From Alphaproteobacteria bacterium (GTDB lineage Bacteria; Pseudomonadota; Alphaproteobacteria; UBA828): 39,318 nt of DNA. This document shows, in pieces, positions 1 through 39,318 of this stretch; position 1 is the stretch's first letter; every line of letters begins with the position of its first letter. A model generated the notes under the pieces. The model was not told the origin of the DNA, made no database searches, and saw nothing but the letters and a program-made list of their open reading frames with translations. Location: positions 1-39,318 of the forward strand of contig JAJEEP010000137.1 of the NCBI GenBank assembly GCA_022820945.1, given 5' to 3'. Both the position numbers and the translations under genes were made by a program.

Positions 1-39
1 CGCGGCGACTCGGGACTGCTCATGTCGTTGTTGAGTCAT
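1..39 (-). CDS. Start of a probable IS66 TnpA-type protein (partial)
   Basis: Thirteen codons from ATG at 39 to the window edge encode MTQQRHEQSRVAA. IS66 elements often begin with a small TnpA accessory protein whose N-terminus has the form M-S/T-Q-x-R followed by charged residues, and this fits. A GGGAA-like sequence lies just upstream on the minus strand. The gene is truncated by the end of the window, so the assignment depends on its place just inside a GTAA terminal repeat. Too short for certainty. Confidence 0.4.
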   Translation of the reverse strand, partial: MTQQRHEQSRVAA

Positions 40-137
40 TTCCCGAAATTCCCGTCAAGCCCTTCGCGCCAATTCCGAACGAGACACGCCTCAACCCACT
101 GGATCAAAATGACAAACCAGACCACCTGGGCAGTTAC
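1..137 (-). mobile_element. IS66-like insertion sequence, one end (tnpA side), cut by the window edge
   Basis: On the minus strand this stretch begins with GTAACTGCCCAGGTGGT (137 down to 121), the same 17 bases that start the element at the other end of the window. Ends beginning with GTAA are typical of the IS66 family. Inside this end lies an ATG (39) with an open frame to the window edge that resembles the start of IS66-type TnpA proteins. The internal sequence differs from that of the right-hand end, as expected if this is the tnpA side and the other is the distal transposase side of an element in the same orientation. The family call rests on the GTAA tip and short peptides only. Confidence 0.6.
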
Positions 138-159
138 GAAATTTTGGGATCAAATTTGC
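121..159 (-). repeat. Left copy of an imperfect 39-bp inverted repeat (IS end plus flank)
   Basis: The inner 17 bases (121-137) match 39183-39199 exactly in inverted orientation. Beyond the GTAA tip, TCAAATTTGC at 150-159 and an A/T-rich spacer also match, inverted, 39165-39174. Similarity stops abruptly at 159. The repeat is therefore longer than the usual IS66 tip would predict. Confidence 0.65.
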
Positions 160-444
160 GAAGAAGCGCATCCAAATGGTGAGAGGTTAATGTTATTTGG
201 CGGTGTTTTGCAACAAAAGCGATTTGATGCGCGTTCTTCTGGGTCAAGTGAGGAGCGACTATTTCCTGCCTTATACAATTGCTTATATTCAAGTAGTTGG
301 CTAAATTATGCAATGCTTGACTTCGATATTCTCTGTGAACACATCCGAAATGGTGCACCTCCGCCCGACGATCATCCCCTCGTTCAACAAAAAACATTGA
401 TAGACAAAGTCGTCGAGAGTGTGACCGGGACGGAACGTTGTTGA
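138..444 (+). pseudogene. Possible 3' remnant of an A+T-rich gene interrupted by the IS end
   Basis: An open frame runs from the IS boundary to a TGA at 442-444. It encodes about 100 residues with a normal-looking composition, for example ERLFPALYNCLYSSSWLNYA and a closing VVESVTGTERC. The frame continues leftward into the IS end, where its only start codons lie, so the native start is missing. Base composition is much lower in GC than the core that begins at 481, which suggests foreign origin. I do not recognise the protein. It could be a chance open frame; an 87-codon frame also exists on the opposite strand. Confidence 0.3.
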
Positions 445-480
445 TAAAGTATCCCTCTAATGAGACAGCCAGAATTTACC

Positions 481-1551
481 CTAACCGCACTGGGCACGGT
501 GGCGCAGCAGGTGATCGGCGAGCACGCAGGCCATCATTGCTTCGCCCACCGGCACGGCGCGGATGCCGACGCAGGGATCGTGCCGGCCTTCGGTGGAGAC
601 CTCGGTCTCGATGCCCGCGCGGGTGATCGTGCGGCGCGGTGTGCGGATCGAGCTCGTGGGCTTCACCACGAAGCGGACCACGACAGGCTGGCCTGTGGTG
701 ATGCCGCCGAGCACCCCGCCCGCATTGTTGGTGAGGAAGCGCGGCGTCCCGCCTTCCATGCGGATTTCGTCGCCGTTCTCGTCCCCGCTCAGGGCAGCGG
801 CAGCGAAGCCTGCGCCGATCTCGACGCCCTTGACCGCATTGATGCCTACCATGGCGGCGGCGAGGTCAGCGTCGATCTTGCCGTAGACCGGTGCACCCAG
901 GCCCGCCGGCACGCCGGCCGCCTCAACCTCGATGACGGCGCCCAAGGACGTGCCCGCCTTGCGGGCCGCATCGAGCGCCTCCTCCCATGTCGGCACGATC
1001 TCGGCATCGGGGCAGAAGAAGGGGTTATTGGCGGTCTCCGCCCAGTCCCAGCGCGCGCGGTCGACGGCATGCTCGCCCACCTGGATGACCGCGCCTCGGA
1101 TGGTCACTCCCTCCCCCAGAATCTTCTCCGCGATGGCGCCGGCGGCGACGCGCATTGCAGTCTCGCGCGCGCTGGCCCGCCCGCCGCCCCGGTAATCGCG
1201 GATGCCGTACTTCGCGTCGTAGGTGAAGTCGGCGTGGCCGGGGCGGTAGGTCTCCTTGATCGGGCCGTAATCGCGGCTCCGCGCGTCCTCGTTCTCGATC
1301 ACCAATGCGATGGGCGTGCCCGTGGTCTGGCCCTCGAAGACGCCGGAGAGGATGCGCACGGTGTCGGACTCGCGCCGCTGGGTTACGAAGCGCGAGGTGC
1401 CGGGCCGGCGCCGGTCGAGCGCGGGCTGAATGTCGGATTCGGCGAGCGGAATGCGCGGCGGCACGCCATCGACCACGCAGCCGATGGCCGGCCCGTGGCT
1501 CTCGCCCCAGGTCGTGACCCGGAAGAGCAGGCCGAAGCTGTTGCTGGCCAT
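481..1551 (-). CDS. aroC: Chorismate synthase
   Basis: Catalyses the last common step of the shikimate pathway, the anti-1,4-elimination of phosphate from 5-enolpyruvylshikimate 3-phosphate to give chorismate, using reduced FMN, in the cytosol. The 356-residue product has the family's length and signatures: WGESHG near residue 15, the [19 protein letters not shown] block in the middle, and a C-terminal [18 protein letters not shown] that contributes to the flavin and substrate site. The ATG at 1551 gives the normal N-terminus [20 protein letters not shown]; upstream in-frame codons encode Arg-rich sequence typical of an out-of-frame reading of fabI. It starts 17 bp after the fabI stop and is probably co-transcribed with it. 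The stop lies exactly at the composition boundary with the A+T-rich left edge. The final residues (LLRHRAQCG) look native. Confidence 0.97.
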
Positions 1552-1568
1552 GGCAGAGGGTGGCGGCC

Positions 1569-2384
1569 CTAGACCACCGAGATGTCGGGGGCGTCCGGCC
1601 GCTTCATGCCGACGATGTGATAGCCGCAGTCCACGTGGTGGACCTCGCCGGTGACGCCGCGGCCCAGCTCGCTCAGCAGATAGGTCGCGGCACCGCCCAC
1701 CTCGTCGATGGTGACGTTGCGCTTGAGCGGGGCGTTGTACTCGTTCCACTTCATGATGTAGCGGAAGTCGCCGATGCCCGAGGCAGCCAAGGTCTTGACC
1801 GGGCCCGCAGAAATCGCGTTGACCCGGATGTTGCGATCGCCCAGGTCGGCGGCGAGATAGCGCACGCTCGCCTCAAGCGCGGCCTTGGCGACGCCCATCA
1901 CGTTGTAGTGCGGCACCCAGCGCTCGGCCCCCATGTAGGTGAGCGTGAGCAGGCTGCCGCCCTCTTCGCCCATCAGCGCAACGGCGCGCCGGCAGAGCGC
2001 CGTGAACGAATAGCACGAGATCTGAAGCGTGGTCTGGAAGTTCTCGAGCGTGGTGTCGAGATAGCGCCCCTTCAGCTCTTCCTTGTCGGAGTAGGCGATG
2101 GCGTGCACCAGGAAGTCGAGGCCACCCCAGCGCTCGGCGATGGCCTCGAAGGTGGCATCGACGCTCGCCTCGTCGGTCACGTCGCAGGGGACCACGAAAT
2201 CCGAGCCAACCGATTCCGCGAGCGGCCTGAGCCGTTTCTCGATCGCCTCGCCCTGAAAGGTGAAGGCCAGCTCCGCGCCGTGATCGGCGAGGGAATGGGC
2301 CACGCCCCAGGCCAGGGAACGCGCGTTCGCGACACCCATCACGATGCCCCGCTTGCCCGCCATCAGCGGCGAAGCATCCGCCAT
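1569..2384 (-). CDS. fabI: Enoyl-[acyl-carrier-protein] reductase, NADH-dependent
   Basis: Reduces trans-2-enoyl-ACP in the last step of each fatty-acid elongation cycle. The 271-residue protein is an atypical SDR: glycine-rich nucleotide loop [11 protein letters not shown] (17-27), CDVTD near 67-71, and the FabI active site Tyr150, Tyr160 and Lys167 in [20 protein letters not shown], matching Tyr146/Tyr156/Lys163 of the E. coli enzyme. Start ATG at 2384. It is the first gene of a fabI-aroC transcript; a plausible promoter lies 40-67 bp upstream of the ATG. Enzymes of this class are the target of triclosan and isoniazid-type inhibitors. Confidence 0.96.
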
Positions 2385-2423
2385 CGAAGCCTCGTTTTGC
2401 GTTGATTTCCCGCGCCTTGTCGC

Positions 2424-2451
2424 ATCCTACACAAAACCCCCGACGCCGCAA
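2424..2451 (-). promoter_or_regulatory. Candidate sigma70-type promoter for fabI-aroC
   Basis: Read on the minus strand, TTGCGG (2451-2446) and TAGGAT (2429-2424) are separated by 16 bp. Each matches four of six consensus positions. Transcription would begin near 2417, leaving a short leader of about 30 nt before the fabI ATG. Confidence 0.4.
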
Positions 2452-2502
2452 GTTATGGCCGTCAGAAGCGCGTCTCCATACGGAAATCGGCCGCGACCAT
2501 GC

Positions 2503-2508
2503 TATAAG
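2503..2508 (+). promoter_or_regulatory. Candidate -10 element (TATAAG) for the CDF transporter gene
   Basis: TATAAG matches five of six consensus bases and sits 8 bp before the GTG start at 2517, so initiation would fall at or next to the start codon. No clear -35 is seen and no Shine-Dalgarno sequence precedes the GTG. This points to a leaderless mRNA. Confidence 0.35.
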
Positions 2509-2516
2509 CAGCCGGC

Positions 2517-3452
2517 GTGAAGCCCGAAACCCCGAGCGGCCCTCAAATCGAGCCCGAACGCGCGCGTCAATTGATGCGCCGCGCGACCAATCTTGCGGTC
2601 GCCGCCGCCGCCTTGATGATCGCCGCCAAGCTCGGCGCCTGGCTCGTGACCGATTCCGTGAGCCTGCTCTCATCGCTCGCCGATTCGGTGATGGACGTGC
2701 TCGCCTCGCTCATCAACCTGTTCGCCGTACGCCAGGCGCTCCAGCCGGCGGACCGCGAGCATCGCTTCGGCCACGGCAAGGCGGAACCGTTGGCGGGTCT
2801 GGGTCAGGCGCTCTTCATCACCGCGTCCGGGATCTTCCTCATCGTTGAGGCAGTCGGCCGCATCATCGAGCCAGAACCGATAGAGCGGGCGCCGGTGGGT
2901 ATCGGGGTGATGGTCTTTGCCATCGTCGTCACCACGGCGCTGGTGGCCTATCAGCGCCGGGTCGTGCGGCTCACCGGCTCGACAGCGATCAAGGCCGACT
3001 CCCTGCACTACGCCTCCGACATTCTGACGAACATCGGCGTGATCGCGGCGCTGGCGCTGGCGCTGACCCTGGGCTGGGGGCTCGCCGACCCGATCATCGC
3101 GATCGTGATTGCGGGCGTCATCATCCATGCCGCAGTGCGCGTCGGGCGGAGCTCCATCGAGCAGCTGATGGATCATGAGCTCCCGGAGGAGGACCGTGCG
3201 CGCATCCGGCAGATCGTGCTGGAGCATCCGGACGTGCTGGATTGCCACGACCTCCGGACCCGGCGCTCGGGCATCGATTCGTTCATTCAGGTCCATGTCG
3301 AGATGGACCGCTCGCTCACGCTGCTGCGTGCGCACGAGATTTCCGACGCCGTCGAGGCCCGTATCCGTGAGGCCTTCCCCAACGCGGAGGTCATTATCCA
3401 CGCCGACCCCGAAGGCATCGACGAACCGATGCCGGGCTTTGCCCGGCGCTGA
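2517..3452 (+). CDS. Cation diffusion facilitator family divalent metal exporter (FieF/CzcD-like)
   Basis: Inner-membrane antiporter exporting Zn(II), Fe(II), Cd(II) or similar in exchange for protons. About six hydrophobic segments lie in residues 25-200, followed by a cytoplasmic metal-binding domain to residue 311. The transport site is visible as Asp56 and Asp60 in SLADSVMD and His164 and Asp168 in LHYASD, the DD-HD pattern of FieF/YiiP. HRFGHGKAE (82-90) is the conserved loop after helix 3. The C-terminal domain has the usual HDLRTRRSG and IQVHVEMD pieces with His residues for a dinuclear site. The start is GTG at 2517; no other start fits and no ribosome site is present, consistent with leaderless expression. 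The exact metal cannot be read from sequence. Followed at 32 bp by the glycosylase gene. Confidence 0.9.
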   Translation: MKPETPSGPQIEPERARQLMRRATNLAVAAAALMIAAKLGAWLVTDSVSLLSSLADSVMDVLASLINLFAVRQALQPADREHRFGHGKAEPLAGLGQALFITASGIFLIVEAVGRIIEPEPIERAPVGIGVMVFAIVVTTALVAYQRRVVRLTGSTAIKADSLHYASDILTNIGVIAALALALTLGWGLADPIIAIVIAGVIIHAAVRVGRSSIEQLMDHELPEEDRARIRQIVLEHPDVLDCHDLRTRRSGIDSFIQVHVEMDRSLTLLRAHEISDAVEARIREAFPNAEVIIHADPEGIDEPMPGFARR

Positions 3453-3484
3453 TCCGGGCCTGAGGGCAAGGGAGACAGAGCGCC

Positions 3485-4129
3485 ATGCCGCGTTGGGCGA
3501 GCGGGCCGGTGGGGCAGCCGGCGTATTGGCAGGAGGCGCAGACCGCGCTCGCCGCCGCCGACCCGGCGATGGCGGCACTCGTGGCGCGCTACCGGGGCGA
3601 AGGCCTGGTGGGCCAGGGAGACCTCTTCCTCACCCTCGCGCGCGCCATCGTGGCCCAGCAGATTTCGGTGCGTGCAGCCGACAGCATCTGGGCGCGGCTC
3701 GAGGCCTGCGTCGGCACCGTCGCGCCGCCCGAGGTGGCGGCCCGCACCCAGGACGAGCTGCGCGGCGCCGGCCTCACCCGCCAGAAGTCGGGCTACCTGC
3801 GCGACATCGCCAACGGCTTCGTCTCCGGCGCCATCGACCCGGACCACTGGCAAGGCGCCGACGACGAGGCGGTGATCGACGACCTGCTGGCGCTCAGGGG
3901 TGTCGGCCGCTGGACCGCCGAGATGGTGCTGATCTTTTACCTGCAGCGGCCGGACGTGCTGCCCCTCGCCGACATCGGGGTGCGGCGCGCCATGGGCCAG
4001 CACTACGGCGATGGCGGCTCCATGGACCCCGACGCGATCGAGGCCCACGCGGAATGCTGGCGCCCTTGGCGCTCGGTCGCGGTCTGGCACCTGTGGCGGA
4101 GCCTCGATCCGCTCCCGGTCGCCTACTGA
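3485..4129 (+). CDS. DNA-3-methyladenine glycosylase II (AlkA/HhH-GPD family)
   Basis: Base-excision repair enzyme that removes alkylated bases such as 3-methyladenine from DNA. The 214-residue protein carries the all-helical HhH-GPD domain: ARAIVAQQISVRAAD (53-66), the helix-hairpin-helix LLALRGVGRWTAEMVLIF (134-151), and the catalytic aspartate Asp163 in VLPLADIGVRRA. It lacks the N-terminal beta domain of E. coli AlkA, like the short MAG-type bacterial and yeast enzymes. It lies 32 bp after the CDF gene and may share its transcript. Confidence 0.9.
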   Translation: MPRWASGPVGQPAYWQEAQTALAAADPAMAALVARYRGEGLVGQGDLFLTLARAIVAQQISVRAADSIWARLEACVGTVAPPEVAARTQDELRGAGLTRQKSGYLRDIANGFVSGAIDPDHWQGADDEAVIDDLLALRGVGRWTAEMVLIFYLQRPDVLPLADIGVRRAMGQHYGDGGSMDPDAIEAHAECWRPWRSVAVWHLWRSLDPLPVAY

Positions 4130-4180
4130 TGCGCTGCAGGATTCGAGCTGGCGCGGCCCCCGCGCGTCCTGGAGGTGCGG

Positions 4181-4846
4181 ATGAGGTCACAACGCATGCC
4201 GTATGAGATTCGCCTGTTCGAGGACACCTTGTTCGGCGGCGAAGAGGTCCGCTTCGACGATCCCGCGCCGAGGGCGCTCTACATCTCGGCCGGCAGCATC
4301 GCCGTGAACGGAGAGGAACTCCCGCCGGATGAAGGACTCGTCTCGACGGACGCGGTGATGTTGCGCGCCGGCGGCGACGGCGCCATGGTCTGGCGTTGGG
4401 AGGTCGGGTCGGCCGATGAATGCGCCGACGCATGCGCTCATCGGACCAGCCTTCGTCTCGCCGGCCGGATCGACCCTGCCGCGATCGCCGATGAGCTCCT
4501 CATCCGGCTCGATAGCGTCGCCTTCCCGGCCGGGGGGACGGCGTTCCTTCACACGCATCAAGGCCCCGGCATCCGATGCCTGCGAGAGGGGGAGATAAGG
4601 ATCGATACGGAAGGCCGGTCCACGTCATACGGTCCCGGCGGCGCCTGGTTCGAGAGCGGGCCGGAACCCGTCTTCGCGCAAGCGTCGATTGATGTCCCCA
4701 GCCGCTTCATCCGGACGATGGTCCTGCCGCGCTCTCTGCTGGGCGCGTCGTCCATTCGCTATGTCAACATCGAAGACAGGGACAAGCCGAAGTCACAAAC
4801 CTATCGGGTGTTTGCGGAGAGACCCTTCGAACTCGAATCGGCATAG
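4181..4846 (+). CDS. Cupin-fold protein of unknown function
   Basis: A 221-residue cytosolic protein. Two cupin-like beta-barrel repeats are suggested. The clearer one is the metal-site motif HTHQGPGIRCLREGEIRI around residues 126-143, with two histidines and a glutamate; an earlier SAGSIAVNGEELPPDEG looks like the other. The ATG at 4181 is chosen because GGAGG (4171-4175) stands 5 bp upstream; GTG at 4175 and ATG at 4196 are alternatives. The SDR gene starts 36 bp downstream, so the two may form a small operon. Substrate unknown: candidates are a small-molecule dioxygenase, isomerase or sensor. Confidence 0.75.
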   Translation: MRSQRMPYEIRLFEDTLFGGEEVRFDDPAPRALYISAGSIAVNGEELPPDEGLVSTDAVMLRAGGDGAMVWRWEVGSADECADACAHRTSLRLAGRIDPAAIADELLIRLDSVAFPAGGTAFLHTHQGPGIRCLREGEIRIDTEGRSTSYGPGGAWFESGPEPVFAQASIDVPSRFIRTMVLPRSLLGASSIRYVNIEDRDKPKSQTYRVFAERPFELESA

Positions 4847-4882
4847 TCGGCGGGACGTAGGGCAAGCGGAAGGAGGAGGGCA

Positions 4883-5638
4883 ATGCGTTGCAGTGGGAAG
4901 GTCGCGATTGTCACCGGCGGGGCGATGGGGATCGGACGCGCGATCGTGGAAGCCCTCCTCGCGGAAGGGGCGAACGTCGTCATCGCCGACCGCGACGGCG
5001 CCGAGCAAGCTGCGCAGGCGCTCGACAATGCTCAGAACAGCCTCGTCGGCGTCGCCTGCGACGTCTCCAGCCAACGTGACACCGAGGCTATGGCGAGCGC
5101 CGCGCTGGAGGCGTTCGGCCGCATCGACGTGCTGGTCAACAACGCCGGTGTCTATTCCTCGCTGGAGCTGAAACCCTTCGAGGACCTGGACATCGACGAA
5201 TGGCGGCGGGTGCTCGAGGTGAACGTCATCGGACAGGCGATGGCGACCCGCGCGGTCGTCCCCGCCATGCGCCGCCAGGGCGGAGGCTCGATCGTCAACC
5301 TCTCGTCCGGAACGCCGTTCAAGGGCGTGCCCTTCGTGCTGCACTACGTGGCGAGCAAGGGCGCTGTCAACGCGATGACCAAGGCCCTGGCGAAGGAGCT
5401 CGGCGGCGCCGACATCCGGGTCAACGCGGTGGCGCCCGGATTCACCCTGTCGGACGGCGTGCTCAAGAACCCCCACCAGCTGGAAAAGCTCCAGGAGATC
5501 TCTCGGCAAGCCCGTGTCATCCAACGGGATCAGCATCCTGACGACATCGTGGGCGCGGTGATCTACTTCGCATCGCAGGATTCCGCCTTCGTCACGGGAC
5601 AGACGCTCGTCGTCGACGGCGGCGCCTACTTCCACTGA
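4883..5638 (+). CDS. SDR family NAD(P)-dependent oxidoreductase
   Basis: Classical short-chain dehydrogenase of 251 residues. The nucleotide loop TGGAMGIG is at 11-18, NNAG at 86-89, the catalytic Ser142, Tyr155 and Lys159 are in place, and the C-terminal TGQTLVVDGGAYFH is typical. Acidic Asp36 in VIADRD after the second strand suggests NAD+ rather than NADP+. AGGAGG stands just before the ATG. It follows the cupin gene on the same strand, so a joint role on a hydroxylated small molecule is plausible. Substrate not readable. Confidence 0.9.
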   Translation: MRCSGKVAIVTGGAMGIGRAIVEALLAEGANVVIADRDGAEQAAQALDNAQNSLVGVACDVSSQRDTEAMASAALEAFGRIDVLVNNAGVYSSLELKPFEDLDIDEWRRVLEVNVIGQAMATRAVVPAMRRQGGGSIVNLSSGTPFKGVPFVLHYVASKGAVNAMTKALAKELGGADIRVNAVAPGFTLSDGVLKNPHQLEKLQEISRQARVIQRDQHPDDIVGAVIYFASQDSAFVTGQTLVVDGGAYFH

Positions 5639-5674
5639 CCTCGGCCGGCCAAACGACTGCGTCGCCCTGCCGTG

Positions 5675-5693
5675 GACCGCTGCGGCAGCGGTC
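5675..5693 (+). terminator. Terminator-like hairpin after the SDR gene
   Basis: Perfect 8-bp stem GACCGCTG / CAGCGGTC around a CGG loop, 37 bp past the SDR stop, followed by TTCATAAT. The U-rich tail is weak, so termination efficiency is doubtful. Confidence 0.4.
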
Positions 5694-5751
5694 TTCATAA
5701 TGCGCGCGCGGCGCATGGAGGACAGTAAGCGCCGCGCCGGGAGAGGTCTTC

Positions 5752-6282
5752 ATGTCGCTGCTTGACGATTTCGATTTCGATTCACTTACCGCACCCGTGG
5801 TCGCAGTCGATTCCGACGATTTCCGGGAGGGCATGCGCCAGCTCGCGGCCGGAGTCACCATCGTCACGACCTCCATCGGCGACCAACGCATCGGGCTGAC
5901 CGCCACCGCAGTCTGCTCGCTGAGCGCGGAGCCACCGATGCTGCTCGCCTGCGTCAACCGCGAGGCGGGCGCGCACGACCCGACGCTGCAGAGCCGGGTC
6001 TTCTGCGTCAACGTGCTGGGCGCGCGGCACCTCGACCTGGCCGCGCAGTTCTCGTCCTCCGAACGCGTGCCCGAGCGCTTCACCACCGGCGAGTGGGGCA
6101 CGCTCGAGACCGGCGCGCCTGTGCTGTTGGACGCGCTCGCGAGCTTCGACTGCCTGCTCGGCCAGACCCTCCGGGCCGAGACCCACACGGTGCTGACTGG
6201 CCGGGTGCAGGCGGTGCGGACCGATACGGCCCAGGAGCCCCTGCTCTACTCCCGCGGCGCCTTCGGCACCTTCGCCGCGTAG
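5752..6282 (+). CDS. Flavin reductase family protein (FMN-binding)
   Basis: Small flavin reductase-like domain protein (176 residues) of the type that supplies reduced FMN to two-component monooxygenases or acts as an NAD(P)H:flavin oxidoreductase. FREGMRQLAAGVTIVTT (24-40), GLTATAVCSLSAEPPMLLACV (about 47-67) and the FCVNVLGARHLDLAAQFS block follow the family pattern, and the C-terminal LLYSRGAFGTF is typical. An unusual acidic N-terminal extension (residues 1-22) precedes the domain. A monooxygenase that could use it, the luciferase-like protein at 9556-10662, is 3.3 kb away on the other strand; a direct link is only inference. Confidence 0.87.
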   Translation: MSLLDDFDFDSLTAPVVAVDSDDFREGMRQLAAGVTIVTTSIGDQRIGLTATAVCSLSAEPPMLLACVNREAGAHDPTLQSRVFCVNVLGARHLDLAAQFSSSERVPERFTTGEWGTLETGAPVLLDALASFDCLLGQTLRAETHTVLTGRVQAVRTDTAQEPLLYSRGAFGTFAA

Positions 6283-6330
6283 AGCCTCGCAAGAACTCGC
6301 CGTCTCATGGGCCTCGCGCTCAGGACAACC

Positions 6331-6365
6331 TTGACATACGACGACATAACTACAAAACTAGTTAT
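6331..6365 (+). promoter_or_regulatory. Promoter and palindromic operator abutting the arsR start codon
   Basis: A consensus -35 TTGACA lies at 6331-6336. A perfect inverted repeat, ATAACTA / TAGTTAT with a 6-nt spacer (6346-6365), covers the expected -10 region and ends at the base before the ATG at 6366. No ribosome site exists between promoter and ATG, so the transcript is probably leaderless. The palindrome is the natural binding site for the ArsR dimer encoded next, giving autoregulation. Confidence 0.65.
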
Positions 6366-6749
6366 ATGGCCTCGTCACACGCTCACCATTCGCTTCCGGA
6401 GGCCGCCGTCGCGCTTGAGGAAGCGGCGCAGGGCTTCGCCGCATGCGGCTCCGAGCCCAGGCTCCTGGTGCTGCGCCTGCTCGTGCGTGCCGGCGACGAG
6501 GGGCTCACCGTCGGCGAGATCCAGGAGCGCACCGCCATCCCGGCATCCACCCTGGCCCATCACCTCGGGTTTCTCGCAGCCGGCGGCCTGGTCGAACAGG
6601 AACGCCGCGGCCGCACGGTGATCAACCGCGCTGCGTACCGGCGCCTCGAAGCCCTCGCCGCCTTCCTGCTCGAAGCCTGCTGCGCCGATGCGAAGCCTTC
6701 GCCTCAGGCCCGTGCCGCGCGGGCGGCGCTCGCGAGTGAAGCGAGATGA
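6366..6749 (+). CDS. ArsR/SmtB-family winged-helix repressor
   Basis: Metalloregulator of 127 residues. The winged helix spans about 22-95, with recognition helix PASTLAHHLGFLAAGGLV (59-76) and wing QERRGRTVINR. The classical ELCVCDL sensor in the recognition region is missing. Instead Cys27 and a C-terminal pair Cys105-Cys106 (LLEACCAD) could bind trivalent arsenic, as in ArsR variants with relocated cysteine sites. The ATG at 6366 is chosen because the domain starts soon after it and the operator ends at 6365. Its stop overlaps the permease start (ATGA), so the two are translationally coupled. Expected inducer: As(III) or a trivalent organoarsenical, inferred from the neighbour. Confidence 0.88.
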   Translation: MASSHAHHSLPEAAVALEEAAQGFAACGSEPRLLVLRLLVRAGDEGLTVGEIQERTAIPASTLAHHLGFLAAGGLVEQERRGRTVINRAAYRRLEALAAFLLEACCADAKPSPQARAARAALASEAR

Positions 6750-7780
6750 CCGCGCTCGTTCTTCGTAGCGTCTACGGCCTGCGCAGCGGAGCGCGGGGCG
6801 TGCGGTCGGTCTGGACCTTCATCCTCGTCATCCCACTCGCGGTCGCGTTGCTCGACACGCCGAACGTCCCGGACATCCTGCTCATCGCCGCCAAGGCCTT
6901 CGCTGGCACCCTGCCCTACATCGCCGGCGCGGTCCTGCTCATCGCGTCGCTCAAGGCGACCGGGGCCACCGCGCTCGTTTCCCGCGCCTTCGAGGGCCGC
7001 GAGACGCGCATGATCGTGCTCGCCGCGCTGCTCGGCGGCCTCGCCCCGTTCTGCTCGTGCGAGGTCATTCCGCTGATCGCGGGCCTGCTCGCGGTGGGCG
7101 TGCCGCTCCCGGCCATCATGGCGTTCTGGCTCTCATCGCCTCTCATCGACCCCTCCACCATGCTCATCACCGCCGCCGCGCTCGGCTGGGATTTCGCGGT
7201 GGGCAAGGCGGTCGCGGCGGTCGCGCTCGGCCTGTTCGGCGGCTTCGGAGTCCGCTTCCTCGTCTGGCGCGGCGCCTTCGCCGAACCGCTCCGCCTGAGC
7301 GCAGGCGGCGGTTGCTGCGCCGGCGGGTCCGAGGAGGGCGAGACGGTATGGCGCTTCTGGCGTGAGCCGGCGCGCGTGGCCGCATTCCGCGCCGAGGCCA
7401 TCGCCAATGCCCGGTTCCTCGTCAAGTGGCTGGTGCTGGCCTACCTGATCGAAGCCCTATTGGTCACCTACGTGCCGGCGGAGATGATCGCGGGCGTCGT
7501 GGGGGGCGACGGAATGGCGCCGATTGCGCTAGGCGCGCTGGTGGGCGCGCCAGCCTACCTCAACGGCTATGCCGCGCCTGCGCTGGTCGCCGGCCTGATG
7601 GAACAGGGCATGGGCCCGGGTGCCGCGATGGCGTTCATGGTCGCGGGCGCGGTGACCTGCATCCCGGCCATGGTCGCGGTCTGGTCGCTAGTGCGCCGGC
7701 AGGTGTTCGCGGCCTACGTCTGCTTCGGCATTGTCGGGGCGATCCTGAGCGGCGCGCTGTTCGCGGCCCTGGTCTCGTGA
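6746..7780 (+). CDS. ArsP/SO_0444-type permease (probable organoarsenical or metal efflux)
   Basis: Inner-membrane permease of the former DUF318 family (344 residues) with about eight hydrophobic segments in two halves. Key features are PFCSCEVIPL with Cys103 and Cys105 in the membrane, SSPLIDPSTMLIT (130-142), and a cytosolic loop motif GGGCCAGG with Cys190-Cys191. Family members include ArsP, which exports trivalent methyl- and aromatic arsenicals, and SO_0444-like Cu/Zn exporters. The second-half signature GAPAYLNGYAAPAL is present. The ATG overlaps the arsR stop. Pairing with an ArsR protein carrying a Cys pair favours an arsenical substrate, but this is inference. Confidence 0.82.
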   Translation: MTALVLRSVYGLRSGARGVRSVWTFILVIPLAVALLDTPNVPDILLIAAKAFAGTLPYIAGAVLLIASLKATGATALVSRAFEGRETRMIVLAALLGGLAPFCSCEVIPLIAGLLAVGVPLPAIMAFWLSSPLIDPSTMLITAAALGWDFAVGKAVAAVALGLFGGFGVRFLVWRGAFAEPLRLSAGGGCCAGGSEEGETVWRFWREPARVAAFRAEAIANARFLVKWLVLAYLIEALLVTYVPAEMIAGVVGGDGMAPIALGALVGAPAYLNGYAAPALVAGLMEQGMGPGAAMAFMVAGAVTCIPAMVAVWSLVRRQVFAAYVCFGIVGAILSGALFAALVS

Positions 7781-7799
7781 CCCTCTTGAGACGTCCGGG

Positions 7800-8579
7800 C
7801 TAGAGCTTCGCCATGATGCCGCCGTCGACCACGAGGTCGATGCCGGTGATGAAGGACGCCTTGTCCGACAGCAGGAAGAGACAGGCGTGGGCGATGTCCT
7901 CCGGCATCCCCAGGCGGCCGAGCGGCGTGCGCGCGATCATGGCGTCGGCACGGCTGGGGTCGGCCTCGTAGGTGGGCGCCGTCATCGGCGTCAGCACAGC
8001 GCCGGGGCAGATGGTGTTGGAGCGGATGCCGTCGGGCCCGAGCTGCATGGAGAGCGAGCGCGAGAGGGCGGTAAGGCCCGCCTTGGACGCCTGATAGGCG
8101 TCGATGGGCCCGCCCTCCAGGATGTTCTCCATGTTGCGCAGGCCCACCACGCTCGCGATGTGAACCATCGATCCGCCGGCGCCGGTGCGCCGGAGGAGGG
8201 GCACCGCATGGCGTGCCATCAGCGCGGACGCGGTGAGGTTGATCTCCATCACCCGGTGCCAGACCGCCATCTCCATCTCGGCGATGGAGCCGTCGCGGTC
8301 GTACCAGCCGACGCCTGCGGCGTTGACCAGGTAGTCGAGGCGTCCGGACGCATCGAAGGCCTCGGCGACGGTGCGCGCGACCAGGGCTTCGTCGGTGGCA
8401 TCGCCCTGGACGTAGCGCCCGGCGGTGCCCGCGCCCGCCGCGAACTCGGGCGGCTCGGGCTTCGGGTCGATGGCGGTGACCGCGCAGCCCTCGGTGCGGA
8501 GCGCGCGGGCGATGGCGAGCCCCATGCCCCCGCCTGCGCCGGTCATCACGCAGGCCTTGCCGGCGAACCCTGCGCTCAT
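7800..8579 (-). CDS. SDR family oxidoreductase
   Basis: 259-residue classical SDR. The loop TGAGGGMG (13-20) has Met in place of the usual Ile; NAAG is at 86-89; catalytic Ser143, Tyr162 and Lys166 are present; ITGIDLVVDGG lies near the C-terminus. Asp38 after the second strand suggests NAD+. ATG at 8579 is preceded by GAGAGGGAG; in-frame codons upstream belong to the esterase gene region. It is the last gene of a minus-strand run luciferase-like monooxygenase, esterase, SDR, with only 16 bp between esterase and SDR. A sequence of oxidation, ester hydrolysis and alcohol oxidation is chemically sensible for ring or ketone degradation, but the substrate is unknown. Confidence 0.9.
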   Translation of the reverse strand: MSAGFAGKACVMTGAGGGMGLAIARALRTEGCAVTAIDPKPEPPEFAAGAGTAGRYVQGDATDEALVARTVAEAFDASGRLDYLVNAAGVGWYDRDGSIAEMEMAVWHRVMEINLTASALMARHAVPLLRRTGAGGSMVHIASVVGLRNMENILEGGPIDAYQASKAGLTALSRSLSMQLGPDGIRSNTICPGAVLTPMTAPTYEADPSRADAMIARTPLGRLGMPEDIAHACLFLLSDKASFITGIDLVVDGGIMAKL

Positions 8580-8595
8580 GGTGCTGCTCCCTCTC

Positions 8596-9531
8596 TCAGC
8601 GGGCGAAGGCGGCCTTGAGCGCCGCCGCCGAGTCCGCAAGGCCCGCCTCGGCGCTCTCGATCAGGCCGGTGATCGAGACGAAGCCATGGATCATGCTCTC
8701 GTGGCAGCGGTATTCCGTGGGCACGCCAGCCGCCTCCAGGCGCCTGGCGTAGGCCTCGCCTTCGTCCCGCAGCGGATCGAAGCCGGCGGTGAGCACGAAC
8801 GCCGGCGGCAGGTTGGAGAGGTCGGGCGCCAGCAGCGGCGAGGCGAGCGGGTCGGCCGCATCGCCTTCCGGCCCCACGTAGCTCGCGACATAGAAGGGCA
8901 TCGAGTTGAGCAGGTAGCCCGAGGAATAGAGCCTCTTGGACTCGGTCTCGCCGGCGAGGTCGGTGGCAGGGTAGATCAGGAGCTGGAAGCAGATCGCGGG
9001 CCCGCCGCGCTCTCGCGCATTCAGCGTCACGCCGCAGGCGATATTGCCGCCGGCGCTGTCGCCGCCGATGGCGAGCCGTGCCGGATCGGCGCCGAGCTGT
9101 GCCGCGTGCTCCGCCACCCAGCGGGTCGCGGCGTCGCAGTCCTCGAGTGCGGCGGGGAAGCGGTGCTCGGGCGCGAGTCGGTAGTCCACGGACGCCACCA
9201 GGCAGCCCGCGTGATGACAGAGGTAGCGGCAGACATCGTCGTGGGTGTCGAGGTCGCCCCGTATCCAGCCGCCGCCGTGGTAATAGACGAGGATCGGCAG
9301 CGGGCCTGTGCCCGCCCCCTCCGGCTCGTAAAGCCTGACCGCGAGAGGGCCGGCGGGCCCCGGCGCCTCGTGCGTGCTGACGGACTTCACCGGCAGCGGC
9401 TTGCCGGCGACGGCGGCCATCTCCTCCTTCCACTCCGCGCGGGCGTCTTCCGGCGTCATCTCTTCGACCGGGGTCTCGGCGCTCGGGTCGAGCGCGGCGA
9501 AAATCTCCGCCAGCGCGGGGTCGAGCTTCAT
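8596..9531 (-). CDS. Alpha/beta hydrolase, hormone-sensitive-lipase (type IV) esterase
   Basis: Cytosolic carboxylesterase of 311 residues. The oxyanion-hole motif HGGGW (85-89), nucleophile Ser159 in GGDSAGG, Asp252 in GFDPLRDEG and His282 in MIHGF complete the HSL triad. YRLAPEH (117-123) is also diagnostic of the family. It sits between the luciferase-like monooxygenase (24 bp upstream) and an SDR (16 bp downstream). If the monooxygenase is of Baeyer-Villiger type, this esterase would open the resulting ester or lactone; that is inference. Confidence 0.93.
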   Translation of the reverse strand: MKLDPALAEIFAALDPSAETPVEEMTPEDARAEWKEEMAAVAGKPLPVKSVSTHEAPGPAGPLAVRLYEPEGAGTGPLPILVYYHGGGWIRGDLDTHDDVCRYLCHHAGCLVASVDYRLAPEHRFPAALEDCDAATRWVAEHAAQLGADPARLAIGGDSAGGNIACGVTLNARERGGPAICFQLLIYPATDLAGETESKRLYSSGYLLNSMPFYVASYVGPEGDAADPLASPLLAPDLSNLPPAFVLTAGFDPLRDEGEAYARRLEAAGVPTEYRCHESMIHGFVSITGLIESAEAGLADSAAALKAAFAR

Positions 9532-9555
9532 GGTGGCTTGTCTAGATGGCGTGCG

Positions 9556-10662
9556 TCAGGCGCCAGCGGCGGCGCGCAGGGCCTCGCCGCCCTCGAAACA
9601 GGGCGCCACCTCGTCGGCGAAGCGGCCGAGCCAGGCCTGCCGGAGGCGGCGCGGCACCCCGGGCGTCGCCGTGTGAATAAGGAAGCTGTTGAAGCCCGCG
9701 TCCACGTAATCCGCGACACGCTCCCGCACCGTCTCGGGCGAGCCCACGAACTGACCGTCGGCCCAGGGCGGGATGTTGGCGGGATCGGTGCGCGCCTTCA
9801 TTTTGGCGAAGATCTTGGCCCAGGCGGTGTAGGTCGAGAGCGTCTCGAAATGCCCGTCGTCGGCCTCGTAATGGTCGATCTGTGCCTGCTGGAAGCGCGG
9901 GATGTAGCGCTTGGCGAGGTCGTAGGCCTCGTCGTCGGTGTCGGCGACGATGCAGTTGATCATCATCGGGTAGCGGCAGGCGTCCACGTCCATGCCGCGT
10001 GCCTGCGCCGCCTCCTTCCAGCCGGCGAGTGCCTCGCGCTGCAGCGGCAGGTTGCTGAAGGCGGTCATGATGGGCGGGAGCCCGAGCGCGGCCATCACCG
10101 CGCCTGAGTCGGGGCTGCCGCCGACGGCGCCGTAGAAGTTGATCTTGCTCGTGTCCGAGCGGGGGCGCAGCTCTACCCGGGTCGGCACGGTCAGATACTT
10201 GCCCTCGTAGCGGAAGCGCCCGCCGGCGAGCGCGGTACTGACAATCTCCCAAACCTCACGGAAGCGCTGCCGGCTCTCTTCCATCGGCACGCCGAAGGCG
10301 TCGTACTCGTACTTCGCCGTGCCCCGGCCGAGCCCCATGTGGAGCGGCTGGTCGGTGAGCAGGTTGAGCTGCGCGATCTCCTCGGCGAGCCGCAGCGGCT
10401 CGTACCAGGGCGTCACCAGCACGCAGGTGCCGAGCGCGAAATCCGGGAAGCGCGCGGCGATGTGGGAGAGAAAGGCCAGGGGATTGGGGGTCGGGAAGTA
10501 GTCGGAGAAGTGATGCTCGATCATCCAGGCCGCCCGGTAGCCGGCCCGGTGGGCGAAGGCGCAGTCCGCCAGGATCTCCTTGTAGAGCGCGGCGTCGGAG
10601 AGTCCGTCCTCGCCCACCGGCGCCGCAACGAAGGCAAAGTCGATGCCGCCTGGCGCGCTCAT
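9556..10662 (-). CDS. Luciferase-like flavin-dependent monooxygenase (LLM class)
   Basis: 368-residue TIM-barrel protein of the bacterial luciferase-like family, which uses reduced FMN or F420 and oxygen. The N-terminal IDFAFVAAPV strand, AWMIEHHFSDYFPTPNPLAF, LGTCVLVTPWYEPLRLAEEI and GLGRGTAKYEYDAFGVPMEE are characteristic of the LuxA-like alkanal-monooxygenase subgroup. ATG at 10662 is preceded by CGGGAG. The gene leads the operon with the esterase and SDR. A possible flavin reductase partner is encoded at 5752. The substrate cannot be told from sequence. Confidence 0.88.
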   Translation of the reverse strand: MSAPGGIDFAFVAAPVGEDGLSDAALYKEILADCAFAHRAGYRAAWMIEHHFSDYFPTPNPLAFLSHIAARFPDFALGTCVLVTPWYEPLRLAEEIAQLNLLTDQPLHMGLGRGTAKYEYDAFGVPMEESRQRFREVWEIVSTALAGGRFRYEGKYLTVPTRVELRPRSDTSKINFYGAVGGSPDSGAVMAALGLPPIMTAFSNLPLQREALAGWKEAAQARGMDVDACRYPMMINCIVADTDDEAYDLAKRYIPRFQQAQIDHYEADDGHFETLSTYTAWAKIFAKMKARTDPANIPPWADGQFVGSPETVRERVADYVDAGFNSFLIHTATPGVPRRLRQAWLGRFADEVAPCFEGGEALRAAAGA

Positions 10663-10848
10663 CGTTCTCCCGCACTGTCTGCCGCGAACGGGCGGAGACT
10701 CGGGCCATCGTCGCCGGCTGTCAATGGCCGCCGTGTCGCGGCGGGCGGGGCGCCCGAAGACGTGCGCCGACGGGGATCGGTCGACGCCACAGGGGAAAGC
10801 TTGTGTCCGCAATTGGACGTACCTTGCATCTCGCGTTATGAGGATGAA

Positions 10849-10863
10849 TAGCGCTTAACGCTA
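10849..10863. repeat. Small palindrome upstream of the STAS gene
   Basis: TAGCG / CGCTA arms around CTTAA, 30 bp before the GTG at 10893, in the divergent gap between the monooxygenase and STAS genes. It may be an operator; no convincing -10/-35 pair was found near it. Confidence 0.25.
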
Positions 10864-10892
10864 AATGCTGGCCGGACAGGGGGGCAGCTGCG

Positions 10893-11225
10893 GTGGAAGT
10901 GACATTCGAGCGTCGTGACGGTGTGCTGTTCATCTCCGCGAGCGGGCGGCTGGAATCAGCCAACGCCGCGGACTTCCTGAAGGCGGTCAGAGCCGAGAGC
11001 GAAGACGTCGAGCGGGCCGTGATCATGGACTTCGGGGAACTCACGTACCTCGGCAGCGCGGGTCTTCGCGTCGTCTTCATGACCGCGTCGGAGCTTGAGA
11101 AGCGCGGTGCAGGGTTCGCGGTGTGCTCTCCGCCGAAACCCATCGCGAAGGTGATCAAGCTTAGCGGCATGGAACAGATGGTCCCGGTCCACCCCTCCAG
11201 GGAGGACGCTCTCGCCGCGCTTTGA
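10893..11225 (+). CDS. STAS-domain anti-sigma factor antagonist
   Basis: 110-residue single STAS domain of the SpoIIAA/RsbV type. Such proteins bind an anti-sigma kinase when unphosphorylated and release the sigma factor. The conserved Ser55 in LTYLGSAGLRVVF is the expected phosphorylation site; the usual preceding Asp is Gly54 here. Strand-helix pattern and the start MEVTFERRDGVLFI fit the family. GTG start at 10893, with a G-rich stretch (10878-10884) about 8-14 bp upstream. No anti-sigma kinase, phosphatase or sigma factor is encoded nearby, so its partners lie elsewhere. Confidence 0.88.
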   Translation: MEVTFERRDGVLFISASGRLESANAADFLKAVRAESEDVERAVIMDFGELTYLGSAGLRVVFMTASELEKRGAGFAVCSPPKPIAKVIKLSGMEQMVPVHPSREDALAAL

Positions 11226-11270
11226 CCGGTTCTGCTCGGCCTTGTCCGGGCAGCCCCGAGTAAATCCTGC

Positions 11271-12044
11271 TCAGAGGCTCAGCGGTCTCTCAGGCAGAAT
11301 CTGGCCGCCGTCGAGCACGATGTCGTGGCCGGTGACGAAGCGGGCCTGGTCGGAGGCGAGATAGAGCAGCGCGTAGGCCACGTCTTCCGGGTCGCCCAGG
11401 TGCCCGGCGGGGATCACGCGGCTGAACTCCGCCACCGCCTCGTCGCCGCGGGCCTGGGCGATGCCCTCGGTCAGAATTGAGCCCGGTGAGACCGTGTTGG
11501 CGGTGATGCCGAAGGGCGCAAGCTCCAGCGCCGCGCCGCGCACGAAGGCGTTCACGCCGCCCTTGGACGCCATGTAGCAGCTCACGTCCGGCAGGCCCAC
11601 GCGCGGTCCGGTGATCGACGAGACGACGAGCAGCCGCCCTGTCCGCTGGCTCTTCATCTGCGGCAGGCACGCCTGGACTGCAAAGAACACGCCCTTGAGG
11701 TTGGTGTCCATCACGTCGTCCCACATCGCCTCGGTCATGTCGGCGATCAGCGCGTTGGGGTAGATGCCGGCGTTGAGGCAGAGGATGTCGATGCGGCCGT
11801 AGCGCTCGATGCAGACCTGGGCCATGCGCTCCATGTCCGCCCTGCTGCGCACGTCGGCCTGGAGGAACGAGGCCTCCAGGCCCTCGGCCACGATGGCGTC
11901 GGTCGTGCTCTGGCCGGCCTCGGGGCTGCGGTTCACCACGAGCACGCGTGCGCCCTCGCGCGCGAAGACCTCGGCCACGGCCTTGCCGATGCCGCGGCCG
12001 GCGCCGGTGACGATCGCCGCCTTGCCGGGGAGGGTGATCGGCAC
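11271..12044 (-). CDS. SDR family oxidoreductase (operon with HyuAB)
   Basis: 257-residue classical SDR: TGAGRGIG at 13-20, NAG at 91-93, catalytic Ser143, Tyr157 and Lys161, and VTGHDIVLDGG near the end. The GTG at 12044 gives the normal start MPITLPGKAAIVTGAGRGIG and has a GGGGG stretch upstream. An ATG at 12101 would add 19 residues and overlap the HyuB stop, and cannot be excluded. It is the last gene of the minus-strand run Fe-ADH, HyuA, HyuB, SDR. In the analogous acetophenone pathway an SDR oxidises 1-phenylethanol to the ketone that the HyuAB-like carboxylase then uses; a similar job is proposed by context only. Confidence 0.88.
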   Translation of the reverse strand: MPITLPGKAAIVTGAGRGIGKAVAEVFAREGARVLVVNRSPEAGQSTTDAIVAEGLEASFLQADVRSRADMERMAQVCIERYGRIDILCLNAGIYPNALIADMTEAMWDDVMDTNLKGVFFAVQACLPQMKSQRTGRLLVVSSITGPRVGLPDVSCYMASKGGVNAFVRGAALELAPFGITANTVSPGSILTEGIAQARGDEAVAEFSRVIPAGHLGDPEDVAYALLYLASDQARFVTGHDIVLDGGQILPERPLSL

Positions 12045-12084
12045 AGATGCCCCCGCGACGCGGCTTGCGGTGCCGCTTGAGCCC

Positions 12085-13902
12085 CTAGGCCGTAGCACCA
12101 CCGCCGTTCATTGAGGACCGGAGCCGGGCGGTGGCGGCTTCGTCCACGGCAAGCGAGTCATCCTCCACGCTGCCGGTGACGGCGACGCCATAGGTCTCAC
12201 GTGCCGTCTCCACGGTGATATAGCGCTCGGACACGTCGTTGAGCACCCGATGGGTCTCGCGTTCCAGCGGGCTGCCGTAGCCGCCGCCGCCCTGATCCCG
12301 CGCACGCAGGCGCTCGCCCCCTTCCAGGTCGCACACCATCACCGCCGGATAGGGGTGCTCGGAGCCGTCCCGCTCGATCTTGGCATTGCCGCCGAGCTGG
12401 GAGCCGGTGCCGCCGCGCACGCCCTTGGGCGCGCTCTCTAGCCCGTTGCAGACGTGGAGGATGCGCATGGGATCGTTTCGCGGCCCCATGATCACCTCGG
12501 TCGCAGGCCCGCCGCGCCTGCGGCCGTGGCCCATGGAATCGGTGACCACGTGCATCTTGTCGATCAGCACGGGGAAGCGCTGCTCGTTGATCTCGATGCT
12601 GTCGCGATAGAGCAGGCCGGCGGCCACCGGCACGAAGAGGTAGTGCATGCCGTCGTTCTCGGCCGATGCGCCGCCGCCGCCGCCCATCATGAACATCTGG
12701 TTGATGTAGCGCTCGCCGTCCCGCCGCCAGTCGGTGCCGGAGGCGACGCCGGCTGCGGCCGAATTGCAGTAGTTGCCGTGGGCGAAGCCCTGGCCGTCGC
12801 CGAGCTCGGCGAAGGCGGACTGGGTCACGTTCACGATCACGTCGGTGAGGTTGGTGGTGGCCACCGAGCAGCTGTGCGGGAAGCGCGGGATGCCCACCGC
12901 GCAGTTCTCGCGCAGCAGCACCTCGATGCGCCGCATGGTGCCGGAGTTGGGCGGCAGGTCCTCGCCCAGGCAGGTGAGCACGCCCTGCACCGCCGCCATG
13001 GTCGACGTGGTCTCGGTGAGGTTGAGGCCTGCGTCGATGCAATCGATGTTGTCGCGGAGGTCCACCGTCACCTTCGCCGCGTCCGGGTCGATATCGATGG
13101 TGACGTTGATGGGAATGCCGTCCGGCACCCAGGGCTCGACCGGATCGTGCGCCTGCGAGCCCTTGAGCTTGCCCTTGGGCAGCGCGCGGATCGCCTCGAT
13201 GCAGCGACGCTCGGAATAGTCGAACCACTCCTCGGTGAAGTGGCGCACCGAGTGGGCGCCGTACTTGGCGATGAAGCTCTTGAGCGAGCGCTCGCCGATG
13301 CGGGCCGCGCCCACGGCGGCGAGATAATCGCCGTACCACTGCTCCGGCACGCGGATGCGCCGCTCGCACATGCGGATGATGTCGTCGATGTCCTGGAACT
13401 CGCGCTGCACCTGGACGCAGGGGAAGATCAGCGCGCCTTCTTGATAGACGTCCGCGGCTTGCGCCATGTAGGTGGTGGGCAGGCTGTTGCCGACATCGGC
13501 CTGATGCGCCTTCACCGCGACGGTGAAGAAGTGCTCGCCCTCGTGGAACACCGGCACCAGGATGGTGTGGTCGGCCGGGTGGGTGTTGCCGAGGTAGGGG
13601 TCGTTGTGGAGAAAGGCATCGCCCTCGGCATAGTCGGGATGCAGGTCCTGCATCGACTTGGTCTGGATGTTGGTGCCCCAGACGTGGATGGGGAAGCCCT
13701 CGGCCACGGCGAGCACCTGATTGTCGGACGTGATGACCGCGCAGGAGAAGTCGCGCGCCATGCCGATGACGGACGAGCGCGCCGCCAGCAGCATGGTGTT
13801 GGTCATCTCGCGGCAGACCGCGTCCATGCGGTTTGCCATCACCGGCAGCAGCACCGGGTTGATGCGGTTCTCCCGCCCAGCGTCGGCGAGTGCTTGTGCC
13901 AT
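12085..13902 (-). CDS. Hydantoinase B/oxoprolinase family protein (HyuB; possible carboxylase subunit)
   Basis: 605-residue HyuB-family subunit. Recognisable blocks are FSCAVITSDNQVLAVAEGFPIHVWG near residue 53, the metal-site-like GDAFLHNDPYLGNTHPADHT (about 94-113), KAHQADVG, and C-terminal GGGGYGSPLERE. Relatives act with HyuA in hydantoinases, 5-oxoprolinase, and the ATP-dependent acetone and acetophenone carboxylases. The gene starts 11 bp after hyuA, so the subunits are made together. Operon partners are two dehydrogenases, and a CoA ligase is divergent. This fits a ketone carboxylase better than hydantoin use, as no dihydropyrimidinase, carbamoylase or racemase gene is present. No small gamma-type subunit was found in the operon. 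Confidence 0.9.
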   Translation of the reverse strand: MAQALADAGRENRINPVLLPVMANRMDAVCREMTNTMLLAARSSVIGMARDFSCAVITSDNQVLAVAEGFPIHVWGTNIQTKSMQDLHPDYAEGDAFLHNDPYLGNTHPADHTILVPVFHEGEHFFTVAVKAHQADVGNSLPTTYMAQAADVYQEGALIFPCVQVQREFQDIDDIIRMCERRIRVPEQWYGDYLAAVGAARIGERSLKSFIAKYGAHSVRHFTEEWFDYSERRCIEAIRALPKGKLKGSQAHDPVEPWVPDGIPINVTIDIDPDAAKVTVDLRDNIDCIDAGLNLTETTSTMAAVQGVLTCLGEDLPPNSGTMRRIEVLLRENCAVGIPRFPHSCSVATTNLTDVIVNVTQSAFAELGDGQGFAHGNYCNSAAAGVASGTDWRRDGERYINQMFMMGGGGGASAENDGMHYLFVPVAAGLLYRDSIEINEQRFPVLIDKMHVVTDSMGHGRRRGGPATEVIMGPRNDPMRILHVCNGLESAPKGVRGGTGSQLGGNAKIERDGSEHPYPAVMVCDLEGGERLRARDQGGGGYGSPLERETHRVLNDVSERYITVETARETYGVAVTGSVEDDSLAVDEAATARLRSSMNGGGATA

Positions 13903-13913
13903 CGCTTCCTCCC

Positions 13914-16001
13914 TCAGGCGCCGGCGGCGCCGGTCTCCAGCAGGTAGTTCCGTCCGGCGGTCACGGTCGCCGACGAGCCCGGATAGACGACAATCGTGGT
14001 CGTGGGCTCCTCGACGATGGCCGGCCCCTTCAGCACCATGCCGGGCAGCAGATCATCGCCGAGATGGAAGGGCGTGTCCAAGGCTCCGGACTCGCCGAAA
14101 TAGGCCCGCGTGGTGCGGCGCGGCTTGGGCAGCGCGGCTTCGGTCATCGGCTCGGCCGGGAACGACGGCTTTTCGAGGAACGCCGTGATCCGGCCCTTCC
14201 AGTTGATGCACTCGATGGCGCCGCCTTCTTCCTTCACCGCGTAGCGGCGGAAGTGGACGTCGTGGAAGGTCTCCACCAAGCGCTCCACGTCCGCTTGCGT
14301 GTCGAAGCGATCCATGGGCATGGGGATCTCCATCTCCCACTGCTGGTTGATGTAGCGGGCCTCGACGAAATACTCGCGGCCGAAGCGCTCGATGCTGCGG
14401 CCGCGCAGCTTCTCCTCGAACGCGTCCATGCGCTGTGCGATGCCGGAGAGCGTGGCGCTGACACCCTCGAAGTCGAAGGTGTTGGAATGTGCATACCGGC
14501 TCGCGCTGAACTCGGTGACGATATTGGAGAACTGCCCGCCGCAGGCGCTGAGCGCGCCGGCGGTGCGCGGCAGCAGCACCCGGCGGCAGCCGAGGGCCTG
14601 GGCGATGGGGATGATGTTGAGGCCGGCGGCGCCGCCGCCCGCGACGATGATGCTCTCGCCTGGGTTCACCCCGTCTTGGACCGTGATCTCCTGGATCGCC
14701 TTGATCATCTGCTCGCCGGCGAGCGTCAGCACTGCCGAGGCGGCCTCGTCGGCGGAGAGCTTGAGGGGGGCTGCGACCTGCTCGATCGCCGTGGCCGCTG
14801 CGGCGACATCGAGGCTCATGCGCCCGCCGAGGAAGTAGTCGGGGTCGATGTAGCCGAGCACCACGGCGGCATCGGTGACGGTGGGCTCCTCGCCGCCCTG
14901 GCCGTAGCAGGCCGGGCCGGGGCGCGCGCCCGCGCTCTGCGGGCCGACGCGGAGCAGCCCGCCGGCGTCGATCCAGGCGATGGAGCCGCCGCCCGCGCCC
15001 ACGCTGCGCACGTCCACCGAGGAGAGGCCGAGGTTGTGGCCGATCCACTCACCGAGCAGCCACGTGTCGCGGGTGTACTTGACCTGGCCGCTGCGCACCA
15101 GGCTCACGTCGAAGGTGGTGCCGCCGGTATCGACGATGATGACGTCGTCGCCCTGGTCCTCGGCGCCGGCGTAGGCGATGCCCGCGAGCGGGCCCATCGC
15201 GGGCCCGGACTTCACGGTGTAGATCGGCTTCGCCACCACGTCGTCCACGTGCATGACACCGCCCGACGACGTCGAGATCAGCACCTCGCCCTCGCAGCCG
15301 GCCGCGCGCAGGTCGCTCTCGAACTCGGCCAGATGGCTCTGCATCAGCGGCTTGAGCGAGGCGTCGATGGCGGTGGAAGACGTGCGCGGGAACTCCCGGA
15401 TGATCGGGTTGAGCTGGTGCGAGAGGGTGTAGGGCACGCCCGGCATGATCTCCGCGATCAACGCGCCGATGCGCAGCTCGTGGTCGGGATTGACGATGGA
15501 CCAGAGCAGCGCGACCGCGACCGCATCGATGCGCTTGCGCGGCAGGCTCTCGATGATCGCCCGCGCGGCGGCTTCGTCCAGCGCCCGCTCGACGCCGCCC
15601 TCGGCGTTGATCCGCTCCGGGATCTCGAAGGTGAGCCGGCGCGGGATGTAGGGCGGCGGGAACTCCATCGCGAGGTTGAGCGGCTCGCGCTTGCCGCCGT
15701 GGCGGTAGAGCAGCGTGTCCGGGAAGCCCTCGGTGGTGAGCAGCGCAGTCTTCGCGACCTTGCTCTCGATGATCGAGTTGGTGGAGCGCGTGGTGCCGTA
15801 GATCAGCATCTCGGTCTCGGCGAGCAGCCGCTCGGCGGAGACGCCGGCGATGTCGCCCGCGTTGGCAAGCGCGCCGCTGAAGCCCTCGAAGGTGCGCTCT
15901 ACAGTGGTCAGCGCCTTGCCGACGGTGAGCCTGCCCGCCTCGTCGGCGACCACGACATCGGTGAACGTGCCGCCGGTATCGACGGCAATGCGATAGCCCA
16001 T
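13914..16001 (-). CDS. Hydantoinase A/oxoprolinase family ATPase subunit (HyuA; possible carboxylase subunit)
   Basis: 695-residue HyuA-family protein with the actin-like ATPase fold. Phosphate-1 loop IAVDTGGTFTDVVVAD is at 5-20, the second phosphate loop IIVDTGGTTFDVSLV lies mid-protein, and SVGAGGGSIAWID and GPACYGQGGEEPTVTDAAVVLGYID mark the family core. The C-terminal part carries ARYINQQWEMEIP, a segment shared with carboxylase-type members. Family chemistry is ATP-driven activation of an amide or of bicarbonate/ketone enol by phosphorylation. ATG at 16001 follows a CGGGAGA ribosome site. It lies 22 bp after the alcohol dehydrogenase and 11 bp before hyuB. Confidence 0.92.
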   Translation of the reverse strand: MGYRIAVDTGGTFTDVVVADEAGRLTVGKALTTVERTFEGFSGALANAGDIAGVSAERLLAETEMLIYGTTRSTNSIIESKVAKTALLTTEGFPDTLLYRHGGKREPLNLAMEFPPPYIPRRLTFEIPERINAEGGVERALDEAAARAIIESLPRKRIDAVAVALLWSIVNPDHELRIGALIAEIMPGVPYTLSHQLNPIIREFPRTSSTAIDASLKPLMQSHLAEFESDLRAAGCEGEVLISTSSGGVMHVDDVVAKPIYTVKSGPAMGPLAGIAYAGAEDQGDDVIIVDTGGTTFDVSLVRSGQVKYTRDTWLLGEWIGHNLGLSSVDVRSVGAGGGSIAWIDAGGLLRVGPQSAGARPGPACYGQGGEEPTVTDAAVVLGYIDPDYFLGGRMSLDVAAAATAIEQVAAPLKLSADEAASAVLTLAGEQMIKAIQEITVQDGVNPGESIIVAGGGAAGLNIIPIAQALGCRRVLLPRTAGALSACGGQFSNIVTEFSASRYAHSNTFDFEGVSATLSGIAQRMDAFEEKLRGRSIERFGREYFVEARYINQQWEMEIPMPMDRFDTQADVERLVETFHDVHFRRYAVKEEGGAIECINWKGRITAFLEKPSFPAEPMTEAALPKPRRTTRAYFGESGALDTPFHLGDDLLPGMVLKGPAIVEEPTTTIVVYPGSSATVTAGRNYLLETGAAGA

Positions 16002-16023
16002 GGGTGTCTCCCGTAAACCTGCG

Positions 16024-17241
16024 CTACCAGGCCTTGTGCAAGAGGTCGATGACCTCGTCCTCGGACGTCACCTGGCGCGGATTGCCGGCGACGATGATGT
16101 CCTCCAGCGCATCGGCCGCGATGCCGGGGAAGTCGTCGTGGGTGACGCCCACGTCGCGGAGCCGCCACGGCAGGCCCATGTCGTCCTTTACCAGCCTAGC
16201 CACCTCGTCGGCTGCGGCGGTCGCGGCCTCCTCCTCGCTCATGCCTCCGATATCCATGCCCATCGCCTCGGCCGCCCAGGCCTGGCGGGTCGCGGTGGTC
16301 TCGCGGTTGAAGGCCATGACGTGCGGCATCATCACCGCCGAGGTCTCGCCGTGCGGCACGTTGCAGCGGGCGCCGAGCTGGTGGCCGATACCGTGGCTCA
16401 GGCCCAGCGTCACGTTGGCGAGGCCGCAGACCGACATCCAGGCCGCCACCATGCACTGCGCGCGCGCCGCCGCATCGCCGGGGTCCGCCCTGGTCTCGCG
16501 CAGGTAGCGCACCAGCATGTTGAGCGCGCGGTAGGCGAGCGCGTCGATGAAGGGCTGGCTGGTGCTGGAGCACATCGCCTCGATGCAGTGGTCGACCGCG
16601 CGCATGCCGGTGCCGAGCCAAAGCCGCTCCGGCGTCTCCATGGTGAGCTCCGGGTCGAGGATGACCGCCTTCGCCGTGATCCGCCGGTCGACGTAGAGAT
16701 CCTTGACCTTGCGCTCCTCGTCGGTGACGCCGACGAAGTAGGTGAACTCGCCGGCGGAGAGCGTGGTCGGGATCGCGAACATCGGGATCGGGTCGTTGGC
16801 GAGGGACGGAATCTCCACCTTGTCCGGGTAGGTGAACTTGATCATGTAGGCATCGAGCCCTGCGGGCTCGGTGATGCCCTCGGCGAGGCAGATCAGGGTC
16901 GCCTTGGCGGTGTCGTTGGGCGTGCCGCCGCCGAAGCTGATGAGCGCATCCGCATCGCGCTCGCGCGCGTACTCGGCGGCGGCGATGACGGTGCGGCGCG
17001 GCACGTGCTGCGAGGTCTCGTGAAAGACGCCCGCGCACTTGTTGCCGGCGGCTGCGGCCACCTTGTCCACCAGATTCGTCTTCTGTGCCAGGGTGTTGCC
17101 GGTGACGATGACGGCCCGGCTCACGCCCTGCTTCTCGAGCTCGGCCGAGAGATTGTCGAGGCTGCCGGAGCCGAAATGGACCTCGTCCATCGGCAGCATG
17201 GTGAAGTGCCCCTTGAGCTCCTGCTTGGGCAGCGAAAGCAT
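16024..17241 (-). CDS. Iron-containing alcohol dehydrogenase family, maleylacetate-reductase-like
   Basis: 405-residue group III dehydrogenase. The dinucleotide motif GGGTPNDTAK is at 104-113, followed by PTTLSAGEF. In the metal region the usual GMDALTH is GMRAVDHCIEA (212-222): His218 is kept, but the Asp ligand position holds Arg214. Downstream GLSHGIGHQLG and CNVPHGE retain His283, His287 and His297. Maleylacetate reductases of this superfamily also lose the Asp and work without metal. The protein could therefore be a maleylacetate reductase-like or metal-independent enzyme rather than a true Fe-ADH. First gene of the HyuAB operon; its promoter lies in the 143-bp gap shared with the acyl-CoA synthetase. 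Confidence 0.9.
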   Translation of the reverse strand: MLSLPKQELKGHFTMLPMDEVHFGSGSLDNLSAELEKQGVSRAVIVTGNTLAQKTNLVDKVAAAAGNKCAGVFHETSQHVPRRTVIAAAEYARERDADALISFGGGTPNDTAKATLICLAEGITEPAGLDAYMIKFTYPDKVEIPSLANDPIPMFAIPTTLSAGEFTYFVGVTDEERKVKDLYVDRRITAKAVILDPELTMETPERLWLGTGMRAVDHCIEAMCSSTSQPFIDALAYRALNMLVRYLRETRADPGDAAARAQCMVAAWMSVCGLANVTLGLSHGIGHQLGARCNVPHGETSAVMMPHVMAFNRETTATRQAWAAEAMGMDIGGMSEEEAATAAADEVARLVKDDMGLPWRLRDVGVTHDDFPGIAADALEDIIVAGNPRQVTSEDEVIDLLHKAW

Positions 17242-17287
17242 GGGTCTCTCCGATTGCGGCGGCCGGCGCGGGCCGGGTGCTGCCGAG

Positions 17288-17301
17288 CAAACACTTGTTT
17301 G
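17288..17301. promoter_or_regulatory. PsrA-like operator palindrome between divergent genes
   Basis: CAAACACTTGTTTG is a perfect palindrome with 6-bp arms. It fits the PsrA box (G/C)AAAC-N2-4-GTTT(G/C); PsrA is a TetR-type repressor released by long-chain fatty acids or acyl-CoA. It stands 46 bp before the dehydrogenase ATG and 83 bp before the acyl-CoA synthetase ATG, so it could control both transcripts. No TetR gene is in the window. Confidence 0.55.
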
Positions 17302-17384
17302 AAATCCGAGTCAATTCCGCGTAGAGCGTGGCGGCGCGCACCGCGTGAATTCGGGCATTCGAGGGGCGAGCCGGGAGGAGCCGC

Positions 17385-18938
17385 ATGAGGCTGATCGACT
17401 ACTTCGAGCGTGGCCATCGCTACTATCCGGACCGCGCCTGCCTCATCGACGGGACCGGGGAGCTCAGCTACCGCGAAGTCGCCCGGCGCAGCCACCGCAC
17501 CGCGAACGCGCTGCTCGCGGGCGGGCTCGCGGCCGGCGACCGGGTGGCGATCCTGAGCCCCAACTCGAGCCGCGCCTTCGAGGCCTGGATCGGGGCGGCG
17601 CGGGCCGGCGGCGTCTGGGTCGGGCTCGCGGCGCTCGCGTCGGCGGACGAGAACGCCTACGTCATCGACCAGCGCGAGGCCGCCTGGCTCTTCTACCATT
17701 CGAGCTTCGAGCCCGTGATCGGGCAGATCCGCGCCCGGTGCCCCAAGCTCCGCCATCTCGTCTGCCTCGACCGTGAAGGCGCGGACGCGCCCTCCTTCGA
17801 GCAGTTCATTGCGGGCCACGGCGATGTGGCGCCCGAGCTGCCGGACGAGCGCGATGCCGTGATCAGCCACTTCACCTCCGGCGGCACCACGGGCCTCCCC
17901 AAGGGGGCGATGTGGTCCAACCTGATCTGGGAGGCCTGGTGCGCCAACGTCTACGCGCACCTGCCGATCAGGAAGCCGCCGGTTCACCTGGTGGCGACCT
18001 CGATGGCCCACGGTGCGGGCGTCTTCGCCTGGCCCGCCATGGCCTTCGGCGGCACCACGGTCAGCATCCAGAGGCCCGATCCGCTCACGGTGCTGGAGGC
18101 GATCGACCGCCACGGCGTGACCCACACCTTCATGCCGCCGACGATGATCTACATGATGCTGGCGCACCCCCGCGCCAGGGAGTTCGACTATTCGACGCTG
18201 GATTACTTCGTCTATGGCGGCGCGCCGATGTCGGCGGACAAGGTGGCCGAGGCCATCGATCTCTTCGGCCCCTGCATGACCCAGATCTACGGCCAGGCCG
18301 AGTGCCCCTGCACCATCGGCATTCTGACGCCGGCCGACCACCTGGAGGCCCTGGCCGACCCCGCCAAGCAGCACCGCCTGGTGAGCTGCGGCCGGCCGCC
18401 GGTCTTCGTCGAGGTCGAGATGATGGACGACGCGGGCACCCTGATGCCCACCGGCGAGTGGGGCGAGATCGTGGTGCGCGGCACCTTCGTCTCCCTCGGC
18501 TACTTCGCCGACCCCGAGGCCACAGCGGAAATCCGCGCCCACGGCTGGCACCACACCGGCGACATTGGCTACAAGGACGAGGACGGCTTCGTCTACATCG
18601 TCGACCGCAAGAAGGACATGATCATCTCTGGCGGTCTCAACGTCTTCCCGATCGAGATCGAGCGCGTGATCTGGAGCCACCCGGCGGTGCAGGACTGCGC
18701 CGTGATCGGCGTGCCCGACGAGAAGTGGGGCGAGGCGGTGAAGGCGGTCGTCGAGCTGAAGCAGGGCCAGCGGGTGAGCGGCGGCGACCTGATCGCGCTC
18801 TGCAAGCGGGAGCTCTCGGCCTACAAGGCGCCCAAGACGGTGGAGTTCTGGGACGAGCTGCCCCGCAGCGGCGTGGGCAAAGTATTGAAACGCAAGGTCC
18901 GCGAGCGGTTTTGGGAAGGACACCAGCGGAAGATTTAG
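17385..18938 (+). CDS. AMP-dependent acyl-CoA synthetase/ligase
   Basis: 517-residue member of the ANL superfamily that activates a carboxylic acid as acyl-AMP and then as CoA thioester. The P-loop-like motif HFTSGGTTGLPKG is at 162-174, YGQAE at 302-306, TGDIG at 391-395, the hinge DRKKDMIISGG at 407-417, and catalytic Lys499 in PRSGVGKVLK. GGGAGGAG precedes the ATG at 17385. Transcribed away from the Fe-ADH/HyuAB/SDR operon across a gap with a PsrA-like box. Acid substrate unknown: medium-chain or aromatic, and a beta-keto acid made by HyuAB would suit the context. Confidence 0.93.
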   Translation: MRLIDYFERGHRYYPDRACLIDGTGELSYREVARRSHRTANALLAGGLAAGDRVAILSPNSSRAFEAWIGAARAGGVWVGLAALASADENAYVIDQREAAWLFYHSSFEPVIGQIRARCPKLRHLVCLDREGADAPSFEQFIAGHGDVAPELPDERDAVISHFTSGGTTGLPKGAMWSNLIWEAWCANVYAHLPIRKPPVHLVATSMAHGAGVFAWPAMAFGGTTVSIQRPDPLTVLEAIDRHGVTHTFMPPTMIYMMLAHPRAREFDYSTLDYFVYGGAPMSADKVAEAIDLFGPCMTQIYGQAECPCTIGILTPADHLEALADPAKQHRLVSCGRPPVFVEVEMMDDAGTLMPTGEWGEIVVRGTFVSLGYFADPEATAEIRAHGWHHTGDIGYKDEDGFVYIVDRKKDMIISGGLNVFPIEIERVIWSHPAVQDCAVIGVPDEKWGEAVKAVVELKQGQRVSGGDLIALCKRELSAYKAPKTVEFWDELPRSGVGKVLKRKVRERFWEGHQRKI

Positions 18939-18972
18939 GGGCTGGGTGGCGTTCAGCGGCCCTGGAGCGGCC

Positions 18973-19006
18973 TTGACAAGGACATTATCCTTACTAGAGT
19001 AAGGAT
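18973..19006 (+). promoter_or_regulatory. Promoter and palindromic operator abutting the antitoxin start codon
   Basis: TTGACA at 18973-18978 is followed after 16 bp by TAGAGT (18995-19000). A perfect inverted repeat with arms ATCCTTAC and GTAAGGAT and a TAGA spacer (18987-19006) covers the -10 and ends at the base before the ATG at 19007. Expected start of transcription is at the ATG, so the mRNA is likely leaderless. The palindrome is the natural site for the antitoxin's autorepression. Confidence 0.68.
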
Positions 19007-19303
19007 ATGAGCAAGGTCACGAGCAAGCTCCAGGTCACGGTGCCCAAGGCGCTCGCGGAGCGTTACGGAATCCAGCCCGGCGACGATATCCGCTTTGAGG
19101 AGGCTGGCGAGGTCATGCGCGTGGTCCCCGACGCTGCCGCCAAACCTGCCGAGGTGCTCAATACCGAGGCGCGCCTTCGGCTCTTTGACGCGGCCACCGC
19201 CCGGCAGCGGACGCGCGAAGCGGGCCGCTCGTTGCGCACGGTAAGCTCGCGCGGCTGGACCAGAGAGGAGCTCTACGAGCGTGGCCGCACGCGCGCTGAT
19301 TGA
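19007..19303 (+). CDS. AbrB/MazE-like (VapB-type) antitoxin
   Basis: 98-residue protein. Residues 1-45 form a swapped-hairpin AbrB DNA-binding domain (TSKLQVTVPKALAERYGIQP, then GDDIRFEE). The charged, probably disordered C-terminus would wrap the toxin. The gene overlaps the toxin by 23 bp, the usual antitoxin-first arrangement. ATG at 19007 directly follows the operator palindrome and has no ribosome site. Role: neutralise the PIN RNase encoded next and repress the operon. Confidence 0.88.
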   Translation: MSKVTSKLQVTVPKALAERYGIQPGDDIRFEEAGEVMRVVPDAAAKPAEVLNTEARLRLFDAATARQRTREAGRSLRTVSSRGWTREELYERGRTRAD

Positions 19304-19724
19304 TACAAACATCGTGATCTACCGCTATGATGAGCGGTTCCCAGACAAGCAGTCGATTGCGTCCGACGTTCTCCGCGAGGGCATCGTCAGCGGGAACGTG
19401 CGCATTCCCCATCAGGTAATTGTCGAATTCATCGCGGCAACGACTCGAGGCGGTCCAGAAGCCCGCCTGCTCGATACCGCCGACGCGCGCCGAGAGGCAG
19501 AGGAACTCATGGCGCAGTTCCCGATCATCTATCCCGACGACGCAGTGCTACGAACCGCACTTCGAGGCGCGGCGGCATACGGCCTCTCATGGTACGATGC
19601 GCACCTCTGGGCCTATGCAGACGTTCACGGGATCGAGGAGTTGATTTCCGAGGATTTTCAGCATGGCCGCATGTACGGCACGGTGACGGTCCGAAATCCT
19701 TTCCTGGCCAATATTGAGGAGTAG
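19281..19724 (+). CDS. PIN-domain ribonuclease toxin (VapC family)
   Basis: 147-residue PIN domain. The acidic metal site is visible as Asp8 in ALIDTNIVIYRYD, Glu49 in VIVEFIAAT, Asp106 in GLSWYDAHLWAYA and Asp125 in SEDFQHG. VapC toxins cleave tRNA or rRNA and halt growth when the antitoxin is lost. The GTG start at 19281 overlaps the antitoxin gene; GAGAGGAG lies about 10-17 bp upstream inside the antitoxin frame. Length and C-terminal QHGRMYGTVTVRNPF are typical of the alphaproteobacterial subfamily. Confidence 0.9.
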   Translation: MAARALIDTNIVIYRYDERFPDKQSIASDVLREGIVSGNVRIPHQVIVEFIAATTRGGPEARLLDTADARREAEELMAQFPIIYPDDAVLRTALRGAAAYGLSWYDAHLWAYADVHGIEELISEDFQHGRMYGTVTVRNPFLANIEE

Positions 19725-19767
19725 CGACCCGCTTCACGCCCCGACCATGAGGCGGCCGCGCTGTGAT

Positions 19768-20988
19768 TCAGGTCTTCACCTGCAACTCGCGGGGCCAGTT
19801 GGCGAGGGTCTCCGCGCCGGTCTCGGTGATGCGGATGCTCTCGGTGATCTCGAGGCCCCAGTCCTCGAACCAGAGCGCGGGCATGAAGTGGATGGTCATG
19901 TCGGGCCGCAGCTCGGCGCGATCTCCGGGGCGGAGGCTGATCGTGCGCTCGCCCCAGTCCGGCGGATAGCTGAGCCCGATGGAATAGCCGCAGCGGCTCT
20001 CCTTGGTCAGGCCGTGGCGCGCGAGGGAGTCCACGAAGGCGCGGTGGATGTCCTCGCACAGGTTCCCCGGCTTCGCGGCGTCGAGCCCCGCCTCGACGGC
20101 CTCCAGCAGCGCGCCTTCCGCGTTGCGCTCGCGGGCCGTGGGCCGGCCCAGGAACACCGTGCGGCAGAGCGGGCAGTGGTAGCGCCTGTAGACGCCCGCG
20201 ATCTCGAAGAACGTCGCCTCGCCCGCCCGCATCGGCTTGTCGTCCCAGGTGAGATGGGCCGCCGAGGCGTCGATGCCGGTCGGCACCATCGGCACGATGG
20301 CGGGATAGTCGCCACCTGCGCCCTCCACGCCTGTGATGGCCGCGTGGAAGATCTCCGCCACCAGGTCGTTCTTGCGCATGCCGGGCTCGATCGCCTCCAT
20401 GATGCGCGCGTGCATCTTCTCCACGATGCGCGCCGCGTTCTTCATAAAACCGATCTCGGCCTCGGACTTCACGATGCGCTGCCAGTTCACCAGGCCCGTG
20501 GCATCCAGCAGGGTCGCCTCCCGCAGGTGAGTCTCCAGCGAGCGGTAGGCGGCGGCGCTGAAGTAGTAGTTGTCCATCTCGACGCCGATTCGCGCGCCGG
20601 CCCAGCCGCGCTCGGCGATCACCTCGCTCAGGTAGTCCATCGGGTGGCGCTCGGTGGACATCACGTAGTGGTCCCCGTAGGCGACGATGTCGTCGTGCCC
20701 CATGAACACGGTGCGCTTCGCCCCGTTCGCGTCCATGCCGCGCCCGAACCACACCGGGTCGCCTTCGAGCCCGAGCAGCACGCACTGGTGCACGTAGAAG
20801 GACCAGCCGTCGTAGCCGGTGAGCCATGCCATGTTGGAAGGGTCGGAGACGACGATCAGGTCGAGCCCCCTCGCGTCCATCGCGCGGCGGGTCTTCGCGA
20901 TCCGCGCCGCGTATTCCTCGCGGGAGAAGGGAAGATCGACCGGCGGGGGTGCGCCGGTATCGCCGGTCGTGAGCGGGGTGCTGGTCAA
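19768..20988 (-). CDS. doeA: M24-family hydrolase, ectoine hydrolase-like (DoeA/EutD)
   Basis: 406-residue creatinase/prolidase-fold protein. FSREEYAARIAKTRRAM, DPSNMAWLTGYDGWSFYVHQ, GYSIGLSYPPDWGERT and WGLEITESIRITETG closely follow ectoine hydrolases, which open the ectoine ring to N-acetyl-diaminobutyrate. The two Asp metal ligands of M24 peptidases are replaced: the first by Glu in FFEIAG, the second by Pro/Leu in YHCPLCRT. This agrees with the metal-independent EutD/DoeA enzymes. Start TTG at 20988 has GGAGA 9 bp upstream; ATG at 21060 would add 24 Arg-rich residues. No doeB, doeC or doeX neighbour is present, so the role in ectoine use is provisional. It lies between two toxin-antitoxin pairs. 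Confidence 0.75.
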   Translation of the reverse strand: MTSTPLTTGDTGAPPPVDLPFSREEYAARIAKTRRAMDARGLDLIVVSDPSNMAWLTGYDGWSFYVHQCVLLGLEGDPVWFGRGMDANGAKRTVFMGHDDIVAYGDHYVMSTERHPMDYLSEVIAERGWAGARIGVEMDNYYFSAAAYRSLETHLREATLLDATGLVNWQRIVKSEAEIGFMKNAARIVEKMHARIMEAIEPGMRKNDLVAEIFHAAITGVEGAGGDYPAIVPMVPTGIDASAAHLTWDDKPMRAGEATFFEIAGVYRRYHCPLCRTVFLGRPTARERNAEGALLEAVEAGLDAAKPGNLCEDIHRAFVDSLARHGLTKESRCGYSIGLSYPPDWGERTISLRPGDRAELRPDMTIHFMPALWFEDWGLEITESIRITETGAETLANWPRELQVKT

Positions 20989-21076
20989 GGCCGGAAGTCT
21001 CCGAGGACGCGGTGTCGCCAACGCCCGATCATATCGCAAGCGCTGCCAAGCACGATGCACCGAAGGGCGCGGGACG

Positions 21077-21367
21077 CTAAGCGGCAGGCGAGAGGCGCTC
21101 GACCTTGATCTGATCCGCCTTCTTCAGTGCCTGAGCCAGCTCCCAGGTCGACTGGAGCCGGTACCACGTATCGGCGCCGCCGCCGAACGCCTTGTCGAGA
21201 CGAATCGCCATCTCCGGCGAAATGCCTGCGCGACAGTTCACGATGTCCGAGAGCTGCTTGCGGCTGACGCCGAGCTTGCGCGCCGCTTCCGTCACGCTGA
21301 GGCCCAACGGCTCGAGGCAGTCATGACGTACCGAGAGACCCGGATGCGGCGGGTTCTTCATCGGCAT
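21077..21367 (-). CDS. higA: HigA-family antitoxin (HTH, XRE type)
   Basis: 96-residue helix-turn-helix antitoxin. NPPHPG at the N-terminus, then [20 protein letters not shown] and [20 protein letters not shown] form the HTH; the tail from about 60 would contact toxin. AGGAGG lies 9 bp before the ATG. It follows higB by 20 bp on the same strand, the toxin-first order typical of higBA. Expected to repress its own operon. Confidence 0.9.
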
Positions 21368-21387
21368 GGTTCGGCCCTCCTGTGCCC

Positions 21388-21666
21388 CTAGTGGTAATCG
21401 ACCAGATCGACATCCGTGACGTCTCGGCCTTCAAAGCGAAAGACGATGCGCCAGTTGCCCGAGACGCTGACGGCCCAATGATCGGCCAGATCGCTCCTCA
21501 GGAGATGCAACCGAAAACCCGGCAGGTTCATGTCGCCAGGTTCAGTCGCTTCGTCGAGACGGGCCAGGACACGTTCGACCTTGGGCACCAAGTGTGGTGA
21601 GACACGTCGACCATCGCCCCTCTCGAACAAGCGCCCGAGGCCCGCGTGACGGAAACGAAGAATCAT
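21388..21666 (-). CDS. higB: HigB/RelE-family mRNA interferase toxin
   Basis: 92-residue RelE-fold toxin that cleaves mRNA on the ribosome. [20 protein letters not shown] and the C-terminal [26 protein letters not shown], with Asn-Trp-Arg-Ile-Val-Phe, are diagnostic of HigB. Transcribed first in the pair. Two direct GTGACA repeats lie a few bases upstream of the ATG on the minus strand and could be part of the operator. Confidence 0.9.
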
Positions 21667-21777
21667 ATGCGGTCATGTCACCTGTCACGTAGCAGTTTAC
21701 AGAACGAAATACGCGTTGTCGCCCCGATTCTTGAGTCCCGTGACGACCGAATCCCGAGGTAGCAGTGCGCCCCACGA

Positions 21778-21830
21778 CCCCGGACCATAGTGCGGTGCAC
21801 GGCGCGCGGCGGGCGCGCCAGTATTGCGCC
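21778..21830. repeat. Dispersed intergenic hairpin repeat, copy A
   Basis: Matches 29533-29585 without gaps at 44 of 53 positions. It holds a strong stem at 21801-21819 (GGCGCGC / GCGCGCC, loop GGCGG). In copy B the stem keeps pairing through a paired C-to-T and G-to-A change. Both copies lie between genes, like REP-type elements. Confidence 0.65.
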
Positions 21831-21991
21831 GTGTGACGCGAGAGTGATGGGACAACAGCAGACGGAGGCATGAACTTCGGGTTTCGGCGGCCGACGACCA
21901 CAGCCCACTCGGTCGCCGCAGCACCAATTGGAGCGGGCCGGCGGCGGCTCGAAATCCCACGGTATCCCCGAGTAGCCCGCTTCTCTTTTGG

Positions 21992-22006
21992 GGGGCCGCC
22001 GGCCCC
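21992..22006 (-). terminator. GC-rich stem just after the HAD gene
   Basis: GGGGCC / GGCCCC stem around a 3-nt loop, 8 bp beyond the HAD stop on the minus strand. It is followed by CCAAAAG, not a U-tract, so intrinsic termination is doubtful. Confidence 0.25.
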
Positions 22007-22013
22007 GCGGGGG

Positions 22014-22655
22014 TCAGCCGTCGAGCAGCGGCGCGAGGTCGGGCAGGTGGGGGAACACGGCGAGCGGCGCGCCGGCCGCGAAAAACTCCGCCTCGCCGAT
22101 GCCGACGAAGGGGACGCGGGCCTTCGCGGCTTCGCGCATGTCCGCATGGGAATCACCCACAAAGAGGGCGTCGGCCGGCGCGATGGCGCGGGCCTCCAGG
22201 ACGCGCCCCATGTGGATGTGCTTGGGCCTCTCGCGCGTCGCCCCGTGGACCGAGGCGAGGGAGCGCGCGAGACCGAGACGCCCGAGCTGCCGCTCGGCTT
22301 CCTCCTGCGGCACACCGGTCACCACGGCCACGAGCCGCTTTGCCGCCTGGGCCTCGATGAAGGCGCGGACGCCGGGGAAGAGCCCGATGGCCGCGTTGAT
22401 CGCGTCGATACGGTCAAGGAACACGCCAAGGATGCGTTCGCGCGTGGCCTCGTCGAGCGGCTGGCCGATCAGGTCCTCGTAGATGCGGTCGAAGATGACT
22501 TCCCGGCCGCTCCCGGCGTGGCGCCTGAAGCCGTCGGCGACCCCGGCGCGGTCGTCCGTATAGGGTGCGAAGGCATCGGCCAGGGCCTCCGCCTTGGCGC
22601 CCATGCTGTCGGCGATCACGCCGTCATAATCGAGAAACAAGACCTTGACCGGCAC
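22014..22655 (-). CDS. HAD family hydrolase (phosphoglycolate phosphatase-like)
   Basis: About 213 residues, cytosolic. Motif I VLFLDYDGVIADS has the nucleophilic Asp and the second acid; motif II is VVTGVP; a Lys in RERPKH serves as motif III; motif IV VGDSHADM holds the metal-binding acids. The helical cap between motifs I and II places it with beta-phosphoglucomutase/phosphoglycolate phosphatase-like members. GTG at 22655 gives MPVKVLFLDYDGV and has GGAG upstream; ATG at 22694 adds 13 basic residues. Substrate unknown. It is divergent from the FAD-linked dehydrogenase, and removal of 2-phosphoglycolate beside a glycolate-oxidase-like gene would make sense. Confidence 0.85.
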   Translation of the reverse strand: MPVKVLFLDYDGVIADSMGAKAEALADAFAPYTDDRAGVADGFRRHAGSGREVIFDRIYEDLIGQPLDEATRERILGVFLDRIDAINAAIGLFPGVRAFIEAQAAKRLVAVVTGVPQEEAERQLGRLGLARSLASVHGATRERPKHIHMGRVLEARAIAPADALFVGDSHADMREAAKARVPFVGIGEAEFFAAGAPLAVFPHLPDLAPLLDG

Positions 22656-22733
22656 CCGCCGTGCTCCGCCCCTGCCGTTTGACCTGCGCGTCATAGTGCC
22701 GCAAAACCGCCCCTCTGCCGAATGGAGTGCAGC

Positions 22734-24131
22734 ATGACGGCGCCCCACGAGAGGCTCCGCGCCAGGCTCGGCGACCCGGCGCTCTATCTCGACGACCCCG
22801 CCGACACCGCCCGCTATGCCAGGGACTGGATCGGCAAGTACGTCGGCACCGCGCCGCTGGTGGTCAGGCCGCGCACGACCGAGGAGGTGGCAGCGGTGCT
22901 CCGCGCCTGCACCGCGCTCGACGTGCCGGTGGTGCCGCAGGCCGGCAACACGGGCATGGTGGGCGGCGGCGTGCCCCGCGCGGGCGAGGTGGTGCTGAGC
23001 GTCGAGCGTCTCAACGCCATCGAGGCCTTCGACGAGGCCTCGGCCACGGTCACGGTCCAGGCCGGCGTCGTGCTGGAGGCGCTGCAGGGCTACCTCGCCG
23101 AGCGCGGCTACGACATGCCGGTGGACCTGGGCGGCCGCGGGTCGTGCCAGATCGGCGGCATGATCGCCACCAACGCCGGCGGCGTGAAGGTGCTCCGCTA
23201 CGGCCACATGCGCGAGCAGGTGCGCGGCCTCGAGGTCGTGCTCGCCGACGGCACCGTGGTGAGCGGCCTCAACATCCTGAAGAAGAACAACACCGGCCTC
23301 GACCTGAAGCAGGTCTTCATCGGCTCGGAAGGTACGCTCGGCGTCATCACCCGCGCCGTGCTGCAGGTGCAGCCCGCGCCGGAGGCGTTTCAGACCGCGC
23401 TCGCGGGGCTCACCAGCCGCGACCTGCTGCCCGCCCTGCTGCAGGCGGCGCGAGCGCGCTTCCCCCGCCTCTCTTCGCTGGAGTTCATCGACGGCGAGAC
23501 CGTGGCCTACGTGCGGGCATCGGACCCCGAGCTGCGCATCCCTCTCGCGGGCGCACACGGGAGTCTGGTCGTGATCGAGGAGGAATCGGCGGCCGGCGAG
23601 GCGGCGGGCGAGGCCTTCGCCACCGGGCTGGAGAGCCTGCTGGCAGAAGGGCTGATCGCCGACGCCGTGGTCGCGGGCTCGGAGGCGCAGGCGCGGGCGA
23701 TCTGGCGGGTGCGCGAGGCGCCGACCGAGGCGGTGAGCCGCCGCGGGCTCACCCACAAGTTCGACGTGACCGTGCCGCCTGGCGTGATCCCCGCTTTCCT
23801 CGGCGAGATGGAGGCTCTGGCAGAGGGGTTCGAGGGCGTGCGGGTGGTGCTGTTCGGGCACCTGGGCGACGGCAACGTCCACGTCAACATGGCGCAGGAG
23901 CCGGGGCTCGCGGACGACGACTTCCTCGCCCTGGAGCCCGCGCTGGCGGACGCGATCTACGGTGCGGTGCACGGTCACGCGGGTAGCATCAGCGCCGAGC
24001 ACGGCATCGGCGTGATGAAGCGCGCCTACCTGCCGCTCGCGCGAACGGCCGAGGAGATCGACCTGATGCGCACGCTGAAGCGCGCGCTCGACCCCACCGG
24101 CATCCTCAACCCCGGCGTGATCCTGGAGTAA
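22734..24131 (+). CDS. FAD-linked 2-hydroxyacid dehydrogenase (GlcD/D-2-hydroxyglutarate dehydrogenase-like)
   Basis: 465-residue flavoprotein of the VAO/PCMH family. The FAD-binding domain includes PLVVRPRTTEEVAAVLRAC, VPQAGNTGMVGGGVP and LGGRGSCQIGGMIATNAGG, then IGSEGTLGVITRAVL. The C-terminal catalytic cap has FGHLGDGNVHVNM and SAEHGIGVMKRAYL with active-site His residues, and ends DPTGILNPGVIL. It probably oxidises a D-2-hydroxyacid such as D-2-hydroxyglutarate, D-lactate or glycolate and passes electrons to ETF or quinone. ATG at 22734 has GGAG 6 bp upstream; ATG at 22722 is possible. Convergent with the aminotransferase gene 9 bp away. Confidence 0.92.
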   Translation: MTAPHERLRARLGDPALYLDDPADTARYARDWIGKYVGTAPLVVRPRTTEEVAAVLRACTALDVPVVPQAGNTGMVGGGVPRAGEVVLSVERLNAIEAFDEASATVTVQAGVVLEALQGYLAERGYDMPVDLGGRGSCQIGGMIATNAGGVKVLRYGHMREQVRGLEVVLADGTVVSGLNILKKNNTGLDLKQVFIGSEGTLGVITRAVLQVQPAPEAFQTALAGLTSRDLLPALLQAARARFPRLSSLEFIDGETVAYVRASDPELRIPLAGAHGSLVVIEEESAAGEAAGEAFATGLESLLAEGLIADAVVAGSEAQARAIWRVREAPTEAVSRRGLTHKFDVTVPPGVIPAFLGEMEALAEGFEGVRVVLFGHLGDGNVHVNMAQEPGLADDDFLALEPALADAIYGAVHGHAGSISAEHGIGVMKRAYLPLARTAEEIDLMRTLKRALDPTGILNPGVILE

Positions 24132-24140
24132 TCCCGACGG

Positions 24141-25490
24141 TCAGGCGAGATTCCGGTCCGCCATCACCTCGCGGATCGCCTGCTCCGCCACATCGACGCA
24201 GCGGTCGACGTCCTCGCGGGAGGCGACGAGCGCCGGGCCGAACTCGATGGCCGTGCCTTCCTCGCCGCCGAGCACGCCGAGATCGGCCATGCGCCGCGTG
24301 ATCGCCTTCACCGTGTCGTCGGTGAACGGCGCCTTGGTCTTCTTGTCGACCGTGAAGTCGATGCAGGTCCACATGCCGAGCCCGCGCACGTCGCCCACGA
24401 CGGGGAGGTCGCGCAGCCGCTGCATCCGGTCGAGGAAGTAGGCGCCGGTCTCGCGCCCCCGCTCGATCAGGTTTTCGCTTTCGAGGATATCGATGGTGGC
24501 CATCGCCGCGGCGCAGGCCCCGGGGTGGCCGTTGTAGGTCTGGATGTGGGTGAAGGCCGGCAGCATGTCGGCCACCTTGCGGGTCACCGTGGACGCGCCG
24601 AGCGGAAAGTAGCCGGCGGTGATCGCCTTCGCCGTGCTCATGATGTCGCACTCGACGCCCCAGTGCTCCAGCGCGAACCAGTAGCCGCAGCGGCCGAAGC
24701 CGGTGATAACCTCGTCGCCGATCAGCATGACGTCGTACTTGTCGCAGACCTCGCGCACGCGCGCGAAGTAGTCGTCCGGCGGCACTTGCACGCCGTCGCC
24801 CTGCATCACCGGCTCGGCGATGAAGGCCGAGACCATCTCCGGTCCCTCGTGAACGATGTGCTGCTCCAGGAAGTCCACGCAGTAGTCGCAGACCTCGGAG
24901 GGGTCCATGCCGAAGGGCGTGCGGTAGAGGTTGGGCGCCGGGACGCGGCTGTAGCCGGGGACGCCCGGCTCGGTGATGGCGCGGGTGCCGAGATAGTCGG
25001 TGCAGCCGATCGCGCCCATGGTGGCGCCGTGATACGCGTTCCAGCGCGAGATGACCTTGTGCGCGTGCGGCTTGTCGCCCTTGGCGATGTGGTACTGGCG
25101 GGCGAGCTTGATCGACATCTCGTTGGCTTCCGAGCCGCTGCCGGCGAACACCGTCGAGGTGAGCGAGCCCGGCGCGAGATCGGCCATCCTGGCCGAGAGA
25201 TTGACCGTGACGTCGACCACATTGGCGATGGTGCCGGCGTAGTGGAGGGACACGAGCTGGTCGTAGATCGCGCGCGCGATGCGCTCCTGCCCATAACCGA
25301 GGGAGCCCGCCCTTGTGTGGCAGCTCATCATGTCGAGGTAGGTCTTGCCGCCGGCGTCGGTGATCTCCATCCCGTCCGAGCTGGTGAAGATCATCGGGCC
25401 CTGCGTGCGGATCTCCTCCTTGCTCGCGAGCGGGAACAGGAAGTAGTCGAGCGCGTCGCGGGTGAGCGCGTCGAGATTGGAGGCGTCCAT
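24141..25490 (-). CDS. Class III pyridoxal-phosphate aminotransferase
   Basis: 449-residue fold-type I aminotransferase of the omega-amino acid/GABA group. AGSGSEANEMSIKLARQYH (116-134) binds the cofactor phosphate, Asp259 in LIGDEVITGFGRCGYW contacts the pyridine nitrogen, and Lys288 in MSTAKAITAGYFPLGA forms the Schiff base. Typical partners are pyruvate or 2-oxoglutarate and an amine or omega-amino acid; the exact amine cannot be read. GGAGAGA precedes the ATG. Last gene of the ThDP enzyme/FemAB-like/aminotransferase run; 84 bp separate it from the FemAB-like gene. Confidence 0.92.
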   Translation of the reverse strand: MDASNLDALTRDALDYFLFPLASKEEIRTQGPMIFTSSDGMEITDAGGKTYLDMMSCHTRAGSLGYGQERIARAIYDQLVSLHYAGTIANVVDVTVNLSARMADLAPGSLTSTVFAGSGSEANEMSIKLARQYHIAKGDKPHAHKVISRWNAYHGATMGAIGCTDYLGTRAITEPGVPGYSRVPAPNLYRTPFGMDPSEVCDYCVDFLEQHIVHEGPEMVSAFIAEPVMQGDGVQVPPDDYFARVREVCDKYDVMLIGDEVITGFGRCGYWFALEHWGVECDIMSTAKAITAGYFPLGASTVTRKVADMLPAFTHIQTYNGHPGACAAAMATIDILESENLIERGRETGAYFLDRMQRLRDLPVVGDVRGLGMWTCIDFTVDKKTKAPFTDDTVKAITRRMADLGVLGGEEGTAIEFGPALVASREDVDRCVDVAEQAIREVMADRNLA

Positions 25491-25574
25491 TCGGTCTCTC
25501 CTGAAGCGCGGCGGTTGATGTGGGGGCGATCTTGGGGCGGCGCGGTGCCGCAGGCAAGCGGCGCGGCGATCCCT

Positions 25575-26807
25575 TCACGCCGCGTCGTCGCTCTGGCGGA
25601 AGGGGCCGTGCCGCTCCAGCACGGCGATCTCGCGGTCGATCTCCCGCGTCTCGTGCTCGAGGTAGTGGGCGACCGCATCGCGCAGGCTCTCGTTGGCGAC
25701 CCAGTGGGCGGAGTAGGTTGGCACCGGCAGGTAGCCGCGCGCGAGCTTGTGCGGCCCCTGGGCGCCGGCCTCGACCCGCCTGAGACCGTGGACGATGGCG
25801 TAGTCGATGGCACGGTAGTAACAGGCCTCGAAATGCAGGAAGCGGTGGTCTTCGATGGCGCCCCAGTTGCGGCCGTAGAGCGTGTCGGAGCCGGCGAGGT
25901 TGAGCGCGCCGGCGATGGGGCGGCCCTCGCGCTCCACCATCACCAGCACCACCGCATCGGCCATGCGCTCGCCCAGCAGGCTGAAGAACTCGCGCGTGAG
26001 GTAAGGCACCCCCCATTTGCGGCTGCCGGTCGCCTGGTAGAAGGCGAAGAAGGCGTCCCAGTGGCGCTCCTCGATCTCGCTGCCCGAGAGCGCCGCGATC
26101 GCGAGGCCGGTCTCGGCGACGGCCTGACGCTCCTTGCGGATCTGCTTGCGCTTGCGCGAGGCGAGGCTCGCGAGGAAGTCGTCGAAGTCGCGATAGCCCT
26201 CGTTGAGCCAGTGGAACTGGATGCCGGTGCGCTGCAGCAGCCCGGCCTCGCCCATCAAGTCGAACTCGTCCTCGCTGGGGAAGGTGATGTGCACCGAGGA
26301 GACGCCGATCTGGTCGCAGATGCCGACACAGGTGGAAAGCAGCGCCGTCCGCACCGCTTCCGCGCCCGGCCCCGGTGGCGCCAGCAGGCGCGGTCCGGTC
26401 ACCGGCGTGAACGGGACCGAGACCTGGAGCTTGGGGTAGTAGCGGCCGCCCGCGCGCTCGAACGCATCCGCCCAGCCGTGGTCGAACACGTACTCGCCGT
26501 AGGAGTGGTTCTTGAGATACATCGGCACGGCGCCGAGGACGGCGCCTTGCGGGGTCTTGAGGACGATGTGGCGGGGGTGCCAGCCGGTCTCGACCGTGCT
26601 CGAGCCGCTCTCTTCCAGCGCGGACAGGAAGGCGTGGCGGACGAAGGGATTGTCGCGGCCGGCGCAACGATCCCAGTCGGCGGCCTGCACCTGGGTGATC
26701 GAGCTTAGAACATGGGCCTCGACCGAGCCCTCGTCCTGCGTACCTGCTAGCGCAGGGTCATCCTCGCCGGCCTCCGCTTTATTCTCCGTCTCCTCGCCCG
26801 TGGCCAT
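25575..26807 (-). CDS. FemAB-like GNAT-fold protein (DUF482-type)
   Basis: 410-residue protein of the family annotated as peptidoglycan biosynthesis/recognition (FemAB-like). Visible blocks are NPFVRHAFLSALEESGS, PMYLKNHSYGEYVFDHGWAD, KLQVSVPFTPVTGPRLL, WLNEGYRDFDDFLASLASRK, GAIEDHRFLHFEACYYRAID and AQGPHKLARGYLP. The fold predicts acyl or aminoacyl transfer, but no member's substrate is firmly known to me. ATG at 26807 begins 3 bp after the stop of the ThDP enzyme, which suggests coupled translation. The first 30 residues are acidic and low in complexity. Confidence 0.85.
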   Translation of the reverse strand: MATGEETENKAEAGEDDPALAGTQDEGSVEAHVLSSITQVQAADWDRCAGRDNPFVRHAFLSALEESGSSTVETGWHPRHIVLKTPQGAVLGAVPMYLKNHSYGEYVFDHGWADAFERAGGRYYPKLQVSVPFTPVTGPRLLAPPGPGAEAVRTALLSTCVGICDQIGVSSVHITFPSEDEFDLMGEAGLLQRTGIQFHWLNEGYRDFDDFLASLASRKRKQIRKERQAVAETGLAIAALSGSEIEERHWDAFFAFYQATGSRKWGVPYLTREFFSLLGERMADAVVLVMVEREGRPIAGALNLAGSDTLYGRNWGAIEDHRFLHFEACYYRAIDYAIVHGLRRVEAGAQGPHKLARGYLPVPTYSAHWVANESLRDAVAHYLEHETREIDREIAVLERHGPFRQSDDAA

Positions 26808-26809
26808 TG

Positions 26810-28462
26810 TCACCGCATCTTGGCGCCGGAGGCCGCGAGGTCGCGTATGTCGGTCTTGAGGTGGATCAGCGCGGGGCCGTCCGCCGCCAGCGCCCCTTCC
26901 AGCGCCGGCGCGAAGGCCTCGGTTTTCTCGACCGTCCACGCATCGGCGCCCCAGGCGCGCGCCGCGGCCGCGAAGTCGGGGCTGTGGAGAGCGACGCCAT
27001 AGGTCGCATCGGCGCCGTAGCGATTGTACTGGTGCATGGCGATGGTGCCGTAGATGCTGTTGTCGCACACCAGCACGACGATCGGCAGCCGGTTGCCGAC
27101 CGCCGTGATCACCTCCTGACCGGTCATGCCGAAACCGCCATCGCCGGCGAGCGCCACCACCCGCTTGCCGGGCCTTGCAAGCTGAGCCCCGATGGCGCCG
27201 GGCACGCCGTAACCCATTGCGCCCACCGACGGCGCGGCCTGGGCCAGCGGATGCTCGTAAGGAAAGTGGCGCAGCAGCCAGGTAGAGAAGTTGCCCGCGT
27301 CGTTGACGACGGTGGCATCCTGAGGCACCTGCTCGGCGAGGGTCTGCACGACGGCGGCGAGATCCACCGCGCCGAGCGCCGGCCCGGCAGACTCGTGCCG
27401 GAACCTGTCGAACACCGCCCGCTGCGACGCGCGCCAGGCACTGCGGGAGGCAGGCGGAGCCTCCGGCGCTGCAGCGACGAGGCCTTCCAGCACGGGAGCG
27501 ATGTCGGCGCAGACCTGCAGCCCGGCCCCGGCGGCTGCCAGCGCGTCCGCGTCCGGATAGACGTGGACTACGAAGCGGGCCTCATGGATGACGCGGTCGT
27601 CGACCGTGGTGGCGAGATCGAGCCGGGTGCCGAGTGCGAGAATCAGGTCCGCCTCGGCCAGCAGGTCCTCCTGATAGGGTGGGAGCGCGAGGCCGAGCGT
27701 CCCCAGATAGGCGGAGTGCGCGCACGGCACCACGCCCTGCTGGCGGAAGGAGCTGAACACGCCCACGCCATAGGCCTCGGCGAAGGCGGCAAGCGCGTCG
27801 TTGGCGCCCTCGAAGCCCACCATCTCGCCTGCGATTGCGACAGGACGCTCGGCCGCTGCGATTCGCTCGGCGATGGCGCGGATGTCGTCGGGCGCGGGCC
27901 GCACAACGCGGCGCGCGCGCGGCCGCGGCGCCGGCACGTCTTCGGTCTCGCCTTCGGTCACGTCTTCGGGCAGTGCCACCGCAACCGGCCCCGGCCTGCC
28001 GTCCATGGCAATGGCAAAGGCTTCCGCCGTCGCTGCGGCGACTTTGTGGGGCGTGTGGGGCTCGAAGACCGCCTTGGTCATCGGCCCCAGCATGCGGTGA
28101 TAGTCGATCTCCTGAAACGACTCGCGGCCCCGCTGATCCGACGGGACCTGGCCGATGAAGAGCACGAGCGGAACGGAATCCTGGCGTGCGGTGTGGATGC
28201 CGATAGAGGCATTGGTGGCGCCCGGCCCGCGGGTCACGAAGGCGACGCCCGGCTTGCGCGCGAGCCGGGCGTAGGCGCATGCGGCGAAGGTGGCACCGGA
28301 CTCGTGGCGGGTGATGACGAAGCGGAGCTGCTCGCGCGCCGCCCGCAGTGCCTCCAGCACGGCGAGATAGCTCTCGCCCGGCACGCCGAACGCGGTATCG
28401 ACGCCGTGTTCGAGAAGGGTCGCGACCAGCGCATCGCCGCCGGTATAGGCGCGGTTCGCCAT
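26810..28462 (-). CDS. Thiamine diphosphate-dependent enzyme, acetolactate-synthase-like
   Basis: 550-residue ThDP enzyme with three domains. The pyrimidine-binding N-domain has VPGES (28-32) and Glu54 in TRHESGAT, the acid that activates the cofactor. RQDSVPLVLFIGQVP and the central domain follow, then the diphosphate-binding motif LAGDGGFGMTGQEVITA with CDNSIYGTI. It differs from biosynthetic IlvB in lacking a clear FAD-loop and a small subunit gene, and belongs with catabolic or uncharacterised paralogues. ATG at 28462 has GGGAGG upstream and gives MANRAYTGGDALVATLLEHG; a second ATG at 28537, also with GGAGG, would add 25 basic residues. First gene of a three-gene operon. Confidence 0.88.
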   Translation of the reverse strand: MANRAYTGGDALVATLLEHGVDTAFGVPGESYLAVLEALRAAREQLRFVITRHESGATFAACAYARLARKPGVAFVTRGPGATNASIGIHTARQDSVPLVLFIGQVPSDQRGRESFQEIDYHRMLGPMTKAVFEPHTPHKVAAATAEAFAIAMDGRPGPVAVALPEDVTEGETEDVPAPRPRARRVVRPAPDDIRAIAERIAAAERPVAIAGEMVGFEGANDALAAFAEAYGVGVFSSFRQQGVVPCAHSAYLGTLGLALPPYQEDLLAEADLILALGTRLDLATTVDDRVIHEARFVVHVYPDADALAAAGAGLQVCADIAPVLEGLVAAAPEAPPASRSAWRASQRAVFDRFRHESAGPALGAVDLAAVVQTLAEQVPQDATVVNDAGNFSTWLLRHFPYEHPLAQAAPSVGAMGYGVPGAIGAQLARPGKRVVALAGDGGFGMTGQEVITAVGNRLPIVVLVCDNSIYGTIAMHQYNRYGADATYGVALHSPDFAAAARAWGADAWTVEKTEAFAPALEGALAADGPALIHLKTDIRDLAASGAKMR

Positions 28463-28680
28463 GTCCTCCCGCCGCGCGGGGTCCGCGCCGGCCCACTGCC
28501 GACGTCTGGTCTTTCGCGCCTGGATCGAACTCGCCATGGCCCTCCTCCGCTGAAGCCGCGCGAGGATACAGGGAGCGGTCCAGCGGAGAAAGCGAGGGGC
28601 CCGTCCCGATCGCGCCTTGCGTTGGGGACGTGCGCGCCCGACCATGACCGCTCTCACATCGCAATGCAGGACGACGCGCC

Positions 28681-29445
28681 ATGGGACTCGCAAGACGTGA
28701 CCTTCTGATCGGTCTCGCCGGGCTGCCGCTCGCGGCGGTCCTCGCCGACCGGCGGCTCGCCCGCGCCGCCGCCGCCAGCCTCGAGACCGTCACCATCACC
28801 ACTGCCGGCGGCCGATCCGTCTCGGCGGCGCTCGGTGTGCCCGCCACGCTGCCGGCGCCAACCGTCATGCTGGTGCACGAGTGGTGGGGGCTGAACGACC
28901 AGATCAAGTCGGTCGCCGCCGCGCTGGCGGACGCCGGCTATCTGGCACTCGCCATCGACCTCTACGACGGCAACGTCACCGCCGATCCCGCCGTGGCGCG
29001 GGAGCTGGCGACCGGGGTCCGGCCGCAGGCCGCCACCGACACCTGCGCCTCATGGATCGACTGGCTCCGGAACCACGAAAGCGGCAGCGGCAAGGTCGGC
29101 ACCGTGGGCTGGTGCTTCGGCGGCCGCTGGTCTCTCAACGCCTCAATCGCGGCGCCGGTCGATGCGACCATCGTTTACTACGGTAACGTGAAGAGGACCA
29201 AGGAGCAGCTCGCCTCCTTGGCAGGGCCGGTTCTAGGCCATTTCGCCACCCGTGACAGGTGGATCAACCAGGAGATGGTGGACGGCTTCGAGGCGGAAAT
29301 GGCGGCGGCCGGCAAGAACGCCGAGAACCACTGGTACGAGGCCGACCACGGCTTCGCCAACCCGACCAGCGCCCGTTACGACGAAGAGGACACCGCCCTC
29401 GCCTGGCAGCGCACCCTGGATTTCTTCGCAGCCCACCTGACGTAA
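28681..29445 (+). CDS. Dienelactone hydrolase family protein with Tat-like signal
   Basis: 254-residue alpha/beta hydrolase. Catalytic Cys145 in GWCFGGRW, Asp192 in ATRDRW and His223 in EADHGFANP form the Cys-His-Asp triad of dienelactone hydrolases. The first ~30 residues are a signal: twin arginine in LARRDLLIG, a hydrophobic stretch, and an ARAAA cleavage region, so the enzyme is probably exported folded through Tat. Secreted members often hydrolyse lactones or esters. Divergent from the ThDP enzyme over a 218-bp gap. Confidence 0.9.
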   Translation: MGLARRDLLIGLAGLPLAAVLADRRLARAAAASLETVTITTAGGRSVSAALGVPATLPAPTVMLVHEWWGLNDQIKSVAAALADAGYLALAIDLYDGNVTADPAVARELATGVRPQAATDTCASWIDWLRNHESGSGKVGTVGWCFGGRWSLNASIAAPVDATIVYYGNVKRTKEQLASLAGPVLGHFATRDRWINQEMVDGFEAEMAAAGKNAENHWYEADHGFANPTSARYDEEDTALAWQRTLDFFAAHLT

Positions 29446-29532
29446 GGAAACGGGTTGGACGGGATTTCACGCCGGGGTGTAGCACGGCGCGCTGGTGAGC
29501 GCCGAATGATGGGCGGCCGCAGGCGGTAAACG

Positions 29533-29585
29533 CCCCGGACCATGGTGCGATGCACGGCGTGAGTCGGGCACGCCATCATCGCGCC
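29533..29585. repeat. Dispersed intergenic hairpin repeat, copy B
   Basis: Partner of 21778-21830 (44 of 53 identical). Its stem GGCGTG / CACGCC at 29556-29574 differs from copy A at a paired position yet still pairs, which supports a structured repeat. Confidence 0.65.
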
Positions 29586-29648
29586 ATGATGGACGGGAGC
29601 AAACGGGCTACAACGGTGATCGGGGGCGGCCGTCGCCCGCCCGTGGAA

Positions 29649-29693
29649 TCCCGCCTATCCCGCCTATCCCGCTTGTCCCGCTTGTCCCACCGG
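29649..29693. repeat. Tandem 9-bp repeat, five units
   Basis: Units TCCCGCCTA (twice), TCCCGCTTG (twice) and TCCCACCGG in direct succession, with degenerate TCTCGCCCG and ATCCCG continuing to about 29702. It is a minisatellite-like array in a non-coding gap. Confidence 0.75.
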
Positions 29694-29788
29694 TCTCGCC
29701 CGATCCCGGCAAATCCCGCCAATAAAATTGCAAAGCCGTCCCATTCGCCTGTGTGGGGCGCGGGCGGTAACCGCCGTGGGAGGTGGGG

Positions 29789-31663
29789 TCAGGCGCTCTT
29801 GAGCCGCGGGCGGGTTTCGAAAGCGCGCTCGTCGCGCGGCTGCTCATCGAAGAGCTCGGCGAGTTTCTCGGTCATGGTGCCGCCGAGTTGCTCGGCATCG
29901 GTAAGCGTGACGGCGCGGCGGTAGTAGCGCGTCACGTCATGCCCGATGCCGATGGCCAGCAACTGGACCGGCGAGAAGGTCTCGACCCAGTCGATCACCG
30001 AGCGCAGGTGCCGCTCCAGATAGTTGCGCGCGTTGACCGAGAGCGTGCTGTCGTCGACCGGCGCGCCGTCGGAGATCACCATCAGGATGCGCCGCTCCTC
30101 GGTCCTGCCGAGCAGGCGCTCGTGGGCCCAGAGCAGCGCCTCGCCGTCGATGTTCTCCTTGAGCAGGCCCTCGCGCAGCATCAGGCCGAGGCTCTTGCGC
30201 GCCCGGCGCCAGGGCTCGTCGGCGTTCTTGTAGATGATGTGGCGCAGGTCGTTGAGGCGGCCCGGGTTTCGCGCGCGCCCTTCCGCCAGCCAGCGCTCGC
30301 GCGACTGGCCGCCCTTCCACGCGCGCGTGGTGAAGCCCAGGATCTCCACCTTCACGCCGCAGCGCTCCAGGGTCCGCGCCAGGATGTCGCCGCTCATGGC
30401 GGCGACCATGATCGGCCGCCCGCGCATGGAGCCCGAGTTGTCGATCAGCAGCGTCACCACCGTGTCCCTGAACGAGGTCTCCTTCTCCATCTTGTAGGAG
30501 AGCGGGTGGAGCGGGTTGGTGACGACGCGCGAGAGCCGCGCGGTATCCAGCAGGCCCTCCTCCAGGTCGAACTCCCAGGACCGCGTCTGGCGCGCGAGCA
30601 GGCGCCGCTGCAGCCGGTTCGCGAGCCGGCTGATGACGCCGTGAAGCTGGGAGAGCTGCTGGTCGAGCTGGGTGCGCAGCCGGGCCAGCTCTTCGGAATC
30701 GCATAGCTCGGAGGCGCTGACGATCTCATCGAACTGCGTGGTGTACGCCTTGTAGGGCGGCTCCTTGCCGCCCCGTCCCGTGCCAGGATGGAAGCGACGC
30801 CGCCCGGCCTCTTCGTCGTCCTCCTCGCCCTCGCTCATCGAGGCGTCGGCGTCCTCGTCGGCAGCTTCCTGCGCGTCGGCATCCGCGTCTGCGTCGGCAT
30901 CCGCGTCCCGGTCGCTGTCCGAATCCGTCTCGTCGCCGCGTTCCGCGTCGCCGGGCTGGCTCGCGTCGTCATCGTCGGTCTGCTCGGGGCTGGATTGGTC
31001 CTCGGCGTCGTCCGGGTCTTCGGCATCCTCGTCCGGCAGATCCAGGTCCTTGATGAGGCTTCGGCACAGCGAAGAAAATTGCTCCTGGTCGTTGATCGCG
31101 CGCACGAGCTGCGTCGTGTGCCGCGCGCCCTTGGTCTCGAACCAGGGGCGCCACAGGTCGGCCATGTGGCGGGCGGACTGCGGCAGGTGCCGGCCGGTGA
31201 GCTTCTCGCGCATGAGCATGGCGAGCGCTTCGGCGACCGGCACCTCCTCGGGCACCGTGCAGTGGTCGTAGCCCTTGCGCCGGCAGCGCTGCTCCAGCGC
31301 AGAATCGAGGTTTGCCGCGACGCCTGCCAGCCGGCCGGCGCCCAAAGCCTCGACACGTGTCTGTTCGATCGCGTCGTAGATCGCGCGCGCGGTCTTGCCG
31401 CGTGGCTGCTCGCGCACGTGAGCACCCTGGTCGTGATAGCGCAGCCGCAGCGCCAGCGCGTCCGCCGAGCCGCGTACGAGCTCGACGTCAAGTGCGTTCA
31501 GATCCCGCGCGGGGAAGGGGAGCTGGACCTGATCGCCCGCGATCTGCGGCTGATCCGCGCCGAATGAGACCTGAAGCTCTTCGCCCGCCTCGCCGGCGAT
31601 GGCCCGCAGCGCCGAGCCGACGGCGCGCTGGAAGGTCTCGACGGGGGATTCTTCCTGGGGCAC
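29789..31663 (-). CDS. cobT: Aerobic cobaltochelatase subunit CobT
   Basis: 624-residue subunit of the CobN-CobS-CobT complex, which inserts cobalt into hydrogenobyrinic acid a,c-diamide in the aerobic vitamin B12 pathway. An N-terminal helical domain (1-205) precedes a very acidic linker (206-287) that includes an uninterrupted run of Asp-Ala pairs (253-264), then a von Willebrand A domain whose MIDAS motif is DNSGSM (Asp408, Ser410, Ser412), and [11 protein letters not shown] further on. CobT docks on the CobS AAA+ ring. Encoded 15 bp after cobS. cobN is not in the window. Confidence 0.96.
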
Positions 31664-31678
31664 GCGGCCTGCTCCGGC

Positions 31679-32680
31679 TCAGGCGGTCGGCTGCAGCGGC
31701 GCCGACGATTCCGGAAGCTCCATGCCGAGGCAGCGCTGGAAGTACTCGGCGATGATCGGCCGCTCCATCTCGTCGCACTTGTTGACGAAAGTGGTGCGGA
31801 AGGCATAGCCCACGTCGCCGAAGATCTCAGCGTTCTCGGCCCAGTGGATGACCGTGCGCGGCGACATGACGGTTGAGATGTCGCCCGCCATGAAGCCTGA
31901 GCGGGAAAGATCCGCCACCTCCACCATCGCGTGGATCAGCTTGAGCTTCTCCTCCGTCTCGTAGGAGGGCACCTTCGACAGCACTATCTTCACCTCCTCG
32001 TCGTGGTGAAGATAGTTCAGCGTGGCGACCAGGTTCCATCGGTCCATCTGGCCCTGGTTGATCTGCTGCGTGCCGTGATAGAGGCCGGTCGTATCGCCAA
32101 GGCCGACGGTGTTGGTGGTGGAGAAGATGCGGAACGCGGGATGCGGCCGTACCACTCGATTCTGGTCGAGCAGTGTCAGCTTGCCGTCGACCTCGAGGAT
32201 GCGCTGGATCACGAACATCACGTCCGGCCGGCCGGCGTCGTACTCGTCGAAGACCAGCGCCGTCGGGTGCTGCAGCGCCCATGGCAAGAGACCTTCGCGA
32301 AACTCCGTCACCTGCACCCCGTCGCGGATGACGATCGCGTCCTTGCCGATCAGGTCGATACGGCTGATGTGGCTGTCGAGATTGATGCGGATACAGGGCC
32401 AGTTGAGGCGCGCCGCCACTTGCTCGATGTGCGTTGATTTTCCTGTGCCGTGATAGCCCTGGATCATCACCCGGCGGTTGTGAGCGAAGCCGGCGAGGAT
32501 GGTGAGCGTGGTGTCGCGGTCGAAGCGGTAGGCGGTGTCGATGTCCGGCACATGATCGGTGGGCTCCGAAAACGCGGGAACCTCCATGTCCGTATCGATG
32601 CCGAAAGTCTGGCTGACGGAAACCTGGATATCCGGCACTCCGTCATTGGTGACAGCCGCCCCTGCCTCGTTCGTCTGCAT
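31679..32680 (-). CDS. cobS: Aerobic cobaltochelatase AAA+ subunit CobS
   Basis: 333-residue AAA+ ATPase that powers cobalt insertion with CobT and CobN. Walker [10 protein letters not shown] is at 75-83, Walker [10 protein letters not shown] at 141-149, and [12 protein letters not shown] serves as sensor 1. The N-terminal [16 protein letters not shown] segment is diagnostic of CobS. ATG at 32680 has AGAGGGA 8 bp upstream. Same strand as cobT and 76 bp downstream of the J-domain gene. Confidence 0.97.
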
Positions 32681-32756
32681 TGCGCGATTCCCTCTGCACA
32701 AATAAGGCCGCCATCGGCGGCCGCTCCTGCGCCAGTCCGATCGACAATGCCTTCGT

Positions 32757-33338
32757 CTATGAGCACTCCTTCTTCAGATAGTTATAGGCGTGATTGATGT
32801 GTTTCAAAAGCTCCTCGGATTCGCGGGAGCCCCCGTTGGCATCGGGGTGGTGCCGCTTGACCAGTGACTTGTAACGCCTCTTGAGCGCATCGAGATCGAA
32901 GGGCGGCGTGAGGTCGAAAATCGCGAGCGCTTCGAGCCTGGCCTCGGGGATCGTTTCCGTACCTGTCCGCCTTCTTCCGTTTGGAGCCTCCTCGCCGTCC
33001 AGCCATTCGCGAGAGAAGGCGCGGAACGCCGCCTCCAGGTCCTCCCGCCGGCCTCCGCCGGGGCCCTGGCAGAACGGCCAAGTGGGGCGGTGCCCGGTCA
33101 CGTCGTCGTGCTGAAAGCGCTCGATGTCGTGCTGGCTCCACCCCGCGAAGAAGTTCCACGAGCGGTTGTAGTCACGCACATGATCGAGGCAGAACCAGCG
33201 CCAGGAGCGGAGATCGCTGGGCGCGCGGGGCGCGCGGTGGTCCGCCGGCAGCTCACACTCGGGATACTCGCACACGCGGACCGGCGGCTCTTCCGCCGCG
33301 CGGTGCGTACCCCTAACCGCTGCATGGCGCCATTCCAT
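32757..33338 (-). CDS. J-domain (DnaJ-like) protein with N-terminal Cys/His cluster
   Basis: 193-residue protein. The C-terminal J domain (about 140-190) reads [20 protein letters not shown] followed by HPD at 164-166 and [10 protein letters not shown], so it should stimulate an Hsp70. The N-terminus has Cys23, Cys28, Cys50 and His53 in a CEYPEC...CLDH arrangement that could bind zinc. Genes of this type are commonly found beside cobS in alphaproteobacteria, so it may assist assembly of the chelatase; that link is inference. ATG at 33338; a start nearer residue 20 is also possible. Confidence 0.85.
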
Positions 33339-33433
33339 GGGCGCACTATGCCGCCCCGCCCAGAGCGGGGCAAGGCGGCCAGCGGAGACAATTTGGTGAG
33401 AAGTCCGGCGTTAATGGAGGCCGCCTGGTCCGG

Positions 33434-35044
33434 CTAATTGTGGTCGCGGCGGATCATGTCGGCGGCTTTTTCGCCGATCATGATGGTGGGGGCGTTGGTG
33501 TTGCCAGAAGGGATCGCAGGCATGATCGAGGCGTCGGCGACGCGGAGCCCTGCGATGCCGTGGACCCGAAGCCGCTCGTCGACGACGCTCATCGCGTCGC
33601 TCCCCATCTTGCACGTGCCGACCGGGTGATAGACCGTGCCAGCCGTCTCGCGCACGTAGGCGATGAGATCCTCGTCGCTCTCGATGTCCGGGCCGGGCCG
33701 TTGCTCGGCCTCGACGCATGAGGCGAATGGCTCGGTCCCCAGGATACCCCGCAGGATGCGCACGCCGCGCACGAGGCTCATCACGTCGTCATCGTGTGCG
33801 AGGTAGTTGGGCTGGATCGCCGCCCGGGGTGCGCCGCTGCCGTCCCTCGCCAGAGTCACCCGGCCCCGGCTCTTGGGCCGGGTGGCGCAGACCGAGCTCG
33901 TGCCGCCAGGATAGGGGTGCGGGCGCCAGCCGCCGTCCGGCAACAGGTCGAAACTGAGCGGGCGGAAGGTGATCTCGATATCCGGCCGCCCGCCCTGCTC
34001 CCTGGAATCGAGAAAGCCGCAGACCTCGCAAGAGGTGAGCGACAGGGCACCGGTGCGAAAGAGGCCGTAACGCAGCACCTCCGCCGCGAGCCGCGGGCGG
34101 CTGCGCAGCAGGCGGTTAAGCGTCGGCACCCCCTTCTTCAACCGGGGCTGGACGAAGACAAACAGGTGGTCGTGCAGGTTTTCGCCCACCCCCGGCAGGT
34201 GGTGGACCGGCACGATGCCGAGCGCTTTGAGTTGGTCCGCATCGCCGATCCCCGATTGCAGCAGGATCTGGGGCGAGGCCACGGCGCCCGCGCAGAGCAC
34301 GACCTCGCGCTCCGCACGCGCGGTGACAGCGCCGCCGGACTTGTCAGTATAGACGACACCGGTGGCGACGCCGTCTTCCACGACGATGCGGTCCACCAAC
34401 GCCTCGGTCACGATGCGCAGGTTCTCCAGCACCGCCGCCGGGCGCAGGTAGCCCACTGCAGTGGTCATGCGACGGCCGTTCCTGATCGTGCCCTGGACCA
34501 GCGCGATGCCGTGCTGATCGCCGGTGTTGAGGTCGTCGAGGCGCGGAATGCCGCTCCGCACTGCGGCGTCGAGGAATAGCCGGGAGGCCGGGCTGCTCGG
34601 TTGCGTGTCGCTTACCCCGATGGGGCCGCCGACACCGTGGCTCTCGTTCTCCCCATGCTGCTGGTCCTCGGCCTTGCGGAAGTAGGGCAGCACGTCCTCC
34701 CAGCCCCACCCAACGTTGCCGGCGTCGCGCCAGCCGTCGTAGTCCTCGGCCTGGCCGCGAATGTAGAGCATGCCGTTGATCGCGCTGGAGCCGCCCAGCA
34801 CCTTGCCGGAGGGGAAGGGCATGCACCGGCCGCCGAGGCCGGGCACCGGCTCGGACTGCCGCCGCCAGTTGAGTGTCGGGTGGGTGAGCAGGCGGGTGAA
34901 GCCCGCAGGGATGTGGATAAACGGGTTGGTGTCCTTCGGCCCCGCTTCGAGCAGTAGCACGCGGTTCCGCGGATCCTCTGCGAGGCGGGCTGCGACCGCC
35001 GCTCCGCCGGAGCCCGAGCCGATGACGATATAGTCCGCCTGCAT
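33434..35044 (-). CDS. GMC-family FAD-dependent oxidoreductase (choline dehydrogenase-like)
   Basis: 536-residue flavoprotein. [20 protein letters not shown] (4-23) binds the ADP part of [21 protein letters not shown] is GMC signature 1, [15 protein letters not shown] is signature 2, and catalytic His lies in [10 protein letters not shown], with Asn in [17 protein letters not shown]. Family members oxidise primary or secondary alcohols to aldehydes or ketones and reduce quinone or oxygen. ATG at 35044. Last gene of the P450/RraA/HAD/GMC operon, 26 bp after the HAD gene, so its substrate may be the P450's hydroxylated product. No betaine-related genes are near, so BetA is not supported. Confidence 0.92.
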
Positions 35045-35070
35045 TTCGCCGCTGCTTCGGTTGCGATGAG

Positions 35071-35802
35071 TCAGGCGATCGCTGCTGCGAGCGCCGTCGC
35101 GTCCTCGACGATGAGGTCCGGCTGATGCGGGGTCTCGCCGAAGGGCCGGCTGCGGCGGTCGATGAAGACCGTGCGCATACCGTAGGCCTTGGCGCCGATG
35201 CAATCGAAGGCGTGATTGGCGACCAGCGCGCAGACCGTGCGGTCGACACCGACGATCTCCGCAGCTTTGGCATAGGTCTGCCAATGGGGCTTGAAGGCGC
35301 CGGCTTCCTGCACAGAGATCACGTGGTCGAAGGGGATGCCGACATGAGGCATCGCGGCCTCCAGCATATCACGGTCCCCGTTGGAGAGAATGGCAAGCGC
35401 GTAGCCCGCGGCGCGCAGCCGTTCCAGCGCGGCCGGCACTTCGGGGAAGGGCTTGAGCGTTTCGATTCGGCTCACCAGCCCTATCACCTCCTCCTGCGTG
35501 TAAGGGAAGCCGCAGCGGTCCATCACGTAGCCGAGCGCGCGGTGGCTGATCTCGCGATAGGAGGTGTGGCCCCGATCGCAGAGGGAGTCGATCATCGAGT
35601 TCTCGAAATGGGTGCGGCGCCACCAAGTGACGAAGCGGTGCGGTGCGCCGCCCCAGCCCTTCTCCTCGAGGAAGGGGGTTGCGGCCTCGGTCAACCCCGC
35701 CTGCATGTCGACGATTGTGCCGTAAAGGTCGAAGATCAAGACCTTCGTCCCTCGCCTGAGGATTGCCGCCTGCTCCCGGACGGCACCGGGATCACTCGAC
35801 AA
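35071..35802 (-). CDS. HAD-superfamily hydrolase, 2-haloacid dehalogenase-like
   Basis: About 243 residues. Motif I is VLIFDLYGTIVDM with the nucleophilic Asp, motif II ALAILSNGDRDML, motif III Lys in AGAFKPHWQTY, and motif IV region ANHAFDCIGAKAYGMRT with VDRR-like turns. DLYGT and SNG are typical of (S)-2-haloacid dehalogenases, though many relatives are phosphatases. Start is uncertain: TTG at 35802 overlaps the RraA-like stop by 11 bp and fits a coupled operon; an ATG at 35904 would add 34 Arg/Pro-rich residues deep in the upstream gene. Third gene of the operon. Confidence 0.82.
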   Translation of the reverse strand: MSSDPGAVREQAAILRRGTKVLIFDLYGTIVDMQAGLTEAATPFLEEKGWGGAPHRFVTWWRRTHFENSMIDSLCDRGHTSYREISHRALGYVMDRCGFPYTQEEVIGLVSRIETLKPFPEVPAALERLRAAGYALAILSNGDRDMLEAAMPHVGIPFDHVISVQEAGAFKPHWQTYAKAAEIVGVDRTVCALVANHAFDCIGAKAYGMRTVFIDRRSRPFGETPHQPDLIVEDATALAAAIA

Positions 35803-36490
35803 AGTGCGCGGCCCCCGGCTCCAGGTAGGCGCGCCAGGAATCGGGGTAGGTGAGGCCCTCCTTGACCTTGGCCTCCACCTCGGTTTCCTGACGGCGAATT
35901 TCATCGACGCGATCGATCACGTCGTCGAGCGCATTCTGGGGCACGACAACCACGCCATCCACGTCGCCCACCACGACGTCGCCGGGGTTCACCGTGACCC
36001 CGCCGATGCTGATAGCGAGGCCGACGGTACCTGGGCCGTTCCGCTGCGGCGAGTTGGGGCTGACGCCCGCGCAGAAGACCGGAAGGCCGACCCCGACGAT
36101 GCCGGGCGTATCGCGCACCGCGCCGTCGGTGACCAGGCCTGCGGCGCCGCAGTTAAGCAGCATGCCCGCCATCAGGTCGCCGATCACGGCGGTGCCGAGA
36201 TAGGCCTCGGTGCCGACCACAAGCACGTCGCCGGGCTCCGCATAGGCCAGCGCACCGACCAGGCCGAGCTGGTCCGCCGGGCTGTTCATGCAGGGAAAGG
36301 CCGGGCCCACGAAGCTCTGCATGGCAGCCGGCGCGCCCGCGATCGGCTTGATTGCAGCGTCCAGCGCGCCCAGCCCACCGAGCGCGTCGACGACCTGGCC
36401 GGTCATCGCGCCTTCGAGCGCGGAGACGGCGTCGCGCGGCGGCCGTTGGAAGGTGCGACGGATGGTGAGCGCGGGCGGGGTGTCGAGCAT
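35792..36490 (-). CDS. RraA-like protein (4-hydroxy-4-methyl-2-oxoglutarate aldolase/dimethylmenaquinone methyltransferase family)
   Basis: 232-residue RraA-fold protein. The core GDLMAGMLLNCGAAGLVTDG and AVRDTPGI carry the Gly and the Arg-Asp pair that bind Mg and the carboxylate in class II HMG/CHA aldolases. VNPGDVVVGDVDGVVVVP is the other signature. Such enzymes cleave branched 4-hydroxy-2-oxo acids in aromatic catabolism; others are RNase E inhibitors. The catabolic neighbours favour an aldolase or decarboxylase role. ATG at 36490 has AAAGGA 7 bp upstream; GTG at 36511 is less likely. 70 bp after the P450. Confidence 0.88.
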   Translation of the reverse strand: MLDTPPALTIRRTFQRPPRDAVSALEGAMTGQVVDALGGLGALDAAIKPIAGAPAAMQSFVGPAFPCMNSPADQLGLVGALAYAEPGDVLVVGTEAYLGTAVIGDLMAGMLLNCGAAGLVTDGAVRDTPGIVGVGLPVFCAGVSPNSPQRNGPGTVGLAISIGGVTVNPGDVVVGDVDGVVVVPQNALDDVIDRVDEIRRQETEVEAKVKEGLTYPDSWRAYLEPGAAHFVE

Positions 36491-36560
36491 GGCGTGGTCC
36501 TTTCGCTTCACCGCGGTTCGGTTTCAGCCGTGCCGCGGCGCTCGGTATCGCGATCGCGTT

Positions 36561-37826
36561 TCAAGCCTTGACGCAGCGGACAGGCAGAGATTCCAGTCCG
36601 CGCAGCACGATGCTGTTGCGGAATCTCGGCTGCTCGCCGCGAAGGTTGATCTGCGAGTATCTCTCCAAGAGCATTTCGAGGACGATCCGCCCTTCCAGGC
36701 GCGCAAGCGGAGCGCCGATGCAGTGGTGGATGCCGCGCCCGAACGATAGGTGAGAGCGGTCACCTCGGCCGACATCGAGCCGGTCGGGCTCGTCGAATAC
36801 GTCGGGGTCCCGGTTGGCCGCACCCAGCAGGAGGACTATGTTGTCGCGCTTCTTCAGGGGAAAGCCATTCACCTCGCAGTCCTCCAGTGCGCGCCGAAAA
36901 TCGGTCTGCACCGGAGAATCGAAGCGCAACAGCTCATCCACCGCCAAAGGGATCAGGCTCGGGTCATCCCTGAGCCGCTGGAGCTGGTCCGGATGACGCA
37001 GCAGCGCCAGCACACCGTTGCCGATCAGGTTGGTGGTGGTTTCGTTGCCCGCAATCAACAGCAGGCGCAGCATGTTCAGCATCTCGAGCTCGGTGAGGCG
37101 GTCGCCTTCCTCCTCCGCCTGCGCAAGCGCACTCACGATGTCGTCCTGCGGTGCCGCTCGCCGCTCCTCGATGATCGGTCGGAAGTAGTCGTTGAGAGCC
37201 TTGTTGGCAGCATCGGCAAGCGCCCGCTCGCGGGCATCGATCGACGGCTCAAGGGTACGCGCGCGCTGGTCCGACCAAATCTTGAACTGCGCTCGGTCCT
37301 CCGGCGGTATGCCCAGCATCTCGGCGATCACGATCACGGGCAGCGGTTGGGCCACCGTCTGCATGAGGTCGAAGCCAGCGGGGTCGTCGATGTCGTCCAG
37401 CAGAGAACTGAGCAGGCTGCGGATGTGAGGCTCGAGCGCGTTCACCGCCTTGGGCGTGAAGGCCTTGTTGACGAGGGCCCTGAGCCGCTTGTGGTCCGGC
37501 GGATCGAGGAAAAGCATGGTGAACTCTTCATCCGCCGGTAGGCCGGCGCGCTGCCGGCGAGAGAGGGTGCCCTTGCGCGGGTCGTTGCTGAAGAGCCGAT
37601 GATCGCGAAGCATGGTGTCGATATCGGCGTGTCGGGTGAACAGCCAGGCGTTCATCAGCCCGCTGCGGTGCACCGGGTCGCGCTCTCGGAGTGCCGCATA
37701 GACTGGATAAGGGTCTTGGGCGGTCTGCCTCGACAGTGGGTTGTACGTGACGCCGCTTTGCCAGCGTTCCCGCGCGAGCATCGCGCCGATGACGACGGAC
37801 CGTATCGCCTTCTGCATCGAGAGCAT
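36561..37826 (-). CDS. Cytochrome P450
   Basis: 421-residue soluble bacterial P450. I-helix AGNETTTN supplies the oxygen-activating Thr, ELLR is the K-helix ExxR motif, and FGRGIHHCIGAPLARLE holds the heme thiolate Cys (about residue 369). It should hydroxylate a small hydrophobic substrate with electrons from a ferredoxin and reductase, neither of which is encoded in the window. AAGGAGG precedes two tandem ATGs (37829 and 37826); the second gives the better spacing. First gene of a four-gene operon with RraA-like, HAD and GMC genes. Confidence 0.95.
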   Translation of the reverse strand: MLSMQKAIRSVVIGAMLARERWQSGVTYNPLSRQTAQDPYPVYAALRERDPVHRSGLMNAWLFTRHADIDTMLRDHRLFSNDPRKGTLSRRQRAGLPADEEFTMLFLDPPDHKRLRALVNKAFTPKAVNALEPHIRSLLSSLLDDIDDPAGFDLMQTVAQPLPVIVIAEMLGIPPEDRAQFKIWSDQRARTLEPSIDARERALADAANKALNDYFRPIIEERRAAPQDDIVSALAQAEEEGDRLTELEMLNMLRLLLIAGNETTTNLIGNGVLALLRHPDQLQRLRDDPSLIPLAVDELLRFDSPVQTDFRRALEDCEVNGFPLKKRDNIVLLLGAANRDPDVFDEPDRLDVGRGDRSHLSFGRGIHHCIGAPLARLEGRIVLEMLLERYSQINLRGEQPRFRNSIVLRGLESLPVRCVKA

Positions 37827-38798
37827 CATCGCCTCCTTGTGGATGCTGGTCTTCCTGCTTACGCGCGTCCCGCGGCTCCGTCGAGCACGCGAGAGAATAG
37901 CGCGGCCTCTAGCAAGAGCGCCAACAATGCCGCAGCAACTTGGAACGCCCTTGCCACCGCACAGAGATTTGTCGTCTCAATAAGCGCTTCGGGACGGCAC
38001 TGAAAAAGCGTTTTGCGGCTCAACGACGGGCGGTGGACCGGCAAATCTGGACCGTGACCCAATCTTAGATGGCTGTGACCGCGTGTGACAGACCGGTTTT
38101 CAGCCGGACGCGGGCGTCGCTACTTTGCAAGAACTGGCTCATTGCGTGAGCAAACCGCCAATGGATGAGCGCCAGGCACGCCTTGTCGGTTCGGGCACCT
38201 GCAATCGTTGAAGGGCAAGTTTTCTGCCCATACCACAAACGATATCTCAATGACTCTCGAACAAACTTCGATTTACTGCGCGACAAACCTCAGTCGTGAC
38301 GCCGAATTTCCAGGAATTGGGCCGCGTTGTCGAAGTCACTACTGAAACCACAGATCTACTAGTGGGCCATGACGGAGCCCGAGACCCTAGCTGGGTAACG
38401 GCGTGGGTTCCGTGGCAGCATGAAAGCCTTGTCAACAGAGCAACGCCAACGCCAACACTGCCGACGAGAACACTTATTATCCGGGAAACATCTTGTGGTC
38501 TGTCCGCAAGCGGTACCCCACGCGCCCCACGCGCAAATGGGGCATATCCGTCACCCGGCGTCGCAGGATTGACAGTTACGTTTTCCCGGCACCGATCATC
38601 GGTTTGCGTCGAAGGCGCGGCCAAACTTGGCTTGAGTGCTTGAGATGGAGCGGGCGCGCAGCCAGCCCGGTGTGTAGAGTGGGTTAGTCAGGGACTCGAC
38701 GCGACTGAACAGTGCGCGCCAACGTCAGACGACCGGGAGCGGCCCCATTAGACCCTGGACCGCTCCGTACCACGTGAATCCGCTAATGCGTAGACAGC
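37827..38798. other. About 970 bp without a convincing gene, reduced GC
   Basis: The stretch includes the P450 upstream region and then A+T-richer DNA. Small repeats are visible: two CCCCACGCG copies in tandem at 38517-38534 and an (AACGCC)-type run near 38442-38455. Open frames on both strands (for example minus 38065-38286 and plus 38296-38643) lack start-site signals and recognisable motifs. It may be decayed sequence at the edge of a mobile region. Confidence 0.4.
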
Positions 38799-39080
38799 TT
38801 ATTGCTTGGCCGGCTCGACGATGATCCGGCCGCGACCGCGCCTGAGCAGATAGCCGCCCCTCGGAATTGCCAACTTACCTTGCTGGACGAGTGGCCATAG
38901 CGTATCGACGATCAACGTCGCATTCTCGTCCGACTTTGCCACCGGCCGAGTCGCGAGCCATTCGGCAAACGCGCGCTCTCCGACCTCGTCGCCGACGGAT
39001 TTTCTGAGCGCATTGAGCTTGCGGCGCTGCCCCTTGGTCAGGGTGCTCTCGTCAATCCGGGAGGAAGAGTTCTGAGCCAT
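38799..39080 (-). CDS. Small conserved-looking hypothetical protein
   Basis: 93 residues from ATG at 39080, starting MAQNSSSRIDESTLTKGQRR. The middle LNALRKSVGDEVGERAFAEW and the tail PRGGYLLRRGRGRIIVEPAK are well-ordered, basic at both ends, with helical character in 17-45. An upstream ATG at 39128 would add 16 residues without better support. No known domain is recognised; the basic tail could contact nucleic acid. Lies 102 bp from the right IS end in A+T-richer DNA. Confidence 0.65.
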   Translation of the reverse strand: MAQNSSSRIDESTLTKGQRRKLNALRKSVGDEVGERAFAEWLATRPVAKSDENATLIVDTLWPLVQQGKLAIPRGGYLLRRGRGRIIVEPAKQ

Positions 39081-39164
39081 CGACTTGCCTTCTATAGTTG
39101 TAAGCTCCGGGTCGCGTCTTACGATCATATCATCTTTGTTGGCAAAAGTCTCCTGTTAGATTGA

Positions 39165-39199
39165 GCAAATTTGAGAAAAATTGTAACTGCCCAGGTGGT
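39165..39199 (+). repeat. Right copy of the imperfect inverted repeat (IS end plus flank)
   Basis: GTAACTGCCCAGGTGGT (39183-39199) is the exact inverse of 121-137. The flank GCAAATTTGA (39165-39174) and an AAAATT spacer also match the flank of the left end, inverted, with two small gaps. Similarity ends at 39165. Confidence 0.65.
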
Positions 39200-39318
39200 T
39201 CATGGGCATAATTCCGCTGTTGGAGAGCCCTTGCCGGGCGGGCTTACGCGCACTTGACGGTGGCGATGAGCCGATCCGATGGGCTGGTCAGGGCTTCGAT
39301 GATGTTCCAGCCCTGCTT
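39183..39318 (-). mobile_element. IS66-like insertion sequence, distal end, cut by the window edge
   Basis: Starts with the GTAA tip of the IS66 family at 39183 and runs off the window. It contains the final codons of a minus-strand transposase-like gene 45-60 bp inside the tip. The orientation is the same as that of the element at the left edge. The flanking 8 bp are GAAAAATT here and GAAATTTT at the left element, so they are not a single matched target duplication. Confidence 0.6.
39244..39318 (-). CDS. C-terminal end of a probable IS66-type transposase (partial)
   Basis: Twenty-four codons, open to the window edge, end in TAA at 39246-39244. They encode a tail that includes QGWNIIEALTSP and ends LIATVKCA. 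The form Q-G-W-N-I-x-x-x-L-T...L-I is one I associate with C-termini of IS-borne transposases. The position just inside a GTAA terminal repeat supports this. Most of the gene is outside the window. Confidence 0.5.
   Translation of the reverse strand, partial: KQGWNIIEALTSPSDRLIATVKCA

Follow-up and report, generated by a model that had tools for sequence, protein, structure and literature searches.

A HyuAB pair of the two-subunit hydantoinase/lactamase branch linked to an iron-containing alcohol dehydrogenase and a divergent CoA ligase in uncultured alphaproteobacteria

The genes for an iron-containing alcohol dehydrogenase (Fe-ADH) and for the subunits HyuA and HyuB, together with a divergently transcribed CoA ligase gene, may form one co-regulated catabolic unit in which an ATP-dependent ring-opening hydrolase would feed a CoA-ester pathway, a reading to which we give a probability of about one half. 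They are treated as one unit because they are conserved, co-occur across genomes and share a palindrome at their promoters, and HyuAB lies in the two-subunit hydantoinase/lactamase (Hyd) branch of the hydantoinase/carboxylase superfamily. This superfamily is large and mostly without assigned function, and the promoter palindrome offers a route to function assignment: it connects one HyuAB clade with dehydrogenase and CoA ligase genes, and in relatives with a set for beta-oxidation, which amounts to a concrete, testable pathway. A literature search by title and abstract opening, partial in its coverage, yielded no description of a Fe-ADH/HyuAB/CoA-ligase unit and nothing on hydantoinases in Rhodospirillales metagenome-assembled genomes.

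Layout of the gene cluster

The window, meaning the whole stretch of 39,318 nucleotides that was analysed, is contig C28 of a 4.66-Mb assembly (G000; completeness 95.17), whose contamination of 6.45% counts against the reading given above. The five genes placed here by an earlier note on this DNA are all present as open reading frames, with family scores well over cut-off, and their positions were confirmed:

11271..12101, minus strand: SDR oxidoreductase, open reading frame with a likely start near 12044; a lineage-specific rider outside the conserved core
12085..13902, minus strand: HyuB, metal-site subunit, 605 aa; PF02538, 402 bits
13914..16001, minus strand: HyuA, ATP-binding subunit of the ASKHA type, 695 aa; PF05378/PF01968 (257 bits)/PF19278; hydantoinase/lactamase branch
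16024..17241, minus strand: Fe-ADH, iron-containing alcohol dehydrogenase and first gene of the operon, 405 aa; PF25137/PF00465
17385..18938, plus strand: acyl-CoA synthetase, AMP-forming, 517 aa; PF00501/PF13193; divergent from Fe-ADH
17285..17335, no strand: conserved 51-bp block between the divergent genes, defined by an alignment of six genomes of the genus, among which it hardly varies
17288..17301, no strand: palindrome CAAACACTTGTTTG (other strand CAAACAAGTGTTTG), proposed operator; one match in the window, none in 100 shuffles

The order on the minus strand is Fe-ADH, HyuA, HyuB, SDR, with 22 bp between Fe-ADH and HyuA, 11 bp between HyuA and HyuB, and a divergent gap of 143 bp between Fe-ADH and the ligase. 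The SDR reading frame runs into the end of HyuB, and the later start is the likelier one in view of a 257-aa relative in locus L041. The label maleylacetate-reductase-like is not specific for the Fe-ADH: the best match among solved structures is lactaldehyde reductase (196 bits), entries named maleylacetate reductase reach 109 bits at most, and an entry called MAR1, possibly such an enzyme, scores 188 bits. No NCBIfam model was matched by the Fe-ADH at or over its cut-off.

Two further features of the window lie near the cluster. A DoeA-type ectoine hydrolase is encoded at 19768-21060 (683 bits against a cut-off of 613), with no further ectoine genes identified alongside; a link to ectoine was dropped, as among the relatives' loci compared DoeA occurs only in G017. 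At 8596-10812 a luciferase-like monooxygenase gene adjoins that of a LipP1-type hormone-sensitive lipase (375 bits, cut-off 350), and this pair is kept in G020 and G016. The monooxygenase–esterase pair, also seen in the g2 genomes, was set aside because the monooxygenase falls below the match threshold and the esterase is no more than 28-33% identical.

A conserved Fe-ADH–HyuA–HyuB core

Orthologues were sought in 22 genomes of the order, counting that of the window, with limits of E ≤1e-100 for Fe-ADH and E ≤1e-130 for the CoA ligase. At these limits Fe-ADH is found in 14 of the 22 genomes (G013 has a 45% match just beyond the limit) and the ligase in 15, namely the same 14 plus G007; seven genomes have neither, and the pair is distributed over four of the seven genera. 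HyuA directly adjoins Fe-ADH in 12 of the 14 genomes, with a contig break inside HyuA in G016 and G019. The exceptions are G009, where the two genes lie on separate contigs, and G005, where a peptide-type permease gene follows Fe-ADH and HyuA is missing at that place. Wherever both genes occur in the window's genus (six genomes), the ligase is adjacent to Fe-ADH and divergent from it; in G002 and G003 some 6 kb separates the two, and in the other six genomes the ligase is found elsewhere. G010 carries an additional 95-aa ligase fragment at a contig end near Fe-ADH. G014 (g6) likewise has divergent genes for a Fe-ADH (41%) and a ligase (31%) that are more distantly related, with a 63% HyuA nearby. 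A peptide-type ABC transporter stands beside HyuAB or Fe-ADH at seven loci (G002, G003, G005, G006, G008, G010 and G011), where the HyuAB of the G006 locus is a second one.

Fe-ADH, HyuA and HyuB are thus the conserved core, and the SDR is not part of it. The SDR was seen in G000 and G017 only; in G020 and G016 a STAS gene follows directly after HyuB, and the contigs of G015 and G019 end at this point. The proposed analogy with acetophenone breakdown, in which the SDR supplies a step, does not stand in this respect, as the analogy needs an enzyme that is not conserved.

A palindrome at the Fe-ADH and ligase promoters

When the gap between Fe-ADH and the ligase was aligned for six genomes, a 51-bp block containing CAAACAAGTGTTTG proved almost unchanged and the remainder drifted. 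The pattern CAAAC-N4-GTTTG occurs a single time in the 4.66-Mb assembly. Across 12 genomes scanned it has 25 sites, against 11 for a control consisting of the pattern read backwards, so that the bare pattern is merely about twofold over background. The exact 14-mer accounts for 11 of the 25 sites, and all 11 lie at the Fe-ADH promoter (ten genomes) or at a ligase/acyl-CoA dehydrogenase promoter (G008:C64). It is present at the Fe-ADH promoter in every one of the ten g1 and g5 genomes scanned (G000, G015, G016, G017, G019, G020, G006, G008, G010 and G011). A site with a different centre precedes a peptide-type ABC binding protein gene in G010, and none of the present gene set was found among the genes around the remaining 13 sites. 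Outside the 12-genome scan, the pattern occurs at the ligase/acyl-CoA dehydrogenase promoter of G007 and, with one mismatch, at Fe-ADH of G005. Weaker matches are present in G009, at Fe-ADH (two mismatches at best) and at the ligase promoter (one), and at the G006 and G011 ligase promoters (two each). Of 2000 random 160-bp stretches, 15 contained the pattern when up to one mismatch was allowed and 84 when up to two were. The palindrome is missing at Fe-ADH of G002 and G003, the two g2 genomes scanned, and from the G646 stretches examined.

A concentration of sites was observed in G654, which belongs to a third family. Six CAAAC-N4-GTTTG sites fall within its 40-kb catabolic region (G654:C2:112000-151900, L223/L159), which also has two TetR genes, and none in 39 kb of flanks; 100 simulated sequences for this region gave a mean of 0.01 sites and a largest count of 1. 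The six sites surround the two TetR genes, a ligase gene, an acyl-CoA dehydrogenase–E1–enoyl-CoA hydratase set and a LIV-CMD-Fe-ADH operon, and two of them adjoin the TetR genes, whose products are 76% identical to each other. TetR genes beside sites were seen in G654 only. The palindrome resembles the operator consensus of PsrA, a regulator of the PsrA/FadR-like TetR type. No sigma-70 promoter was found on scanning the divergent gap. Fe-ADH, HyuAB and the ligase are perhaps a TetR-type regulon.

Neighbouring genes in more distant relatives

In G646, a member of another family, relatives of HyuA (64%) and HyuB (68%) are encoded downstream of a thiolase in one operon, which faces genes for an acyl-CoA dehydrogenase, another CoA ligase, two E1 dehydrogenase proteins, an enoyl-CoA hydratase and a CMD-like protein; in the trees described below the G646 HyuA falls within the window HyuA clade. 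In G654 a 56% relative of Fe-ADH lies in a region with genes for a ligase, an acyl-CoA dehydrogenase, E1 proteins, an enoyl-CoA hydratase and a LIV transporter, many of these names having been assigned by eye, and no HyuAB was found within 78.9 kb, though Fe-ADH stands among palindrome sites. The orthologue of the window ligase adjoins a thiolase in five g5 genomes (G006, G007, G008, G009 and G011), and in the first three of these it also faces acyl-CoA dehydrogenase and E1 genes, as judged by Pfam searches on sample genes. The link between dehydrogenase, HyuAB and ligase that the earlier note had proposed is probably real, given the shared set of 14 genomes, the exact palindrome and the G646 operon.

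A thiolase next to HyuAB and opposite a CoA ligase is what a ketone carboxylase of reduced subunit composition would lead one to expect: Fe-ADH would form a ketone, and HyuAB would carboxylate this to give a beta-keto acid, whose CoA ester, made by the ligase, the thiolase would cleave. The ligase–thiolase neighbours in the five g5 genomes and a thiolase gene some 6 kb away from HyuB in G003 point the same way. However, a thiolase is found in 21 of the 22 genomes of the order and is therefore not tied to HyuAB, which weakens it as a marker, and the SDR of the proposed ketone route is not conserved.

Beside some HyuAB pairs of sister clades, class-III aminotransferase genes were found by search (L120, L066, L149) or by eye only (L145), which suits amide hydrolysis in those sister clades. 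Another HyuAB locus, L067 (G009:C2), has a HyuA 75% like the window's and lies beside genes that, judged by eye, resemble those of a multicomponent diiron monooxygenase, an amidase and an amidohydrolase.

Placement of HyuA and HyuB

The assembly shows an unusual expansion of this superfamily: its 4.66 Mb contain 43 matches to PF02538 (HyuB) and 34 to PF01968 (HyuA), and a first look at the genomes of the order gave between 12 and 59 HyuA candidates each. Among profiles, the window HyuA scores highest with CapA (530 bits), followed by ApcC (305) and ApcA (194), and the pair misses the NCBIfam equivalog cut-off for CapAB of 1000 bits (CapA 530, CapB 263). Against solved structures, HyuA scores 401 with CapA, 345 with N-methylhydantoinase, 298 with ApcC and 218 with AcxB, and HyuB ranks its counterparts alike (caprolactamase 190, N-methylhydantoinase 157, Apc 85, Acx 65). 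A search of 398 genomes with the ApcC model at E 1e-290 returned no match and is uninformative at that limit.

A first HyuA tree comprised stretches longer than 560 aa, with one copy kept per identical central part (121 reduced to 90 rows); three of the 34 HyuA matches of the window's genome (C147:91298, C172:39106 and the short C50:60178) have no locus and are in no tree. A second tree of 43 rows combined 26 rows picked by hand from the 90 with 13 gamma-linked rows and four references, leaving out ApcA and the partial HyuA rows of the L184-L191 loci. The gamma-linked loci stem from 23 of 367 genomes with PF08882, of which 17 stretches were used, four of them 69-71% identical to AcxB; the trees hold neither a 5-oxoprolinase nor an Iaa reference sequence. 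In the 43-row tree, the 15 acetone/acetophenone-carboxylase or gamma-linked rows are split off by one branch (99/98), and the window clade groups with CapA (99/95) in a clade of 20 rows. CapA is not grouped with N-methylhydantoinase, and the window HyuA lies outside the clade of the latter. Forcing the window clade together with the Acx/Apc rows, a grouping named after a first tree had been inspected, was 192.5 log units worse and was rejected by the AU test (p-AU 1.4e-6). A HyuA placement with the hydantoinases had been set beforehand as evidence against the carboxylase proposal, and this came out at the level of the branch, HyuA being on the Hyd side, but not at the level of the enzyme, as it groups with CapA rather than N-methylhydantoinase.

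The subunit set gives a similar picture. Excerpts of PMC5214803 describe four to five genes, apcABCD(E), for Apc, and excerpts of PMC5214803 and PMC8453981 describe for Acx a gamma subunit and longer subunits, the HyuB type having about 720-776 aa. The window pair has none of these carboxylase marks and consists of two adjacent genes only, and in the tree its HyuA falls on the Hyd side; by the present rule of thumb in the same excerpts of PMC5214803, two subunits alone mean amide hydrolysis. The absence of a small carboxylase subunit gene, already remarked in the earlier note, was borne out by a PF08882 search of the contig. PF08882 matches in the assembly are confined to C170 and C114: one stretch (C170:16611-16898) is inside a HyuB reading frame without adjacent HyuA, the other (C114:15964-16185) just after a HyuB, which makes these the candidate carboxylase-type loci of G000. 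Gene number, gamma subunit, subunit length and tree, the marks taken from PMC5214803, together point to a two-subunit hydrolase.

Active-site residues are less telling. HyuA has the ATP motifs DTGGTFTDV, DTGGTTFDV and GARPGP, and D51, H108, D111 and H133 of HyuB align with the four metal ligands of CapB; both features are common to the whole superfamily and so are not decisive. A lysine equivalent to CapA Lys40, said in excerpts of PMC8453981 to be missing from oxoprolinases, is present in HyuA (VGKALTT). HyuB Y145 occupies the column of CapB Tyr136, and tyrosine is found there throughout the window clade. The 16 carboxylase or gamma-linked HyuB rows have no tyrosine in this column (seven Phe, seven Met, two Trp), which speaks against a carboxylase, but the other 98 aligned rows are mixed (60 Tyr, 20 Phe, six Leu; N-methylhydantoinase has Leu), so that the residue is no clean mark. 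The window HyuB also has Asp where Acx-type rows carry Glu, and so does ApcD. Taken with the CapA-side tree, the AU test, the missing gamma subunit and the short HyuB, these results leave the ketone carboxylase suggested in the earlier note unsupported and, in our estimate, unlikely, even though CapAB itself requires bicarbonate according to excerpts of PMC8453981.

An ordinary hydantoin, N-methylhydantoin or oxoproline enzyme with accidental neighbours would fit the 43 HyuB matches, which make chance adjacency likely, and N-methylhydantoinase genes reported from sponge microbiomes in excerpts of PMC6742649. The window pair was nevertheless rejected as the N-methylhydantoinase, since a different paralogue in the same genome, L107 on contig C151, is the match (64%). 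No carbamoylase was recognized in the linked gene set, and the palindrome and co-occurrence bind HyuAB to Fe-ADH and the ligase. An ordinary enzyme of this kind with accidental neighbours is a very improbable explanation.

Proposed pathway and its substrate

In the co-regulated unit with a ring-opening hydrolase that we favour, the palindrome would be the operator, and a TetR-type repressor would sense the substrate or its CoA ester. HyuA would spend ATP on activating a ring carbonyl, that of a cyclic amide or a related compound, and the activated intermediate would be hydrolysed at the metal site of HyuB. Fe-ADH may act on the same substrate, interconverting an alcohol group with an aldehyde or ketone, the ligase would form the CoA thioester, and the acyl-CoA dehydrogenase, enoyl-CoA hydratase and thiolase, which are neighbours in relatives, could complete the breakdown.

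Two considerations would count against ring opening: an amide product should need amine handling, and the thiolase operon of G646 appears to follow the logic of a beta-keto acid route. Neither an aminotransferase nor an amine dehydrogenase was recognized in the linked gene set, which leaves room for a nitrogen-free substrate and even for the reduced carboxylase. A tentative version is that a HyuAB of the two-subunit branch, recruited to a TetR-controlled acyl-CoA regulon, acts with ATP on a substrate free of nitrogen (a ketone, a lactone or a cyclic diketone), by carboxylation without a gamma subunit or by ring hydrolysis, as the entry to an undescribed pathway in uncultured alphaproteobacteria; we regard this as possible though doubtful. 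If true, it would break the rule that equates two subunits with amide hydrolysis (PMC5214803, in excerpt).

The sequence of steps could also be reversed, with the ligase acting first and HyuAB opening a ring on the CoA thioester, as has been suggested for IaaCE in the degradation of indoleacetate. The conserved tie between ligase and HyuAB would agree with this, and IaaCE is a two-subunit relative, 2-oxoindoleacetyl-CoA lactamases being placed in the Hyd branch in excerpts of PMC8453981 and PMC5214803. No Iaa genes were recognized by eye in the gene lists inspected, however, and we consider this order of events quite unlikely.

Relation to characterized enzymes

The closest of the known systems compared is CapAB of Pseudomonas jessenii (6YRA), with which the window pair shares two subunits of similar length, the ATP motifs, the four metal ligands, the Tyr136 equivalent and the 20-row clade. 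It differs from CapAB in having Ala-Ala in place of the vicinal Cys-Cys of CapB, in scores below the equivalog cut-off and in the lack of an aminotransferase gene in its conserved unit. N-methylhydantoinase (7HK5) stands on the same side of the tree as the window HyuA, but in a separate clade, and it is matched by a different gene of G000. Apc of Aromatoleum (5L9W) and its pathway have analogous neighbours, namely a dehydrogenase and a CoA ligase, with a thiolase in relatives of the window; Apc, however, has four to five subunits, and a HyuA clade with Apc and Acx was rejected. Acx of Xanthobacter (5SVB/5M45) belongs to the same superfamily and has the same metal site, but unlike the window pair it has a gamma subunit and longer subunits, with Glu in the D41 column and Met in that of Tyr136.
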